From contig NZ_JAENIM010000023.1 of NCBI RefSeq assembly GCF_016595495.1, forward strand, positions 1-64,000: a stretch of 64,000 bases of DNA, read 5' to 3'. The translations under genes and the position numbers were made by a program. This DNA comes from Persicirhabdus sediminis. Lineage in GTDB: Bacteria > Verrucomicrobiota > Verrucomicrobiia > Verrucomicrobiales > Akkermansiaceae. The notes beneath the pieces were generated by a model that was given only the letters and a program-made list of their open reading frames with translations, had not been told where the DNA came from and did not search any database. Shown one piece after another: positions 1 through 64,000 of the stretch; position 1 is the stretch's first letter; each line of letters begins with the position of its first letter.

Positions 1-273
1 CTACGTAAGTTACTCGGAGATCATAAGTTCAAGCAGTCGATGTCAGCCAAAGGAAACTGCTACGACAATGCGACATGTGAGAGTTTTTTCGGCTCACTTA
101 AAGCAGAACTACTTCCGAGCTGTGGCTATTTCGCAAGCAGAGAACTAGCTCGCAAAGCTATTTTTGAGTACATTGAGGGCTTTTATAACACCTACAGACG
201 CCACTCATCACTGGGCTATATATCGCCATTTGAGTACCTCAAAAAACAAAATCAGGTTGCTCTAGCAGCCTAA
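1..273 (+). CDS. IS3-family transposase OrfB, C-terminal fragment (cut by window edge)
   Basis: The reading frame is open from base 1, so this is the C-terminal end of a longer gene. An internal ATG at 40 is not the true start. The residues GNCYDNA followed by ESFFGSLKAE are the end of the IS3-family DDE/rve integrase core and contain its catalytic Glu. The YIEGFYNTYRRHSSLGY stretch is the usual C-terminal end of IS3/IS150-group OrfB proteins. The reaction of the family is cut-and-paste or copy-out transposition of DNA. Whether the element is intact cannot be judged because the upstream part lies outside the window. The fold assignment is very safe; the exact IS subgroup is not. Confidence 0.93.
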   Translation, partial: LRKLLGDHKFKQSMSAKGNCYDNATCESFFGSLKAELLPSCGYFASRELARKAIFEYIEGFYNTYRRHSSLGYISPFEYLKKQNQVALAA

Positions 274-327
274 TTCAACTAAAAAAATTAAAGGAGACTT
301 GCTGTACGAAATTTGAGGGGAAGATCA
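1..327 (+). mobile_element. 3' part of an IS3-family insertion sequence
   Basis: The transposase stop codon is followed by about 50 bases ending in a GAGGGGAAGATCA sequence. IS3-family elements end in ...CA, so position 327 is a plausible right terminus. The left end is outside the window, so the terminal inverted repeats and target duplication cannot be compared. The terminus abuts the first unit of the tandem repeat that begins at about 329. Confidence 0.6.
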
Positions 328-328
328 T

Positions 329-870
329 AGTCTCTCGGTCCTTCGGACCTTTTGTCATCACTAGCACCAGCTTGATAAATGCAAATAAAACTAGCTTGTG
401 CCGCTGATATGCGACTCTAGCTGGTGCCGCTGACATGCTCTCCTTTTTTTATGCTATCTGCTAGTCTGGGGCTGGCTGCAGTCTCTCGGTCCTTTGGACC
501 TTTTTTCATCACTAGCCACCAGCTTGATAGATACAAATAAAACTAGCTGGTGCCGCTGACATGCTCTCCTCTTCTTATACTATCTGCTAGTCTGGATCTG
601 GCTGCAGTCTCTCGGTCCTTTGGACCTTTTGTCATCACTAGCACCAGCTTGATAGATACAAATAAAACTAGCTGGTGCCGCTGATATGCTCTCCTTTTCT
701 TATGCTATCTGCTAGTCTGGGGCTGGCTGCAGTCTCTCGGGCCTTTGGACTTTACGTCATCAATATCACCAGCTTGATAGATGCAAATAAAACTAGCTTG
801 TGCCGCTGATATGCGACTCTAGCTGGAGTCAATGATATGCAGCCACCTCTTATGCGATCCGCTGGCATGG
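329..870. repeat. Tandem repeat, unit about 125 bp, four copies, each with two hairpins
   Basis: Copies start with AGTCTCTCGG at 329, 480, 606 and 731; the spacings are 151, 126 and 125 bp. The first copy is longer because it carries an extra GCCGCTGATATGCGACTCTA segment. Each unit holds a short hairpin followed by T residues (GGTCC, TTT or TTC loop, GGACC). It also holds a second inverted repeat, CACCAGCT about 20 bases before AGCTGGTG. The fourth unit is degenerate in both. No open reading frame of note runs through the array. The hairpin-plus-T arrangement looks terminator-like, but function is unknown. Confidence 0.85.
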
Positions 871-1178
871 GCACTAAAGTGCCTAGGGCACCGTTAGTGA
901 GTCATGTTAGCTGGCTAATGAAAGCGGTGCTAAAGCACACGCACTCTAGACGCCTCTCCTACCTTAACACTTGAAAAATCACGCTGCCATCGAGCATTCG
1001 TACCTCTACCTAGCCCCCTGCGCCATTTTCCGCCTGAAAACTGAAAACTGAAAACTGAAAACTTTCCAACTAAGCGAAGCGTCCCAGCTAGCAAACTGTG
1101 ACCATCACAAGCTGAATGGCTTGTGAGTATGTGGCGGAGCTAGCTGGCGGATATGCGTGAAATTACTAAAAAACAAGA
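871..1178. other. Non-coding stretch with a heptamer repeat and small hairpins
   Basis: No coding frame is convincing here. A (CTGAAAA)x4 heptamer repeat runs from 1034 to 1061. A 7-bp stem hairpin, CACAAGC with GCTTGTG, occupies 1106-1125. Several AGCTAGC/AGCTGGC words occur. The 3' part of the heptamer region, AAAACTTTCCAACT, resembles the interspersed repeat at 47261-47402. Confidence 0.5.
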
Positions 1179-1206
1179 TTGCCAAGAATGCCGCTATGCT
1201 TATATT
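1179..1206 (+). promoter_or_regulatory. Sigma70-type promoter of the tRNA gene
   Basis: TTGCCA at 1179-1184 and TATATT at 1201-1206 are separated by 16 bp. They match the -35 and -10 consensus in 4 and 5 of 6 positions. A start near 1213 would leave a leader of about 10 bases before the mature tRNA, which is usual. Confidence 0.6.
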
Positions 1207-1222
1207 CGCGCCGCAAGAAAAC

Positions 1223-1296
<74 letters not shown>

Positions 1297-1327
1297 CTTT
1301 TCTTCCAAGTATCACACCACACTATAC

Positions 1328-1362
1328 AAAAAAGCCTGATCGGATATCGATCAGGCTTTTTT
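1328..1362. terminator. Bidirectional rho-independent terminator between the tRNA and bioD
   Basis: A perfect 10-bp stem (AGCCTGATCG with CGATCAGGCT, loop GATAT) is flanked by A6 on one side and T6 on the other. It can end the tRNA transcript and the convergent bioD transcript. Confidence 0.9.
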
Positions 1363-1385
1363 GATTTTTGAAATCTAGCTAATGA

Positions 1386-2030
1386 TTAGATACCGAGCAG
1401 GTCCATGAATGGCCAGGCTTCGATTTCTTCTTGCTGGTAGATGACGTCGGTAAGCACTTCCACGCCGGAGAGGTCTTCGATGACACCTTTGTTGGAGATG
1501 GTAGCGGAGTCGAGCTCGTCGCTGAGGTTATTGAATACCAATCCAGCTGGCTCAACACCACGCGAGCGCATCGCTTCGATGCTGAGCAGCGCCTGGTTGA
1601 TGGCGCCGATGCGGTTATTGACCACCAATACGATTGGCAGGTCGAGCTCTTTGGCAAGATCGGCAAAGTAGTAGTCGCGCTGGATAGGAACCAGCCAGCC
1701 GCCTACGCCTTCAACGATAACACACTGGTGTTCTTCACCGAGCTGCTGCGCGCCTTTGACGAGGTCGGCAGGATCGAAGTTCGCTTTTTCAAACATATCC
1801 GCGACATAGGGAGCGGCCGCGGTGCGCATGTAAACGGGGTTGATCTCGTCGATGGATGGGACGCCATCGGCAGCCTTTTGCAATGCGTAGGCGTCTTCTC
1901 TGCCGCCGCAGCACAATGGCTTGTAACCCACTGCATCGACTCTTTGCTGACGCAGCGCCTGGATGACCAGGCTCGTTAGATAAGTTTTTCCAGCATCCGT
2001 ATCCGTTGCTGTAATAATCAGTCCTTTCAT
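1386..2030 (-). CDS. bioD: Dethiobiotin synthetase BioD
   Basis: ATP-dependent closure of the ureido ring, converting 7,8-diaminopelargonic acid and CO2 to dethiobiotin in biotin synthesis; cytosolic. The 214-residue protein starts with a P-loop, TATDTDAGKT (about residues 7-16), in the form typical of BioD. It has KPLCCGG for substrate binding and VEGVGGWLVP in the middle, matching the conserved VEGAGGxxxP motif. Length is normal for the family. No other bio gene is nearby; it lies 48 bp downstream of the small membrane protein that overlaps cdaA, so it may be the last gene of that transcript. It ends at a bidirectional terminator. Confidence 0.93.
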   Translation of the reverse strand: MKGLIITATDTDAGKTYLTSLVIQALRQQRVDAVGYKPLCCGGREDAYALQKAADGVPSIDEINPVYMRTAAAPYVADMFEKANFDPADLVKGAQQLGEEHQCVIVEGVGGWLVPIQRDYYFADLAKELDLPIVLVVNNRIGAINQALLSIEAMRSRGVEPAGLVFNNLSDELDSATISNKGVIEDLSGVEVLTDVIYQQEEIEAWPFMDLLGI

Positions 2031-2078
2031 AAAAAATCATTCTACTAGCTGAAAACAAGCTAGAGTTAGCGCAACCCC

Positions 2079-2225
2079 CTAATCTTTTTGGTGAGTAGGT
2101 TTCACGCCGGAGTCGCTTTTTGCGCCTTCCTGGTTGAGGTAACCGTTAATCAGAAACCAGACTGTCAGAGCTAGAACTAGTGCTGCCAGTTTCTCTGGCC
2201 AGTTGTGTGTCAGAATCTTCTTCAT
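2079..2225 (-). CDS. 48-residue single-TM protein resembling the CdaR/YbbR N-terminal anchor
   Basis: An ATG at 2225 opens a 48-residue frame that overlaps the last 80 bases of cdaA in a different frame and ends at 2079. The sequence begins MKKILTHNWPEKLAALVLAL, continues TVWFLINGYL as the rest of one membrane segment, and ends in a short polar tail. The pattern N-W-x-x-K-L-x-A-L-x-L-A-L-x-x-W-F is what I recognise from the N-terminal anchor of CdaR/YbbR proteins. CdaR is normally encoded directly after cdaA and modulates CdaA. Here the YbbR repeats that normally follow are absent. There is no strong Shine-Dalgarno sequence; translation would be coupled to cdaA. A chance frame is possible, but position, orientation and sequence all agree with a CdaR remnant or minimal CdaR. 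Confidence 0.7.
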   Translation of the reverse strand: MKKILTHNWPEKLAALVLALTVWFLINGYLNQEGAKSDSGVKPTHQKD

Positions 2226-2997
2226 CGTCGTCAGTATTTTCTTCAGGCAGGAAAATTTGCTCCATGCGGTTACGGAAATCTTCGTGTGAGAGGTTTCGCT
2301 CTAGCCGACCATCAATGCAGATAGACAGCATGCCGGTCTCCTCGCTCACCACTACGGCTACGGCATCGCTTTCCTCCGTGATGCCAATGGCGGCGCGGTG
2401 GCGCAGGCCCGTGCTGCGGTCAGCGAGCTCTTTGTTACTCACCGGGAATACGCAGCCAGCGGCGGCGACACGGTTTTCGGCAATGATCATGCCACCGTCG
2501 TGCAGTGGGGTTTTTGGGAAAAACACAGTTTTTGCCAGCTCAGGCGTGAATACGGCGTCAATCTCCACACCGGTCTCTTGGTGTTCTTTGAGAGAAATGC
2601 CTCGCTCGAAGGCAAACAAGGCGCCTTCACGTGCATTCGCCAACTGGGTCACTGCCAGCGAAAAGGTATCGAGAAATTCGATGCGCTGGGTATTGGAAAA
2701 CGAGAAAAACTTGCTGCTACCGAGACGCGCGAGCGCATTGCGCAGTTCTGGCTGGAAAATGATCAACAAAGCAACGGCAAGCAGCGCAGCGGCACGGGTA
2801 ATGATCCACTCGATCACCTTCAGCTCAAGCACGGATGAGAGCAAGGTGAGCACCACCAACACTAGCACGAGACCAACAAGAATTCGGGCGCCTCGGGTAG
2901 ATTTGAAGGCGCGGTAGATCTGGTAGATACAGATCCACAGGATGATAATCTCAATGGCGTGGCGCCAAAAACTGGCTAAGTTACTTAATAGCTGCAT
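2146..2997 (-). CDS. cdaA: Diadenylate cyclase CdaA (membrane-bound c-di-AMP synthase)
   Basis: Condenses two ATP to cyclic di-AMP, a second messenger for osmotic and cell-wall homeostasis; inner membrane with a cytosolic catalytic domain. Residues about 10-85 form three hydrophobic segments. The DAC (DisA_N) domain follows, with LHDGGMII in place of the usual LHDGAVII, and the RHRAAIGITEESDA motif. The C-terminal tail of about 30 residues is rich in Asp, Glu and Ser; its DNA also encodes the start of the small downstream protein in another frame. Length, 283 residues, is typical of CdaA. The Gly for Ala change in DGA is conservative. There is no glmM neighbour, which is common elsewhere. Confidence 0.93.
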   Translation of the reverse strand: MQLLSNLASFWRHAIEIIILWICIYQIYRAFKSTRGARILVGLVLVLVVLTLLSSVLELKVIEWIITRAAALLAVALLIIFQPELRNALARLGSSKFFSFSNTQRIEFLDTFSLAVTQLANAREGALFAFERGISLKEHQETGVEIDAVFTPELAKTVFFPKTPLHDGGMIIAENRVAAAGCVFPVSNKELADRSTGLRHRAAIGITEESDAVAVVVSEETGMLSICIDGRLERNLSHEDFRNRMEQIFLPEENTDDDEEDSDTQLARETGSTSSSSDSLVSD

Positions 2998-3112
2998 TGC
3001 GGTGCCATGAACATACTGGCATCACTGAGCAGTGGAAAGAGAAAGTTGTGTCCAGTAGCTACTTTTTCCAGCTAGCTGGCCATCGCTAAGCTATTGAGCA
3101 TTTCCACGAAAC

Positions 3113-3142
3113 GAAAAAACGACGCCCAGCTAGTGGACGTCG
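3113..3142 (-). terminator. Rho-independent terminator of the BamE-like lipoprotein gene
   Basis: On the minus strand the stem CGACGTCC pairs with GGGCGTCG (one G-U pair) around ACTAGCT and is followed by T6. It lies 24 bp beyond the stop of the lipoprotein gene and upstream of cdaA, so the two are probably separate units. Confidence 0.8.
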
Positions 3143-3165
3143 CTTTAGAAATTGTCTGTCTTCCC

Positions 3166-3477
3166 CTAGCCTTCGACGTAGGTGAAGCTCTCCACCTTGT
3201 CAGATTTGTTAAAAGCAATGATCAGGGTTTTGCTATTTTTACCCCAAGTAGATTCCGCGGAACGATAACCCCAGAGTTCTTGGCCTAGTTCGTTAGCTGC
3301 CTTCATGCTTGGCGCGCCAAACTGCTCAACCACTGACTGTTTGGTGGTTTTATTTTTCACCAGCATCTTGGAGACAGAGCTAGGGTCTTGCACACGCAGC
3401 GTATCATTGCCCACAGATGAGGAACAAGCCACCAGAGCCATGCTCAGCAGAGAAAGTAAAAGTAATTTCATACGCAA
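3166..3477 (-). CDS. Small lipoprotein with a BamE/SmpA-OmlA-like domain
   Basis: The 103-residue product has a lipoprotein signal peptide ending in a lipobox, LVAC, with the lipidated Cys near residue 18. The mature part carries the pattern of the SmpA/OmlA (BamE-like) fold. This is a short helical start with KTTKQSVVEQFGAPS, then a strand with ELWGYR, then a final strand IIAFNKSDKVESF. BamE-like proteins support beta-barrel assembly in the outer membrane, but many paralogues of this small fold have other roles. No bam gene is adjacent, so the function here is unknown. Confidence 0.72.
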   Translation of the reverse strand: MRMKLLLLSLLSMALVACSSSVGNDTLRVQDPSSVSKMLVKNKTTKQSVVEQFGAPSMKAANELGQELWGYRSAESTWGKNSKTLIIAFNKSDKVESFTYVEG

Positions 3478-3651
3478 TCCGTGTATGGTAAATCCCCTAA
3501 TGACTCAATCGTTAAGTTAGACAGTATCATTAGTGTGTAGGCTGAAAATTTCAGCTAGCTAGAAACAAAAATCCAGCTGGCACCTGAGCACCAGCTGGAA
3601 TGAAAATGATCAGCTAGAAATATCATCTAGCTAGATTGGCTTGCGAGGAGC

Positions 3652-4728
3652 TTACTCCATGCCAGCTTCTGCGAGTCGCTGATCCATCTCAGCTGCTTGC
3701 AGTCGCTCAGTCACCTCAAATAGCTCACCCTGCATGACGCCGTCGAGGTTGTGTGAGGTAAAGCCGATGCGGTGATCGGTGATGCGTGTTTGCGGGAAAT
3801 TGTAAGTACGAATTTTCTCCGAGCGATCACCTGAGCCGATCAGGCTACGGCGCTGAGCTGAGTACTGCTCTTGTTGCTCGCGCTGCTTCACCTCGAAGAG
3901 TTTGGCACGGAGAATTTCCAATGCTTTCTCACGGTTTTGTGTCTGGCTACGACCGTCTTGACACTTCACCTGCACACCGGACGGCAAGTGAGTAATCTGC
4001 ACAGCGGAGTCAGTCGTATTGACGTGCTGACCACCTGGGCCACCTGAGCGAGTCGCCTGAATGTGCAGCTCGTCTGGGCGGAACTGAATGTCCACCTCTT
4101 CAGCTTCTGGCATCACCGCCACAGTAACAGTAGAGGTGTGAATGCGGCCTTGAGTCTCAGTAGCTGGCACTCGCTGGACGCGGTGCACGCCTGATTCGTA
4201 TTTGAGGAAGCGGAATACTTCTTCACCTGTCACCTTGATGACGGCTTTGGAAAATCCACCAGACTCAGATGGCATGGCATCGATGCTCTCAAACTTCCAG
4301 CCACGCAGCTCGGCGTAGCGCTGCAGCATGCGTAGGATTTCACCACAGAAAATAGCAGCTTCATCACCACCTGCACCGGCACGAACTTCTACCAGGGCGT
4401 CACGATCTTCCGTCTCATCACGCGGCAGCAGTGCGTATTGCACGTCGACACCGAGTTTTTCGATCTTCTCTTCCAGCTCAGGGATTTCCATCTCCGCCAT
4501 TTCAGCGAGTTCCGGATCACCATCTTTAGCTAGCTCACGGTTGTCGATGAGGTCGCTTTCAGCGGTTTTGAGCTCGTCCCACATCTCGAGTAACTCCTTG
4601 AGGCGACGGTGCTCGCGCATGATTTCAGTTGCCTTTTTTTGGTCGTTGAACAGATTTGGATCAGAGATCAGTCCTTCGACTTCAGCAAATCGCTCGCGGC
4701 GTTTTTCAATGAGTGAGTCGTAATTCAT
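3652..4728 (-). CDS. prfA: Peptide chain release factor 1
   Basis: Recognises UAA and UAG in the ribosomal A site and triggers peptidyl-tRNA hydrolysis. The 358-residue protein has the PAT tripeptide (in RVPATETQGR) that separates RF1 from RF2, and the GGQ catalytic loop in RSGGPGGQHVNTTDSAV. Length is standard. The gene is the last of the nrnA-truB-prfA run on this strand, about 70 bp after truB. Confidence 0.97.
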   Translation of the reverse strand: MNYDSLIEKRRERFAEVEGLISDPNLFNDQKKATEIMREHRRLKELLEMWDELKTAESDLIDNRELAKDGDPELAEMAEMEIPELEEKIEKLGVDVQYALLPRDETEDRDALVEVRAGAGGDEAAIFCGEILRMLQRYAELRGWKFESIDAMPSESGGFSKAVIKVTGEEVFRFLKYESGVHRVQRVPATETQGRIHTSTVTVAVMPEAEEVDIQFRPDELHIQATRSGGPGGQHVNTTDSAVQITHLPSGVQVKCQDGRSQTQNREKALEILRAKLFEVKQREQQEQYSAQRRSLIGSGDRSEKIRTYNFPQTRITDHRIGFTSHNLDGVMQGELFEVTERLQAAEMDQRLAEAGME

Positions 4729-4797
4729 GGGCGTGAGAATCTAGAAAGTTGGTGATTAGTCAAGTAATGGCTTTGATCAATTGCATTTGCGGCGCCA

Positions 4798-5523
4798 TCA
4801 AACTCCGCGAATTTCTAAAACTTCTTCCAATGTCAGCATGGATGCCAGCAAATCTTCGCGCTTGCCGTGCTTGAGCTGCTCGGTAGTTACCGCGCGGCTG
4901 AGGTCGAATTTACCCGAACGCGTACGGCGCAGCGCAGAAAGGTGAGCACCACAGCCGAGGTCTTGGCCGATGTCGTGCACGTAAGTGCGCACGTAGAATC
5001 CTTTAGAACATTGAACCACAAAATCTACTTCCGGCAGTTCGGTGCGCTTGATCTGGTAATCATAAACTTTCACCGCACGTGGTTTGCGCTCCACCACTTT
5101 GCCTTTGCGCGCCATTTTATAAAGTGGCACCCCTTTGATTTTGATGGCTGAAACCATTGGTGGAATTTGCTCAAAATCGCCAACGTATTCGTTGAACGCA
5201 TCGTCGATCTGCTCAGCGGAAAAATCAGGCACATCCTTTTCTTCTTCCACTTCACCTTGAGCATCTTGGCTGTTGGTGGTTTTGCCCAGCACCATGGTGC
5301 CTTCGTATTCTTTTTCCTCACTCATCAGTAGGTCTGAGAGCTTGGTCGCCTTGCCAATCACCAAAATCAGCAAACCTGTCGCCATTGGATCCAGCGTGCC
5401 ACAGTGACCAATTTTACGAATCCCAAGAGCACCACGAGCCACAGCGACAACGTCGTGTGAAGTGAAGTCTTGCGCTTTATCGATCAACAATACACCGCTT
5501 GGTGTTTCTGGCTTATCATTCAT
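4798..5523 (-). CDS. truB: tRNA pseudouridine(55) synthase TruB
   Basis: Isomerises U55 in the T loop of tRNAs. The catalytic Asp (residue 45) lies in the family motif GHCGTLDPMATGLL. KGFYVRTYVHDIGQDLG and the LRRTRSGKF motif follow in the usual order. The 241-residue length means that the C-terminal PUA domain of the long forms is missing, as in many bacteria. It lies 45 bp downstream of nrnA, the common arrangement around truB. Confidence 0.95.
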   Translation of the reverse strand: MNDKPETPSGVLLIDKAQDFTSHDVVAVARGALGIRKIGHCGTLDPMATGLLILVIGKATKLSDLLMSEEKEYEGTMVLGKTTNSQDAQGEVEEEKDVPDFSAEQIDDAFNEYVGDFEQIPPMVSAIKIKGVPLYKMARKGKVVERKPRAVKVYDYQIKRTELPEVDFVVQCSKGFYVRTYVHDIGQDLGCGAHLSALRRTRSGKFDLSRAVTTEQLKHGKREDLLASMLTLEEVLEIRGV

Positions 5524-5568
5524 AGTTTACTGAGTCTTTTGGTTCTGGCTGGATGCAGTCAGAGAAAA

Positions 5569-6543
5569 TTATACTTTGGCTTCAATCGCCGCCAATACTT
5601 GTGGTTTGGCATCGCTCATCGGCCCGGGCATGCGGATGCCAGCTGCCATTTTATGACCACCGCCACCAAACTGCTGAGCCACCTGACAAACGTCGATGTT
5701 CTTATTCTTAGAGCGCATGCTGACGCGAATTTGTCCATCCATTAGCTCTTCGAAGAAAATAGCAACCTCCACGCCCTGAATCGCGCGGATCATATCAATC
5801 AACCCTTCGCTGTCTTCAGGCAGCAGTTCCAGCTGCTCTTTTACCTCACGAGTCAGCTCCCAGTGAGCCACTTTATTTTGCGCGCACAGCTCGAGCGTAT
5901 TCAGCAGCGAGCGCAGTAGCTCGACGCGACGGTATGGGTGATTGTCGTATGTGAGCGCGTTGATTTCACCCACCTTCAGCCCTTGGTCGACCATGTCAGC
6001 TGCCATGCGGTAAGTCGCCGCCGTGGTGCTGCCGTATTGGAATGAACCCGTATCCGTGGAAACGGCAACGTAGATGTTGTCGCGAGTCACCGCTGGCAGA
6101 GGCAGGTCTTGGTCCTTGATGAGATTGTACAAAATCTGCCCGGTAGCTGGAGAAGTGGCGTCGATGAGGTTCAGATCACCGTAAGCTGGGTTGGAAATAT
6201 GGTGGTCAATGTTGATCCACAATTTGGCCTTGGCTGCCGCCGCGAGTGATTTTTCACCAAGCCGTGGTTTGGTCGCGCAATCGAGCGCCACTACCACCTC
6301 GATGTCGAGTGGCTCCGCTGGTGGCAGCTGGATTTTTTCTGAGCCAGCTAGAAATTCTAAGTTGGTTGGCAGCCCGTCTTCATTGACGTAATAAACCGTC
6401 TTGCCCATTTCCTCGAGCACGCCACCCATAGCCAGCTCAGAGCCGATGGCGTCACCATCTGGGCGCACGTGGCTAAGCATCAAGAAGCTTTGATGATTTT
6501 TCAGGGCATCGGCGATTTCTGCGAATGTAGATTGTTGGCTCAT
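5569..6543 (-). CDS. nrnA: DHH/DHHA1 phosphoesterase, NrnA-type oligoribonuclease / pAp phosphatase
   Basis: Family members degrade nano-RNA (2-5 nt) and dephosphorylate 3'-phosphoadenosine 5'-phosphate; cytosolic and Mn-dependent. The 324-residue protein has HVRPDGDAIGS (motif I), a central Asp in VVALDCAT, the INIDHHISN DHH motif, and the DHHA1 end FGGGGHKMAAG. Linkage to truB is conserved in many phyla. It may also act on c-di-AMP-derived pApA, which would fit the cdaA gene 3 kb away; that is inference. It is divergent from the ACT-domain gene at 6734, leaving a 190-bp promoter region. Confidence 0.9.
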   Translation of the reverse strand: MSQQSTFAEIADALKNHQSFLMLSHVRPDGDAIGSELAMGGVLEEMGKTVYYVNEDGLPTNLEFLAGSEKIQLPPAEPLDIEVVVALDCATKPRLGEKSLAAAAKAKLWINIDHHISNPAYGDLNLIDATSPATGQILYNLIKDQDLPLPAVTRDNIYVAVSTDTGSFQYGSTTAATYRMAADMVDQGLKVGEINALTYDNHPYRRVELLRSLLNTLELCAQNKVAHWELTREVKEQLELLPEDSEGLIDMIRAIQGVEVAIFFEELMDGQIRVSMRSKNKNIDVCQVAQQFGGGGHKMAAGIRMPGPMSDAKPQVLAAIEAKV

Positions 6544-6733
6544 AGTGGGAAATTTGATCTTGTCGGAGATGGCGGATTCTCAACATCCCCCCAGCTGAAG
6601 CAAGAAAAACTTGTACGCAATCGCCTAGATCATACCACAAGTTCCCCACCATTGCTCAAGATCCGCGCACTGAAACACAAGTCTCCCATTGAGCCAGACA
6701 GCCAGCTGTGCTAATCATACTGGTGAATAAGCT

Positions 6734-7255
6734 ATGAGCGCCTCATTAATTTTAACCATCCATGCCAAGGATCGCCCTGGCATCGTCCGCACCGTCTCCC
6801 AAACTGTTGAAGCTGGCGGTGGTAACTGGCTGGAAAGCCGCATGGCTCGCCTAGCCGGCCAATTTGTTGGCATCGCGCGCATCCACTGCGCCATCGACGA
6901 TGTCAAACCAATGGCCTCATCACTCAATGCCCTACAAGCACAAGGTATCTTCATCGATACGCTCGGCGCTGAAACCGACGCCATCAAAACTTACGACCGC
7001 TGCCTCGCAGTGGAAATCTTCGGCAACGACCGCAAAGGCATCGTCAACGAAGTCACCACCGCCGTCACTAAAGTAGGTGGTAACGTGGAAGAACTTCACA
7101 CCAGCATCGAAAGCGCTGCCATGGCTGGCAACGACATGTTCAAGCTGCAAGGCACCATCTGCCTGAAAGACGAAGCCTGCGAAGAAGAACTCATCGCCGC
7201 CATCGAATCTATCAGCGACGACTTGACCATCGAATTCAAAATCGGCGGTAACTAA
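6734..7255 (+). CDS. Double ACT-domain protein, GcvR-like
   Basis: The protein has two ACT domains and nothing else. The first starts LILTIHAKDRPGIVRTVSQT (residues 5-24). The second starts LAVEIFGNDRKGIVNEVTTA (about 91-110). Each is the beta-alpha-beta start of a small-molecule-binding ACT unit with the DRPG or DRKG turn. This is the architecture of GcvR, which represses the glycine-cleavage regulator GcvA in enterobacteria. No gcv gene is near, so the ligand and partner are unknown. At 173 residues it matches the family. Confidence 0.8.
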   Translation: MSASLILTIHAKDRPGIVRTVSQTVEAGGGNWLESRMARLAGQFVGIARIHCAIDDVKPMASSLNALQAQGIFIDTLGAETDAIKTYDRCLAVEIFGNDRKGIVNEVTTAVTKVGGNVEELHTSIESAAMAGNDMFKLQGTICLKDEACEEELIAAIESISDDLTIEFKIGGN

Positions 7256-7331
7256 TACTCACCAATCATTCCCAGCCAGTTGCGCTCACACCGAGCCAGC
7301 TGGCTATATTTTTACCCAGCTAGCTAGCACA

Positions 7332-8039
7332 CTAACTCATCTCGATGAGATAGAAAAAATCTCTCTCGTCAGCAAAGTGAAGGTGCCAATTGCCAAAGCC
7401 AGCGAGCCGTGCTGATTTCTGCCACCACGACTTCGTCTGCGGGTAATCTTCCCTAGAAATGTGCTGACGAATCGCCGCCAGCTCATTGTCGTCAAAGGTC
7501 TTCCAGTCGTCATCGATGTGACTGAGCAATCGCTGATTGAATTCATCTCTAGTTTCCTGATCGCGGCGCACCACATCATAAACCATCAATGTGCCCTGTG
7601 GCGACAGCAACTGACGCGCTCTGGCGATCACCGCCAATTGCTCCGGGCCAGATAAATGGTGCAAGGTATAACCAGCAACAATCACATCGTAGGGACCTTC
7701 CAGCTGGTCGAGTTTGTCGAGAAAATCACCATCAATCATCTCCACTTGCCAGTCGATCTTCTCCAATCTCTCGCGCGCAATTTTTCCCGCTGATGAGGAA
7801 AAATCAATGCCCGTATAGCGCACTTCACTCTCGTGGCTCCACGCATTTGCCGCCACATGCGCATCACCAGAACCGAGATCAAGCACACGTGCACGATATG
7901 GCAATGCCAACTGCGACCAATTCTTTAAGGCTGCAATCAGCTCGTCATGATGCATGTAATTTTGCTCAATAACATTCTGATACAGATCCCATTTATTGAA
8001 AAAAACCTTTGTTTCAGCACTGTCCATTTCCTCACCCAT
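7332..8039 (-). CDS. Class I SAM-dependent methyltransferase, substrate unknown
   Basis: The 235-residue protein has the Rossmann-like methyltransferase core. Motif I is VLDLGSGDAHVAA, the acidic end of strand 2 is YTGIDFSS, motif II/III surrounds MIDGDFLD, and a post-motif YDVIVAGYTLHHL gives the typical small-molecule methyltransferase D-x-I/V-x-x-x-x-x-L-H-H-L signature. No neighbour indicates a substrate. Start choice is uncertain: MDSAETK, four codons in, is equally possible. Confidence 0.8.
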   Translation of the reverse strand: MGEEMDSAETKVFFNKWDLYQNVIEQNYMHHDELIAALKNWSQLALPYRARVLDLGSGDAHVAANAWSHESEVRYTGIDFSSSAGKIARERLEKIDWQVEMIDGDFLDKLDQLEGPYDVIVAGYTLHHLSGPEQLAVIARARQLLSPQGTLMVYDVVRRDQETRDEFNQRLLSHIDDDWKTFDDNELAAIRQHISREDYPQTKSWWQKSARLAGFGNWHLHFADERDFFYLIEMS

Positions 8040-8101
8040 AAAGAGTAATACTGAAAAAAAAAGAAGTTTCTTCTGAATGACCGATATTTTTTCGCGCAGA
8101 T

Positions 8102-10042
8102 CTATTCATCGCCCAGATGAGCATTCGCCACAAATGGTGGCATTGCGCAGCCCATGGCATCAGCCACCGCACGCAGCATCTCAGCCTCACGGCTGTGAAT
8201 TTCGCCGTCAAACATCACCGCCGACGCACACATCTGAATCAACTGCCTCTTCACCAGTGGCGACGCCAAATCAAACTTCTGCACCGCGGCATCAATCGAC
8301 TGTAGACCACAGTCAGCTGGCTCCATCAGCTTCATTTGGGACCAACCTTGCGTGGCGCTGGCAAAAACTTCAGCAATCTCACCTTCCGCGCTCATCGACG
8401 AAATCGTCGTCACAATGATAGACGCTTCGACCATCAGATCTTCAATGCGTCGGTATTTGATCTTCTGGTGACCACGTGGGTTGAAATGTGATTGCAAATG
8501 GCGCTCGACTACTTTCTGCAGCATGAACTCAAACAAATCTACCTGCCCGTCGCTAGAAATTAACCAACGGCTAACATCGAGAAAACGTGTATACTCGCCA
8601 GGTGATAGATTGCGCAGACTAGGAATACACAAATCTATCAAAGCTATCTTCTTTGACGAATGCAAACCGAGTAGTTTTTTGCTCCAAGATTCAGCTAGCT
8701 GAGAAGCCTCCTCCCCTAACTTCTCAGTTAGGAAGCTGAGCTCGCTTGCGTGCAACTCGGCATCTTGCGCTAACAACATGCCTAAAACCAATGCCTGAGC
8801 AGACTCACGCTGGTGACAGGCTTCAATCCAGCTAGCATCTAGCGATTTCATGATCTGCTGACCAGTCGCCAGCTGGGTAAAATCAGACTCGCCAACGTCG
8901 CGAGCTTGCGGAATTGGCGGCGGAACCGTTGGACGCGATGAAGCTACAGCTGCGCCAGCTAGACCTGCAGCCATACCAGCTGATGGCCTGCGCGCTGGCA
9001 TCTGTGAGCGACGTGGCGGCAATGAGCCAATTTTGTCTAACTCCACGTCAGAAAACTCGCCATCCCAGTCCGGCTCAACCGCACGGATGCGCACATCTAT
9101 GGGCGGATGGGTAGCCATGCCAAAACTAAATAAACCAGCATCAGAGAAAAACATGTGGCTAGCTTCACCAGCCTTAGAGGCATGCATCCTCTCACCCATA
9201 CCGCCGATTTTTTTCAATGCTCCAGCAATGCTAGCTGGCTCACGGGTAAATTGCACCGCAGATGCGTCAGCTAGATATTCACGCTGGCGAGAAATTGCCG
9301 CCTGGATCATGCGCGCAAAAACCACGCCGATAGATCCAACAATCATTAAGCCAATGCCAACAACCAATATAAGTATTCCTAGATTGCCGCTATTTTTATC
9401 ACGCGACCTAGAGCCACCAGTGAAATAAATCGCATCCATCAGAACTCGCCCTATCAGCGAAATCATCATGATGCCAAAAATCCACCCCATGATGCGCATG
9501 TTCATCTTCATGTCACCATTGAGAATGTGGCTGAACTCGTGAGCAACAACCCCCTGCAGCTCAGCGCGGTTGAGATACTGCAGACTACCACGCGACATGC
9601 AAACTACCGCATTACCTGGATCTGTACCCGCCGCAAAGGCGTTGATAGACATCTCATCATCCATCACCCAGACCTGAGGAACCGGCACGCCAGATGCGAT
9701 CGCCATTTCCTCAACGATATTTACTAAGCGTTTCTCTTCTCTATCACTTGTATTGGGATCTATCTGGCGCGCCCCCATATCGCGCGCCACCACATCACCA
9801 CCGCCACTTAGCTGTAATGATTTGAAAACACTACCACATACAATTAGCGCACAACCTATCAGCGCCGTGTTCATCAGCACATTTGGCATCCACAACGATA
9901 CATTGCTAAAACCGCCAAAGTACAAACCTAGCAAAATCACAAAATATAGAGAAATCACTATGCCCACAACGGCGAGTACAAAGTAGACAAATAACCACTT
10001 AGTGCGCCGGTGGGCGGCATCCTGTGCTTCGTAAAAATTCAT
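8102..10042 (-). CDS. M48-family zinc metalloprotease (HtpX-like) with long C-terminal extension
   Basis: Two membrane segments lie at residues about 15-43 and 53-75. They are followed by the peptidase domain with HEFSH (168-172), the downstream Glu in SRQREYLADASA, and two further hydrophobic segments between them, as in HtpX. HtpX-like proteases cleave damaged membrane proteins. The catalytic part ends near residue 330. The remaining 300 residues, with a helical TerB/DjlA-like look near the end (MFDGEIHSREAEMLRAVADA), are not part of HtpX. A LemA gene lies immediately upstream on the same strand, a widespread pairing with M48 proteases. Total length is about twice that of HtpX. Confidence 0.87.
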   Translation of the reverse strand: MNFYEAQDAAHRRTKWLFVYFVLAVVGIVISLYFVILLGLYFGGFSNVSLWMPNVLMNTALIGCALIVCGSVFKSLQLSGGGDVVARDMGARQIDPNTSDREEKRLVNIVEEMAIASGVPVPQVWVMDDEMSINAFAAGTDPGNAVVCMSRGSLQYLNRAELQGVVAHEFSHILNGDMKMNMRIMGWIFGIMMISLIGRVLMDAIYFTGGSRSRDKNSGNLGILILVVGIGLMIVGSIGVVFARMIQAAISRQREYLADASAVQFTREPASIAGALKKIGGMGERMHASKAGEASHMFFSDAGLFSFGMATHPPIDVRIRAVEPDWDGEFSDVELDKIGSLPPRRSQMPARRPSAGMAAGLAGAAVASSRPTVPPPIPQARDVGESDFTQLATGQQIMKSLDASWIEACHQRESAQALVLGMLLAQDAELHASELSFLTEKLGEEASQLAESWSKKLLGLHSSKKIALIDLCIPSLRNLSPGEYTRFLDVSRWLISSDGQVDLFEFMLQKVVERHLQSHFNPRGHQKIKYRRIEDLMVEASIIVTTISSMSAEGEIAEVFASATQGWSQMKLMEPADCGLQSIDAAVQKFDLASPLVKRQLIQMCASAVMFDGEIHSREAEMLRAVADAMGCAMPPFVANAHLGDE

Positions 10043-10061
10043 GACCTAACTGTGTGATGAG

Positions 10062-10091
10062 AAAAAAACGAGCATCACCGCAGTGATGCTC
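10062..10091 (-). terminator. Terminator-like hairpin between lemA and the M48 gene
   Basis: Read on the minus strand, a perfect 9-bp stem GAGCATCAC/GTGATGCTC with a 4-base loop is followed by one G and T7. It sits in the 71-bp gap between lemA and the M48 protease gene. It may reduce read-through and set the protease level below that of LemA. Confidence 0.7.
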
Positions 10092-10113
10092 ATGCAAATT
10101 TATGTATTGATAA

Positions 10114-10734
10114 TTAGAAAGAAACTTTAACGGCTTCGCGCTGCTCGGCTTCAGTAACCTCAAATAACTGAGCTTCACCAAAGTTGAACATGCCAGCTAC
10201 AATGTTAGCTGGAAATACTTCGCGCTTGTTATTGTAGGCTGTCACCGAATCATTGTATGCCTGACGAGCAAATGACACCTTGTTCTCAGTCGATGTAAGT
10301 TCTTCGCTAAGCTGCATCATGTTTTCGTTAGCCTTAAGATCTGGGTAGCTCTCAGACAGAGCAAACAAACGGCCCAAGCTACCACCAAGTGAAGCTTCAG
10401 CGCCCATCAATGCCTGCATACTGCCGGCATCATCAAGGTTCACATTTTTACTAGCAGAACTAGCAGCATTACGCGCAGCAATAACCGCCTCTAAGGTTTC
10501 ACTTTCGTGTTTCATATACCCCTTAGCAGTTTCAACTAAGTTAGGAATGAGGTCATAGCGACGCTTCAACTGCACGTCGATTTGCGAAAACGCATTCTTA
10601 TAACGGTTACGGCTAACAACAAGACCATTGTACTGGCCCATTAGCCAAAAACCGAGCACAACCAATAGGCCGATGAGAACCAAAAGGACAATCATCGAGC
10701 TAGACATACTAGCGAGTGTTACATTTATCATCAT
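10114..10734 (-). CDS. lemA: LemA family membrane protein
   Basis: One N-terminal membrane segment (about residues 15-33) is followed by a long helical domain. It contains the LemA signature QYNGLVVSRNRYKNAFSQID and VQLKRRYDLIPNLVETAKGY. LemA proteins sit in the inner membrane with the helical part on one face and are regularly encoded with HtpX/M48 proteases; their molecular role is not settled. The given start (MMINVTLA) lies upstream of two other Met codons (MSSS and MIVLL), any of which would keep the membrane anchor intact. Confidence 0.92.
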   Translation of the reverse strand: MMINVTLASMSSSMIVLLVLIGLLVVLGFWLMGQYNGLVVSRNRYKNAFSQIDVQLKRRYDLIPNLVETAKGYMKHESETLEAVIAARNAASSASKNVNLDDAGSMQALMGAEASLGGSLGRLFALSESYPDLKANENMMQLSEELTSTENKVSFARQAYNDSVTAYNNKREVFPANIVAGMFNFGEAQLFEVTEAEQREAVKVSF

Positions 10735-10939
10735 TTATGTGGATTGAATCTAATTTCTGATCGCCACCAACATAATCATCCAATCGATTTGCGCCATTAT
10801 AAATCGTCAAGAATTTCACACTGAGATGATTTAAACATCAACAAGGCAATAAATAATGACTCATGCACCACATCTAATCATACGCTTCACTACATCTTTG
10901 CGTGAATAAGCCCATCCCCAAAACCGTCTAGCAAACAAC

Positions 10940-10968
10940 TTTACAAAACCGTAAGGCTAAATTATTAT
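10940..10968 (+). promoter_or_regulatory. Sigma70-type promoter of the glycine-zipper lipoprotein gene
   Basis: TTTACA at 10940-10945 and TATTAT at 10963-10968 each match the consensus in 5 of 6 bases, with an ideal 17-bp spacer. The predicted transcription start, about 7 bases after the -10, coincides with the ATG at 10975. The mRNA would then have no leader, or the start codon lies further in. Confidence 0.55.
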
Positions 10969-10974
10969 CTCATC

Positions 10975-11436
10975 ATGTTCAGAAAAGCATTCATACCTCT
11001 CATTGCAGGCGTCGTCCTTCTCAGCTCATGCGCTCAAGACTCCATGACTGGAGATACATACAACCGCGCTGAAGCTGGTCGCGCTCAATCAGTTCGCACT
11101 GGTAAAGTAACTTCTATCAGAAACATCAAACTCGAAGGTGATAACCAAGCTGGCGCTGTACTCGGCGGCATCGCAGGTGGTTTCCTCGGCAGCAACATTG
11201 GTAGCGGCCGCACAGCTAACACAGCTGGGGCCATCGGTGGCGCAGCAGTCGGTTCTGCTATCGGCTCAAACCTCGAACAGTCCATGGGCTCACGCGCTGG
11301 TATCGAAATCACTGTAAAACTTGATAGCGGTGGTTCAATCTCAGTACCACAGGAAGTCAACCCACGTGAGGCATTCAATGTAGGCGACCGCGTTCGCGTT
11401 CTCGGCAATGGATACAAAACTCGTGTAACTCACTAG
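10975..11436 (+). CDS. Glycine-zipper outer-membrane lipoprotein (SlyB/Pcp-like)
   Basis: The 153-residue protein starts with a lipoprotein signal, ending LLSSC, with the lipidated Cys at about residue 20. The centre is a glycine zipper (AGAVLGGIAGGFLGSNIGSG, then GAIGGAAVGSAIGS), the double-helical membrane-associating segment of SlyB/Pcp and OmpA-anchor-type lipoproteins. The C-terminal part is beta-rich (IEITVKLDSGGSISV), as in SlyB. Such proteins contribute to envelope integrity. It is monocistronic, with a strong promoter before it and a terminator after it. Confidence 0.82.
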   Translation: MFRKAFIPLIAGVVLLSSCAQDSMTGDTYNRAEAGRAQSVRTGKVTSIRNIKLEGDNQAGAVLGGIAGGFLGSNIGSGRTANTAGAIGGAAVGSAIGSNLEQSMGSRAGIEITVKLDSGGSISVPQEVNPREAFNVGDRVRVLGNGYKTRVTH

Positions 11437-11462
11437 TCAAGCACATCATCACGAATTTCTTA

Positions 11463-11495
11463 AATCCCGAGGCCAGTTGGCTTCGGGATTTTTTT
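11463..11495 (+). terminator. Rho-independent terminator of the glycine-zipper lipoprotein gene
   Basis: AATCCCGA and the inner GCC pair with GGC and TCGGGATT around a short loop, followed by T7. Confidence 0.9.
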
Positions 11496-11607
11496 GTGCC
11501 GAAACTTTAGTGCCGAAACCTAACCACACTAAACCAAACAATGTTTAGATTTAACTTGTCGGCACAAACGTACTCATATTAGACTGCAGATTGATAACTA
11601 GCTACTT

Positions 11608-12351
11608 ATGAAATCAATCCCTATCATCACAGCCTCAATAATAGTCAGTCTAGCCGAGTCTCAAGCAACGACCTTGCTGATTGATAACTTCTCTAGCAAT
11701 GGCGATAACCCAAGCGCCGAAGTTGAGATCTCTACACCAAACGGAGCCAAAGTTATTAGTGATTCTAGCATGACCAATATCGGCTCAACAGCCATTGGCG
11801 ATCGATCTATCAGCATCAGCTCAGACACTAGCTACACAGCAGACGATCAAGCTAGCATGAGTTGCAATACCGCCAGCGGTGGTTCGCTAACGCAACAAAC
11901 TAACGACATCGCAGGCATAGCACCAACCTTTAAAACCGTCTGGAACGTTAGTGATGACGACGGTGATATGTTATCCAACATGGGCATAAGCCAGGCTAGC
12001 GACATCACATTCAACCTGCTGCTAGGATCCCATACATCAACAACTGGCTCCTTGGACATGTCATTTAATATTAAGGACAGCGCTGGAAACCAAGCTTGGT
12101 TTATTGGCTACATTCCAGACACATCAACCAACCCTAGTTCATCATTTCAAGTATTTTACATTAATGAACATGTAGGTTTTGACGGCAATGATGTGGTCGA
12201 AATCTCCATGTTTTCTAGTGTTGAAGGGGCCTCAAACAATACCATCGAAATCACCCAAATCACCGCCGTTCCCGAACCGAGCTCAATTGCCCTCATCGCC
12301 CTTGGCTCTGGCATGGCTCTGATTAGAAGAAATAAAAAATCAACCCAGTAG
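11608..12351 (+). CDS. PEP-CTERM secreted protein, beta-rich, function unknown
   Basis: A signal peptide (about residues 1-21, cleavage near SQA) is followed by a Ser/Thr/Asn/Asp-rich mature region. The C-terminus has a sorting signal: AVPEPSS, the hydrophobic run IALIALGSGMALI, then RRNKK. PEP-CTERM tails are recognised by exosortase, and the proteins are exported to the surface or matrix. The mature part, with many short Ser/Asp/Asn-rich strands, suggests a jelly-roll-like beta fold, but I do not recognise a family. There is no paired palindrome of the kind seen upstream of 15101 and 25318. It converges with the HPt gene and overlaps its end by 12 bp. Confidence 0.85.
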   Translation: MKSIPIITASIIVSLAESQATTLLIDNFSSNGDNPSAEVEISTPNGAKVISDSSMTNIGSTAIGDRSISISSDTSYTADDQASMSCNTASGGSLTQQTNDIAGIAPTFKTVWNVSDDDGDMLSNMGISQASDITFNLLLGSHTSTTGSLDMSFNIKDSAGNQAWFIGYIPDTSTNPSSSFQVFYINEHVGFDGNDVVEISMFSSVEGASNNTIEITQITAVPEPSSIALIALGSGMALIRRNKKSTQ

Positions 12352-12669
12352 GTATTCCTCGATGGCGCGCACGCTTATGAGTACCGTGTTTGCTAGATGT
12401 GAAGTCTCATCTGCATCCAATTCCATCTTGGCTGATTTTATCTTCTCTTCAATGTCAGCTAGATTATCAGCTAACAACTTCATCCCAAAGCTAGCCCCCG
12501 CGCCCTTGAGTTGGTGCAGTACACCTAGTTGCACGTCAACAGGTTGATCAGCTAACTGAACCAGCTGACAAACGGCATCATCTTTGAAGTCATTCATAAT
12601 CGCTGACACCTCATCCTTTGCCCCTGAAAAGATTATATCAATTTGATTAGAATTTATGATTTGCTCCAT
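12340..12669 (-). CDS. Stand-alone HPt (histidine phosphotransfer) protein
   Basis: From the ATG at 12669 the product is 109 residues long and consists of one HPt four-helix bundle. The phosphorylatable His is residue 52 in LHQLKGAGASFG, the family signature. HPt proteins shuttle phosphate between the receiver domains of hybrid kinases and response regulators. It is divergent from the NtrC-type regulator (77-bp gap). The window's hybrid kinase at 26271-28367 has two receiver domains and no HPt of its own, so it could be the donor; that link is inference. An upstream in-frame ATG at 12759 would put the start inside the neighbouring gene and is unlikely. Confidence 0.88.
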   Translation of the reverse strand: MEQIINSNQIDIIFSGAKDEVSAIMNDFKDDAVCQLVQLADQPVDVQLGVLHQLKGAGASFGMKLLADNLADIEEKIKSAKMELDADETSHLANTVLISVRAIEEYLLG

Positions 12670-12746
12670 GATGACTTGATAGTAATATGCTAGACGCGCC
12701 TTTGCACCGTCAAGCTGGAATCTATATACAGCCCCCGCCCATTGCC

Positions 12747-14111
12747 ATGAAAAAACCAAAACAAGCTAATCTAATCATCGCAGATGACGATACCGTGATC
12801 ACTGGGCTGCTCGAGATTCACGCTAAAAAACAAGGATTTCAGCCTATCATCACTCACTCAGGTGATGAAGTATTGCAGCTGATTTCTCCAGCTACTGAGG
12901 TCGTCTTGCTAGACTTAAATATGCCAGGCATGAGTGGGCTAGAAGTTTTGAAGAAGTTAACCAAAGATCACCCACACCTGCCAGCGATCATCCTAACGGC
13001 TAGCTCAGAAGCAAGTGAAGCGGTGACCGCCATGAAACTTGGCGCCTACGATTATTTGACCAAACCTTTTGATCCTAGCGAACTTTTTGCCGTGCTACAC
13101 AAAGCGCGCAAAATGCGCCAGCTAGCTGAAGAAAATTCCACGCTGAAGGAAATGATCAATGACACTACGCCTGTTAGTGACATTATCGCGGTATCACCAT
13201 CCATGCAGGTCTTGCTAGATCAGATTCAAAAGATAGCAAGTTTAGAGGCCACTGTCTTACTAACCGGAGAAAGCGGCGTAGGTAAAACAATGATTGCTAG
13301 ACAGCTTCACCAGCTGAGCCAGCGCAATCAACATGCACTCGTTACCGTTAGTTGCCCAGCACTCCCTCGTGAACTGTTGGAGTCTGAGTTATTTGGCCAC
13401 GAAAAAGGCGCATTTACAGGGGCAATGAAGAAGCGCATCGGCAAGATTGAGATGGCCGATAAAGGCACATTGTTTTTAGATGAAATTGGCGACCTACCAC
13501 TAGACCTGCAACCTAAGCTGCTCAATGTTCTGCAAGACCGTGAGTACTACCGGCTCGGCAGTGAGCGTATTCTCAAGACTGACGTTAGAATCATAGTCGC
13601 CACCAACCTCGACCTTGAGGAAAAGATAGAATCAGGAAGCTTCCGCGAAGATCTTTACTACCGACTTAATGTTTTCCAGTTAGTTGTGCCTGCGCTGCGC
13701 GAGCGAGTGCAGTGCATCATCCCACTGTGTGAACGCGCCTTGCAAAAAATTGCCGAGCGACGCGGTGATCGAGCAGCCTCTATTAATAAAGAAGCCCGCG
13801 ACATGCTGCTAGAATACCACTGGCCTGGTAATGTTCGTGAACTCGAGAACATGATGGAACGGGCATCGGCATTCTGCCAAAATAACACGATTTCCGCTAG
13901 CGACTTAGTTAGTCAGCTGAAATCATCCTCAGCTGAAGGTGAAAGCAATCAGCCCAATCTCGGAAATATGAAATGGGCTGATATTGAGAAACTATCATTA
14001 GAACAGACACTTGCGGCATGCAGTGGCAATAAATCAAAGGCAGCCAAGGTACTAGGAATCGCGGAAAAGTCTGTTTATAACAAAATGAAAAAGTACGCGA
14101 TAGAGAGTTGA
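12747..14111 (+). CDS. Sigma54-dependent response regulator, NtrC family
   Basis: Counting from MKKPKQ, the start I prefer, the 454-residue protein has three parts. The receiver domain has the acidic pocket ADDD and phospho-acceptor Asp56 in VVLLDLNMPG. The AAA+ domain has Walker A GESGVGKT (174-181), the sigma54-contacting GAFTGA loop (221-226), Walker B GTLFLDEIGD and the arginine finger region. The Fis-type helix-turn-helix ends at the C-terminus (CSGNKSKAAKVLGIAEKSVY). All functional motifs are intact. It stands between two PEP-CTERM genes and opposite an HPt gene. PEP-CTERM systems often include a related regulator (PrsR). It is the natural candidate to bind the paired palindromes described at 15318 and 25486. 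Confidence 0.94.
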   Translation: MKKPKQANLIIADDDTVITGLLEIHAKKQGFQPIITHSGDEVLQLISPATEVVLLDLNMPGMSGLEVLKKLTKDHPHLPAIILTASSEASEAVTAMKLGAYDYLTKPFDPSELFAVLHKARKMRQLAEENSTLKEMINDTTPVSDIIAVSPSMQVLLDQIQKIASLEATVLLTGESGVGKTMIARQLHQLSQRNQHALVTVSCPALPRELLESELFGHEKGAFTGAMKKRIGKIEMADKGTLFLDEIGDLPLDLQPKLLNVLQDREYYRLGSERILKTDVRIIVATNLDLEEKIESGSFREDLYYRLNVFQLVVPALRERVQCIIPLCERALQKIAERRGDRAASINKEARDMLLEYHWPGNVRELENMMERASAFCQNNTISASDLVSQLKSSSAEGESNQPNLGNMKWADIEKLSLEQTLAACSGNKSKAAKVLGIAEKSVYNKMKKYAIES

Positions 14112-14124
14112 TAGACGTTAATTA

Positions 14125-14358
14125 TTAAAACTCTGAACCACAACGGCGACGACGTAGAATAAGCAGAATAGCGAGGCTTGATAATAACATCACGCTTGGC
14201 TCTGGCACCGATCGAGCGTTATCTGCAGGCTCAACAATACTTACCAGAGCTGAGTTTATTTCCAGCTGGCTGCTAGGCAGATTAGTAGCAAAAGTTAGCT
14301 GACACATGAATAGCAAAAGGCTGACGATTGCTAGGCTTGAAGATAATGGTGTTTTCAT
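14125..14358 (-). CDS. Miniature PEP-CTERM protein (77 residues)
   Basis: The product is essentially two targeting signals: an N-terminal signal peptide (about 1-25, cleavage near FAT) and a C-terminal PEP-CTERM tail (VPEPS, hydrophobic SVMLLSSLAILLIL, then RRRRC). Only about 25 residues remain between them after processing. It lies 26 bp downstream of the membrane-protein gene on the same strand and so probably shares its transcript. Homologues of known function are not apparent to me. A minimal protein of this kind could be a structural matrix peptide or a signal, but nothing in the sequence decides. Confidence 0.75.
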   Translation of the reverse strand: MKTPLSSSLAIVSLLLFMCQLTFATNLPSSQLEINSALVSIVEPADNARSVPEPSVMLLSSLAILLILRRRRCGSEF

Positions 14359-14384
14359 TTCTATTTGGGGGTTACATTGTGGGC

Positions 14385-15101
14385 TTATTTGATAGAGAAA
14401 TTGTCATTTTGCGCTAGCACCAATGGCTCCGAATCAGTCGTGCCTGACTTGTGCTCGACGTATTCAACCGCTGGCTCAGCTACTAACACTGCAGCTACTT
14501 TTTGCTGTTTGATGCCTTTTTTCATCAAACCAAAACCAGAAACACAGGACAGGGCACAGCATGCTGCTAGCGCGTAATTTGTGATCTGTCTGTAGCTCAA
14601 TGAGCTGAAATGGAAACGGCTCGCTAGGTAGACCACAACAGGAACAAAGCTAACCAGGGCGGCAACTGCTGCAGCGAGCACAGGGATGGAAATTGGCGCA
14701 CCATCCTTGCCTAATAACAAGTAGACTAAGGCAATGCTAGATCCAGCACCAGCTGTAGCTAAAAAGGTGTGCTTGAACAAAACATCTAGCAAAACCAGCA
14801 ATACATTCAATGGTGACTTCTTGCTAGACCGACTAGCACGGCGGCGTCTTTTTAGCGGTTCCATTTTTGCTAGAGGTGCGGCACCACTGCGACGTGTTGG
14901 CTGAACGCGGGGCTCAGACTGACTATCGCTTGTTGCTTGGACCGCTATGGTCTGAGTGGCTGCAAACTTCTTGTATCCCACCTCAGTCGCGCTTAGCTGT
15001 TTGATTCTTGCGGCAGCGTAAATTGACATAGCCTTGTGATGATTGCCGCCAGACTGAGCATGAGCTAGAGCGATGCAACTCGCTTCAAATTGTTCACTCA
15101 T
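14385..15101 (-). CDS. Membrane protein with three predicted TM segments, unknown
   Basis: I place the start at the ATG at 15101 because AAGGAG lies just upstream of it and because the putative sigma54 promoter is at 15202-15216. The frame is open up to 15308, but that part would include the promoter. The 238-residue product has a helical N-terminal region (ALAHAQSGGNHHKAMSIYAA) that looks like a TPR-type helix pair. A very basic stretch follows (KRRRRASRSSKK), then three hydrophobic segments and a polar C-terminus. I do not recognise the family. Its position upstream of a miniature PEP-CTERM gene and below the paired palindromes links it to the PEP-CTERM regulon. Confidence 0.65.
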   Translation of the reverse strand: MSEQFEASCIALAHAQSGGNHHKAMSIYAAARIKQLSATEVGYKKFAATQTIAVQATSDSQSEPRVQPTRRSGAAPLAKMEPLKRRRRASRSSKKSPLNVLLVLLDVLFKHTFLATAGAGSSIALVYLLLGKDGAPISIPVLAAAVAALVSFVPVVVYLASRFHFSSLSYRQITNYALAACCALSCVSGFGLMKKGIKQQKVAAVLVAEPAVEYVEHKSGTTDSEPLVLAQNDNFSIK

Positions 15102-15200
15102 GATCTCCTTGCCTACCTGCTCGTAGATGTGCTGGGAGATATCGGCTTGGTTGGGGGATGTGGTGGAGTCATTCATAGCAAGGAGGGTCGACATAGGTAT

Positions 15201-15218
15201 TACACAAGCTGTGCCAAG
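15201..15218 (-). promoter_or_regulatory. Putative sigma54 promoter (-24/-12), imperfect
   Basis: On the minus strand TTGGCACAGCTTGTGTAA gives a perfect TGGCAC -24 box. At the right distance there is GTGTA instead of TTGCA, so the critical -12 GC is GT. The location, 100 bases upstream of the ATG at 15101 and about 120-150 bases downstream of two palindromes, fits a sigma54 promoter, but the -12 mismatch keeps confidence moderate. Confidence 0.45.
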
Positions 15219-15317
15219 TCCCCAAATCACCGTGAAAAATCGCCACAATGCTATATAGAGCAATGGAAAATCAGATATGTATACAGAATACAAAAAATGG
15301 CCGCTCACTAGAAAAAG

Positions 15318-15362
15318 CTGTAATTTTTACAGTCTAAAAACCGCGCTCTGTAATTTTTACAG
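15318..15362. promoter_or_regulatory. Two identical 15-bp palindromes, 30 bp apart (activator site candidate)
   Basis: CTGTAATTTTTACAG occurs at 15318-15332 and again, identically, at 15348-15362, exactly 30 bp start to start (about three helical turns). The centres lie about 123 and 153 bp from the -12 box of the putative promoter at 15202. The same palindrome occurs at 25517-25531 with a degenerate partner, again upstream of a PEP-CTERM gene. Confidence 0.75.
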
Positions 15363-15488
15363 CATCTTCCAGCTAGCAAATTGCACCCATTTTCGACCAC
15401 GCACGGACAAAAAAACGCCCTCTCCAGCTAGCAGCCAGAGAGAGCGTTTCTAAATGAGTAGTTTATTATTAGTGTCTAGCTATGCTTA

Positions 15489-17660
15489 CTAATCCATCTC
15501 TAGCAAGCTCTTTGCTTTATCACTTTGCAGAATTTCACGCAGAGCAGCCGCATCTGTAACAGGCTGTTTGCAGGTATAATCTTCGCATAGATAAGCTGTT
15601 GTTTTTTCATCTAATGAATCCAGTTTTTGGCTAAATGCCCCCACTGCTCCTTGATTACCCATTACCACAAGCCGAGGTTTATAAACCTGTTGAGCTACCA
15701 CTAACATCTCAACGAGCTGATCATCATCCCCCTCAGCTATCACCAGATGTTGTTTGGCTTTTAGCTGCCTATCCAAAGCTGAGGCCAAAAGACTCATCGA
15801 TGCCGGTGAACTCGACAAGATAGACTGATGCGCGGTGAATGATTTCTCCACTGCTTCTAGCCACTTTTTGTCACCCGTGATTTCAGCTAACAAGTGAAAT
15901 TGCATCGTCCCCACTGAGCTGGCTGTTGGCGTCGCTCCATCGTACTCCCCCTTCAAGCGCAAAACCAAATCATCCCGCTGCGGGCTGTTATAGAATCCAC
16001 CATTTTCTTTATCGTAGAAAACTTCATAGCTGGCGTCTGCTAGTTTGATTGCCATTGCTAGATATGCTGGTTCTAATGAAACTTGATAGATGGCCAAGCT
16101 GGCCTGCAACATATGCAGGTAGCTCAGTGCTTGATCACTATCATCTTTGCGACCTCGGCACCAAACGTGCGCCAATCGATTCGCCTCTGAATCGTGAAGT
16201 TCTTGCACAAGGAACCCATACGCATTTGTCGCTGCATCCAAATATTCAGGCTTCTGTAATACTCGAGATGCTCTAGCTAGTGATGAAATCATCATGCCAT
16301 TCCAGTCCGCTAGAATTTTATCATCAGTGGCAGCTGGAACACGAGCTGCACGGAGCTCACGCATCTTAGCAATGCCGTCAGCTAGAGAATTTCTCTCATC
16401 AGCCGATAGCTCCATAGCTGGATTAGCTAGGTGTAATACGTTCAAGTTAGGCAGCGGGTCAGGATCGCTGAAATCAACAAAGTTTCCAGCTGGAGACATG
16501 CCAAACCATTTCACCACCACATCGCGCTGGTCATCAGTTAGTTCGGCAAGATCGCGCATGGTCCAACAACAAAACTTTCCTTCCTTGCCCTCACTGCCAG
16601 CATCCTGCGCACTATAGAAGGCGCCTTGCTCGTGGCGCATCTCGCGCAATACGTAGCCAATCGTATCCTCAACTACCTGTTTGTATGCAACTTTCCCAGT
16701 GATCAACCAGGCATCTAAGTACAACTCTATCAACTGCGCTTGATCATAGAGCATTTTTTCAAAATGCGGCACCAGCCAAATACCATCGACTGAGTATCGG
16801 TGAAACCCACCACTCAGCTGGTCGTAAATGCCGCCATTCATCATTTTATCACAGGTCAGTAAAACAAACTGACGCGCTTGCGCATCACCACTCTGCAATA
16901 GATATCGAAGGTTAGATACCTGCGGGAATTTTGGTCCTGAAGCATTCCAGCCACCATTTTCCCAGTCTACGCCGCGCATCAACTGGTCGACGGCTAACTT
17001 CAAGTTAGACTCATCTAGCTGACCCGCTGGATTTTCCGCAGCACCAACTTGCAAGCGAGCTATCAGCTGATCATGAAATTCGTTAGCGCTCTTCACCACC
17101 TCAGCGCCCTCATTTTCCCATGCCTGTCCGAGATGGGCAACGACTTGCTTAAATCCAGGCCTGCCATTCTTCGACTGCGGTGGAAAATAGGTGCCACCGT
17201 AGAATGGCTTCAGCTCAGGAGTGAGAAACATGTTCAGTGGCCACCCGCCACCGCCGCCCTGCATGGCATGATAGGCCGCCATGTAAATTGCATCCACATC
17301 GGGACGTTCTTCGCGGTCCACTTTTACACTAATGAAATACTTGTTTAGCACCTCCGCCACCGCTTCATCTTCGAAAGATTCACGCTCCATAACGTGGCAC
17401 CAATGGCAAGTTGAGTAGCCAATGCTTAAAAAAATCGGCTTATTTTGCTTCTTGGCTAGAGCAATTGCCTCCTCTCCCCACGGGTACCAGTCGACCGGGT
17501 TGTAGACATGTTGGGCCAAGTAGGGAGAAGTTGATTGTGCTAGATGATTCATTTTTCGCACATCAGTATCGTCTGAATAAGTAGGAGCCATAAGGGATAG
17601 AGAGATTGTGACTAGGGATGAGACCAATGCTTTTGTCGGGATGATGGCAAGCTGGCGCAT
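15489..17660 (-). CDS. Thioredoxin-domain protein of the YyaL/SPATA20 (DUF255) family, secreted form
   Basis: An N-terminal hydrophobic segment resembles a signal peptide. The family begins at [20 protein letters not shown], which is the usual N-terminus of YyaL proteins. A thioredoxin-like domain follows with a CxxC centre, [16 protein letters not shown], and [10 protein letters not shown]. The remaining 500 residues form the alpha/alpha-barrel glycoside-hydrolase-like part ([31 protein letters not shown]). The biochemical function of the family is not established. At 723 residues it is somewhat longer than cytosolic homologues because of the leader. It is flanked by intergenic AGCTAG words and is probably monocistronic. 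Confidence 0.88.
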
Positions 17661-17841
17661 GAATTCAAACTAGCGCTTGATGACCGTCCGACAAGCTTCA
17701 CCTCAAAACATGTAAAAAAAACTCGCGGAGATCATCGCACATTAGTATTGAAGCCGAGCGCCTATCCCCCTAGATTACGCGCTCGATGGTGGAAAATCAG
17801 CTGAGCCACCCGAACAAATCACAACTACCTACGCTACAGTC

Positions 17842-19440
17842 ATGCTAGAAAACATGCGCAAATATACGGGTCTTATGGCCTTCGTGTTCATTCTGCTCGC
17901 AGCAGGATTCTTATTCACCATGAATAGCGGAAGCAATTCCAGCTTAACTGGTGGACCTGCTCTCCTCACTGTGAATGGACAAAAATTCGACCAGAAAACC
18001 TATCAACGTGAAGGCTCCTCAACTATCCAACTGGCAAATGCAGCCATGCTCTACGCCTATGTGCAGCAGCTCGGAGTAGACTGGCAAGAGCTCAGAGGTG
18101 GCAATCTCTCAGCTGAAAGCACTAACCAGTTCATCGCTAACCGTGCGATCACTAAGGCTGAAGCGCAGAAGTTAGGTCTTTACGCTTCTGATGAAGCCGT
18201 CACTAAGTTCCTTCACGAGCGTTCTATCTTCTCCATGGGTGGTGAATTTGATCAAGCTGCCTACAACGACTTCGTTTCAGAAAGACTGCCACGCATCGGC
18301 ATGCGCGAGTCTGACCTGCTCGAACTCTTCCGCGACCAGCTGATTTTCCAACAACTCGTCGATCTCATTGGCGGCAACATGCAAGCGCCTCTCGATGGAT
18401 TCACGACTGACTTCCAGTCAGACCAACAGCTGGTTACTGTAGAAAAAATCACTTTCGACCGCGACGAGTTTGTTAAACAACAAAACCCTAGCGAAGAAGA
18501 AGTGAAAGCATTCTGGGAAGAAAACCGCGACCGTTGGCTCACCGACGAACAGCGCAAAATCTCATATGTGATTTTCAACTCTACATTACCTGAAGACAAA
18601 GAAGGTGATGCTGCGCTCAGCGAAACTGAAAAAGAAGCTGCCCGTGCCGAACACGTAAAGCAAGTTAACCGCAACGTAGAACTAGTCTCAGACCAGATCG
18701 ATGCTAGCCACGGTAAAGAATTCAAAGCAGCTGTGGAATCTAATGGCTACAAGCTAACTGAAACTGAACTCTTCACTCGCGGCACCGTGCCAGCTGAGCT
18801 GATGGTGCCAGTTAACAGCCGAGACAATAAGTACAGACTCCTATCAGATGCTATCTTCGATGATGCCATCTGGGAAAATACTCTCTACGAGCGCGTTTCT
18901 GACCCAATCTCTATCGGCGACAAAAACTTTGTTATCTTCCAGATCACCGAGCGTGTCGAACCACAAGTTAAGGAATTTGAAGCCGCTAAAGTACAAGCTA
19001 AAGCTGAACTCATCGCCGAAAATGCAGACAAAGCCGTGGCCGACGCTGCAGCTGCAGCCCTCGCGTCTATCAACGAAAAGGTAGCTGCTGGCAAATCATT
19101 CGAAGATGCAGCTAAAGAACTCGAGCTCGAAGTGGTTAAAGTTGACACCTTCGGCATTCGTGGTGGTGATCGTCCACAGAACGAAAACAATCCTAACCTT
19201 GTTTTCAACGCAGCTAAGAAACTCAACCCAAACCAAGTTTCTGAAGTTCTCACTGACCGCGACCGCGCATTCTTCATCCACCTCGTCAAGCGCGAGCTCG
19301 AAGATAGCGAAAGCAACCGCAACCAGCTAGAACAGGCATACGAAACCTACAATACTAGCCTCAGCTACTACATCTTCAGCAACTGGCTGCGCGAGCAATT
19401 CGCCGCGGCTAAGGTGACTGGCCGCCAAGTGAGCAACTAA
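17842..19440 (+). CDS. PpiD/SurA-type periplasmic folding factor
   Basis: The 532-residue protein has an N-terminal membrane anchor (KYTGLMAFVFILLAAGFLF), then a SurA_N-type chaperone region starting LLTVNGQKFDQKTYQRE, and long charged helices rich in Glu/Ala/Lys. This is the layout of PpiD, a membrane-anchored periplasmic chaperone with a parvulin-like domain. The parvulin domain (about 230-430) is poorly conserved, so peptidyl-prolyl isomerase activity is doubtful while a chaperone role is likely. Alternative reading: SurA-like foldase. It is followed by a strong terminator before metG. Confidence 0.8.
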   Translation: MLENMRKYTGLMAFVFILLAAGFLFTMNSGSNSSLTGGPALLTVNGQKFDQKTYQREGSSTIQLANAAMLYAYVQQLGVDWQELRGGNLSAESTNQFIANRAITKAEAQKLGLYASDEAVTKFLHERSIFSMGGEFDQAAYNDFVSERLPRIGMRESDLLELFRDQLIFQQLVDLIGGNMQAPLDGFTTDFQSDQQLVTVEKITFDRDEFVKQQNPSEEEVKAFWEENRDRWLTDEQRKISYVIFNSTLPEDKEGDAALSETEKEAARAEHVKQVNRNVELVSDQIDASHGKEFKAAVESNGYKLTETELFTRGTVPAELMVPVNSRDNKYRLLSDAIFDDAIWENTLYERVSDPISIGDKNFVIFQITERVEPQVKEFEAAKVQAKAELIAENADKAVADAAAAALASINEKVAAGKSFEDAAKELELEVVKVDTFGIRGGDRPQNENNPNLVFNAAKKLNPNQVSEVLTDRDRAFFIHLVKRELEDSESNRNQLEQAYETYNTSLSYYIFSNWLREQFAAAKVTGRQVSN

Positions 19441-19475
19441 TTTGCTTCACTAGCCAGACCAACAATCAATCAACA

Positions 19476-19502
19476 AAATGCCTGGTTCAGCCAGGCATTT
19501 TA
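19476..19502 (+). terminator. Rho-independent terminator of the PpiD-like gene
   Basis: AAATGCCTGG pairs perfectly with CCAGGCATTT around TTCAG. The T tract is short (TTTTATTT). Confidence 0.8.
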
Positions 19503-19543
19503 TTTCTAACCCAACTACTCTAACCTCTTTCATAAGCCAAATC

Positions 19544-21112
19544 ATGTTCTTTGCCACAACAGCAATCGACTACACTAACGGAGCTCCACACATTGGCCAC
19601 GCGTACGAAAAGGTACTCACCGATGTGATCTGTCGCTACCGCCGCCTAGCTGGAGATGAAGTTTTCTTCCTCACCGGCGTGGACCAGCACGGACAAAAAG
19701 TCCAACAGACAGCTGAAAAAGAAGGTGTCAATCCAGCTACCTTCTGCAAAAAGAATACCAAGAAGTTCCTCAACCTGTGGAAAAAACTTGGCCTGCAATA
19801 CGACGGCTGGGCTGAAACAATCGACGCCAGACACAAAGCTTGTGTGCAAACGATCCTGAACGATCTGCACGACCGCGGCCAGCTATACAAAAAGGCTTAC
19901 AAAGGATTTTACTCCGTTCGCCAAGAACAATTCCTAACCGACAAAGAGCGTGGTGAAGACGGTGAGTTTGGCGCTGAATGGGGCGAAGTAGTAGAAATCG
20001 AAGAAGAAAACTGGTACTTCAAACTCAGCGAACACGTCGCTTGGCTGCGCCAGTTTGTTGAGTCTAACGAAGACTTCATCATTCCAGCATTCCGCCGCAG
20101 TGAAGTCCTCAATGCCATTGAGCGCGCTGAAGGAAATGACCTGTGTATTTCTCGCCCGAAGTCACGCCTACGTTGGGGCATCGAGCTTCCATTCGACACC
20201 GACTACGTCACCTACGTTTGGTTTGACGCGTTGATCAACTACATCTCATTTGCTGGCTACCTAGCAGCAGACGACGCTGAGCTTCCAGAATTCGAAAAAC
20301 TCTGGCCAGCTAACATCCACGTGATAGGCAAAGACATCATGGTGCCATCACACTCTATCTACTGGCCAATCATGCTCAAAGCTATTGGCTTCACAGACGA
20401 GCAAATGCCACAACTCCTCGTTCACGGCTGGTGGAACATCAAAGGTGAGAAGATGTCTAAATCACTTGGCAACGTCGTCGATCCAGACGTGCTCGCCGAC
20501 AAATTTGGTACCGATGCACTGCGCTACTACCTCGTTCGCGACATCATCACCGGTAAAGACGCCGACTTCAACCTCGACCGTCTCATCACTCTCTACAATA
20601 CCGAGCTAGCTAACAGCCTCGGCAACCTCTGTAACCGCTCGCTCAATATGACCAAGCGATTCCTTGGTGGCGAGCTGAAGTCATTTGAGTACGATAGTGA
20701 TGACTGTATCGCCCTACGTGAATCACTAACAAAGTCAACCGCCGACTACCACGAAGCGATGCAAAAGTACGATACCTCAGCGGCAATGCGAGCTATCTAC
20801 TCGCACGTTAGCTACTGCGATGGCTTCGCCCAGCGCAACGCACCGTGGGAGCTAGCCAAACACGAAGACAAACAGGACCAGCTAGCAGCCGTTCTCTATC
20901 ACATGGTAGAAAGCGTTGCTCACATCAGCATTCTGCTAAGCCCAGTACTGCCTGAGTGCAGCGCAAAAATCCAAAGCCAGCTCCTCAAGCCTGAACTCTC
21001 TGAGCTACTGCTTGACCAACTGAAATGGGGATTGATGCAAGCCGGCGACCAAACTGGTAAACCAAAACCAGTCTTCCCACGTATCGTCGTAGAAGAACTA
21101 CCAGCTGAATAG
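19544..21112 (+). CDS. metG: Methionyl-tRNA synthetase
   Basis: Charges tRNA-Met with methionine. The start at 19544 (MFFATTAIDYTNGAPHIGHA) is chosen because class I MetRS begins almost directly with this segment; the frame is open upstream into the preceding terminator. HIGH appears as PHIGHAYE and KMSKS as GEKMSKSLGN. The connective region shows no Cys pairs, so this is a zinc-free form. The 522-residue length shows that the C-terminal EMAP/Trbp111 dimerisation domain is absent. It is followed by a terminator that lies inside the first copy of a 57-bp direct repeat. Confidence 0.96.
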   Translation: MFFATTAIDYTNGAPHIGHAYEKVLTDVICRYRRLAGDEVFFLTGVDQHGQKVQQTAEKEGVNPATFCKKNTKKFLNLWKKLGLQYDGWAETIDARHKACVQTILNDLHDRGQLYKKAYKGFYSVRQEQFLTDKERGEDGEFGAEWGEVVEIEEENWYFKLSEHVAWLRQFVESNEDFIIPAFRRSEVLNAIERAEGNDLCISRPKSRLRWGIELPFDTDYVTYVWFDALINYISFAGYLAADDAELPEFEKLWPANIHVIGKDIMVPSHSIYWPIMLKAIGFTDEQMPQLLVHGWWNIKGEKMSKSLGNVVDPDVLADKFGTDALRYYLVRDIITGKDADFNLDRLITLYNTELANSLGNLCNRSLNMTKRFLGGELKSFEYDSDDCIALRESLTKSTADYHEAMQKYDTSAAMRAIYSHVSYCDGFAQRNAPWELAKHEDKQDQLAAVLYHMVESVAHISILLSPVLPECSAKIQSQLLKPELSELLLDQLKWGLMQAGDQTGKPKPVFPRIVVEELPAE

Positions 21113-21133
21113 CCCACCTATCAGCTCAATATT

Positions 21134-21190
21134 CCAGCTAGCTGGAAATACAATCTAGCAAAAAGCCGAAGCTCATCGCTTCGGCTTTTT
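21134..21190 (+). repeat. 57-bp direct repeat, copy 1, containing the metG terminator
   Basis: It runs from CCAGCTAGCTGGAAATACAA to the first Ts of the terminator tract. It matches 24278-24334 at all but one position (T to A, turning CTGG into CAGG). A third partial match, TAGCTGGACATACAATC, lies at about 21210. The two full copies bracket the ubiquitin-like/DUF4132 gene pair. Confidence 0.92.
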
Positions 21191-21192
21191 TT
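21163..21192 (+). terminator. Rho-independent terminator after metG
   Basis: Stem AAGCCGAAGC with GCTTCGGCTT, loop TCATC, followed by T7. Confidence 0.92.
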
Positions 21193-21261
21193 GTATCTGA
21201 AAATCATTAGCTGGACATACAATCACACTAATCATTAGAGTGAGATAAAAGCAGACACAAC

Positions 21262-21687
21262 ATGCCGACCGTAACTATATCAGACGAAAAATTAGGCTCA
21301 GGTTCCAGCGCTAGCTCTAAGATGACCATCTCATTCTTGGACGAATCCATGACGGTACGAGAACTCATTAAAGAGCGAATCTACCAAGAAGTCGCAGAGT
21401 ACAATCTATCAATTACTCAAGAAACTAAGCAACCAACACTTCTCATCACACCAAACAGGGATGAGCAACGCCTAAACGCAGGCTCAGATAACAGCCGCAA
21501 AAAGAAACCCAAGCCGCAGCCAGTCGATTGGCTGCAGCAATACGATACCGCCTGTGATGCCTTTGAAAGGAATGGCTTCTTTATCGTCATAGGAGAAAAG
21601 CAAGTTAGCGATCTGGATGAAGTGGTTTCTCTCACTGCTAACACAGATGTAAGCTTCGTGAAACTCACACCCTTAATTGGAGGTTAA
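21262..21687 (+). CDS. Ubiquitin-like (beta-grasp) protein ending in Gly-Gly
   Basis: The 141-residue protein reads as a split beta-grasp fold. A first strand pair and helix comprise MTISFLDESMTVRELIKERI (about 21-40). A variable, basic middle follows (SRKKKPKPQPVDW). A second half, GFFIVIGEKQVSDLDEVVSL and then VSFVKLTPLIGG, ends exactly at Gly-Gly. The strand order, the T-V-R-E-L-I helix start and the terminal L-x-P-L-x-G-G parallel ThiS, MoaD and ubiquitin-like modifiers, whose C-terminal GG is activated or conjugated. The next gene overlaps it by one base if it starts at 21687. From memory, short proteins of this shape accompany DUF4132-type genes; I cannot check it here. No E1, E2 or JAB-like gene is visible in the window. 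Confidence 0.68.
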   Translation: MPTVTISDEKLGSGSSASSKMTISFLDESMTVRELIKERIYQEVAEYNLSITQETKQPTLLITPNRDEQRLNAGSDNSRKKKPKPQPVDWLQQYDTACDAFERNGFFIVIGEKQVSDLDEVVSLTANTDVSFVKLTPLIGG

Positions 21688-21692
21688 TGATT

Positions 21693-24245
21693 ATGTGCAA
21701 AATTGAAAATCTACTAGAGCAATACCTACGGTCAGTTGAAAACATCTCACCACACGATAGTGAACGAATCACCTCACACCCAAGCTGCAAAGCTCTGCTA
21801 GATCTCCCCCCTTCCGAGCAAGTAGAATTAACATCTCTATTATGCCAGCATTATGATTCAATCAGCAAGGCTATGGAGCTTCCGGAAAGCAAGCGAGCTG
21901 CGGCTCTCGCTGACAGGGTAAATATAAAGCTAATTCTAGCCAGCCTACTACGAAGGAAATTACCCTTCACTGATAGTGTTCTACGGCAAGTCGCCACAGT
22001 TCTTGCTCAGTTAAGCAGCTGGGGATCCTGCCCTCAGGCCTACTTTGGCACTACAGTTAGTAGATACCAGAAATCTGGAAAAGAGCTTTCGCCCCGACTC
22101 ATTGACGCCTGCGCAAAGCTGATCAAACAATGGGGAAACGGCAACCCTGAGCAGAAGAAATGGGCTGCAAAACTTAGGGATCCACTAGGAGACGACTTCA
22201 AAGAGTTGCCTAAAAACCCTATCAACAAGAACGGCGAAGTATTTGCTGAAGCCCTATTAGATGACCTCGAAGAGATGAACGACACCTCACATATACAGTG
22301 GGTTACTCTCATTGATCATGCCTCAGACAGCCAACCAGGTAGCCCAACGAAAAAATGGCTGCGCACCGCTGAGAAACACATTGACGCTATAGGACAACAA
22401 TCAGTCTGTAACAACCTTATCAAATGGTTTCCACTAATCGACAAACCGTCTACAGCTGAAGACTCTGATGAAGAGACATACTATTTAGACAGCTCACTAT
22501 TATTCTGTGAACCCCACTTAGCTGTACTTAAAGGTTTAGCTTGGACGGCCGCGCTCGTAGCAAATGACGAGCTAACTAGAGTCATTGGCGAAGCTGGCAT
22601 AAGCAGCTACAAAAAGGTACCTGGCATTGGTGCCAGAGCTACTCGTGTAGGGAACGCATGTGTCTGGGCTCTTGGACACATTGGCTCAGACTGCGCTCTA
22701 GCACATCTTGCCCTAATGAAAACCAAAGTAAAATTTGGCACTGCCCAGAAAAGTATTCAAAAAGCACTCGTCAAGCTAGCAGCTCAAATCAATGTCACTA
22801 CTGACGAGTTAGAAGAAATGAGCGTTCCTGAATACGGCTTAACTGAGGTTGGTGGCTATCAAGAGCAGTTAGGAGAATACACTGCAGTTGTCACCGTCAT
22901 TGATAAAAAACCAACCTTGAGCTTCATTAACCCAAAGGGGAAAGCTATCAAGTCAGTGCCTGCAGCAGTCAGAGCTGATTATGGAGAAGAACTAAAAGAG
23001 CTCAGAGCGAGCCTTAAAGATCTTGAAAAGATGATTAGCGCACAGAGAGAGCGGCTAGATAACATCTTCCTGCTAGAAAAGTCTTGGTCGTATTCAATCT
23101 GGAGCGAAAGATATTTGAACCACCCTGTCGTAGGCATACTTGCACGACGACTGATCTGGACTTTGACATTAGACGGTAAGATGACTGAAGCAATTTGGCT
23201 AGAAGGAGGTTTAAAGGACATCAATGGAGTGGAGGTTGATATTGATATCAATAATACCACCGTCCAAATATGGCACCCTATCAACTCTGAAGCTGATGTC
23301 GTCATGGAGTGGAGACGCTTTCTATTTGAATATATGATTCAGCAACCATTCAAGCAAGCTCACCGAGAAGTTTACTTGCTCACGGATGCTGAGAAAAATA
23401 CCGAGATATACTCCAACCGCTTTGCATCACATATACTCAAACAGCACCAATTTAGTTCACTTTGCGCCATTAGAGGCTGGAAAAACAAACTACGCATGAT
23501 GGTAGACGACTGCTACCCGCCCGCCTATAAAGAACTACCTAACTATGGATTGCGTGCTGAATTCTGGATCGAAGGTATTGGCGATGACTGGCACGAAGAT
23601 TACGTCGTTGATTCAGGAGCATACCGCTATCTATCTACTGATCAGGTTCGTTTCTATAAAATCGACTCCCCCTTACTATATGCTCATGCTTGCGGAGGCT
23701 CATACGGTCAAGGTTGGGGAAATGAAACTAGTGAAGCCCCGCTAGACATAGAAGACATCCCGCCATTAGTTCTATCTGAAATCTTACGAGACGTTGACCT
23801 CTTTGTTGGTGTAACCAGCGTTGGCAATGACCCTAATTGGAGTGACGGCGGCCCAAATGGAAGTTTCCAAAATTATTGGAATGAGCAATCATTTGGTAAC
23901 TTAGGCGAAACCGCTGAGATGAGAAAAGAAATTCTCCAACATCTACTTCCGAAACTCAAAATCGCAGACCGATGTGAACTAGAAGGAAAATTCCTCAAAG
24001 TAAAAGGGTCAATACGTTCCTACAAAATTCATCTAGGTAGCGGAAATATTCTGATGACGCCAAATGACCAGTATTTGTGCATCGTCAAAGCTCCATCCAG
24101 AGTTTCTAGTAAAAATATAGTATTCTTGCCGTTTTCAGGCGACGACAAGTTATCGGTAATCTTATCCAAAGCATTTATGTTAGCTGATGATGATAAAATA
24201 AAAGACAGCACTATCCTATCACAAATCAACAGAGACTTCGTCTAG
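21693..24245 (+). CDS. DUF4132/MolR-like protein (C-terminal DUF7737-type domain)
   Basis: The ATG at 21693 is preferred to the one at 21687 because GGAGG at 21679-21683 gives a 9-base spacing to it. The 850-residue protein has an all-helical, repeat-like first half (about 1-400). A middle region follows with WSYSIWSERYLNHPVVGILA (about residue 470) and HREVYLLTDAEKNT. The C-terminal domain contains YKIHLGSGNILMTPNDQYLC, which I recognise as the end of DUF4132-type (YehI/MolR-related) proteins. Biochemical function is unknown. It is translationally linked to the ubiquitin-like gene and the pair lies between 57-bp direct repeats. Its base composition appears richer in A+T than that of the neighbouring housekeeping genes. 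Confidence 0.8.
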   Translation: MCKIENLLEQYLRSVENISPHDSERITSHPSCKALLDLPPSEQVELTSLLCQHYDSISKAMELPESKRAAALADRVNIKLILASLLRRKLPFTDSVLRQVATVLAQLSSWGSCPQAYFGTTVSRYQKSGKELSPRLIDACAKLIKQWGNGNPEQKKWAAKLRDPLGDDFKELPKNPINKNGEVFAEALLDDLEEMNDTSHIQWVTLIDHASDSQPGSPTKKWLRTAEKHIDAIGQQSVCNNLIKWFPLIDKPSTAEDSDEETYYLDSSLLFCEPHLAVLKGLAWTAALVANDELTRVIGEAGISSYKKVPGIGARATRVGNACVWALGHIGSDCALAHLALMKTKVKFGTAQKSIQKALVKLAAQINVTTDELEEMSVPEYGLTEVGGYQEQLGEYTAVVTVIDKKPTLSFINPKGKAIKSVPAAVRADYGEELKELRASLKDLEKMISAQRERLDNIFLLEKSWSYSIWSERYLNHPVVGILARRLIWTLTLDGKMTEAIWLEGGLKDINGVEVDIDINNTTVQIWHPINSEADVVMEWRRFLFEYMIQQPFKQAHREVYLLTDAEKNTEIYSNRFASHILKQHQFSSLCAIRGWKNKLRMMVDDCYPPAYKELPNYGLRAEFWIEGIGDDWHEDYVVDSGAYRYLSTDQVRFYKIDSPLLYAHACGGSYGQGWGNETSEAPLDIEDIPPLVLSEILRDVDLFVGVTSVGNDPNWSDGGPNGSFQNYWNEQSFGNLGETAEMRKEILQHLLPKLKIADRCELEGKFLKVKGSIRSYKIHLGSGNILMTPNDQYLCIVKAPSRVSSKNIVFLPFSGDDKLSVILSKAFMLADDDKIKDSTILSQINRDFV

Positions 24246-24277
24246 CTATTACACATTAACAAACTCGTACCCACCAT

Positions 24278-24334
24278 CCAGCTAGCAGGAAATACAATCT
24301 AGCAAAAAGCCGAAGCTCATCGCTTCGGCTTTTT
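24278..24334 (+). repeat. 57-bp direct repeat, copy 2, containing the terminator of the DUF4132 gene
   Basis: It is identical to 21134-21190 except for one base. It starts 33 bases after the DUF4132 stop codon and brings the same terminator hairpin. Confidence 0.92.
24304..24334 (+). terminator. Rho-independent terminator after the DUF4132 gene
   Basis: Same hairpin as after metG (AAGCCGAAGC with GCTTCGGCTT), followed by T5. The convergent VWA gene ends at 24455. Confidence 0.9.
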
Positions 24335-24454
24335 CATTGCTAGTCACATCAGCTAGAAACTACATTATTTAGAACCAGTGATAGAAAATTAGCTGCGAGC
24401 CAGCTAAGCCCACAGCTAATCACTCCTATCAATGAAAACGACTGGTTTTCATTA

Positions 24455-25318
24455 TTATTTACTCCTTCTCCACAAAAGACTGATGCCACCTAAGGCTACG
24501 AGCAATATAGAACTCGGTTCAGGAACGGCCTGTGATGCGCTAGCACCAGCACCTACCTCTGAGACTAACTTCTTCTCTAATGAGCTCTGCACATCAGAAA
24601 AGGTATCCGTAGGTTGGGCAAAAGCATCCACACCGCCAGCCTCTCCACCAATGACGTAAGTTTCATAATAGCCAACCAAATCGCCACCAGCATTACCGAT
24701 AGGCAGACCATTAATCATGTCGACGCCGGATGCTAGAGCCGCTTCTGAAGCGGCCTTCACATTGAGGGCTCGGTTAACATTGTCGGGCGGAGTATTGTTA
24801 TCGTAGCCGTCGCCTGAGATATCAATAATCTGCGAAATGGAAGTGAATCCATTGTCAGTTAGGCCGCCAGTTTCAGTACCGAAGGTTGTGGCACCATATT
24901 CCAAAGCCGAGCCAATGGCCGTCATGCCACTGTATGGGCGGACCGTCTGGCTGATAGCGTCCGCAAAGGCATTCGCTGATTCAGAGCTATTGATCGCTGT
25001 CCAATTAACAGCCATCGCCTGATCACTGCTGCCAGACCAAAATGCTAGAGCGACGGCAATCGTACCTTCGCTGCCAGCTTGAATCGCACTCAGCACATCG
25101 GAACTTCGAAATGCCTCTGCGTAACCTTGCATCATTAGATTGTATTCGTTAGAATCAACACTGCCTGATACATCAACAAGTAACAGGAGCTCAGTATCTA
25201 CTATCGTGGCCGCCTGCAACTGAAGGGTCGCGCAAGAAAGCATGGCGACCACCGAAGCTGAAGCGAACATTTTCGAGCCTGAGTCCAATCGCTGTTGGAT
25301 ATTTTTTATGTTCATCAT
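24455..25318 (-). CDS. Secreted VWA (DUF1194-like) protein with PEP-CTERM tail
   Basis: Signal peptide (to about residue 37, cleavage near LQAA), then a von Willebrand factor A domain with an intact MIDAS start, DVSGS (residues 49-53), and downstream IIDISGDGYDNN. The C-terminus has a PEP-CTERM sorting tail (AVPEPSS, ILLVALGGISLLW, RRSK). DUF1194-type VWA proteins with this tail are common in PEP-CTERM organisms; they are thought to be surface or matrix proteins binding a partner through a metal ion. A sigma54 promoter at 25381-25398 and two palindromes further upstream put it under NtrC-type control. Start could be the first or second Met (25318 or 25315). Confidence 0.9.
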   Translation of the reverse strand: MMNIKNIQQRLDSGSKMFASASVVAMLSCATLQLQAATIVDTELLLLVDVSGSVDSNEYNLMMQGYAEAFRSSDVLSAIQAGSEGTIAVALAFWSGSSDQAMAVNWTAINSSESANAFADAISQTVRPYSGMTAIGSALEYGATTFGTETGGLTDNGFTSISQIIDISGDGYDNNTPPDNVNRALNVKAASEAALASGVDMINGLPIGNAGGDLVGYYETYVIGGEAGGVDAFAQPTDTFSDVQSSLEKKLVSEVGAGASASQAVPEPSSILLVALGGISLLWRRSK

Positions 25319-25379
25319 TCTTAGGGGTTATGAGGTATCGGGTTAATTGAGCACCTATATAGAAGCTCAGCCCCATTCA

Positions 25380-25398
25380 TTGCACACACTATGCCAAT
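25380..25398 (-). promoter_or_regulatory. Sigma54 (-24/-12) promoter of the VWA/PEP-CTERM gene
   Basis: On the minus strand TTGGCATAGTGTGTGCAAT has TGGCA, then GG-N10-GC spacing exactly as required, and TGCAA at -12. The start would lie near 25370, giving a leader of about 50 bases before the ATG at 25318. Confidence 0.75.
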
Positions 25399-25485
25399 CT
25401 AAATAGCCCCACTGGCAAACCCCCATTCCATATAGCATAATTTAGATATCCGCGAAATTTGCTGTGATCACAAGAATCTCAAAAG

Positions 25486-25531
25486 CAGTAAAACTTACAG
25501 ACAAGTCAATCAACGATTGTAATTTTTACAG
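25486..25531. promoter_or_regulatory. Paired palindromes upstream of the VWA gene (activator site candidate)
   Basis: TTGTAATTTTTACAG at 25517-25531 differs from the 15318/15348 palindrome in one base. CAGTAAAACTTACAG at 25486-25500 matches its complement at 13 of 15 bases. Start-to-start spacing is 31 bp. The centres are about 111 and 142 bp from the -12 box of the VWA promoter. They also lie 75-120 bp upstream of the oppositely oriented gene at 25606. Confidence 0.7.
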
Positions 25532-25605
25532 CCTCGTATTTACCCCCTTAAAACATTCTGACAAAACAGTTTGTAGCAACTACCAATGGCTGTTATCTAT
25601 ACATC

Positions 25606-26244
25606 ATGGGTAATAATTTCGCTAGACCGTTAGAAGATAGAGTCCTTGTCTATGCGCTCATCATAATTTCGTCTATGGTTGCTCTTATTTCAGCCTTTAT
25701 CGTCAACCGCAAACATGAGAACCGAGAGCTCATGAACCAGACTGAGCCGGAAATCATTGCCCATGAGGTGGCGCAGACTAACAAGGGGAAATGGTATTCC
25801 CCCTACCAGAGTAATCTAGAAGAAATAAGCAATACTTTCCGCCAGCTCACCAACGAAAAACGCTCCTACGTCATCTTTACTAATGGCAGCGTGGTACCCA
25901 TCACCGAACCCAACAGATCTCCAGCTGAATCGGCCAAACAAATCATCGAACGCTATGCCTGTCCCGAAGTAAGATTCCAGCTGGCTGAAACTAAAGAAGG
26001 CAATTTTATGGTCAACTTCGAAGGCCGAATCATCGTTCTCGTTTACGCCAAGGACATGAACGAAAATGCCGAAGTGCTGCAAGATTACTACAGAGGATTA
26101 ACGGCGGATGAAATCAATGCCTTATACCTCAAAAAACAAGAACTCCCTTACAAATCACGCATTGGCATTCTAGCTAGATCACTCCTGCTAGCAGACAAAA
26201 AAGAGCCCGAGATCTATAAGATTCTCAAGCTCAAAGAAAGCTAA
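25606..26244 (+). CDS. Unknown protein with one N-terminal membrane segment
   Basis: The 212-residue product has one hydrophobic segment (about residues 13-33, VLVYALIIISSMVALISAFI) preceded by few charges. A soluble domain follows, with alternating strands and helices (SYVIFTNGSVVPI, ESAKQIIERYACPEVRFQL, MVNFEGRIIVLVYA). I do not recognise a family. It is divergent from the VWA/PEP-CTERM gene and shares its palindromes, so co-regulation is possible; no sigma54 promoter is visible on its own side. It converges with the hybrid kinase gene. Confidence 0.65.
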   Translation: MGNNFARPLEDRVLVYALIIISSMVALISAFIVNRKHENRELMNQTEPEIIAHEVAQTNKGKWYSPYQSNLEEISNTFRQLTNEKRSYVIFTNGSVVPITEPNRSPAESAKQIIERYACPEVRFQLAETKEGNFMVNFEGRIIVLVYAKDMNENAEVLQDYYRGLTADEINALYLKKQELPYKSRIGILARSLLLADKKEPEIYKILKLKES

Positions 26245-26270
26245 CAAGCGAAGATACCCAATCCACTAAT

Positions 26271-28367
26271 CTAGCTAGAAACGGCTTGGTGGCAGTATTT
26301 TTCAATCACCTTGCGAAGATTATCAACGTTGATAGGTTTCGCTAGATAGCCATTCATGCCCACTTTCAAACAGCGGTCTTCATCTTCAGGTAAGGCATTG
26401 GCTGTCATCGCTACGATGGGAATCGACTTATTGGCTTCACCAGCTTTGCCTTCGCGAATCAGGGTCGTCGCTTGTAAACCGTCCATCACAGGCATCTGGA
26501 TATCCATCAGAACTAGCTGGAACGGTGCGGAATCTGCAATCACCTTGATAGCCTCTTCACCATTGTTAGCTAGCTCAACTTCCAGCTGCTCTTTGCTAAG
26601 CAAGACCTTAGCCAAGCGAGCATTGATTTGATTATCCTCTACCAAAAGAACTCTATCACCAGCTGTGATAGCCGCGCTACTATTTGGATGTAACTTCTTC
26701 AGCTGCGCTTGGTGGCTCATCAATGCATCTATCAGGCATTTCTTAAGAATCGCCTTTTTCAAAGGTTTATAAAGCACTGTCTGATAGCCGAGACTATGCG
26801 CTAGGTCACGCTGGCCAGCTAGACGAGATGAGGAAAGTAAGACCATGCCCGCTTTTCGTTTGGTAAATCTACGTGTCACCTCACGGGCAAACTCAAAGCC
26901 ATCCATCTCGGGCATCAACATATCTACAACAAACAAATCAAATCCAGCGCGGTCTTCGTGAATGATCTGCAAGGCCTCGCGACATGAGGAAACCATCGTC
27001 ACGTCACATTCCCACTGAGTGAGCCAGGCTTGAAGCAGGAGTAGGTTTTCAATTCTATCATCAATCACTAATAGCCTCTGACCTTTCAGCACATCTGCCT
27101 GAAGATCGCTTTCTTGTTCTTTATCCTGCACGGCATAAACTGGCAGGGTGAAATGGAATGAAGATCCTTTGCCACGTGTCGACGTCGCATCGATGGTTCC
27201 GCCCATCGCCTCTACCAACTGGCGACAAATCGCCAATCCGAGGCCGGTTCCGCCATACTTACGTGTTGTCGACGCATCAGCCTGCTCAAATGGGTTGAAG
27301 ATACTGTCCTTGGTTTTTGTATCAAAGCCGATCCCTTCATCTTCGACGCTGAATTTAATAAAGTGTGGCCCGCAACTCTCAACGACAACTCGCACCATGC
27401 CTTCGTTAGTAAACTTAATGCCATTAGAAATTAGATTGAGCAAGACCTGTTGGAGCCTGGACGCATCGCCATGTAGGACATCGGGAACCTCCTCGCCAAT
27501 TGAACTCGTCAGCAAGATTCCCTTAGCTGTAGCAGCAGGCAGCTGAATATCGATGCAATGTTCGATACTTTCGACGACATCAAAATCGACAAACTCCAGT
27601 TCGACCTTACCGCTGTCTAGGCGGGAGAAATCTAAAATATCATTGATGATATGCAGCAGCATATCACCACTGCGACGAATCAAATCGAGATGTTGTTTCT
27701 GCTCTTCTGATAGTGGTGAATCCATTAGAATCTCGGTGAAACCTAGAATGCCATTCAATGGCGTACGGATCTCATGACTCATTGTCGCTAGAAAAAGTGA
27801 CTTCGCCTTGTTAGCTTTAATCGCCTCAGTGGTCGCCTTTTGCAGCTCCAGCTGAACTTCCACGCGGCCTGAAATATCGCGCACAATCCCTTGGCAAATG
27901 GTTTCCCCTGCTACCTCAAACTGAGTGGCTGAAATTTCCACGGGCAGCGGAGCGCCTTCACTGCGAACCATCACCGTTTCAAAGCGTACCAATCCAATCC
28001 GCCTAAGTTTTTCGGCGGCGTTAGCTGAAACCTCACGCTCTTCGCGCGGGTGAAGGTTCATGATATTTCCCCCTATCAGCTGCTTACGCGTCATCTTCAA
28101 CAGATCACAAATGCTGTTATTAACATCAATGATTTCGCCATCCTGGTGGTGTAAAATAATGCCATCCACAGAGGAGTGAAAGAGCGCGGTAAACTTCTGC
28201 TCTTCTATATGATAGCGTTTCGCCTCTTCTAGGATTTCCCTCTCTAGCTGTTTATTTGCCTCGTAGAGCTCGGTGCTCTTGGCTTCTAGCAGACCCTCAG
28301 CTTGCAACCTAGCGGATTTCTCCCTCAGGTAGCGCTTTTCCCACTTACTGACGTCGTCACCCGGCAT
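26271..28367 (-). CDS. Hybrid sensor histidine kinase: PAS, HisKA, HATPase, two receivers
   Basis: The 698-residue cytosolic protein begins with a coiled-coil of about 50 residues. A PAS domain follows (about 58-175, with SVDGIILHHQDGEIIDVNNS). The HisKA domain has His198 in LATMSHEIRTPLNG. The HATPase domain carries the N box LNLISNGIKFTNEG, DEGIGFD and GTGLGLAI. Two receiver domains end the protein; both keep the phospho-acceptor Asp (VVDMLMPEMDG and LMDIQMPVMDG). No HPt domain is fused. There is no membrane segment. It lies 2 bp downstream of an H-NOX gene, a classical arrangement in which the H-NOX controls the kinase in response to NO. An HPt gene at 12340 could relay the phosphate. Confidence 0.95.
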   Translation of the reverse strand: MPGDDVSKWEKRYLREKSARLQAEGLLEAKSTELYEANKQLEREILEEAKRYHIEEQKFTALFHSSVDGIILHHQDGEIIDVNNSICDLLKMTRKQLIGGNIMNLHPREEREVSANAAEKLRRIGLVRFETVMVRSEGAPLPVEISATQFEVAGETICQGIVRDISGRVEVQLELQKATTEAIKANKAKSLFLATMSHEIRTPLNGILGFTEILMDSPLSEEQKQHLDLIRRSGDMLLHIINDILDFSRLDSGKVELEFVDFDVVESIEHCIDIQLPAATAKGILLTSSIGEEVPDVLHGDASRLQQVLLNLISNGIKFTNEGMVRVVVESCGPHFIKFSVEDEGIGFDTKTKDSIFNPFEQADASTTRKYGGTGLGLAICRQLVEAMGGTIDATSTRGKGSSFHFTLPVYAVQDKEQESDLQADVLKGQRLLVIDDRIENLLLLQAWLTQWECDVTMVSSCREALQIIHEDRAGFDLFVVDMLMPEMDGFEFAREVTRRFTKRKAGMVLLSSSRLAGQRDLAHSLGYQTVLYKPLKKAILKKCLIDALMSHQAQLKKLHPNSSAAITAGDRVLLVEDNQINARLAKVLLSKEQLEVELANNGEEAIKVIADSAPFQLVLMDIQMPVMDGLQATTLIREGKAGEANKSIPIVAMTANALPEDEDRCLKVGMNGYLAKPINVDNLRKVIEKYCHQAVSS

Positions 28368-28369
28368 CG

Positions 28370-28927
28370 CTAACTCGTTTTGATGATGAACAATTCACGA
28401 CCACCTTCTAATGGCTGGCGCTCAACTTCGGCGTCAGAGTGAAACCATTTTAGGCATCCTTGAATCAAACCGTCGCAAACATCTTCTAAATGTCTGCTAG
28501 ATGAATAGATCATGTGTAAAACTTTACCACCGGGCTGGCGCTCACATTCAAATGTAGGCAGCTCAGCATCAGGATAGAGTTTTCGCACTTCGACATGGAT
28601 GTAGGTTTCTACTTTTTCGAGGAAATCTAGAGCATCTCGCGCACCATCCATGAACACAGGGTGCGCGTTCGCCAAACTGCTAAAAAGGTAGCTACCAAAT
28701 GCTGACAGGAGTTCGCCAGTAGGTACGCCAGTGATTTTAGACATAGAGACGACTAGGTCTACCATCTCTTTGTGATCGTAGGTCCCAACAGCCGTGTAGG
28801 CACCACCTGACGGCACATCCGCCTGCTCGATGATGTCGTCCACCATATCCAGACCGTGCTCGGCCTCCACCATTTTTAGAAATTCAACAAAAACAACCCC
28901 TTTCATAAGGGCATCATATTGAAACAC
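28370..28927 (-). CDS. H-NOX family heme nitric-oxide sensor
   Basis: The 185-residue cytosolic protein has the H-NOX layout: an N-terminal helical part, the proximal heme ligand His111 (YIHVEVRKLYP) and the Y-x-S-x-R heme-propionate motif at 141-145 (YSSSR). A distal-pocket Tyr, the mark of O2-binding members, cannot be assigned from sequence alone. Bacterial H-NOX proteins bind NO through ferrous heme and inhibit or activate a partner kinase encoded next door. Here that is the hybrid kinase, with a 2-bp gap. Length is normal. Confidence 0.93.
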   Translation of the reverse strand: MFQYDALMKGVVFVEFLKMVEAEHGLDMVDDIIEQADVPSGGAYTAVGTYDHKEMVDLVVSMSKITGVPTGELLSAFGSYLFSSLANAHPVFMDGARDALDFLEKVETYIHVEVRKLYPDAELPTFECERQPGGKVLHMIYSSSRHLEDVCDGLIQGCLKWFHSDAEVERQPLEGGRELFIIKTS

Positions 28928-29027
28928 TTTTAGAATAAATAAAAGTCAATTCTGGTAGATTAGATAATTTAATCTATCTGTATACTCAGGATTGCAGATA
29001 GATAGCAGGATTTCAGCTAGCTAGCAG

Positions 29028-29717
29028 CTAGATATCCAGCTGGTTTCTTACCAAACCATCTTTGACTATCAATGTGCGATCGCCAAGCTCTGCGAGATGT
29101 TCGTCGTGAGTAACCACAACTAAAGTCGCGTTACTTTCGTCAACAATCTCCATCAGCATCTGCAGCACTTCCTTACCATTTCGCGAATCGAGATTGCCAG
29201 TAGGTTCGTCGGCAAAGACGACTTCTGGCTGGTTCACCAACGCTCTAGCAATAGCTACACGCTGTTGCTCCCCACCTGATAGCTCAGATGGCAAGTGATC
29301 GAGACGATTTTCTAATCCTACTCTAGCGAGCGATTCTTTAGCTAGTTGGAATTTATTTTTCCCACCAATCATGGCTGGGACCATGACATTTTCCAGCGCG
29401 GTCAGCTCGGGCAGCAGGTAGTAATTCTGGAATATATACCCCATCTTGGCATTTCTCAGCTGCGCCTGTTTTTTGCGGCTAAGCCCGTAGAGGTCAATAC
29501 CATCAATCTCTACTCGCCCTTGCTGAGGCGCCTCCAAACCAGCGAGCGTATACATCAAGGTAGTTTTGCCCGCGCCACTTGGCCCACAGAGAAAAACTTT
29601 CTCACCGCGACCAATTTCCAAATCAACACCATGGAGAACCTCCACGCTTTTTTTAGCGAGTTGATAGCTACGGTGAACATCTTTGGCGACAATCCATGCT
29701 GGCTGATTCATGGCCAC
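29028..29717 (-). CDS. ABC transporter ATPase, LolD/MacB-type
   Basis: The 229-residue protein has Walker A GPSGAGKTT, the Q loop in MGYIFQNYYLLPELTALENV, the signature LSGGEQQRVAIARAL, Walker B VVFADEPTGNLD and the H loop VVVTHD. This subclass works with FtsX-type permeases, as in lipoprotein release (LolCDE) or peptide export (MacAB). No permease gene is next to it, so its partner must be encoded elsewhere. It follows the MATE gene by 86 bp on the same strand. Confidence 0.9.
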   Translation of the reverse strand: MAMNQPAWIVAKDVHRSYQLAKKSVEVLHGVDLEIGRGEKVFLCGPSGAGKTTLMYTLAGLEAPQQGRVEIDGIDLYGLSRKKQAQLRNAKMGYIFQNYYLLPELTALENVMVPAMIGGKNKFQLAKESLARVGLENRLDHLPSELSGGEQQRVAIARALVNQPEVVFADEPTGNLDSRNGKEVLQMLMEIVDESNATLVVVTHDEHLAELGDRTLIVKDGLVRNQLDI

Positions 29718-29803
29718 TACTTACTGCATTTTTCACAGCTCGACGAGCAGGAATTTCACCGCAGTGCGCTGACCTTAATCAAGCACTGGTGGCGAAATTC
29801 TAC

Positions 29804-31153
29804 CTAGAACTTTTTCCATGCACGCACACTCTGGCAGATGGCCGAGACACCTAAACCTGACGCCATGCCAATCCACATGCCCTGAGCACCAAAATCAGTC
29901 ATTTTAGCTAGAAATGCCCCCACTGGCACGCCGATGATCCAGTAGCTCAAACCAGCCATCCATGCTGGAATTTTCACATCCGCGATACCACGAAGCGCAG
30001 CCGCGGAGATGACCTGCATGCCATCGACGATCTGGAAAACACCAGCCACGATCAACAGGCTCGCAGCCAGCACAATCACCTCACGCTGCTCAACAATCTG
30101 AGCGGCAATCCATTCTCCAGCTAGTAAAAATGCCGCCATCGATACAAAGCTAGACATCAAACCAAACATCCAGCCACTCACTAAGATTTTCTTCAATCGC
30201 TGATGTTCACCTGAGCCCGTGACCTCACCAGTGCGCACGGTGATAGCCATCGATATGCCCAGCGGCACCATAAATGTGATGCCTGAACATGTCAGCGCTA
30301 CTTGGTGCGCCGCCAGCGGCACCTCACCTAACGAACCGATGACCAAGGCGCCAGCTGAAAACATGCCAACCTCCATCATCAAAAATAAGGCCACGGGCAC
30401 GCCTAGGTGCAGCATGGATTTGAACTCGTCAATGTGCCACGCACGCAGCCACTTTCGCGGCGCCCATTTTTTCACTGACGGCGCATGATTAATCCAAATG
30501 AAAACCGCCACCGCAGTGTAGATGCGCGAAATCAAAGTCGCCCAGCCAGCGCCTTCCAGCCCGAGCTCAGGAAATCCCCAATTGCCGTAAATAAGCAGCC
30601 AGTTGAGCACGATATTGGCAAATACCCCGGAGATAAAGATCCAGAACGATGGCCATGGATGATTAAGCGCATCACCGTGGTATTTCCAGCCAAGCGCTAA
30701 CATGGCTGGCAACAATGACCAGGTCACCAATTTCAAATATCCCGGTGTGATGGCGGTGACTGACTCCGGCTGGTCAAATAAATCCAATCGAGGAATCAGT
30801 AACATCACCACCGTAAATACGAGGGCAAAATACAGACAAGCTAGCCAGCTGCCGTGGCGAACGGCCTCGCGCACCGCAGCAAAGTCTTTGCGCCCCCGCC
30901 CCTGCGCCACCTTGATAGAAACCGCAGCGAGCAATCCCATGCTGGACACCAGAGGCACCATCAGCAGGGTATTGGCAAAAGTAGACGCGCCCAGCGGCAC
31001 CACGCCGATTTTACCAATCATGATGGTATCCGCCAAGCCGATGAGCATTTGCCCGATCTGACCAACGATCAGCGGCAGCGCTAACAGGATCGTTAATTTA
31101 GCCTCTTGCCAATAGCTGCGACCAACAGGCTCGTCGGATTGCGTCTTTTGCAT
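29804..31153 (-). CDS. MATE family efflux transporter
   Basis: The 449-residue membrane protein has about 12 hydrophobic segments in two related halves. It has the MATE start LALPLIVGQIGQMLIGLADTIMIGKIG and the repeat-half segment beginning HLGVPVALFLMMEVGMFSAGALVIGSLG. MATE proteins export cationic drugs and dyes or metabolites using Na+ or H+ gradients; the substrate is not predictable. Length is typical. Confidence 0.92.
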   Translation of the reverse strand: MQKTQSDEPVGRSYWQEAKLTILLALPLIVGQIGQMLIGLADTIMIGKIGVVPLGASTFANTLLMVPLVSSMGLLAAVSIKVAQGRGRKDFAAVREAVRHGSWLACLYFALVFTVVMLLIPRLDLFDQPESVTAITPGYLKLVTWSLLPAMLALGWKYHGDALNHPWPSFWIFISGVFANIVLNWLLIYGNWGFPELGLEGAGWATLISRIYTAVAVFIWINHAPSVKKWAPRKWLRAWHIDEFKSMLHLGVPVALFLMMEVGMFSAGALVIGSLGEVPLAAHQVALTCSGITFMVPLGISMAITVRTGEVTGSGEHQRLKKILVSGWMFGLMSSFVSMAAFLLAGEWIAAQIVEQREVIVLAASLLIVAGVFQIVDGMQVISAAALRGIADVKIPAWMAGLSYWIIGVPVGAFLAKMTDFGAQGMWIGMASGLGVSAICQSVRAWKKF

Positions 31154-31243
31154 AGCGCGTAGTCGTGTAAAATTTTGTTTCTGTCAAGATTTTCGACGAC
31201 ATACCCACACCTATTTGGGAAACAACCGTGTCCCTAGCTTAGT

Positions 31244-32644
31244 CTAAAAACTCACCGTTTCACCTAGCTGAGCAATATTCACTTCGCCATCGTGAACCTC
31301 CTCAAGAGCCATGCACAATGCCTGCGAACGACGTGGTTCACCGTGGACTAACCAGACTTTTTTCTTAGGTCCGCCCATTTTGTGGAAATAATCCATCAGC
31401 TCAGAATGATCGGCGTGCCCGGAGAATGAATCCATGATTTCCACCTTCGCTTTCAGCTCATGCGGCTGACCAAAAATATTCACCGTTTCGTGACCGTGGC
31501 GGATTTTCCACCCTAAGGTATTTTGCGCACAGTAGCCGACAAAGAGGATCGTATTTTTGGGATCCGCAATGCTGTTGCGCAAGTGGTGGAGAATGCGCCC
31601 CGCCTCACACATGCCTGATGCCGAGATGATGATGCTCTGGCCTTCGCGTGCATTGAGTTTTTTCGAATGTTCAACCGAACGAATCAATGTGAGACCTTCA
31701 AAACCAAATGGATTTCGCTTCTCTTGCAGGAATGTATACACGTCGTCGTTGAAACACTCTGGGTGCAGGCGGAAAATTTCCGTCGCATTCACCGCCAGCG
31801 GGCTATCTACAAAAACCGGCACCTCTGGGATTTTGCCTTCTTCTAGCAGCTGGTGAAGAACATACAGAATCTGCTGGGTTCGCTCGACGGCAAAACAAGG
31901 AATGATAATCTTGCCGCCACGGTCTAACGCGCGGTTCACAATCTCTGCAATTTCCTCACTAGCGCGTGTACCGAGCTCGTGCTCGCGGCCACCATAAGTG
32001 CTTTCCATGAGGAGAAAATCGACATGATCCGCAGCCTCTGGATCTTTGATAATATCATTATTACCTCTACCAACATCACCAGAGAATAGGAACTTCTTGG
32101 TTTTTCCGTCCTCTTCGTCCTTAATCGTTAGTAAAATCTGAGCACTTCCAAGAATGTGGCCGGCGTCGAGAAACTTTAAGGTGATCCCATTACCTATCAT
32201 CATCTCGCGACCGTCACCAATATTGACAAACTGCTTCATTGCGCGGTCTGCATCCAGTGCTGTGTACAGCGGCTCTATCAATGGCAAACCCTTTTTCTTG
32301 TTCTTTTTATTCACCCAGTCAGCGTCGCTTTTTTGAATCTTCGCAGAGTCTGTTAGCATCACCTGACACAAATCTCTGGTAGCAAAGGTAGCGTAAATAT
32401 TCCCTTCAAACCCTTTGGCTACGAGGTTTGGCAAGTTACCACTATGGTCAATGTGAGCGTGAGAAAGGATCACACAATCAATCTCAGCTGGGTCGAAGTG
32501 TGGAAAACAACAGTTAATCTGACGCGCATCATCGCGGTGACCTTGATAAAGGCCACAATCTAGCAAGATCTTCATTCCGTTGACCTCTAGCAAATGCTGA
32601 GATCCCGTCGTTGTGCCAGCGGCTCCACAAAACTTTAATTTCAT
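31244..32644 (-). CDS. MBL-fold beta-CASP hydrolase, RNA-processing type
   Basis: The 466-residue protein begins LKFCGAAGTTTGSQHLLEVN. It has the metallo-beta-lactamase motif LSHAHIDHSGNLP and later metal ligands, including DAGHILGSAQ. The beta-CASP insertion follows, with SASGMCEAGRILHHLRNSI and the C-terminal SGHADHSELMDYF. This matches the CPSF-like or YSH1-type RNA endonuclease/exonuclease family of bacteria and archaea, which lacks the KH domain. Activity on RNA is inferred from the family. Confidence 0.9.
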   Translation of the reverse strand: MKLKFCGAAGTTTGSQHLLEVNGMKILLDCGLYQGHRDDARQINCCFPHFDPAEIDCVILSHAHIDHSGNLPNLVAKGFEGNIYATFATRDLCQVMLTDSAKIQKSDADWVNKKNKKKGLPLIEPLYTALDADRAMKQFVNIGDGREMMIGNGITLKFLDAGHILGSAQILLTIKDEEDGKTKKFLFSGDVGRGNNDIIKDPEAADHVDFLLMESTYGGREHELGTRASEEIAEIVNRALDRGGKIIIPCFAVERTQQILYVLHQLLEEGKIPEVPVFVDSPLAVNATEIFRLHPECFNDDVYTFLQEKRNPFGFEGLTLIRSVEHSKKLNAREGQSIIISASGMCEAGRILHHLRNSIADPKNTILFVGYCAQNTLGWKIRHGHETVNIFGQPHELKAKVEIMDSFSGHADHSELMDYFHKMGGPKKKVWLVHGEPRRSQALCMALEEVHDGEVNIAQLGETVSF

Positions 32645-32779
32645 AATGATTCAATGTTATCTGCCAATATCAGACATAAATCACATTGTGGCCAGCAGAT
32701 TCCAGACGATTTCTCACAAGCCATTCATAATGAAACCGCAAAATCTAAACAATCACTCAAACCATCAATGATGAGCTAG

Positions 32780-33220
32780 CTAATCTACCACTTCTTCCAG
32801 CTGGCAATCCACTAGATCATCCATCTCTAATTCCCCGTCGCTAGATGGCTTTGATAGAAAATAACAAAGCGCTGCGTGACCGATTAAAATAAACATCCAG
32901 CTACCAACAGCTAGGCCAAAAAACTGCCAGTCGTAAATGCCTAAACTGGCAACCCAAATGAACTGAACCGCGTTGATGATGAGAAATAGAATCACATGAT
33001 AGACCAGACCAATAATCATCGCGCTGCAGCTATCAGACTCTAGCTGGCTCCACACCGAGGCATTGGCATACATCAAAATACAAAACACAATACCTACTGA
33101 TAGAGTGAGTAAAAAATCCTGCCGGCGAATGGCAACATCCATCAAGGCGACAAAAATCACAACTAGTAAAAAGCTGTATGAAGAGAACCGTGCTGTAGCT
33201 GAGCTTAAGGGGATATTCAT
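32780..33220 (-). CDS. Small polytopic membrane protein, unknown
   Basis: The frame can be read from a TTG at 33250, but the ATG at 33220 is the better start. The 146-residue product has about four hydrophobic segments and an acidic C-terminus (SSDGELEMDDLVDCQLEEVVD). I recognise no domain. It is on the same strand as aat and the MBL gene but separated by 100-135 bp from each. Confidence 0.6.
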   Translation of the reverse strand: MNIPLSSATARFSSYSFLLVVIFVALMDVAIRRQDFLLTLSVGIVFCILMYANASVWSQLESDSCSAMIIGLVYHVILFLIINAVQFIWVASLGIYDWQFFGLAVGSWMFILIGHAALCYFLSKPSSDGELEMDDLVDCQLEEVVD

Positions 33221-33294
33221 GAGGAGGTCTGGTTGCAAATTAATTGACAACTAGCAACTTAGCCCAAAATCAAAGTGAAAATCAAACAGTATTT

Positions 33295-33876
33295 TTAATT
33301 AGGCAAATTCTCAAGCCACGGGCTCACCGCCTCAGCTAAGAGATCAAGATACTTTTCCCTTGGGATTTCTTCCCCGCCAAACTGCCTCAAGTGATCGGTC
33401 ATCCACTGGGTGTCTAGCAGCGTCATCCCTTCAGCGCGCATCCACTCCACCAAATGCACCAAGGCAATTTTGCTGGCGTCGGTTTTACGCGAAAACATGC
33501 TTTCGCCAAAAAACGCATCGCCCAAGCGAACCCCATACAGCCCACCCTGCAGGCCATCTTCATCCCAACACTCAAATGAATGCGCCAAGCCAAGTTCAAA
33601 CAAATCGTGGTAGCTGGTAAAAATCACCTCATCAATCCAGGTCTGCTCACGGTCAGCACAACCTTGCATGACCTGAGCAAATGCCGTATTATGCCTTAGC
33701 TCAAATGGTTTCTTACGCAGCGACTTACGTAGCCCCTTGGGGATATGGAAGCGCTCATCAACAGGGATAACTCCGCGCATCATCGGCGCAAACCAATAGA
33801 TCTCACCGTCTTCTGCCATGGGGAAAACACCTTCCGCATAGGCACCTATCAATATCTGTGGAGGAATTTGCTTCAT
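33295..33876 (-). CDS. aat: Leucyl/phenylalanyl-tRNA--protein transferase
   Basis: Adds Leu or Phe from aminoacyl-tRNA to N-terminal Lys or Arg of proteins, tagging them for ClpS/ClpAP degradation. The conserved block begins PPQILIGAYAEGVFPMAE and continues IYWFAPMMRGVIPVDERFHIP. The second block is GLQGGLYGVRLGDAFFGESMFSR, followed by LLDTQWMTDHLRQFGG. I start at MKQIPP (33876), which gives 193 residues; an upstream Met at 33933 would add 19 residues. It is divergent from lptF. Confidence 0.94.
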   Translation of the reverse strand: MKQIPPQILIGAYAEGVFPMAEDGEIYWFAPMMRGVIPVDERFHIPKGLRKSLRKKPFELRHNTAFAQVMQGCADREQTWIDEVIFTSYHDLFELGLAHSFECWDEDGLQGGLYGVRLGDAFFGESMFSRKTDASKIALVHLVEWMRAEGMTLLDTQWMTDHLRQFGGEEIPREKYLDLLAEAVSPWLENLPN

Positions 33877-33984
33877 ACTTAGCTCGTTTTGGAGATCGCA
33901 CTCATGATGCACCAACACCATACTAACAACCACAAGAAAGCTCGACAGTGAAGCTTAAAAGAGCCATTTTCTGAGCTCATCTCA

Positions 33985-35127
33985 ATGCGCGTTCTCGACA
34001 GATACATAGCCAAGCAAGTTCTCCAAGCCACTATCTTTGGCGTTGCAGTTTTGACGGCTATTATGCTCTTGGGACATTTATTTCAGCAGATCCGTACGCT
34101 TTTGGTAGAAAATGGAGCTTCACCAGTCCTGCTGCTCCAGTTCATGGCCATTCTTGTGCCCTACTCACTTTTGTACACTGTGCCTTGGGGATTCCTAGCT
34201 TCTATCCTGCTAGTATTTGGGCGCTTATCATCTGAGAACGAGCTTGTTAGCATCCGCATGGCTGGCTGCAGCCTGCTGCGCACCGCCATGCCAGTTTTCA
34301 TCATAGCAGCCATTCTCAGCATGCTCGCATTCTGGATCAATACTACGGTGAGCCCGCAGTCAAAGGATCGCAGCCGGACACTGCTGCGTGAAATTGCACT
34401 CAACAATCCACAGGCCCTGCTCCAACCAGGCATCGTCAGTAATCGAGAAGAAGTTAAAGTCTTTGTAGAAGACATGATCAAAGACGACGAACTGAAGGGC
34501 CTGCACCTCTACCAGGTCAATGATGAGGACAACGGCGGTTTTCCTAAGAGTTTCATTTACGCAGAAAACGCCCAGCTGAAGGTGAACAAAGAAGCACGTC
34601 AAATCAGCCTCAAACTCAAAAACGTCTACGCCGAAACCCGCGATGCAGACGGCAAGACCGACATGGCCTTCATTGGCGAGCAAGAACCTGTGATCTATAC
34701 TTTCAGCAAAGACAACAAACGCGAAAAGAAACCGTCTGAGCTCACTAGCTGGGAACTCATTGAGCTCGTCAAAAGCGAGTCGATTGAAGCCTATCAGCTA
34801 GCTGGAAAATTGGGCCAGCCAATACAGGAAAAGGATCCATCTCGCTACAACAGCATGGGCCACGAGGTCCACAAACGATATGCATTTTCCCTTGCTTGTT
34901 GGTCACTTAGCCTAGTTGGCATCCCTCTGGGAATCAACGCCCGACGAAAAGAAACATCAACAGGACTTGCGATCAGCCTAGTTATTGGCTTAGGCTATTT
35001 TGCCTTCTTCTTTATCGCCGATGAATTTAACCGCTCCCCAGCCCCTACTGCCACCATTCTGTACTGGACACCTAACTTGGTCTGTCTGCTTCTCAGCGTC
35101 TGGTTATTCCGCCGTACCCGTGGCTAA
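33985..35127 (+). CDS. LptF/LptG-type permease (YjgP/YjgQ family)
   Basis: The 380-residue protein has three N-terminal and three C-terminal membrane segments around a large periplasmic beta-domain (about 110-290), the architecture of LptF and LptG. These are the permeases that extract lipopolysaccharide with LptB2. Only one such gene is present here, so its partner is elsewhere. It is followed by the SulP gene after 27 bp, and probably co-transcribed. Confidence 0.92.
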   Translation: MRVLDRYIAKQVLQATIFGVAVLTAIMLLGHLFQQIRTLLVENGASPVLLLQFMAILVPYSLLYTVPWGFLASILLVFGRLSSENELVSIRMAGCSLLRTAMPVFIIAAILSMLAFWINTTVSPQSKDRSRTLLREIALNNPQALLQPGIVSNREEVKVFVEDMIKDDELKGLHLYQVNDEDNGGFPKSFIYAENAQLKVNKEARQISLKLKNVYAETRDADGKTDMAFIGEQEPVIYTFSKDNKREKKPSELTSWELIELVKSESIEAYQLAGKLGQPIQEKDPSRYNSMGHEVHKRYAFSLACWSLSLVGIPLGINARRKETSTGLAISLVIGLGYFAFFFIADEFNRSPAPTATILYWTPNLVCLLLSVWLFRRTRG

Positions 35128-35154
35128 CCTGTTCACCCTCAGTTTAGCTGAATT

Positions 35155-37014
35155 ATGAGAACGTGGCGTCACATCAAACACAATATGTTGCGCACCAGTC
35201 GGCGGGTGGCGAGAGGCAATGGCATTAACTTATTTCCATTTGTTGGCTCGCTGAAGCGCTATAACAGAAATAAGTTCAACTACGACATCCGCGCCGCCAT
35301 CAACGTGGCGCTACTCGCCATGCCGCAGGGCATGGCCTACGCTGCGATTGCTGAAATCCCCATTGTTTACGGGGTGATTTGCTCCGCGCTAGCTGCGCTA
35401 GTTGCTCCATTTTTCTCTAGCTCACGACATACGATTCTCGGGCCAACTAATGCCACCGCATTGATGGTATTCAGTTTTTTTGTCACCAGCGGGCTAGAAA
35501 TGGATGAAAAACTCCGCCTGCTTCCATTGCTTGTCTTTATGGTGGGCATTTTCTCGGTAGCGGGATCCTTCCTTAAGGTGGCTGATCTATTACAATATGT
35601 TAGTCGCAGCGTACTCGTCGGCTATATCAGCGGCGCCGCCATCCTTATCATTTCTAACCAATTCAAGCATTTATTAGGCATTGCGCCCCAGCTGAGGGCT
35701 TTAGATAGCCATTCCTTTGTTGGCAATTTACAAGGCATGTGCACCTTGTATCGAGAATACCTTTGGCAACCATTTCTAATCGGAGGGCTAACACTTGCGC
35801 TGTTTTTCCTCTTACAGAAAAAATTCCGCGCCCTGCCCAACTTTGCCATTACCCTGACAGCCATCTCGGTGCTGAGCTACTTTTTAACATTTGCCGGAGT
35901 TGGATTTGACCAGGTAGCCACTTTCCAGAGTTTCAGCCCAGAATCACTCAAACCACAATTTCCCGACTTCGCTAGCTCAACGATATTCAACGATATCTCC
36001 ATCTTGATGGCAGCCGCTTTTGCCATCGCCTTCCTTGCCTCGCTAGAAAATACATCGATGGCTAAATCACTAGCTAGCCGCACTAGCGATCGCGTGGACC
36101 TGAACCAAGATATGTTCTCAGTCGGCATGGCTAACATCGCCTGCTCATTTGTCTCCGGCATGCCATCATCAGGGTCGCTCACACGCTCAGCGCTTAACTA
36201 CGAATCCGGCGCACAAACACGTTTTGCTTCATTTTTCTGCGGCCTCATCTGCCTAGGAGGCACCATTCTTCTAGCCTTCATTCCGCTAGTGCAATTCATC
36301 CCCAAAGCAGCTCTAGCCGCCTTAGTCATCGCTATCGCGCTGTCACTATTCAACCCACATGCCATCCGCATCTGCCTGCGCTCAACTAGTGATGACGCGC
36401 TCGTTTTGCTAGTCACATTTGTCGCCACCTTGCTCAGTCCACTATACGTGGCCATCTTTATTGGCGTTGCGCTCAGCATCACCTTATTCCTACGCAAAGC
36501 ATCCCAGCCACATCTCATCGAATACGAAATGAACGACGAGGGAACGCTGCGCGAACTCGGCGAGAGACGAGAGCGACCAAATCCAGCCATCTCCATTGTA
36601 CACGTCGAAGGTGATCTGTTTTTTGGCGCCGCGGAGCTCTTCCGCACTCAAATCCAGCGAACCATTGCCGACCCCAATCTCAAAGTGATCATTTTGCGAC
36701 TCAAAAATGCTCACCACCTAGATGCCACCAGCGTGATGGCCTTGGAAGATCTTTTCAAACAGACCCGCAGAAAGGGACGCCACATTATTATCAGTGGTGC
36801 CACTCGTGACGTCTACAGAGTACTCAAGCAATCTGGTGTTTTGCAGACCGTGCAAGAAGGCTGCGACAGGAGCAAACGCGAATCCAATATCTTCATGCAC
36901 TCACCGAGCAACCCCAACCTCTCGACCCGAGATGCGCTGAAAAGATCCCAGCAACTGCTCGGCACCGACAAGGCTGATATTAAAATTTACTTTGACCCGA
37001 ATAAGGACAAATAG
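35155..37014 (+). CDS. SulP/SLC26-family anion transporter with STAS domain
   Basis: The 619-residue protein has 12-14 hydrophobic segments. It starts with INVALLAMPQGMAYAAIAEIP, the SulP signature near TM1, and has FVSGMPSSGSLTRSALNYESGAQT in the middle. A C-terminal STAS domain (from about residue 480, VEGDLFFGAAELFRTQIQ) ends the protein. SulP proteins carry sulfate, bicarbonate or other anions; the substrate is unknown. The gene follows lptF by 27 bp. Confidence 0.93.
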   Translation: MRTWRHIKHNMLRTSRRVARGNGINLFPFVGSLKRYNRNKFNYDIRAAINVALLAMPQGMAYAAIAEIPIVYGVICSALAALVAPFFSSSRHTILGPTNATALMVFSFFVTSGLEMDEKLRLLPLLVFMVGIFSVAGSFLKVADLLQYVSRSVLVGYISGAAILIISNQFKHLLGIAPQLRALDSHSFVGNLQGMCTLYREYLWQPFLIGGLTLALFFLLQKKFRALPNFAITLTAISVLSYFLTFAGVGFDQVATFQSFSPESLKPQFPDFASSTIFNDISILMAAAFAIAFLASLENTSMAKSLASRTSDRVDLNQDMFSVGMANIACSFVSGMPSSGSLTRSALNYESGAQTRFASFFCGLICLGGTILLAFIPLVQFIPKAALAALVIAIALSLFNPHAIRICLRSTSDDALVLLVTFVATLLSPLYVAIFIGVALSITLFLRKASQPHLIEYEMNDEGTLRELGERRERPNPAISIVHVEGDLFFGAAELFRTQIQRTIADPNLKVIILRLKNAHHLDATSVMALEDLFKQTRRKGRHIIISGATRDVYRVLKQSGVLQTVQEGCDRSKRESNIFMHSPSNPNLSTRDALKRSQQLLGTDKADIKIYFDPNKDK

Positions 37015-37044
37015 CATATTGGGTGGTACAACTAGTTCCCACTG

Positions 37045-37692
37045 ATGAAAAACAAACTTTGCATCACCCTGCTTTTCTCTCTCACCCTGTTGGTTTTTAC
37101 TCTGGGAATTAAAGCAAGCATACCGCCAGCTTTCACTCCTGCCTATCAGCTAGAAACGGGTGACATTGTCTTCCAAGAAAGTAACGATGGACAAGCAATC
37201 GCCGTCAAAGCGGCTACTGGCTCGCGCTGGTCGCATACCGGCATCATCTTTTTCCGCAATAATACCCCCTATGTGCTCGAGGCGATCCAGCCAGTCACGG
37301 TAACTTCACTCGAACGATTTGCCGCTCGCAGCCGTGGTGAAATCTACGCGCTGCGGCTTAAAGACAAAAGTAAAATCAATCACGCTACTTTGAACAAAGC
37401 TGTGGAGTTTTCTAACACCCACATGGGCAAAAACTACGATCGCAAATTTCTCTGGAGCGACGACAACATGTATTGCTCAGAATTAGTCTGGAAATTGTAC
37501 AAAGAAGCCTTTGGCATAGAACTATGCAAACCTCGCACCTTTGGCAGCTACGACGTAGACCACCACAAAGTGAGGTCGCTCATCAAACAGCGCTTTGGTG
37601 ATGAGAGCCTATTTCCACTGGACGAACTCGCCGTCGCTCCATCTGATATTGCTCAGTCAAATCTATTGATAGAAGTCCCTATCAATAAATAG
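37045..37692 (+). CDS. YiiX/YebB-like NlpC/P60-type cysteine hydrolase, secreted
   Basis: Signal peptide (about 1-25), then a permuted papain-like domain starting LETGDIVFQESN. The His in SRWSHTGIIFF and the Cys in NMYCSELVWKLYKEAFG sit in the circularly permuted order of the YiiX/LRAT family. Related proteins are lipid- or peptidoglycan-linked amidohydrolases; substrate unknown. It follows SulP by 30 bp. Length, 215 residues, is typical. Confidence 0.85.
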   Translation: MKNKLCITLLFSLTLLVFTLGIKASIPPAFTPAYQLETGDIVFQESNDGQAIAVKAATGSRWSHTGIIFFRNNTPYVLEAIQPVTVTSLERFAARSRGEIYALRLKDKSKINHATLNKAVEFSNTHMGKNYDRKFLWSDDNMYCSELVWKLYKEAFGIELCKPRTFGSYDVDHHKVRSLIKQRFGDESLFPLDELAVAPSDIAQSNLLIEVPINK

Positions 37693-37788
37693 ATAATCTA
37701 GTCTTCTCTAGAACATTTCATTAGAAAATTCATCCGCAATTTCTAATGTCTCCTTGATTAGACAGCTGAGTTCCATTAGTGACTCAGT

Positions 37789-38253
37789 ATGACAAATCCT
37801 AATGAGTTGCATCCTGACATCCACCGTCAATTTGCCCGCAGCTGTTTCAATGATGCTTGGAAGCTCATGGAGCTAGCAAAACGCAAAAAGTCAGAAGATG
37901 CGCAGATGATCACTCTCGCTCATACATCGCTTTGGCACTGGCAGCAGTTAGAAGAATGCTCTGAGCTAGAAATCTCGGTGGGCTACTGGCAGATTTCGCG
38001 CATTTACAGCCAGTTAGCAGACTCACAGATGGCCATTCACTTTGCCAAGTTGTGCCTACGCGTGAGTCGCAAGCTCCCGCCATTCTACCTCGGCTATGCC
38101 TACGAGGCGTGTGCTCGTGGCTACGCTATCGCTGGAAATAACGACGAAGCTCAACAACTTCTCGAGCTAGCTCACACAGCTTGTGCGCAGATTAGTGAAC
38201 TCGAACAAAACAATCAGTTAGAAAAAGATCTGCACGACATCTCACAGATATAG
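37789..38253 (+). CDS. TPR-like helical protein, unknown
   Basis: The 154-residue product is entirely helical by pattern. Repeating helix pairs, such as YWQISRIYSQLADSQMAIHF and YAYEACARGYAIAGNNDEAQ, resemble tetratricopeptide repeats. There is no signal or membrane segment. The start codon sits directly behind a hairpin (CTGAGT with ACTCAG, 37766-37787). Function is not predictable from the context. Confidence 0.7.
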   Translation: MTNPNELHPDIHRQFARSCFNDAWKLMELAKRKKSEDAQMITLAHTSLWHWQQLEECSELEISVGYWQISRIYSQLADSQMAIHFAKLCLRVSRKLPPFYLGYAYEACARGYAIAGNNDEAQQLLELAHTACAQISELEQNNQLEKDLHDISQI

Positions 38254-38446
38254 CGAGTTACGAGCTATGCAGAATGCCTTTAGCTAAAAATCTATCAACA
38301 TCAGGAAATATGAATCGTTAATGTACGTATTACCTTATCCCGCCTTCACCCAAACCGCGGATAAAAAACATTTTCACATTCAAACTTTACAGATGCACTG
38401 CAACCAATCAAGTATTCACATCACACTCGCACAATAGCTATAACAC

Positions 38447-40144
38447 ATGAGCACTGAAAATAACACAAAAGTTGAAGTCATACCTAAAAAGTATCTTCTG
38501 TCCTTCATCATGGTCACCTCACTGTTTTCACTGTGGGGCTTTGCCAACGATATCACCAACCCCTTAGTAGCAGCATTCAAAGATGTCTTTGTCATCAGCA
38601 ATGCCCAAAGTAGCTGGGTGCAAGCCTGCTTCTACGGCGGCTACGCGACCATGGCGATTCCGGCGGCGATCTTCATTCGTAAGTATTCCTACCGAGCTGG
38701 TATTATTCTAGGCCTAAGCCTGTATGCGTGCGGCGCGATGCTCGCAATCCCAGCGGCTAACATGGCTAACTTCAACATCTTCCTCGTAGCCTTCTACGTT
38801 ATCACCTTTGGTTTGGCCTTCCTCGAAACAACAGCCAATCCATACATTCTATCAATGGGTGATGAGAAGACCGCTACTCAGCGTCTCAACCTAGCCCAGG
38901 CATTCAATCCAATCGGCTCACTAACGGGTATGGTTGTTGCCAGCATCTTTATTCTTTCTAACCTAGCCGTTGAAGACTTCCGTAGTGACGTCAAAGGATA
39001 TAACAGTGAGCTCAACGGAGTTTCTGAAAATGTCGAAGAATTCAACATTCTCCCCATTTTAAAAGCGGATCCTAACGGCCGCGTACATGACAAAAACATC
39101 GAAGCATACGTCATCGAAAAAACAGCTGAGAAGAAAGCTGTAGCTGTACAAGCTCTTGAAGGCTACCAAAACGGTGCCTTCTCAACACCAGCTGAACTAG
39201 CCACTTACGCTAGTGAGCAAAATATACCTGAAGCTGATGCTAATTTCGTCGATGATTACTTCAGTACACCAAAAGGCGACGCCTTACTTCCATTAGAGCA
39301 AGTGATCTCAAAGGTAGAGAAATTCAAAATCCCTAACGGCGACCTCATCAACATGGCGCTTAGAGATTATAAAAATGGAATCATTCCGTCATTCACAGGA
39401 AAGAACCATGCAGATTTCCAAGGTGATGACCTCGACATCATCTCAACGCCCTACATGATCATTGGTTTTGTTGTACTCACTGTGCTCGTGCTCTTTATCG
39501 TGGTGAAGCTTCCACACACCGAGAATCCTAACTCGAACGACCATGAGTTGCATTTCTCAGCTACTTGCAAGCGCTTATTCACCAACCCACGCTACGTCGG
39601 TGGTGTGATTGCCCAAGCCTTCTATGTGGGCGCCCAAATCATGTGCTGGACCTACATCATCCAATACGGCCAGCAAAACCTTGGCATGGATAAAGCTACT
39701 GCACAGAACCACAATATTCTGGCGATGGTTATCTTCCTGTGCAGCCGCTTCATTTGTACCTTCTTCCTGAAATTCGTTAGCCCAGGCAAACTACTTGCAG
39801 CTCTATCACTAGTAGCCATTGCGCTGTGTTTGGGTACCATTCACCTTCAGGGCATGGGCGGCATCTACTGCCTCATCCTCACATCAGCATGTATGTCTCT
39901 GATGTTCCCAACTATCTACGGAATCGCGCTGGAAGGTGTGGGGCCAGATGCAAAACTAGGCTCAGCTGGTCTAATTTTTGCAATTGTTGGTGGTGCATTT
40001 ATGCCTCGTTTACAGGGTGGAATTATTGACATGGAAAGATTTATGGGCACTACAGGTATCCGTGGGTCATTCTACCTGCCTCTAATTTGCTTTATCGTGA
40101 TCGCTATTTACGGTTTTCTTTTCAGCAAGAGAAAAAACGCTTAA
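38447..40144 (+). CDS. FucP-type sugar:H+ symporter (MFS) with a large periplasmic insertion
   Basis: Starts like FucP: FIMVTSLFSLWGFANDITNP, with the conserved FANDxTNP loop, then ACFYGGYATMAIPAA and FLETTANPYI. Of the 565 residues about 150 (roughly 173-325, from SNLAVEDFRSD to the next membrane segment) form an extra, mostly helical and charged domain between TM5 and TM6. FucP proteins have about 430-440 residues. With the usual N-in topology this loop is periplasmic. A RhaM-type mutarotase gene follows 31 bp downstream, so fucose or rhamnose-type deoxysugars are the likely cargo. Confidence 0.88.
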   Translation: MSTENNTKVEVIPKKYLLSFIMVTSLFSLWGFANDITNPLVAAFKDVFVISNAQSSWVQACFYGGYATMAIPAAIFIRKYSYRAGIILGLSLYACGAMLAIPAANMANFNIFLVAFYVITFGLAFLETTANPYILSMGDEKTATQRLNLAQAFNPIGSLTGMVVASIFILSNLAVEDFRSDVKGYNSELNGVSENVEEFNILPILKADPNGRVHDKNIEAYVIEKTAEKKAVAVQALEGYQNGAFSTPAELATYASEQNIPEADANFVDDYFSTPKGDALLPLEQVISKVEKFKIPNGDLINMALRDYKNGIIPSFTGKNHADFQGDDLDIISTPYMIIGFVVLTVLVLFIVVKLPHTENPNSNDHELHFSATCKRLFTNPRYVGGVIAQAFYVGAQIMCWTYIIQYGQQNLGMDKATAQNHNILAMVIFLCSRFICTFFLKFVSPGKLLAALSLVAIALCLGTIHLQGMGGIYCLILTSACMSLMFPTIYGIALEGVGPDAKLGSAGLIFAIVGGAFMPRLQGGIIDMERFMGTTGIRGSFYLPLICFIVIAIYGFLFSKRKNA

Positions 40145-40175
40145 TTTTCTCATCAGATAGCACCAATTAAAGATC

Positions 40176-40901
40176 ATGAATCTGCTTCCCAAAAAATACT
40201 GTGCTGGTTTCACCTTCTTCAAAGACGGTGAGCTTGAGCAATACAAAGCCGCTAACGCGGAAATGCCTAGCGGCACCCTAGATACCCTTGCGGCTAATGG
40301 CGCAACTAACCTTTCCATGTTTACTGCTGAAGTAGACGGCAAAGATGTCGCCTTTAACCACTTCCGCCTAGACTCACCAAATTACTACAAGCCATTTGCC
40401 AAAGCGGCTAAAGTTCCGCAAATCGCCGAGTGGTTTGGCAAATGTGCCCAGCACCAACAACCGCATCCGTTTTCTGCCAAGCAAGGCAAAATGTGGCGCG
40501 CGCTGGAACCGGTGTATTTCACAGAAGGTAATAAGTCAGAGCCAAAGGGACCAGTTCGCAAAGTAGCTGCCGTCACCGGGCTGAAGTTTGAAAAAGAGAT
40601 GCAGTACCGCACACTGCACCTCACCCCGTGGCAAGGCGTTCTCGATACCATCGCCAAAGCTAACATCCGTAACTACAGCATCTACCTCACAGACATTGGT
40701 GATAAGCTCTACCTCTTCTCTTACTTCGAGTACATTGGTGACAGCTACAAGAAAGACATGGAAGCCATTGGCGACTGTCCTGTGACGCAGCGCTGGTGGA
40801 AACATACTGACCCGTGTCAGATCCCACTGCCAACCGCAGCAGCTAAAAATGAGATCTGGACGGTCATGGATGAAATTCCATGGGGCGCCCAACTCAAGTA
40901 G
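40176..40901 (+). CDS. Tandem RhaM-type (L-rhamnose) mutarotase
   Basis: Two RhaM-like domains in one 241-residue chain. The first begins YCAGFTFFKDGELEQYKAAN, the second YRTLHLTPWQGVLDTIAKAN. In the second, the C-terminal signature (PVTQRWWKHTDPCQIPLP) is that of L-rhamnose mutarotase. RhaM interconverts the anomers of L-rhamnose; single-domain forms have about 105 residues and act as dimers. The first copy has diverged (NHFRLDSPNYYKPFAK in place of the usual strand-helix). It is encoded directly after the FucP-like symporter, hence probably prepares imported deoxysugar. Confidence 0.85.
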   Translation: MNLLPKKYCAGFTFFKDGELEQYKAANAEMPSGTLDTLAANGATNLSMFTAEVDGKDVAFNHFRLDSPNYYKPFAKAAKVPQIAEWFGKCAQHQQPHPFSAKQGKMWRALEPVYFTEGNKSEPKGPVRKVAAVTGLKFEKEMQYRTLHLTPWQGVLDTIAKANIRNYSIYLTDIGDKLYLFSYFEYIGDSYKKDMEAIGDCPVTQRWWKHTDPCQIPLPTAAAKNEIWTVMDEIPWGAQLK

Positions 40902-40928
40902 CCGACAGAATATTTAATATATCAATAC

Positions 40929-40967
40929 AAAGCCACCCTCACAGCCATTCTGTGATGGTGGCTTTTT
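40929..40967 (+). terminator. Rho-independent terminator of the symporter-mutarotase operon
   Basis: AAAGCCACC pairs with GGTGGCTTT, with an inner TCACA/TGTGA stem, followed by T5. Confidence 0.9.
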
Positions 40968-41319
40968 AATTATCATGACCTAACGAATAACATGACTTCC
41001 AGTAGCACGGAAGCAAGCGCCATTAACTCCCTATTTTAAGCAGATAAGAGAAGCAAGTTAGCCATCGATAGAAGATCAAATAAACATTCAACACTAAAAA
41101 TCAATTTAAATAGATTGCACCATCCGTCATACAGAATGAAGAAAATGACAAATTAATGGCAAAATCTAATTGATTGATTTAGCTAAAGCACTTAAACATA
41201 ACATCATTCAATCGTTTAAGTTGTTTTATGAAAACTTCACCTAACAGCAATAAAGTGTTCGGCCAATGGTCGAATATAGGCTAATAAAGTCAATTAACGA
41301 TTAACAACCCAACCGCCCT
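40968..41319. other. AT-rich intergenic region, no gene seen
   Basis: About 350 bases without a credible coding frame, AT-rich from about 41080 on. It presumably contains the promoter of the LUD-domain gene at 41320, but I cannot point to a clear -35/-10 pair. Confidence 0.4.
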
Positions 41320-41910
41320 ATGTCATCTCGTACAAAAATACTCGCTCGCATTCAGCAGGCACTTGAGCCCGAGAATGCTCCCATGAGCAACGAGACCGAA
41401 CAGGCTGGTATCCCCGTCATCCACCCTGCCAATCTCTGGAGCAGATTTGCGCATACATTCACTGATAAAAATGGTGTCTGTATCACTAACGTTCAGGCGC
41501 TTAGCAAAATTCTCCAGAAAAACGGCCTCACAAACGGCTACTGCCCAGCGGAACTTCATCCGCTTATAGCGTCTACGCTCACCCAACAAGACATCCAAAT
41601 CAATGCTGAGTTTCCTGTCAATGCAGTCGGCAGCATCGATTTCTGCATTCATAATGCCTACGCAGCTTGCGCTAGAACCGGCAAGATTGTCTACAAACAC
41701 GCATTAACCTCACAGCGTCTAGCAAGCGTTACTCCATGCGTGCAAATTGCGATCGTTCGCAAAGAAGACATCAAGCAAGACCTATCAAGTCTTGCATACA
41801 GTAGAGCTGAGAAGAGCGACATTATCGAGTCACTCTGCCCAGCTGACACACAAAACATCGAAAATCCTATTATTGCCAATAGCATTACACAGCTCATCAT
41901 TATCATTTGA
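41320..41910 (+). CDS. LUD-domain (LutC/YkgG-like) protein with degenerate C-terminus
   Basis: The 196-residue protein starts like LutC (SSRTKILARIQQALE). The middle shows the LUD pattern, including the conserved acidic/Gly-rich strand VGSIDFCIHNAYAACARTGKIV, which in active members reads G.T.A.I.ETGT. The last part reads CPADTQNIENPIIANSITQL where related proteins have GPSRTADIE followed by a G-x-H-G-P turn; those Gly and His residues are missing. LutC acts with LutA and LutB in L-lactate oxidation, but neither is encoded nearby. The protein may have changed role. Confidence 0.75.
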   Translation: MSSRTKILARIQQALEPENAPMSNETEQAGIPVIHPANLWSRFAHTFTDKNGVCITNVQALSKILQKNGLTNGYCPAELHPLIASTLTQQDIQINAEFPVNAVGSIDFCIHNAYAACARTGKIVYKHALTSQRLASVTPCVQIAIVRKEDIKQDLSSLAYSRAEKSDIIESLCPADTQNIENPIIANSITQLIIII

Positions 41911-42124
41911 TGCTGCTGGAAAGTTATCGGTACCATAGATTTACGCAACCATAGTATTCTCCTCAGCTGGACCGCATCTTGCATGCAGTCCAGCTGGAGA
42001 ATCCCCAACTAAATTATTAGTAAATCTATTTGTGCGCATTTTCTGTAAAAAAGCGACGTCTTGACGCGCAAAATGGTTGCTATCTGAAATAGTCTGACAT
42101 ACTCACCCGTTATCTAAGCGTCTG

Positions 42125-43423
42125 ATGGACTATTCAAACTTAGCGCAAAAATTTACGGCTCCTAAGCCAGAACAACTCGACCGACTAATGGCTGAGTACC
42201 AGATTCTGCGTCTTCTGGAAAGCCGTCAGCGCTCAGCCATCTACGTTGCACGCGACATCCAGACACGCCAGAAAGTAGCGATTAAGATCCTACCTAAGCG
42301 ATATACTACGGACAACGCCTTCCTCGAGCATTTTGAAAAGAGGATGCAAGCGCTGATGCTAGTAGACAACCCACACATCGCTAGAATTCTCAATTACGGC
42401 ATTGTCGACGGCATGATCTTCTTGGCCATGGACTACATCCGTGGCCGCAGACTTAGCGATCTCGTCACTGAGCACCGCATCAACCAGGCCAAGGTCGCCG
42501 TACTTGTTTCTAAATGTGCTTCTGCGCTCAGCGCTCTGCACAGCGAGCTCATTGTCCACCGCCGTCTCTCCCCAGAGAATATCTTGATCAACGAGTCGGC
42601 GGAGCCAGTAATCATCGGTTTTGCCCTAGACCGCCCCATCAAATCAGGCCCAGCTCTGTTGCAGGATAACTTTGTCTCACCTTACCGCGCCCCTGAGCTC
42701 AATGACAAACAGGCTCCGGTCACCCAGCGTGCAGATATCTACTCACTTGGTGTTATCCTTTATGAAATGGTTTGTGGTCAACTTCCCACAAGGCCGTATT
42801 CATCAGCCACCAAACTTGGCGCCAGCGCTCGTTTAGACGACATTATCCGCAAGGCTGTGGACCCAGTGCCGTCAAAACGCTATGCCAATACTAAGATCAT
42901 GCGCAAAGAACTGGAAAAGTTCCGCGAGCATTTGGCTGTAGAATCTCAAGCTGCCATTCTAAAAATCACCACCTCAAGGCACCAAACCGTCGCCGCTGTA
43001 GCTGAGCACAAAAGCTCATCAGTGAGCACCTACTCGGCGCCAACACCAACGGTTCCGCAACCACGACCACGTCCTCGTCGCACCTCAAATGCAGCGATTG
43101 CACGCCCAGTATCCCGCCAAATACGCAGGAGCGCCAGCTATTACCCATCAGCTAACGAATCCGTATTTTCCCCGGGGATTATAGCTCTCATCGGCCTAAT
43201 CGTCGCCGTGCTCGTCATTGCTATTCTCGCGAATAACCGGACACCGGCACCGCAGGCTCAAAACTCACCACCACCAAACAGTGGTATCCTCACAGCTCCA
43301 GTAAATGCGGTTCCTCAAGCTCAACCGGTAGTAGCCCCATATACCCAACAGCGCAAAAGACATGAGCGCCCAGATTTCCGCACCAAAAAAGGTCCGTGGG
43401 AACCACTCGAGCGTACTGAATAA
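42125..43423 (+). CDS. Membrane-anchored Ser/Thr protein kinase-like protein, predicted pseudokinase
   Basis: The protein has a kinase-like domain (about 25-275), a Pro/Arg-rich linker and one membrane segment (about 355-375, IIALIGLIVAVLVIAILA) near the C-terminus. The ATP-anchoring Lys is kept (VAIKIL, residue 54), as are RAPE and the DIYSLGVILYEM helix. The catalytic HRD loop reads HRRLSPEN (145-152), so the base Asp is Arg and the following Lys is Ser. DFG reads GFA (165-167), so the Mg-binding Asp is lost, and the Gly-rich loop (LLESRQRSAIY) has no Gly. These changes together make phosphotransfer unlikely. The family includes surface or regulatory PknB-like proteins. Confidence 0.88.
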   Translation: MDYSNLAQKFTAPKPEQLDRLMAEYQILRLLESRQRSAIYVARDIQTRQKVAIKILPKRYTTDNAFLEHFEKRMQALMLVDNPHIARILNYGIVDGMIFLAMDYIRGRRLSDLVTEHRINQAKVAVLVSKCASALSALHSELIVHRRLSPENILINESAEPVIIGFALDRPIKSGPALLQDNFVSPYRAPELNDKQAPVTQRADIYSLGVILYEMVCGQLPTRPYSSATKLGASARLDDIIRKAVDPVPSKRYANTKIMRKELEKFREHLAVESQAAILKITTSRHQTVAAVAEHKSSSVSTYSAPTPTVPQPRPRPRRTSNAAIARPVSRQIRRSASYYPSANESVFSPGIIALIGLIVAVLVIAILANNRTPAPQAQNSPPPNSGILTAPVNAVPQAQPVVAPYTQQRKRHERPDFRTKKGPWEPLERTE

Positions 43424-43463
43424 GTTTCCCCCAGCTAGCTCACCATTCAGCTGAATGACTCCA

Positions 43464-43651
43464 TTCCTAGCTGGTCAAATTCCTAGCTGGCCTAATTTCT
43501 AGTTAGTCCAATTTCTAGTTAGTCCAATTTCTAGTTAGTCCAATTTCTAGCTAGTCCAATTTCTAGCTGGTCAATTTCTAGCTGGTCAATTTCTAGCTGG
43601 TCAATTTCTAGCTGGTCAATTTCTAGCTGACCCAATTTCTAGCTAGCTGCC
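43464..43651. repeat. Minisatellite: 12 tandem units of 15-16 bp
   Basis: Twelve head-to-tail units follow the theme TTTCTAGCTGGTCAA. Two units are TTCCTAGCTGGYCWAA-like, three are TTTCTAGTTAGTCCAA and one is TTTCTAGCTAGTCCAA. Four are exactly TTTCTAGCTGGTCAA (15 bp), and the last two are variants. Runs of identical units indicate local amplification. The array lies between the pseudokinase stop and the tpiA terminator and contains no gene. Confidence 0.95.
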
Positions 43652-43659
43652 ATTGGCTA

Positions 43660-43694
43660 AAACAAAAGCGCCCTGCGAGCTGGGCTCACAGGGC
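43660..43694 (-). terminator. Rho-independent terminator after tpiA
   Basis: GCCCTG pairs with CAGGGC, with inner GAGC/GCTC, and the minus-strand read-out ends in TTTTGTTTT. Confidence 0.85.
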
Positions 43695-43723
43695 ACTAAA
43701 AACTACGCTAGTAATTTGGTGAA

Positions 43724-44494
43724 TTAGTAGTTCTTCACGCCGTTAGCGATCAGCTCAGAGAAGCTGTCCGCAGCGAGAGAAGCACCGCCAACCAGACCAC
43801 CGTCGATGTCAGCTTGAGCAAGAAGCTCTTCAGCGTTGCCGCCGTTTGCGCTGCCGCCGTATTGGATACGGATCGCGTCAGCTGCGTCTTGGCCGTATAC
43901 TTCAGCTACTACTGAACGTACGAACGCGTGAGTTTCTTGTGCTTGTGCAGAAGTAGCAGTTACGCCTGTACCGATTGCCCATACTGGCTCGTAAGCGATA
44001 ACAACGTTAGCAAGATCTTCAACTGAGATACCTGCAAGACCTTCTTTAACCTGTGAACCGAGAACAGCTTCCAGCTTGCCGCCTTCACGCTCTTCCAGAG
44101 TTTCGCCGATGCAGAAGATTGGCTTCATTCCAGCTGCAAGAACTTTCTTGTTCTTCGCATTCACTATTTCGTTAGTCTCACCGTAGAGAGTACGACGCTC
44201 ACTGTGACCAGTGATAACAAACTCAACACCGAGCTCTTTGAGCATGTCTGTGCTAGTTTCGCCGGTGAATGCACCGTTGTCGTTTTGAGAAACGTTCTGT
44301 GCTGCAAGAGCAACAGAGTCACATCCCTTAAGCGCAGCAGAAGCTGCAGCCAGAGATACCATAGGAGCTGCTACGACGATGTCGCACTTAGCAGCAAAGC
44401 CTTCAACTTGGCTGATGAATGATGGGAAGAAGTCAGCTGCAGCAGCTGGACCGTGGTTCATCTTCCAGTTAGCAGCGATGATTGGTTTACGCAT
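43724..44494 (-). CDS. tpiA: Triosephosphate isomerase
   Basis: Interconverts dihydroxyacetone phosphate and glyceraldehyde 3-phosphate. The 256-residue protein begins KPIIAANWKMNHG (Lys13 motif). It has the catalytic His in TGHSERR, the catalytic Glu in YEPVWAIGTG and the phosphate loop IQYGGSANGGNA. It lies 30 bp after pgk in a gap, pgk, tpiA order. Confidence 0.98.
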   Translation of the reverse strand: MRKPIIAANWKMNHGPAAAADFFPSFISQVEGFAAKCDIVVAAPMVSLAAASAALKGCDSVALAAQNVSQNDNGAFTGETSTDMLKELGVEFVITGHSERRTLYGETNEIVNAKNKKVLAAGMKPIFCIGETLEEREGGKLEAVLGSQVKEGLAGISVEDLANVVIAYEPVWAIGTGVTATSAQAQETHAFVRSVVAEVYGQDAADAIRIQYGGSANGGNAEELLAQADIDGGLVGGASLAADSFSELIANGVKNY

Positions 44495-44524
44495 AATAAT
44501 TTGTTGGTTGATATAAGGTTAAAA

Positions 44525-45724
44525 TTAAACTTCGTCGAGAGCAGCAACACCAGGAAGTGTTTTGCCTTCAAGCAGCTCGAGAGACGCGCCACCACCTGTA
44601 GAGATGAAGCTGAAGTCTTTCTCGTCGCCAAACTTCTTAACAGCAGTAACAGAATCACCACCACCTACGATTGAAACAGCGTCGCTCTTGGCAACTGCTT
44701 CTGTGATCGCGCGTGTACCTGGTGCAAAGTTCTCCATTTCAAACACACCCATTGGGCCGTTCCAGAGAATAGTCTTAGACTCAGCTACAGCAGCTTTGAA
44801 ATCTTCGATCGCCTTTGGTCCGATATCCAGACCCATCCAGTCGTCGCCGATTTCACCACCGTCAGCAAATGACTCAGTCATTTTGCACTCAGAAGTTGCG
44901 CTGAACTCTTTAGAAACACAGCTATCAACAGGAAGAAGGAACTTGATGCCTTTTTCCTTAGCGTTCTTGAGGATATCAAGTGCAAGGTCGAGGAAATCAT
45001 CTTCGCAAAGTGATTTGCCGATCTTGTAGCCCTGAGCTTTGAGGAATGTGTAAGCCATACCACCACCGATGATGAAAGTATTTGCTTTGTCCATCAGTGA
45101 GTTGATCACCTGGATCTTGTCGCTCACTTTAGCACCACCCATGATTACGAGGAATGGTGACTCAGCGTTAGCAATCTTGTCGCCAAGGAACTCAAGCTCA
45201 CGAGCGATCAGGAAGCCCATTGCGCTCTGCTTTACGAAATGTGTCACACCTTCAGTAGATGCGTGTGCACGGTGTGCTGTACCAAATGCGTCGTTAACAA
45301 AGATCTCTGCATTGCCGGCAAGTGCCTTAGCATACTCAGAGTCGTTCTTTTTCTCTTCGTTGTAGAAACGTGTATTCTCAAGCAGAAGCACTTGACCATC
45401 GGTAAGAGCGGCACGCTGAGCTGCTACTTCTTCACCAATGCTGTCGCTTGCAAACTGCACGTCTTGACCAAGGTATTCACCCAGGCGCACAGCAGCAGCC
45501 TTAAGTGAGAATTTTGGATCTGGAGCACCAGCTGGACGGCCCATGTGCGAGCAAAGAACAAGCTTAGCGCCACCTGCGATGAGGTGCTTGATGCTTGGCA
45601 GAGCTGCCTCGATACGAGTATCGTCAGTGATTTGGAGTTCAGCATTTACTGGCACGTTGAAATCAACACGCATCAGCACTTCACGACCTTTTACATCAAG
45701 GTCTTTGATAGAAAGTTTAGCCAT
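44525..45724 (-). CDS. pgk: Phosphoglycerate kinase
   Basis: Transfers phosphate from 1,3-bisphosphoglycerate to ADP. The 399-residue sequence has VLMRVDFNVPV, LCSHMGRPAGAPD, FVNDAFGTAHRAHAST and GGGDSVTAVKKF in order. Length is standard. A strong terminator separates it from gap, so it may have its own promoter in the 92-bp gap in addition to read-through. Confidence 0.98.
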   Translation of the reverse strand: MAKLSIKDLDVKGREVLMRVDFNVPVNAELQITDDTRIEAALPSIKHLIAGGAKLVLCSHMGRPAGAPDPKFSLKAAAVRLGEYLGQDVQFASDSIGEEVAAQRAALTDGQVLLLENTRFYNEEKKNDSEYAKALAGNAEIFVNDAFGTAHRAHASTEGVTHFVKQSAMGFLIARELEFLGDKIANAESPFLVIMGGAKVSDKIQVINSLMDKANTFIIGGGMAYTFLKAQGYKIGKSLCEDDFLDLALDILKNAKEKGIKFLLPVDSCVSKEFSATSECKMTESFADGGEIGDDWMGLDIGPKAIEDFKAAVAESKTILWNGPMGVFEMENFAPGTRAITEAVAKSDAVSIVGGGDSVTAVKKFGDEKDFSFISTGGGASLELLEGKTLPGVAALDEV

Positions 45725-45755
45725 AATGGAAAATTATTTTGTTTGGTTGGAAAAT

Positions 45756-45792
45756 AAAAAAAGCCGAGGGGAGGGTTTCCCCAGCCCTCGGC
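45756..45792 (-). terminator. Terminator between gap and pgk
   Basis: Minus strand: GCCGAGGG and CCCTCGGC form an 8-bp stem with an inner GG(G)AAACC hairpin, followed by T7. It splits gap from pgk-tpiA. Confidence 0.88.
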
Positions 45793-45816
45793 TCTGTAAA
45801 ATAATTCAGAGACGAA

Positions 45817-46836
<1,020 letters not shown>

Positions 46837-46873
46837 TTATAAAATGCCTCCACCTGAGCGGGAAGCGCGACGC

Positions 46874-46903
46874 AAAGTAATCCCCCCACCTAGGATTCGT
46901 CAA
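46874..46903 (-). promoter_or_regulatory. Putative sigma70 promoter of gap
   Basis: On the minus strand TTGACG and TACTTT are separated by 18 bp, about 50 bases upstream of the gap start. The -10 match is only 4 of 6. Confidence 0.35.
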
Positions 46904-47260
46904 TACCTGCTTGGCTCAAAAGCAAGAAATGCACACGGATTCTCGTTCTGTGCTTCATTCTCCCCTTAATATCAATAAGCCCCGCGACCAAGTGATCTAG
47001 CGAAACCACCATCGTCACAAGCAAGAACAAACAACATATCACTGAAAACCAAAGCATTATGTAAAAACCCAAGCGAAAAACCAAAATAAATCCCAAAGCA
47101 AGCGCGATTTCACAATTTTCCTCACCACCACGCAGCATTTGCTAAAACAACAAATGCCCCCCCCAGAACACCCAAAAATCCCGCAAAAACCGAATCCCAC
47201 ACAATACTACACACAAAACCCTGCAGCACTCAGCTCCCCCAACGCTCCATCAGACCGGTC
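46904..47260. other. Intergenic region between gap and purL, no gene accepted
   Basis: A minus-strand frame of 82 codons at 46890-47138 is hydrophobic but has no start context and resembles no family; I reject it. A 7-bp stem hairpin (GCATTTG with CAAATGC) occupies 47135-47157. Confidence 0.4.
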
Positions 47261-47402
47261 TGAAAACTGAACACGGAAAACTTTCCACTCCTTCCCTCCC
47301 CCAACACTTCATCGTCCCAGCATGAAAACTGCACACGGAAAACTTTCAACTCTCCCCTTCATCGTCCTAGCCTGAAATCTGCACACGGAAAACTTTCAAC
47401 TC
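47261..47402. repeat. Three spaced copies of a 30-bp element
   Basis: Copies at 47261-47290, 47323-47352 and 47373-47402 follow the theme TGAAAACTGCACACGGAAAA followed by CTTTCAACTC, separated by 32 and 20 bases. The first copy begins right after GACCGGTC. The repeat resembles the heptamer region at 1034-1070. The spacing is irregular and the units are C-rich between, so it is not a CRISPR array. Confidence 0.8.
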
Positions 47403-47551
47403 CAAAAACCACCATCTTGAGTTGTGTCAAAGATGGGGTAATTTCTGCGACCAAATTTTTTCCTTTATAGAGTCGCATTCCCCTTGCCTAGCACGCTGAT
47501 CTTACTAGGATGCCGATTCTTTCCAAGCCCCAGCCAAAAACCGAGAGTCCA

Positions 47552-50500
47552 ATGAACCGAATTTTTGTCGAGAAACAATCCGAATTTAATACCCAAGCTC
47601 GTGAGCTTCTGCACGATCTGAAGGAAAATCTCAACCTCCCCCAGCTTGATGGGCTTCGGGTCATCCAGCGCTATGATGTGGATGGTCTCAGCGATGAGGA
47701 ATTTGCCAATGCTAGCCAGCTGATCCTCTCTGAGCCACAGGTGGACGACGTTTCCAGCCAGCTGAAGCTGGCTGCTGACGAGCAAGCGTTTGCGGTAGAA
47801 TTTCTTCCAGGTCAGTTTGACCAGCGTGCTGATTCAGCCGCCCAGTGTGTGCAGATTCTTACTCAGAAACAGCGCCCGCTGATCGCCTCCGCACGTGTCA
47901 TCGTGCTCGCTGGAGATCTCACCGCTGAGCAGATCGAGAGCATCAAGGAATATACTATCAACCAAGTGGACTCACGCGAAGCTAGCATGGACGTACCAGC
48001 TAGCCTCGAGCTTAAGGTGGACGTACCCGCTGATGTGGAATTCCTCGCTGGCTTTAATGAAAAAAGCGCTGACGATCTCGCTACCATGCGTGCAGACCTT
48101 GGCCTAGCAATGAGCCACCAAGATCTCATCTTCTGCCAGAAATATTTCCGCGACGAAGAAGGCCGCAACCCAAGCATCACTGAAATCAAGATGCTGGATA
48201 CTTATTGGTCTGATCACTGCCGCCACACGACTTTTGCTACCAAGATCGAAGCTGTCGATTTTGATGACAATACTGAAGTGGTGCAAGACGCTTACCGCCG
48301 CTACCTACAAGTGCGCGCTGACGTATACGGCGACAAGCTGGAAACTCGCCCACAAACACTGATGGACATCGCGCTCATCGGCATGAAAGAGCTGCGCAAA
48401 ACTGGCGAGCTGGATAACGTGGAAGTTTCTGAAGAAATCAACGCCGCGAGCATCGTGGTTCCTGTTGACGTCGACGGCGAAGAACAAGAGTGGCTGGTGC
48501 AGTTTAAAAACGAAACTCACAACCACCCAACTGAAATCGAGCCATTTGGTGGCGCTGCTACCTGTCTCGGCGGATGTATTCGCGACCCACTTTCTGGCCG
48601 CTCATACGTGTATCAAGCGATGCGCGTCACTGGTGCTGCAGACCCACGCACACCATTTGCTGAAACTCTAGCTGGCAAACTCCCTCAGCGCAAAATCTGT
48701 AAGGGAGCCGCAGACGGATACAGCTCATACGGCAACCAGATCGGCCTCGCTACGGGTCAAGTATCTGAAGTCTACCACCCGAACTACGTTGCCAAGCGCA
48801 TGGAAATCGGTGCCGTAGTTGCTGCCGCGCCTAAGGAAAATGTTTTCCGTGGCACTCCAGCTACTGGCGATGTGATCCTGCTCATCGGTGGCCGCACAGG
48901 TCGTGATGGTGTAGGTGGCGCTACTGGTTCTTCTAAAGAGCACACGGATACAGCGCTGGAAAATTCCGCTGAAGTTCAGAAAGGTGATCCGCCAACTGAG
49001 CGCAAAGTTCAACGACTTTTCCGCAACCCAGAGCTGGCTAAGAAAATCAAGATTTGTAACGACTTCGGAGCTGGTGGTGTATCAGTAGCGATTGGTGAAA
49101 TTGCTCCAAGCCTGATCATCAACCTCGATGCCGTGAAGAAAAAGTACGACGGCCTCGACGGTACTGAGCTGGCAATTGCTGAGTCTCAGGAGCGCATGGC
49201 CATCTGCGTAGATCCATCTGAAATCGAATATTTCCAAGCTGAGTGCGACAAGGAAAACCTTGAGTGCACCCACGTAGCCGACGTTACTGATAGCGGTCGC
49301 CTCGTCATGAACTGGCGCGGAACCACTATCGTTGACCTGTCTCGCGAATTCCTCGACACCAACGGCGTTCAGCTTTCTACCAAAATCAAGGTAGATGCTC
49401 CAGCCGCTGACTGCCCACTCGGCAAAGCCATCCCAGCCGTGCAATCAGCTGATGGCCTCGAAGACAAATGGAAAGCAGCCCTTTCCGACCTCAACTCAGC
49501 CAGCCAGAAAGGCCTCGGCGAGCAGTTCGACGCCTCCATCGGCGCCGGCACCGTGCTCAACCCATTTGGCGGCAAATACCAGCTCACACCTACAGACGCC
49601 ATGGTCGCCAAGATTCCTCTGATGAAAGGCGATACCACCACCTGTACGCACATGAGCTGGGGGTTCAATGCCAACATCGCTAGCTGGAGCCCATTCCACG
49701 GCGCACTCTACGCCATCACTGAGTCTGTATGCCGCGTGGTCGCTTCTGGCGCTCACCTCGGTGACATCCGCCTCACACTGCAGGAATACTTCGAAAAACT
49801 TGGCAACAATCCATCACGCTGGGGCAAACCATTCAGCGCGCTGATGGGTGCCTTTGTCGCGCAAAACGAGCTGCGCCTCGGCGCTATCGGCGGTAAAGAT
49901 TCCATGTCAGGAACCTTCAACGAGATCGATGTGCCTCCTACATTGGTTTCCTTCGCCGTCGCTCCAGGAAAAACGCAAAATGCTATTTCTCCTGAGTTCA
50001 AGCTAGCTGGATCAGACATCTATCACGTAGCAGTGCCGCGCGATGACAACCAGCTGCCTAAGTTCGACCGACTCAAGGAAATTGCTGACCTCATCTACGC
50101 GATCAACGCGGACGGCAAAACTCTCGCCATCCACACGCTCGCCGAAGGCGGCATCGCCGTTGGCATCGCCAAGATGGCATTTGGTAACAAGATTGGCGCC
50201 GAACTCAGCATCAGCGAAGACGAGCTCTTCGGCGAACGCTACTTCGACTTCCTCATCGAAGTCCCAGCTAGCATCGAGCTACCTAGCGCACTCGCCGCGG
50301 TGAAGATTGGCCAAACAACTGAAGCTGAAAACATCTCTGTTGGAGCCGAATACATCGACCTCGACAGCCTACTCAACGCATGGACAAATCCACTCGAGTC
50401 AACATACGCGACTCAGGCCGTTTCTCCACACGACGAGCTGGAAACATTCAGCTACCAGCGCTCAGAGCCAGCTGGCAAATCAGCTAACATCGTTAGCGGC

Positions 50501-51304
50501 GCCAAGCCAAAGGTGATCATTCCAGTATTCCCTGGAACTAACTGTGAATACGACACCGCCAAAGTCTTCAACGAAGCTGGCGGCGACGCATCCACATTGA
50601 TCTTCCGCAACCTCAACCCACAAGGCGTTGAGGAGTCACTTGCTGATTTTGCAGCCGCTATCCGCGAGTCGCAAATCCTCATGCTGCCAGGTGGATTCTC
50701 CGCCGGTGACGAGCCAGATGGATCAGGAAAATTCACCGCCACCGTGCTGCGCAACCCAGCCGTACGTGACGCTGTGATGGACCTGCTGAAAAACCGCGAC
50801 GGTCTCATCCTCGGTATCTGTAACGGATTCCAGGCGCTCATCAAAACTGGCCTCCTGCCATACGGTGAAATCCAAGATCCTAAGCCAGGCACACCGACTC
50901 TAACGTTTAACGACATCGGTCGTCACGTCGCTTGCTACACCACTACTCGTATCGCATCTAACCTCTCACCATGGATGGCTAACTGCTCAGTTGGCGACAT
51001 CCACCAGATCCCAGTATCTCACGGTGAAGGAAAGTTCTACGCCACAGCTGAAGACATCAAACAGCTCGCCGCTAACGGACAGATCGCCACTCAGTACACC
51101 GACCTCGCTGGCAACCCAAGCCTCAACATCGCCTACAACCCGAACGGATCACTCTACGCCATCGAGGGCATCAGCTCACCATGCGGACGTGTTCTCGGCA
51201 AAATGGGCCACACCGAGCGCCGCGGCACTGCAGTCGGCAAAAACATCCCAGGTGAAAAACACCAGCCACTCTTCAAGGCTGGCGTCGATTACTTCATCGG
51301 ATAA
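47552..51304 (+). CDS. purL: Phosphoribosylformylglycinamidine synthase, single-chain PurL-PurQ fusion
   Basis: Converts FGAR and glutamine to FGAM in purine synthesis. I start at MNRIFVEKQSEF (47552), the usual N-terminus, rather than the ATG at 47510; the product then has 1250 residues. The synthetase part contains YWSDHCRHTTF, KNETHNHPTEIEPFGGAAT and GGRTGRDGVGGATGSS. The last 250 residues are a class I glutamine amidotransferase with LPGGFSAGDEPDGSGKF and the nucleophile Cys in ILGICNGFQALIKTG. The large fused form is normal in some phyla. A terminator follows. Confidence 0.96.
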   Translation: MNRIFVEKQSEFNTQARELLHDLKENLNLPQLDGLRVIQRYDVDGLSDEEFANASQLILSEPQVDDVSSQLKLAADEQAFAVEFLPGQFDQRADSAAQCVQILTQKQRPLIASARVIVLAGDLTAEQIESIKEYTINQVDSREASMDVPASLELKVDVPADVEFLAGFNEKSADDLATMRADLGLAMSHQDLIFCQKYFRDEEGRNPSITEIKMLDTYWSDHCRHTTFATKIEAVDFDDNTEVVQDAYRRYLQVRADVYGDKLETRPQTLMDIALIGMKELRKTGELDNVEVSEEINAASIVVPVDVDGEEQEWLVQFKNETHNHPTEIEPFGGAATCLGGCIRDPLSGRSYVYQAMRVTGAADPRTPFAETLAGKLPQRKICKGAADGYSSYGNQIGLATGQVSEVYHPNYVAKRMEIGAVVAAAPKENVFRGTPATGDVILLIGGRTGRDGVGGATGSSKEHTDTALENSAEVQKGDPPTERKVQRLFRNPELAKKIKICNDFGAGGVSVAIGEIAPSLIINLDAVKKKYDGLDGTELAIAESQERMAICVDPSEIEYFQAECDKENLECTHVADVTDSGRLVMNWRGTTIVDLSREFLDTNGVQLSTKIKVDAPAADCPLGKAIPAVQSADGLEDKWKAALSDLNSASQKGLGEQFDASIGAGTVLNPFGGKYQLTPTDAMVAKIPLMKGDTTTCTHMSWGFNANIASWSPFHGALYAITESVCRVVASGAHLGDIRLTLQEYFEKLGNNPSRWGKPFSALMGAFVAQNELRLGAIGGKDSMSGTFNEIDVPPTLVSFAVAPGKTQNAISPEFKLAGSDIYHVAVPRDDNQLPKFDRLKEIADLIYAINADGKTLAIHTLAEGGIAVGIAKMAFGNKIGAELSISEDELFGERYFDFLIEVPASIELPSALAAVKIGQTTEAENISVGAEYIDLDSLLNAWTNPLESTYATQAVSPHDELETFSYQRSEPAGKSANIVSGAKPKVIIPVFPGTNCEYDTAKVFNEAGGDASTLIFRNLNPQGVEESLADFAAAIRESQILMLPGGFSAGDEPDGSGKFTATVLRNPAVRDAVMDLLKNRDGLILGICNGFQALIKTGLLPYGEIQDPKPGTPTLTFNDIGRHVACYTTTRIASNLSPWMANCSVGDIHQIPVSHGEGKFYATAEDIKQLAANGQIATQYTDLAGNPSLNIAYNPNGSLYAIEGISSPCGRVLGKMGHTERRGTAVGKNIPGEKHQPLFKAGVDYFIG

Positions 51305-51373
51305 TCAACTCAACTGATAATAGTTAGCTGGCTGGAAATTCCAGCCAGCTAACGAAATCAATCATCACAAAAA

Positions 51374-51403
51374 AGCCCGCAGCCATCCAGCTGCGGGCTT
51401 ATT
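51374..51403 (+). terminator. Rho-independent terminator of purL
   Basis: AGCCCGCAG pairs with CTGCGGGCT over an 8-base loop; the T tract is broken (TATTTATTT). Confidence 0.8.
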
Positions 51404-51429
51404 TATTTCTAGCTAAAATCCCTAGCGAT

Positions 51430-52569
51430 CTAATGATCTAGCTGCCTCAACTCGCCCGGTGATTTACCCGTCTGTCTTTTTATAAACTGACCCAAGCTCG
51501 ACGCGTCAGGAAATCCTGACTGTGCGGCAATTTTCTCTAATGGTAGATTCTGCGTTTGCAGCAGCTTAATAATCGCCTGCGTCTTGATATCGCGCAGCAC
51601 ATGACCAGGGCTTGTGCCCGCATGCTTGCCAAATGCTCGCTCCAAACCACGGCGAGAATAACCACAAGCGGTGGCCACCTCAGACACTGAGGCACCACGC
51701 AGCGCATTCTGATCCATCCAATAAAGCGCACTTTGATAGATCTGCAGGTAGCGGTCAACGCGATGGCTAGAACCACGCGCCACCAAATACGGCGGACGAA
51801 CTTCCTCTTCACGTGGCACCCTAGTTAGATCGAGGCGCCGCGCCAAGTGAATCGCCGCAGCTCGCCCAATGTCGATCGGGTTCAAATCAATACTACTCAG
51901 TGCAGGCGAGGCAAAATCACAGGCTAGAACATCATTATCCACGCCAATCACCGCAACCTCTTCTGGCACTCTAGCATTGATCAATACACAGGCCTGCAAC
52001 ACAGCTAGACCAACCTGATCACAGCAACCTAATACGCCGATAGGTTTTGTTTTGGATTCTAGCCAGTCGGCAATTTTTTCTATCGCCGTCCAGCCAGTAG
52101 ATTCTTCTGGCTCCAGACGAAGCCACTCGCAGCCGCCCCAGTTAATCGACTCGGTAAAGGCATCACCACGCTGTTTGGACCACAAAACTCCCTCCCAATG
52201 GACGTAACCAGCACTCAAAACTCCTAGCCGCTGAAACTCAGAGGCAGCAATCTGACCAACCGCATAATCGTCTGCGTGTGGACCAATTTGCTCCTCGCTC
52301 ACAAAGCCAGCTGGCCCACGCAACTCAACCACTGGAACGCCAAGCTGTCGCAAATAAACCAGTGTATCAGCAGCCACCCCACGTGCAATCACGCCGGAAA
52401 TGCCGCCGCGAGCCACCAGCTTTTCCAGCTGCTGACGCTCACTCACAGCTGGCGAAGTCCACACATCCCACCACTCTCTTTCCTTAGAGACATCAATAAT
52501 TCCACGCAGGAGTTCGCGCGTAAAATAACCAATGCGGTCAGACATAAATAGAATGCGTTTCTTTCTCAT
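51430..52569 (-). CDS. XylR-type regulator (LacI-like sensor plus AraC HTH)
   Basis: From MRKKRILF the product has 379 residues. The N-terminal two thirds resembles a periplasmic-binding-protein-type sugar sensor (ISGVIARGVAADTLVYLRQL, GVLGCCDQVGLAVLQ, VAVIGVDNDVLACDFASPAL). The C-terminal 100 residues are an AraC DNA-binding domain with two helix-turn-helices (VSEVATACGYSRRGLERAFGKHAG and LEKIAAQSGFPDASSLGQFIKRQTGKSPGELRQ, both abbreviated here). XylR is the model. It is divergent from the hexuronate operon and most likely its inducer-responsive activator. Confidence 0.9.
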   Translation of the reverse strand: MRKKRILFMSDRIGYFTRELLRGIIDVSKEREWWDVWTSPAVSERQQLEKLVARGGISGVIARGVAADTLVYLRQLGVPVVELRGPAGFVSEEQIGPHADDYAVGQIAASEFQRLGVLSAGYVHWEGVLWSKQRGDAFTESINWGGCEWLRLEPEESTGWTAIEKIADWLESKTKPIGVLGCCDQVGLAVLQACVLINARVPEEVAVIGVDNDVLACDFASPALSSIDLNPIDIGRAAAIHLARRLDLTRVPREEEVRPPYLVARGSSHRVDRYLQIYQSALYWMDQNALRGASVSEVATACGYSRRGLERAFGKHAGTSPGHVLRDIKTQAIIKLLQTQNLPLEKIAAQSGFPDASSLGQFIKRQTGKSPGELRQLDH

Positions 52570-52597
52570 GGTTTGCTGAATATTCGTGTTTGCACTT

Positions 52598-52666
52598 AAC
52601 GACTCTAAACGTCGTATTTTATAAAACGTAATTTCGCAAGCAGACATTGCATAAAAATGATTTCGC
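52598..52666. promoter_or_regulatory. Candidate operator region of the hexuronate operon
   Basis: The 103-bp gap between the XylR-type gene and the kinase gene holds an inverted repeat, ACGAC-N7-GTCGT, near 52598-52614. It also holds a direct repeat ATTTCGC at about 52631 and 52660, 29 bp apart. Direct repeats one or more turns apart are typical for AraC-type regulators, but no protein-binding data can be inferred. Confidence 0.35.
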
Positions 52667-52672
52667 GACACA

Positions 52673-53224
52673 ATGATCGTAATGAATGAAACAGATTACA
52701 TCTTCCCAACAATCATCTTGATGGGAGTATGTGGCTGCGGAAAAACAACGATAGGCAAGCAACTAGCAGCAATGCTCGATGGACAATTTTTCGACGGTGA
52801 CGATTACCATCCAGCCAGCAATATCGATAAGATGTCGCACGGCATAGCGCTCAACGACACTGATAGAAAAAGCTGGCTCGACTCATTGTGTCAACTTATC
52901 AACTCACGCAAATCTAGCGGCGAGCCCACCATCGTAGCCTGTTCATCATTGAAATCTACCTACCGACAACAATTAAGATCCTGCGCGGTGAAAACCCAAT
53001 TTGTCTACCTCAGAGGAGATAGACAAACCATTCTGCAAAGAATGCAAAACCGCGCAAACCAAGAAAACCATTTCATGCCAGCGTCATTGATTGACAGTCA
53101 ATTTGCGATTCTAGAAGAGCCAGTCAACGCAATCCAAGTAGACATCTCATCGTCCCCTGAAGAAATTTGCCCGCAAATCATTGCTGCTGTGAAAATGACC
53201 TTAGGAATGGATTGCCCCGTCTAA
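52673..53224 (+). CDS. Gluconokinase-like P-loop kinase
   Basis: The 183-residue protein has the P-loop MGVCGCGKTTIGKQL, the GDDYHP and SNIDKM motifs (phosphoacceptor-binding region of the GntK family), and the ACSSLKSTYRQQLRS block. It phosphorylates gluconate, or possibly a related sugar acid, at the 6-position. The position at the head of the uronate operon suggests an aldonate produced in the same pathway. The start could also be MNETDY at 52682, three codons later. Confidence 0.88.
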   Translation: MIVMNETDYIFPTIILMGVCGCGKTTIGKQLAAMLDGQFFDGDDYHPASNIDKMSHGIALNDTDRKSWLDSLCQLINSRKSSGEPTIVACSSLKSTYRQQLRSCAVKTQFVYLRGDRQTILQRMQNRANQENHFMPASLIDSQFAILEEPVNAIQVDISSSPEEICPQIIAAVKMTLGMDCPV

Positions 53225-53266
53225 CTCACATCAACACCTGCCACTACTTTAGCCCATTAGCCAATC

Positions 53267-54664
53267 ATGGATTACCTTCACGACGATGTATTTCTGACCA
53301 CTGCAACCTCTCGCTGGCTCTACCACGAGGTCGCTAAAAATCAGCCAATCATCGATTTCCACACTCACTTACCTCAAGACGAAGTGCTTGATGACCACCG
53401 CTTCGAAAACCTCTGGGAACTTTGGCTGAAATACGACCACTACAAGTGGCGACTCATGCGCGCTAGCGGTGTGGATGAAAAATTCATTTCAGGCACAGCC
53501 AGCCCGTGGGAGAAATTTCACGCATTCGCTAGCATCATGCCTCTAGCATTGGGTAACCCAGTCCACCAATGGGCTCACTTTGAACTCAAACGCGTCTTCG
53601 GCATTAACACCCTGCTATCAGCTAACACCGCTGAGGAGATCTGGCTGCAAGCTAACGACAAGCTGCAAAACGATCCCAAACTAAGTGTTCGTGGGCTGCT
53701 AGAATTCTTTAATGTAGAAACGATCTGCACAACTGATGATCCAGCTAGCGACCTAAGCAGTCACCTCAAGCTACAAGGTGTTGGAAAATGCAAAGTCCTG
53801 CCGACATTCCGTCCAGACTTGGCAATGAAAACCGACGAACCAGAAAAATTTACTAACTGGATCAACCAACTTGCTCAGCGTATCGGTTCGCAAATCGACA
53901 GCTATCAAGCGCTGATAGCGGCACTTAAATTGCGCCACGATGAGTTCCACCAAGCAGGCTGCCGACTCTCAGACCACGGACCTCCATTCAGCCCAACTGA
54001 ACCAGCTAGCGACGAACAGCTAGAAGCCATCTTCCAAAAAGTAGTCGCAGGTTCAGCCTCAAACGAGCTAGAGTGGGATCAATTTGCTTTTGCCATCATG
54101 GCTAACACTGCGCGCTGGAACCACGAAAAAAACTGGACCATGCAGCTGCACCTCGGGCCACTCAGAAACACTAACAGCAAGCTTTTCCAACAAGTTGGAC
54201 CCGATGCGGGATTCGACACCATGGGCAACTGGCAGCAAACCACTAAGCTCATTAACTTCCTCGATCAGCTAAATAACAATGACCAGCTGCCTAGAGTAAT
54301 CGTCTACAACCTCAACCCTAACGAGAGCTCATCTATCTGCTGCGCACTGCAGTCATTCCAAGACGCCAGCTGCCCAGGCAAATTGCAATACGGACCAGCT
54401 TGGTGGCACCTCGATTACAAAAAAGGAATGTTAGAACAGCTGGATCTATTTTCCAGCTACGGCGCCCTAGGCACCTTCGTTGGCATGCTCACCGATTCCC
54501 GCTCGTTCACCTCCTACGTCCGCCACGAATATTTCAGACGCCTGCTTTGCCAATACCTAGGACAGGCTGCTGAGCTAGGAGAAATACCAGCCGATAAGCA
54601 AGAGCTATCCAAGCTCGTGTCCAATATCTGTTACAATAACTCGAAAAATTATTTCCACTGGTAA
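53267..54664 (+). CDS. uxaC: Glucuronate isomerase UxaC
   Basis: Isomerises D-glucuronate to D-fructuronate (and galacturonate to tagaturonate). The 465-residue protein of the amidohydrolase superfamily has IIDFHTHLPQDEVLDDHRFENL (shown in part), CTTDDPASDL, MQLHLGPLRNTN and GMLTDSRSFTSYVRHEYFRR in order, all typical of UxaC. Length is standard. It lies 42 bp after the kinase gene. Confidence 0.95.
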   Translation: MDYLHDDVFLTTATSRWLYHEVAKNQPIIDFHTHLPQDEVLDDHRFENLWELWLKYDHYKWRLMRASGVDEKFISGTASPWEKFHAFASIMPLALGNPVHQWAHFELKRVFGINTLLSANTAEEIWLQANDKLQNDPKLSVRGLLEFFNVETICTTDDPASDLSSHLKLQGVGKCKVLPTFRPDLAMKTDEPEKFTNWINQLAQRIGSQIDSYQALIAALKLRHDEFHQAGCRLSDHGPPFSPTEPASDEQLEAIFQKVVAGSASNELEWDQFAFAIMANTARWNHEKNWTMQLHLGPLRNTNSKLFQQVGPDAGFDTMGNWQQTTKLINFLDQLNNNDQLPRVIVYNLNPNESSSICCALQSFQDASCPGKLQYGPAWWHLDYKKGMLEQLDLFSSYGALGTFVGMLTDSRSFTSYVRHEYFRRLLCQYLGQAAELGEIPADKQELSKLVSNICYNNSKNYFHW

Positions 54665-54692
54665 ATTAAAACTTATCCACTATTAAGCACAT

Positions 54693-55472
54693 ATGTCCTA
54701 TATTGAAAATTTATTCGACCTCAAAGGTAAAGTAGCCGTCGTCATCGGTGGCACTGGTGAACTCTGCAGCCACATGGCTTTTGGTCTCGCATCAGCTGGC
54801 GTAGAAGTCGTTCTAGCCGGTCGTAGCGAAGAAAAAGCCACGGCTGCCCTAGCTAAAATTGAAGCCGCGGGCGGCAAAGGTTACTTTGTCCAAACTGAAC
54901 TCAGCGACAAAGGATCGTTAGAGGCGTTGTTAGCTACTACCTTGGAGAAGTCTGGTAAAGTTGACATCCTCATCAATGGCGCAGGCATCAACAGCGCACA
55001 ACCATTCCTCGATATCCCATTAGAAGAATTCCACAAGATCATGGACATCAACTTGGGCGCTACCTTCCAAGCTTGCCAGATCTTCGGTAAATACTTCATC
55101 GATCGCGGCCAGCCAGCATCTATCATCAACCTCGGATCTATCTCCGGCCTCAACCCTCTCTCACGTGTCTTTGTTTACTCAGCCTCAAAAGCTGCCGTTC
55201 ACAACATCAGCAAAAACCTCGCTCGCGAATGGGCTGAAAAAGAAATCCGCGTGAATACCTTAGTGCCAGGATTCTTCCCAGCTGAGCAAAATAAGAAAGT
55301 GCTCACACCTGAGCGCGTCGAGGACATTATGCGTCACACCCCTGCTAACCGATTCGGCAAACCTGATGAACTCATCGGCGCTGTATTGCTTCTATCATCC
55401 CATGGTGCAGGCAGCTTCATCACCGGTACTGAAACGGTTGTTGATGGTGGCTATGACTCCATGACGATCTAG
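54693..55472 (+). CDS. SDR oxidoreductase, UxuB/fructuronate-reductase-type
   Basis: The 259-residue Rossmann enzyme has [18 protein letters not shown] for NAD(P) binding, NGAGIN, the catalytic Ser in NLGSISG and the Tyr-x-x-x-Lys in YSASKAA. In this operon the substrate is likely D-fructuronate reduced to D-mannonate, as in SDR-type UxuB enzymes; a 5-ketogluconate reductase is an alternative. The uxuA dehydratase gene is not in the window. It follows uxaC by 28 bp. Confidence 0.82.
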
Positions 55473-55517
55473 CTCCTTTAAAAAGATAACCCCCAAATCT
55501 TCCACACACTATACCCT

Positions 55518-57137
55518 ATGTCAGAGAAAATTGATCAAGCCATTAACGGCAACTTTCTAACAAAGTTGAAAATCTACGGGGCGATGAGCGGTCCCGGCTG
55601 GATTCAGGCAGCCGTCACCTTAGGCGGAGGCTCTCTGATAGGAGCTCTCTATCTAGGAGTGATAGGTGGCTACGAATTCATGTGGCTTCAGCCGCTAGCC
55701 ATGCTGTGCGGAATTATCATGCTTTCGGCGATCAGCTACGTCACCCTCTCCACCGGCGAACGCCCATTCAGAACCGTACAGAAAAAAGTCTCCCCCACAC
55801 TTGCTTGGGGCTGGCTGATAGCCACCGTCGTGGCTGATACCGTTTTCTGCGCCGCCCAGTTTGCTCTGGGCCGTGGCGCGCTAGAGCAAAACTTAGGCGT
55901 TCCCGACACTGTGCCCTACCTCATTACTGGCACCTTTTTTGTTATTTCTCTCTCCCTACTCTGGCTGATGGTTGGAGGTGGTAAAGCGGGCAAAGTAGTC
56001 GACAACTTACTCAAGGTGTTAGTCGCCATCATTGTGCTCGCATTCATGGGTGTGGTGATCACGCTAACACTCAAAGGAGCTGTTAACTGGAGCTACATCC
56101 TCAAAGGACTCATTCCTGACTTTAGCGCGCTATTCCAGCCAACAAAAAGCATCGGCGCCGCCATCTCAGCAACTGGCCCTGCCGCTGACTACTGGAGCCA
56201 ATACGTCACCGACAACCAGCGCAACATCATCATCACTGCCTTTGGCACCGCCGTGGGCATCAACATGACATTTCTACTCCCCTATACACTGCGCCGGAAA
56301 GGATGGGGGAAAAAACACCGCGAGCTGTCACGCTTCGACCTCATGTTAGGACTCTTCGTGCCATTTATTCTGGGAACATCATTTCTAGTGATTTCCTCAG
56401 CAGCTAGCTTCCACGCCAAATACCAAGATGTCCTCAGCGAAGACGGCCAAGTCAAAGAACAATCTGCTGATATTTACTATAACATCGTCGATGCTAAGCT
56501 AGGATCAGCAAACCCTGATTTTGCAACACTCAGCGATGCAGAAAAACAAACTGCTAGAGAGTCACTTCCTCTAGCTGAGAAAAAACTAGCGGCAATGTTA
56601 GTGAAACGTGACGCTGGCGCCCTAGCAAAATCACTAGAACCTTTCCTCGGTAAATACGCCCAGCTCATCTTTGGTATTGGCATTCTCGCCATGGCCATTT
56701 CCACCATGTTAGTCCACATGATGATGAATGGTTACGCCATCAGTGAGGCATTTAACAAAGTCGACTCAAAGCTCGTCTTTATGGCTGGTGCAGCCATGCC
56801 CGCCATCGCTGGATTTTTCTCTCCATTCCTCTGGAGTGGAGCCTCAAAGGCGGCGTTAGCCGTTCCTGCCTCAGTGATCGCAACTACCCTCTTACCCATC
56901 GCTTACTTAGCCTTCTTGTTATTAATGAACTCCAAAGCTGCCCTAGGTGAAGAGTTACCTAAAAAACGCGCATTGGTGAACGTGCTGATGATTATCTCAG
57001 CTGGTGCCGCCACTTTTGCTTCTATCTGGAACTTGGTGAACAAAGGGCCAGCTGGAATGTACGGACTTGTTGGACTCGCTGTATTAGCCACCATCGGCAT
57101 CTACGGATTTGTCAAAAATAACAAGCTAGCTAGCTAA
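55518..57137 (+). CDS. Nramp-fold transporter lacking the metal-binding motifs
   Basis: The 539-residue membrane protein aligns with the Nramp fold from TM1 (MSGPGWIQAAVTLGGGSLIG) and has about 11 hydrophobic segments. In true Nramp metal transporters TM1 has D-P-G-N. Here the equivalent is GGGS, so the Asp and Asn ligands are absent. TM6, normally with A-x-x-M-P-H, reads GINMTFLLPYTL and lacks the Met-Pro-His group. Between TM6 and TM8 there is an extra charged loop (ADIYYNIVDAKLG and following). Context is a sugar-acid operon, so uptake of a uronate or aldonate is a better guess than metal uptake. Confidence 0.78.
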   Translation: MSEKIDQAINGNFLTKLKIYGAMSGPGWIQAAVTLGGGSLIGALYLGVIGGYEFMWLQPLAMLCGIIMLSAISYVTLSTGERPFRTVQKKVSPTLAWGWLIATVVADTVFCAAQFALGRGALEQNLGVPDTVPYLITGTFFVISLSLLWLMVGGGKAGKVVDNLLKVLVAIIVLAFMGVVITLTLKGAVNWSYILKGLIPDFSALFQPTKSIGAAISATGPAADYWSQYVTDNQRNIIITAFGTAVGINMTFLLPYTLRRKGWGKKHRELSRFDLMLGLFVPFILGTSFLVISSAASFHAKYQDVLSEDGQVKEQSADIYYNIVDAKLGSANPDFATLSDAEKQTARESLPLAEKKLAAMLVKRDAGALAKSLEPFLGKYAQLIFGIGILAMAISTMLVHMMMNGYAISEAFNKVDSKLVFMAGAAMPAIAGFFSPFLWSGASKAALAVPASVIATTLLPIAYLAFLLLMNSKAALGEELPKKRALVNVLMIISAGAATFASIWNLVNKGPAGMYGLVGLAVLATIGIYGFVKNNKLAS

Positions 57138-57165
57138 CACTATTTTCACAAGACACTCTCACATC

Positions 57166-58218
57166 ATGAAAATTGGAATCATCGGTGGCGGCATGATCGC
57201 CCAGTTTCACGCCATGGCTATTCAGGCAATGGCTAATGGGACACTGCACTCAGCCTACATTCGCAATGAAGAGAAAGCAGCTGAGTTCAAAGCTAACTAT
57301 CCATGCACCGTCTATCACGATCTCGACGAATTTCTAGCCGACAGCGAGCTAGAGGTCGTCACCATAGCCACACCTAGTGGAGCACACCTGCAGCCAGCAC
57401 TGGCGGCTGCCAAAGCGGGCAAACACATCATTGTGGAAAAACCACTCGAGGTGACTACGGAAAAAATCGACCAATTGATCGATGCTTGTGATCAAGCTGG
57501 AGTAACCCTAGCAGGCATCTTCAACCGCAGGTTCCACCCTGCGATGGATGTCGCCAAGCTAGCTATTGTGCAAGGGCGCCTCGGCCAACTAACCCTAGCT
57601 GAAGCTTCTATCCGATGGTTTCGTGATCAAGCCTACTACGACTCTGGCGCATGGCGCGGAACTTGGAAGTTAGATGGCGGCGGCGCCTTGATGAATCAAT
57701 CTATCCACGCCATCGACCAACTCCTCTATCTAGCTGGCCCCGTGAAGCGACTCAGCGCCAGCATGGCATGCCTAACTCACGACAACATCGAGGTAGAAGA
57801 CACCGCTGTGGCGATTTTGGAATTCACTAACGGCGGTCGCGGTATCATTCAAGGCTCAACCTCATGTTACTCGTCAGATGGAAATCCAGCTGAAATCCAT
57901 CTCAGCGGCTCAACCGGACACATCGTACTTTCCGATGAATCATTTTCCCACTGGGATTTCAAAGAAGAAGCACCTGAAGATGCTGAAATCCGCGAAAAAT
58001 ATATGGTCGGCGCTGCAGCTGGCATGGGCGCTAACGACCCAACAGCTATCAATTTCACTGGCCACCAAAAGAATTTTGAAGCGGTGATAGAGGCCATTCA
58101 GGCTGGCAAAAATCCACCCATCGACGGACACGAAGCACGCAAAGCTGTCGAGCTCATCCGCGCCATCTATCAAAGCGCTCAGAATAATGGTGAATGGGTA
58201 GAGCTAGCCCACGACTAG
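57166..58218 (+). CDS. Gfo/Idh/MocA-family oxidoreductase
   Basis: N-terminal Rossmann domain (GIIGGGMIAQFHAMAIQAM), then the family signature IVEKPLEVT and the C-terminal alpha/beta domain with ALMNQSIHAIDQLLYLAGPV. Members oxidise or reduce sugar rings or aldonates using NAD(P). It follows the transporter by 28 bp and is the last gene of the hexuronate operon. The specific substrate is unknown. Length, 350 residues, is typical. Confidence 0.9.
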   Translation: MKIGIIGGGMIAQFHAMAIQAMANGTLHSAYIRNEEKAAEFKANYPCTVYHDLDEFLADSELEVVTIATPSGAHLQPALAAAKAGKHIIVEKPLEVTTEKIDQLIDACDQAGVTLAGIFNRRFHPAMDVAKLAIVQGRLGQLTLAEASIRWFRDQAYYDSGAWRGTWKLDGGGALMNQSIHAIDQLLYLAGPVKRLSASMACLTHDNIEVEDTAVAILEFTNGGRGIIQGSTSCYSSDGNPAEIHLSGSTGHIVLSDESFSHWDFKEEAPEDAEIREKYMVGAAAGMGANDPTAINFTGHQKNFEAVIEAIQAGKNPPIDGHEARKAVELIRAIYQSAQNNGEWVELAHD

Positions 58219-58233
58219 CCACCCTGAATGAAG

Positions 58234-59001
58234 CTAAAACCCCCACTCCAAGCCCACCCCAAAGTGGAAAAAATCCCTCAAAAGTTCATCACCAGCTAGA
58301 CTTACATCTCTATCTAATGCCCAACTATATGTGGCATGGACAGACGCGGACCAACAGTCATTAATTGCATAGACACCCTCGAGCTGCAGGGCAAAATGGT
58401 TCCAGCCGTCATGGCCATCAGATACATACCCCTGATTTACCCCAACGATTCCAGCAGCCCCAATGGCTAGTGACTCCGTTAGTTCGTATTCGCGCAGTAC
58501 TGAGAATTCGATAAACGCGCCCTCTGCATCAAAAGAATAATAACCATCAGCAGCCAATTCTATCTCAGCTGGCAAACCTGACCAGATCACCCCCAAGCCG
58601 AGTTCGTTGTCATATGCACTATCAAAAGGAGTGCGAATATGTGTGTAAGCACCATAGAACTCCCAATTGCCAATCTCATGGCTCAATATGAGTGATAGCT
58701 GAAGCTCGTCGTATTCTTGATCCGGTGAAAAACCATACCAAGCGCCCGCAGTAACATGCTTGCCGCCATGGAGGAAGCCCGTGGACATCAATGAATCACC
58801 ATCTAAGTTATCTCTACCTTCTGAAAAATAACGACTATCCCAATGAAGGTGAACACTTCCCTCATTTTCAGCCAAGCCAGTCCGCTCCTCCATCATCAAC
58901 TGGCTCTCAGGTTGGTGAGCTGACAATACTCCACACAAGCTAAGATAGCACAGCGGCCTAACCAGAGGTAAAAACATTGATTGCGAATTCATGACGCGCA
59001 T
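58234..59001 (-). CDS. Putative outer-membrane beta-barrel protein, unknown
   Basis: Signal peptide (about 1-28), then about 225 residues with alternating amphipathic strands ending in Phe (final residues FHFGVGLEWGF, a typical C-terminal barrel signature). Strands such as VHLHWDSRYFSEG and LQLSLILSHEIGNWEFYGAY look membrane-spanning. I recognise no specific family. It may be a small porin-like protein or surface anchor. Confidence 0.6.
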   Translation of the reverse strand: MRVMNSQSMFLPLVRPLCYLSLCGVLSAHQPESQLMMEERTGLAENEGSVHLHWDSRYFSEGRDNLDGDSLMSTGFLHGGKHVTAGAWYGFSPDQEYDELQLSLILSHEIGNWEFYGAYTHIRTPFDSAYDNELGLGVIWSGLPAEIELAADGYYSFDAEGAFIEFSVLREYELTESLAIGAAGIVGVNQGYVSDGHDGWNHFALQLEGVYAINDCWSASVHATYSWALDRDVSLAGDELLRDFFHFGVGLEWGF

Positions 59002-59070
59002 CTAGCAAACCCTCTGAGACTTGTAAAGATTCTCTAGCCATATTATGTCATCAATGATATTTCGTTAGCT

Positions 59071-59742
59071 ATGTCTCCCAAACATAATTTTACGGCTATC
59101 TTAGTCATCGCCGTCTCCCTATCAACGCCGCTCGCTCAGCTCCATGCTGTTGAAGACGACTGGAAATCACTCTTTAATGGTCACGACCTAACTGGCTGGA
59201 AGGCCAATCAAAACCCAGAATCATTCACGGTGGAAAATGGTCTACTCAAGACTCATGGACTCAATGACATGGCTCATCTGTATTATTTTGGAGAAAACGA
59301 CAATCAGCCAGAAAAGTTTATTAACTTTGAGTTCCGCTGCGAGGTACTGGTCATGGCAAAATCTAACTCCGGCATCTTCTTCCATACAAACTACGAAAAA
59401 ACTGATCACTTTCTCAAACACGGCTACGAAGCGCAGATCAACAATGATCCGAGAACAACTAAAGAGCTAACAGGGAGCCTATTCGCTGTCATTCCCGTAT
59501 TAGAGTCGCCGGTGAGAGACGAGGAATGGTTTCGCTATTATATCAAAGTCGATGGCAATCACATCATCATCAAGGTAAATGATACCATCACCGTAGACTA
59601 CCGAGAGGGAGAAAACCCCGTTCGCAAACCGTTTCGTAAGGATCGCTTGCTACAAAAAAACGGTGGCGCCCTTGCCATTCAAGCCCATGACAAAGACAGC
59701 ACCGTGTACTTTAGAAACATCCAACTCAAAAAACTACCTTAA
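59071..59742 (+). CDS. DUF1080-domain secreted protein (3-keto-disaccharide hydrolase-like)
   Basis: Signal peptide (about 1-26), then a concanavalin-like beta-sandwich. It opens DDWKSLFNGHDLTGWK and continues FINFEFRCEVLVMAKSNSGIFFHT, KHGYEAQINND, and ends with GGALAIQAHDKDSTVYFRNIQL. DUF1080 proteins of Planctomycetes and Verrucomicrobia bind or hydrolyse 3-keto sugars and other glycans. Length, 223 residues, is normal. It is probably monocistronic. Confidence 0.88.
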   Translation: MSPKHNFTAILVIAVSLSTPLAQLHAVEDDWKSLFNGHDLTGWKANQNPESFTVENGLLKTHGLNDMAHLYYFGENDNQPEKFINFEFRCEVLVMAKSNSGIFFHTNYEKTDHFLKHGYEAQINNDPRTTKELTGSLFAVIPVLESPVRDEEWFRYYIKVDGNHIIIKVNDTITVDYREGENPVRKPFRKDRLLQKNGGALAIQAHDKDSTVYFRNIQLKKLP

Positions 59743-59752
59743 TGAGAGAGAT

Positions 59753-61081
59753 CTACTGAGCGATGATATTTAGATCTCCATTGAATATAACAGTTGGTAA
59801 TACTTCGAAGGAGTACTCGACCATCACTTCATCTTGATTCTCAGCAAAGGGTGAGCGATGCACAATCTGCACATACCATTCTCCCGCCTCATCAATGCCA
59901 TCAAACCAATCCGTTAGATCGAACTCCTTACTCACTAACTCCGTCTCGCTGGTATTCACAAAGGTTTCCACGACCTCTAATGTTTCTAGCTGGGAATCTT
60001 GCTCATGTTCACCAGTCATTGAAGCTCTGTCTTCAGCTTTGACGATGCGCATTTCCGTCACACTCTCTGGATAGAGTTCCTCTAACTCGACTACGAGATT
60101 CGGGTAATCCGCTCCGTAGGTATTACCATCGCCAAGCGGTTCTGTGGCATCAGAAAGATTTGAGCTCCCTTCTGGTAGAATGGTCAAATCACCCAATGGC
60201 TTAGGAAAAACATGCAGATAGACTCTAGCTAACACCATCTTCTCGCTATCGTCTATGTCGGCACAATCGTAAACCTCAGGGCAAGAATTATCGGCATGAT
60301 TGCACAGCCCATTCACACAATCGTCAGCCAACTTCTTCTTAATTTCATCATCAACGGTTGGGTCAGTATCTTCACCTTCCTTAGAATTACCAGGGTTACT
60401 AGAATCCACACCATCAACGTTATTGCCGTGGCCATTGTTGGATTTGCCATCATCTACCACCTCCTCAAGCAGGCAGTCTGGCATCGCATAAATAGTAAAT
60501 ATCTCTACACCCGCAGCTTGTGAGGCTGGAATTGCTGGAATAACCGTAGCTTGCTCATTGCTGGTCGTTCCGTTGACTGTAATTTCTAATCGAGCATATT
60601 CTGTCAGCTCTCCTCCTTCAGCTTGATATTCATGCACAAACTCCACCACTCTAGCAGCTGGATTTTCTGAGTCTGGCTTCAATCCGGAAATAGTATAATT
60701 CACCGTGAATGCTAGATCTGCACGAGTACGCTTGAGCACACCAGTGTTGGCGTCAAATCCCTCGTAATCATCTAGCGTCTCCAGCGTTAGCGTTGCCTTG
60801 GGACCATATGCGCCAATGAATTTCTCGTCTAGCAACCACGACTCGCTACCATCCTCTTTAACCGCCCAAAGCTCGTATTTAGACCCCATTTCGAAGATTG
60901 GCAGAGACGACTTAGACTCACCTTTATCTGGCAAATCGTCTAGATAGGCTGGAGTATCGCCATTTTGAGGAAGTTCGATAATGAAGTTCACATAATCCCC
61001 TGCTAACAATCCACTTGTTCCGAGTGCTATCGCTGATAGACACCTCCATTTGACTATTGATTTATTTTTCATTTTCATCAC
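59753..61081 (-). CDS. Secreted acidic protein of unknown function (third gene of a secreted trio)
   Basis: Signal peptide (about 1-28), then several beta-rich regions. The mature part has an Asn/Asp/Gly-rich linker (GKSNNGHGNNVDG) followed by four closely spaced cysteines (CVNGLCNHADNSC and YDC), suggesting disulfides. SD GAAGG lies 7 bp before the ATG pair, and the gap to the preceding gene is 7 bp. No domain is recognised by me. Confidence 0.65.
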   Translation of the reverse strand: MMKMKNKSIVKWRCLSAIALGTSGLLAGDYVNFIIELPQNGDTPAYLDDLPDKGESKSSLPIFEMGSKYELWAVKEDGSESWLLDEKFIGAYGPKATLTLETLDDYEGFDANTGVLKRTRADLAFTVNYTISGLKPDSENPAARVVEFVHEYQAEGGELTEYARLEITVNGTTSNEQATVIPAIPASQAAGVEIFTIYAMPDCLLEEVVDDGKSNNGHGNNVDGVDSSNPGNSKEGEDTDPTVDDEIKKKLADDCVNGLCNHADNSCPEVYDCADIDDSEKMVLARVYLHVFPKPLGDLTILPEGSSNLSDATEPLGDGNTYGADYPNLVVELEELYPESVTEMRIVKAEDRASMTGEHEQDSQLETLEVVETFVNTSETELVSKEFDLTDWFDGIDEAGEWYVQIVHRSPFAENQDEVMVEYSFEVLPTVIFNGDLNIIAQ

Positions 61082-61088
61082 TTCCCTT

Positions 61089-61598
61089 CTATTTATTAAA
61101 TTCCGTTAGATCTAATTTTGTTGCCGTTGGCCTACGAGCCATTACCGCAACGACCACCACACGCTGTATAACCATCTGTTCACGCAAGGCATCACTCAGG
61201 GGTTCTTTGCCATTGGCCTGGCTGCGGCTGAGTTCTTGTGTTTTCAGCCAGCGCCTATTCTTTTGTAAAAAATCTCCCCACTGCAGTAAATTGCCTTGAG
61301 GTACCGCTACGATATGCTGAGTCAAATGCTCTGGCATATAAATCACCGCGCCCTTCGGCACGATTGTCCACTCACCATTGTTAGTCAGAATTGTCGACTC
61401 GGCAATGATATCGCGCTTCTTCTTTTGCACAATTTTCGGCTCATCGAGTGGCGCGGCTTTCTGTTTGGCTAACTGCTTTTGATAGCTCGAAAGTAATTCT
61501 TTATGATCCGCTTCACTAAGAAACTTCACCTCTTCAGCACCAGCTATCATGCAGAATCCCATGGCAGCCAAAGCCACCGTTAGACATCTAATAATCAT
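61089..61598 (-). CDS. Secreted protein of unknown function (second gene of the trio)
   Basis: Signal peptide (about 1-22, ending AGAEE), then a 150-residue mature part with a basic helix (QKQLAKQKAAPLDEPK) and a beta-rich centre (NNGEWTIVPKGAVIYMPEHL). Preceded by an excellent SD (AAGGAGG, spacing 5). I know no family. It lies 12 bp after the first gene of the trio. Confidence 0.65.
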   Translation of the reverse strand: MIIRCLTVALAAMGFCMIAGAEEVKFLSEADHKELLSSYQKQLAKQKAAPLDEPKIVQKKKRDIIAESTILTNNGEWTIVPKGAVIYMPEHLTQHIVAVPQGNLLQWGDFLQKNRRWLKTQELSRSQANGKEPLSDALREQMVIQRVVVVAVMARRPTATKLDLTEFNK

Positions 61599-61609
61599 AG
61601 CTCCTCCTT

Positions 61610-62332
61610 CTATTGAAAGCTAACGAGGAAAACCATATCTTGCATGTCGTACCCTTTATCATCAGGGTTGCCACTTTGTTCGTAGGTGTACCTGCGGTCT
61701 AGTTCAGCGATATAAATCACATCCTTTTCCCCTAGCACAACCGTGTTGGTCTCGGTGTCGAGATACGGCTTGAGATAAGATTCCACATCACCGTCGTTCC
61801 CCATTGGCGTATAGTTAGGAAATGAATCACCATTGCGCAGAGCTATGAACGAATGATCAGGGTTACTCCTATCAGTACCTGTCCAGCGGTAGTAGTTGCC
61901 AGACTGGTTGCTTACTCCCTGCATGCCAAAATGAATCTCTTCACCATCTATCACCTCCTTAGTAAATAATGGCTTGTTGCCATTGGTCTTAAAGTTTTTA
62001 GCTTTGGCGTCGAACAACTGATAGGTCTCACCTGCCACTTTACACTGTAAAAGCACGTAGTTATTCCCCCCCCAGTAACCGGCACCAATCGCCCATACTG
62101 TCATCGTTGAGCTCTCCACTGGCAGCAAGACATCTTCCTCGGTGATTTCTGCGCCGATATCCTCCGTCTGCGCATAGCTTACCTCCCAGTTAAGTTGAAC
62201 ATGGCTACCTGACCTAACCTCAGAATAGGCTGTTAAACCAGTCACCCACAGCGAGCCAACCGGTTTATCTTCTTCAGCTACGGATACACCTACCAGCATA
62301 GCTAACATTGCAATCGTCAATCTGTTTTTCAT
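61610..62332 (-). CDS. Secreted protein of unknown function (first gene of the trio)
   Basis: Signal peptide (MKNRLTIAMLAMLVGVSVAEE), then a beta-rich mature domain (SGSHVQLNWEVSYAQTEDIG, YWGGNNYVLLQCKV, HFGMQGVSNQSGNYYRWTG). The start is preceded by AAACAAAG, a weak SD. No domain is recognised. The three genes share orientation, tight spacing and signal peptides, so a common extracytoplasmic structure is likely. Confidence 0.65.
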   Translation of the reverse strand: MKNRLTIAMLAMLVGVSVAEEDKPVGSLWVTGLTAYSEVRSGSHVQLNWEVSYAQTEDIGAEITEEDVLLPVESSTMTVWAIGAGYWGGNNYVLLQCKVAGETYQLFDAKAKNFKTNGNKPLFTKEVIDGEEIHFGMQGVSNQSGNYYRWTGTDRSNPDHSFIALRNGDSFPNYTPMGNDGDVESYLKPYLDTETNTVVLGEKDVIYIAELDRRYTYEQSGNPDDKGYDMQDMVFLVSFQ

Positions 62333-62686
62333 CTTTGTTTCGGGAATGGATGTGAAAGTCCCAGCCTAGCTGAAATATCAACTATACTGGAATTCCTGAG
62401 AACAGACTCCTAAGCACTGGTCTCAGCCAGCTCGATCAAAGCACACAAAGAATTGGCGGGAGTTAGCCAAAAATCGACTATCCTAAAATACAAACACCCG
62501 TTCACATTTGCAACATAAATCTAAATTACAGATACCCACAACCCACTGAAAAACAACACATTGCAGTATCTAAAAACAAGCTTCCTCAATGAAAAAACAG
62601 CCAAATAGCTCAGGTGACTAGCCACCCCCAAAAAAAGCGCCACGATGTTTCGCAAATGCAAAACATTCACCCTGAGTGAGTAAAAA
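62333..62686. other. Intergenic region without recognised features
   Basis: About 350 bases between the secreted trio and the aldo/keto reductase gene. No coding frame is credible and no clear promoter or terminator was found. Confidence 0.4.
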
Positions 62687-63625
62687 TTACCAAGGTAGTA
62701 ACTTAGTCCCTTGTTGGGTAAATTCATCCCAATAGCGCTCTAGCTGAAGTCTATGGTCAGCGGATAGACGGTGGCCAACTGGCGCCAGATTATCTTCTAG
62801 CTGGCTAAGCGAGTGCGCGCCAGGAATCACCGAACTAACTTCTGCATAACTTAATAAATAAGCGATCGCCTGATGGGATAATTTCTCGCCACCATGGGTC
62901 AGCCAGCTGAGCCCGTCAACCAAACGAGCGCGCTCGGCAATTTGCTCACTAGTCCAACGCGCGCGTGGGCCGTCAAAAACAGAATTTTCATCAAAGCGGC
63001 CAGTAAGCCAGCCACTATCTAGCGGGACTTTAGTTAAAATTCCCGCATCATATTTACGCACGGCATCAAAAGCAAAGCGAGCGTCTTGGTGGAAGATAGA
63101 AAATAACACCTCTATCACCTCCGCTCCTGCTTCGAGGCAAGCTCGCACCTCACCCGCCCAGTCCACACTAGCGCCAAAGTGACGAATTCTTCCCTCATTC
63201 TGTAGCTGGCGCATAGCATCCCAGATTGGGTTTTCAGCTAGCTGGACGTCAGGAAATGGATTGTGTAATAACAGCACGTCTAAATAGTCAGTCTGTAAAC
63301 GGTCTAATGACTGCGACAAACTTTCATGCATCCAGTCGACCGAAAAATCAGTACCGCCACCAGGAACGTGGCCAAATTTCCCCACAATCACAGCATCCTC
63401 ACGCCGCCCTTTGAGCGCCTCGCCGAGAAGACGCTCACTATTTGTATCCCCATAGTTAGGAGCAGTATCAAAAAGATTACAACCAAGTTCCAGCGCGCGA
63501 TGGACCATTCTGATACCCTCGGCATCATCCATCGGCCCCCAGAACTCACTTGTTCCCAGCTGCCAGGTTCCCATTCCTATCTCGGAAACCTGCAGGCCAG
63601 TTTTACCTAACTTTCGATACTGCAT
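62687..63625 (-). CDS. Aldo/keto reductase
   Basis: The 312-residue TIM-barrel protein begins MQYRKLGKTGLQVSEIGMGT. It has the catalytic Asp and Tyr (NLFDTAPNYGDTNSERLLGEAL, abbreviated), Lys (VIVGKFGH) and His (LLLHNPF), and the C-terminal cofactor region SSVIPGAHSLSQLEDN. Members reduce aldehydes or sugars with NADPH; no context clarifies the substrate. Confidence 0.92.
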   Translation of the reverse strand: MQYRKLGKTGLQVSEIGMGTWQLGTSEFWGPMDDAEGIRMVHRALELGCNLFDTAPNYGDTNSERLLGEALKGRREDAVIVGKFGHVPGGGTDFSVDWMHESLSQSLDRLQTDYLDVLLLHNPFPDVQLAENPIWDAMRQLQNEGRIRHFGASVDWAGEVRACLEAGAEVIEVLFSIFHQDARFAFDAVRKYDAGILTKVPLDSGWLTGRFDENSVFDGPRARWTSEQIAERARLVDGLSWLTHGGEKLSHQAIAYLLSYAEVSSVIPGAHSLSQLEDNLAPVGHRLSADHRLQLERYWDEFTQQGTKLLPW

Positions 63626-63642
63626 CTGCGTCTAATGATTAG

Positions 63643-64000
63643 TTATTCGCCATTATCATCCACAGGGATGATTTCGAAGCGGAAGACATTATCGCGACCC
63701 AGATAACGAGTTGCTAGATTATTGATCTCATCAACCGTGATTGCGGCGTAGTCGGCATCTCGCTGGCGAGCCCAATCCAAACGATATGGCTGGCGCTGAG
63801 AATTCCCCATCACTGTACCTAACCAGTAACCGTTATTGCGCAGGGACTTTTTCAGCATGGATAGACGTGGCTGCAGGGCGCGGTCTAGCTCGTCCTGGCT
63901 AGCTCCTTTTTCACAAAGCTCAGCAGCAATTTCTACCATCAGCTTGCTCACCTTGTCGACTTGGTCTGGGTTACCAGGACTATAGGCAACAACGTAACCC
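63643..64000 (-). CDS. M16-family peptidase, C-terminal fragment (cut by window edge)
   Basis: The frame is open to base 64000, so an internal Met at 63951 is not the start. The visible part (VVAYSPGNPDQVDK, ASQDELDRALQPRLSMLKKS, then ITVDEINNLATRYL) is the end of a pitrilysin/M16 domain with the typical ...DEI...A..YL...N... C-terminal pattern. The catalytic HXXEH is beyond the window. Confidence 0.82.
   Translation of the reverse strand, partial: GYVVAYSPGNPDQVDKVSKLMVEIAAELCEKGASQDELDRALQPRLSMLKKSLRNNGYWLGTVMGNSQRQPYRLDWARQRDADYAAITVDEINNLATRYLGRDNVFRFEIIPVDDNGE

Follow-up and report, generated by a model that had tools for sequence, protein, structure and literature searches.

A predicted MoaD-like protein with a Gly-Gly tail and its DUF4132-DUF7737 partner: a recurrent bacterial gene pair with a covarying tail and cysteine

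Organization of the Locus

The window considered here is the whole 64,000-nt stretch of Persicirhabdus sediminis DNA that was analysed. It contains a short gene whose product is predicted to adopt a MoaD-like fold, followed on the same strand by a translationally coupled gene for a much larger protein (Table 1). The small reading frame closes with a stop codon at 21685-21687, giving the C-terminus VSFVKLTPLIGG; a first-pass annotation had claimed that the protein ends exactly in LTPLIGG, and the frame bears this out. Among relatives of the small protein, Gly occupies residue 140 in 75 of 75 sequences and residue 141 in 74 of 75. The annotation had also placed the start of the downstream gene within a few bases of this stop codon, with its ribosome-binding site inside the last codons of the small gene, and both points hold. 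The ATG at 21687 overlaps the stop codon as TAATG (21685-21689) and opens an 852-residue frame; an alternative ATG at 21693, giving 850 residues, is better placed for the Shine-Dalgarno sequence GGAGG at 21679-21683.

Table 1. Features of the two-gene unit and its flanks, in window coordinates
Feature	Position	Strand	Remarks
Direct repeat, copy 1	21133..21190	+	58 nt, with terminator hairpin; upstream of the pair
Small MoaD-like beta-grasp (ubiquitin-like) gene, fold predicted	21262..21687	+	141 aa; C-terminus LTPLIGG
GGAGGT	21679..21684	+	Gly140-Gly141 codons, here also Shine-Dalgarno of the large gene; from sequence
HEAT-like + DUF4132 + DUF7737 gene	21687..24245	+	852 aa, start within TAATG; 850 aa from 21693
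DUF4132 domain	22938..23480	+	residues 418-598; Pfam
DUF7737 domain	23913..24227	+	residues 743-847; Pfam; marks partners of the small protein
Cys798 codon	24078..24080	+	motif YLCIV; among pairs, seen only with a GG tail
Direct repeat, copy 2	24277..24334	+	58 nt (57/58 identical), with terminator hairpin; downstream of the pair

No E1, E2, or JAB gene adjoins the pair in the window, as had been annotated, nor does its operon contain an activator gene, and its neighbours there are unrelated. Because the 58-nt repeats flank the two-gene unit exactly, with no other copy in the window, the sequence suggests that the pair arrived as a cassette downstream of metG. A second, diverged pair lies on another contig of the same genome; its small protein is 40% identical and also ends in LTPLIGG. 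The tree places this other copy with a Saprospiraceae sequence (SH-aLRT 99), and the two copies are therefore not a recent duplication. Elsewhere in the window, a putative haem-NOX-like sensor gene (28370-28927, minus strand), judged by eye, adjoins a putative hybrid histidine kinase gene (26271-28367, minus strand), a known type of pair.

Domains and Predicted Structures

The large protein matches the Pfam families DUF4132 (PF13569; 167.6 bits against a cut-off of 27) and DUF7737 (PF24879; 141.3 bits against a cut-off of 27). The DUF4132-type C-terminus proposed earlier thus stands, although DUF7737 had been missed and the likeness to MolR does not extend to the N-terminal part: no WGR domain was matched, and the N-terminus is a helical repeat, unlike that of MolR. 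In the predicted model (mean pLDDT 84.6), a HEAT-like N-terminal half precedes the DUF4132 and DUF7737 region. Foldseek with the full model returned helical repeats only, with no informative match for the DUF4132-DUF7737 part, and PDB sequence profiles likewise gave only designed or natural helical repeats.

The small protein has no Pfam match above the cut-off and none in PDB sequence-profile searches. Its AlphaFold2 model, built on an alignment with 47 natural relatives (mean pLDDT 82.6), places strands 3-10, 19-24, 106-110, and 129-134 around helix 32-54, in the strand and helix order of MoaD and ThiS, with a helical insert that separates helix 1 from strand 3. The best Foldseek matches in the PDB are two chains of human MOCS2A, the small subunit of molybdopterin synthase (probability 1.00; target TM 0.68; E-value weak at 0.02), followed by other beta-grasp domains, all E-values being 0.02 or worse. 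Such weak values are to be expected with the 40-residue insert. The beta-grasp fold claimed in the first-pass annotation is therefore supported by the model. NCBIfam and PADLOC matched nothing meaningful for the pair, and a defence system was rejected as its identity for lack of a PADLOC match.

Since GGAGGT encodes Gly-Gly and also serves as a Shine-Dalgarno sequence, the possibility of a ribosome-site artefact was tested by comparing codon usage over 88 relatives. The Gly-Gly codon pair is spelled in 16 ways, and GAGG is present in only 18 of the 88. Moreover, orphan small genes and those situated downstream of the partner gene retain the Gly-Gly, which therefore cannot be put down to translation of the partner. 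An origin of the tail as a Shine-Dalgarno artefact is thus ruled out.

Distribution of the Gene Pair

DUF4132 was found in 15 of 388 genomes sampled from the same phylum as the window. Confident matches to the small protein in this sample comprise seven loci in six genomes, all directly upstream of a DUF4132 gene with a DUF7737-like C-terminus; the remaining DUF4132 proteins, on inspection, lack both DUF7737 and the small gene, and several belong to MoxR/vWA-like clusters. A search for relatives added one further case beyond the sample (G009). In a scan of GTDB genomes, the large protein matched 80 loci assigned by record title to Planctomycetota, Actinomycetota, Bacteroidota, Cyanobacteriota, Pseudomonadota, Acidobacteriota, Myxococcota, Omnitrophota, and Verrucomicrobiota; many are metagenome bins, and isolates of Streptomyces, Micromonospora, and Pseudomonas are included. 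The small gene is present at 68 of these 80 DUF4132-DUF7737 loci, nearly always immediately adjacent, with gaps of -1 or -4 bases the commonest among relatives, and its tail is GG in every readable case, with no extension. Of 13 genomes then checked (those of the 12 loci without an adjacent match and one with a broken copy), 11 carry it somewhere. A first scan of genome contigs with the small protein alone gave no match.

Consistent pairing with DUF4132 genes elsewhere, as anticipated in the first-pass annotation, is thus borne out by the neighbourhood survey, and the pair recurs in about ten phyla. DUF4132 as the partner holds for the subset with a C-terminal DUF7737 and fails for MolR/WGR-type proteins, which have no such neighbour; DUF7737 marks the partner because DUF4132 proteins of the MolR kind, which lack it, also lack the small protein. 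Among 392 unselected genomes of the phylum of G460 (Planctomycetota by record title), 23 contain DUF7737 and 20 the small protein, with 19 containing the two together (Fisher p 1.8e-27, treating genomes as independent and uncorrected for shared ancestry). The two proteins were never seen fused; a free C-terminus is required for sulfur-carrier and conjugation functions (PMC1949818). Among the matches listed, no third gene conserved across phyla was noticed, and neighbour families are mainly common to Streptomyces loci. A phage or plasmid module was rejected as the identity of the pair, the large protein being absent from the phage records and viral contigs searched; plasmid records with the pair comprise Deinococcus, Bacteroides, Novosphingobium, and Nonomuraea replicons.

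Several loci depart from the usual arrangement. At one (L069, 1689-7319), two DUF4132-DUF7737 genes in tandem follow a single small gene. In five (L178, L180, L181, L182, and L183), the small gene is an orphan that keeps its GG but has no DUF4132 gene beside it; a DUF4132-DUF7737 gene with Cys798 lies elsewhere in the genome. A decayed small gene in G020 (L037, about 8898-9316, minus strand) has frameshifts and stops but keeps the tail LLPFIGG; it lies beside a run of N, and no DUF4132 gene was seen nearby. On an Acetobacter plasmid, a DUF4132-DUF7737-like protein (L228, 3831-6629) carries Phe as residue 798; its gene has no small partner gene upstream and lies near a BrnT-family toxin gene. 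A distant small protein with the tail VAGG (L209, 1834-2424; G530) comes from a genome that lacks DUF7737 and possibly belongs to another family; its gene adjoins HPr-kinase-like and nucleotidyltransferase-like ones.

Covariation of the Tail with Cys798

A second branch of partners, about 1,650 residues long, has the architecture DUF5724-DUF4132-DUF7737. Its small proteins align over their full length with those of the short branch, and their tails include AGG, AGA, SG, AGSYW, AGSIW, TGTYW, AGRMW, and SGRLW. Conservation of the GG tail in homologues, implied by the first-pass annotation, is accordingly split: GG stands at the exact C-terminus in 82 of 82 pairs of the short (about 850-residue) class but in only 7 of 17 long-class pairs. 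A comparison of type-conserved residues in three sets, the two branches and the DUF4132 proteins that lack DUF7737, singled out Cys798 as invariant in the short branch (82/82) and variable in the long branch. The pair tally is one-to-one: 89 pairs combine GG with Cys, none combines GG with another residue or Cys with another tail, and 10 distinct pairs have neither, counting once a non-GG pair that was entered twice (L203 and L215) and leaving aside the truncated, unreadable L105. Of 510 columns scanned, column 798 alone divides the long branch into its GG and non-GG members.

The pattern was first spotted in eight long-branch pairs, which, having suggested it, are not an independent test. Nine pairs added later (four from Deinococcus, three from the phylum of G470, one from a Bacteroides plasmid, and the second G737 copy) are all concordant. 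On a tree built without column 798 and its neighbours, GG and Cys each change four times, yielding three to four independent pairs, all concordant, which are too few for significance (sign test, p 0.25). L039 and L210, both GG/Cys, are long branches of unsure placement in this tree. In three loci whose genomes yielded no small protein, residue 798 is Ser (L134), Val (L211), or Ala (L212); L213 has Cys at this position, yet no small protein was found.

Opposite the aromatic tails (SYW, RLW, RMW), residue 798 is small (Ser, Ala, or Asn), and opposite AGA or SG it is Phe. Other positions hold steady. Both branches share residues that other DUF4132 proteins do not keep, including Lys556, Glu561, Tyr563, Arg578, Arg701, and Asp704, and, within DUF7737, Arg746, Tyr779, His782, Ser785, Asp819, Lys828, Asp835, and Gln846; Gln557, His530, Arg560, Arg596, Trp598, Glu698, and Asp702 are common to most other DUF4132 proteins. 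Judged by this conservation, the residues kept in both branches appear to mark a GG-independent site.

The covariation, a product of sequence comparison, is the new result. It is best explained by contact of the tail with position 798, which is well supported, and we have moderate confidence that this contact involves covalent, thioester-type chemistry. The covalent reading leads because Cys always stands opposite GG, and because carboxylate activation of GG tails is known for this fold. Since lineages that have lost both GG and Cys still keep the small protein, at least part of its job is tail-independent and non-covalent. Of the earlier claim that the GG tail is in use, use on the partner thus gains support, and a modifier role, with attachment to other proteins, would be inference only.

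The Deinococcus radiodurans Pair

DR_A0165-DR_A0166 of D. radiodurans is a long-branch pair with the same gene order, the tail AGG, and Cys at position 798. The operon is DNA-damage induced: it is a target of DdrO, and the increase in tagged DRA0166 that follows mitomycin C depends on IrrE (PMC8533742). A DdrO/IrrE promoter motif with one mismatch to the consensus lies upstream of the pair (L223, 2804-2818), contrary to a report that the DR_A0165 promoter lacks the motif (PMC9650054). The same report, in which DR_A0165 is SEP068184, describes higher catalase activity in the deletion strain, binding of DR_A0165 to Trx1, and a predicted MoaD-like structure (PMC9650054). At this locus (L223, 2327-8817), trxC, encoding the thioredoxin that DR_A0165 is reported to bind, lies directly upstream of the pair, and thiS and thiG are nearby. 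A stress role of the pair is suggested by Deinococcus only.

Proposed Mechanism and Alternatives

Together, the small MoaD-like protein and the large HEAT-DUF4132-DUF7737 protein may form one two-part machine. The small protein would dock on the large one, its flexible Gly-Gly tail reaching into DUF7737 beside Cys798. Either the large protein itself or a housekeeping ThiF/MoeB-type enzyme from another locus would activate the terminal carboxylate, which would pass to Cys798 as a thioester-type intermediate; the conserved polar site of DUF4132/DUF7737 could then use this intermediate for conjugation to a target or for acyl transfer. The supports for this explanation are the fold, the strict GG, the coupling and pairing of the genes, DUF7737 as a marker, and the one-to-one GG/Cys798 covariation. 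Weighing against it, covariation speaks for contact rather than chemistry, and the patterns of Ser, Ala, and Asn or of Phe could reflect steric packing. We hold the explanation as a whole tentatively, at somewhat less than an even chance. A bolder version, in which DUF4132-DUF7737 proteins are a new, self-contained enzyme class, each binding its own Gly-Gly protein as a thioester at Cys798 and handing it on, performing ubiquitin-like conjugation without E1, E2, or E3 homologues in about ten phyla and serving the DNA-damage response in Deinococcus, is improbable.

The small protein could instead be a non-covalent subunit of structural or regulatory function, its tail a docking plug packed on residue 798, the covariation steric, and the GG never activated. 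Its retention in lineages with AGA, SG, AGSYW, AGRMW, and SGRLW tails, the small residues opposite Trp tails, the operon without an activator, and the persistence of most invariant polar residues of the partner with or without GG/Cys all fit such a subunit. However, packing should allow more variety than Cys opposite GG in 89 of 89 readable pairs, never Ala, Ser, or Thr; GG is the exact chain end in all 89, and fusions are missing from the pairs seen. We therefore consider a purely non-covalent subunit possible but doubtful. It is also conceivable, if rather unlikely, that the small protein is a sulfur carrier, whose tail would be made a thiocarboxylate by a MoeB/ThiF-type enzyme, the large protein taking the sulfur via Cys798 for thiolation as MoaE, ThiG, and CysM use MoaD, ThiS, and CysO. 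In known systems, the carrier gene often sits next to that of the enzyme consuming the tail, and the activator is encoded at another locus; this arrangement counts for the reading, as does the MoaD subunit of molybdopterin synthase as the closest solved fold. ThiF-family proteins do occur in the window's genome, though not beside the pair; their presence says little, since they were found in all 14 of 14 control genomes, and among the neighbours no sulfur-metabolism gene was seen to be conserved across phyla.

Two further roles rank far lower. As a thiol hydrolase, DUF7737 would remove or recycle the small protein from conjugates made by a ligase; an invariant Cys tied to the GG tail, in a domain with a conserved His782 and Asp residues, would suit such an enzyme, but these residues are invariant even where the Cys is lost, there is no ligase candidate, and a protein already ending in GG makes maturation unnecessary, so we regard the role as very unlikely. 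A plain MoaD of molybdenum cofactor synthesis, for which the fold and the presence of MoaE in 9 of 11 carrier genomes would speak, has a negligible probability. The small gene was never seen beside moaE, being tightly linked to DUF7737 instead, and MoaE went undetected in G156 and G469, both carriers of the pair with possibly incomplete genomes; on these grounds molybdopterin synthesis was rejected as its sole role. In Deinococcus, moreover, DdrO depletion left moeA and moeB expression unchanged (PMC8533742).

The pair supplies the large DUF4132-DUF7737 family, whose function is unassigned, with a partner and also with a candidate active residue. One Cys and one two-residue tail are predicted to act together, and culturable hosts of the pair exist (Streptomyces, D. 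radiodurans). The natural joint loss of GG and Cys provides built-in controls. If the tail is activated, the pair would constitute a widespread two-gene ubiquitin-like or sulfur-carrier system, overlooked because annotation either labels the small gene hypothetical or omits it. That tail and Cys are kept or lost together points to a widespread, so far undescribed protein-tail chemistry.

Comparison with Known Systems

The open-access literature yielded no description of the two-gene system and no mention of DUF7737 or DUF5724, although DUF4132 is mentioned; absence there is not proof of novelty. DR_A0165 was published as specific to Deinococcus (PMC9650054), with no link to DUF4132 proteins elsewhere, and DR_A0166 belongs to the long, DUF5724-type branch, unlike the large protein of the window. 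With DUF4132/MolR proteins (E. coli YehI) and their MoxR, vWA, and DUF5682-like neighbours, the pair has in common the DUF4132 domain and, in most of those proteins, His530, Gln557, Arg596, Trp598, Glu698, and Asp702, whereas MolR-type proteins lack DUF7737, the small partner, and the QPxKQxxRExY...E and YxHxGS signatures. The Bil, CBASS type II, and Prok-E2/JAB operons likewise encode a ubiquitin-like protein with a GG tail; the window pair, by contrast, is a two-gene unit without adjoining E1, E2, or JAB, and a Prok-JAB match above the cut-off occurs in only 2 of 11 genomes. The nearest likeness in fold, free C-terminal GG, and coupling to a larger partner gene is to MoaD/MOCS2A, ThiS, and CysO with their client enzymes, from which the present pair differs in the helical insert of about 40 residues after helix 1 of the small protein and in a partner that is a DUF4132-DUF7737 protein rather than MoaE, ThiG, or CysM.
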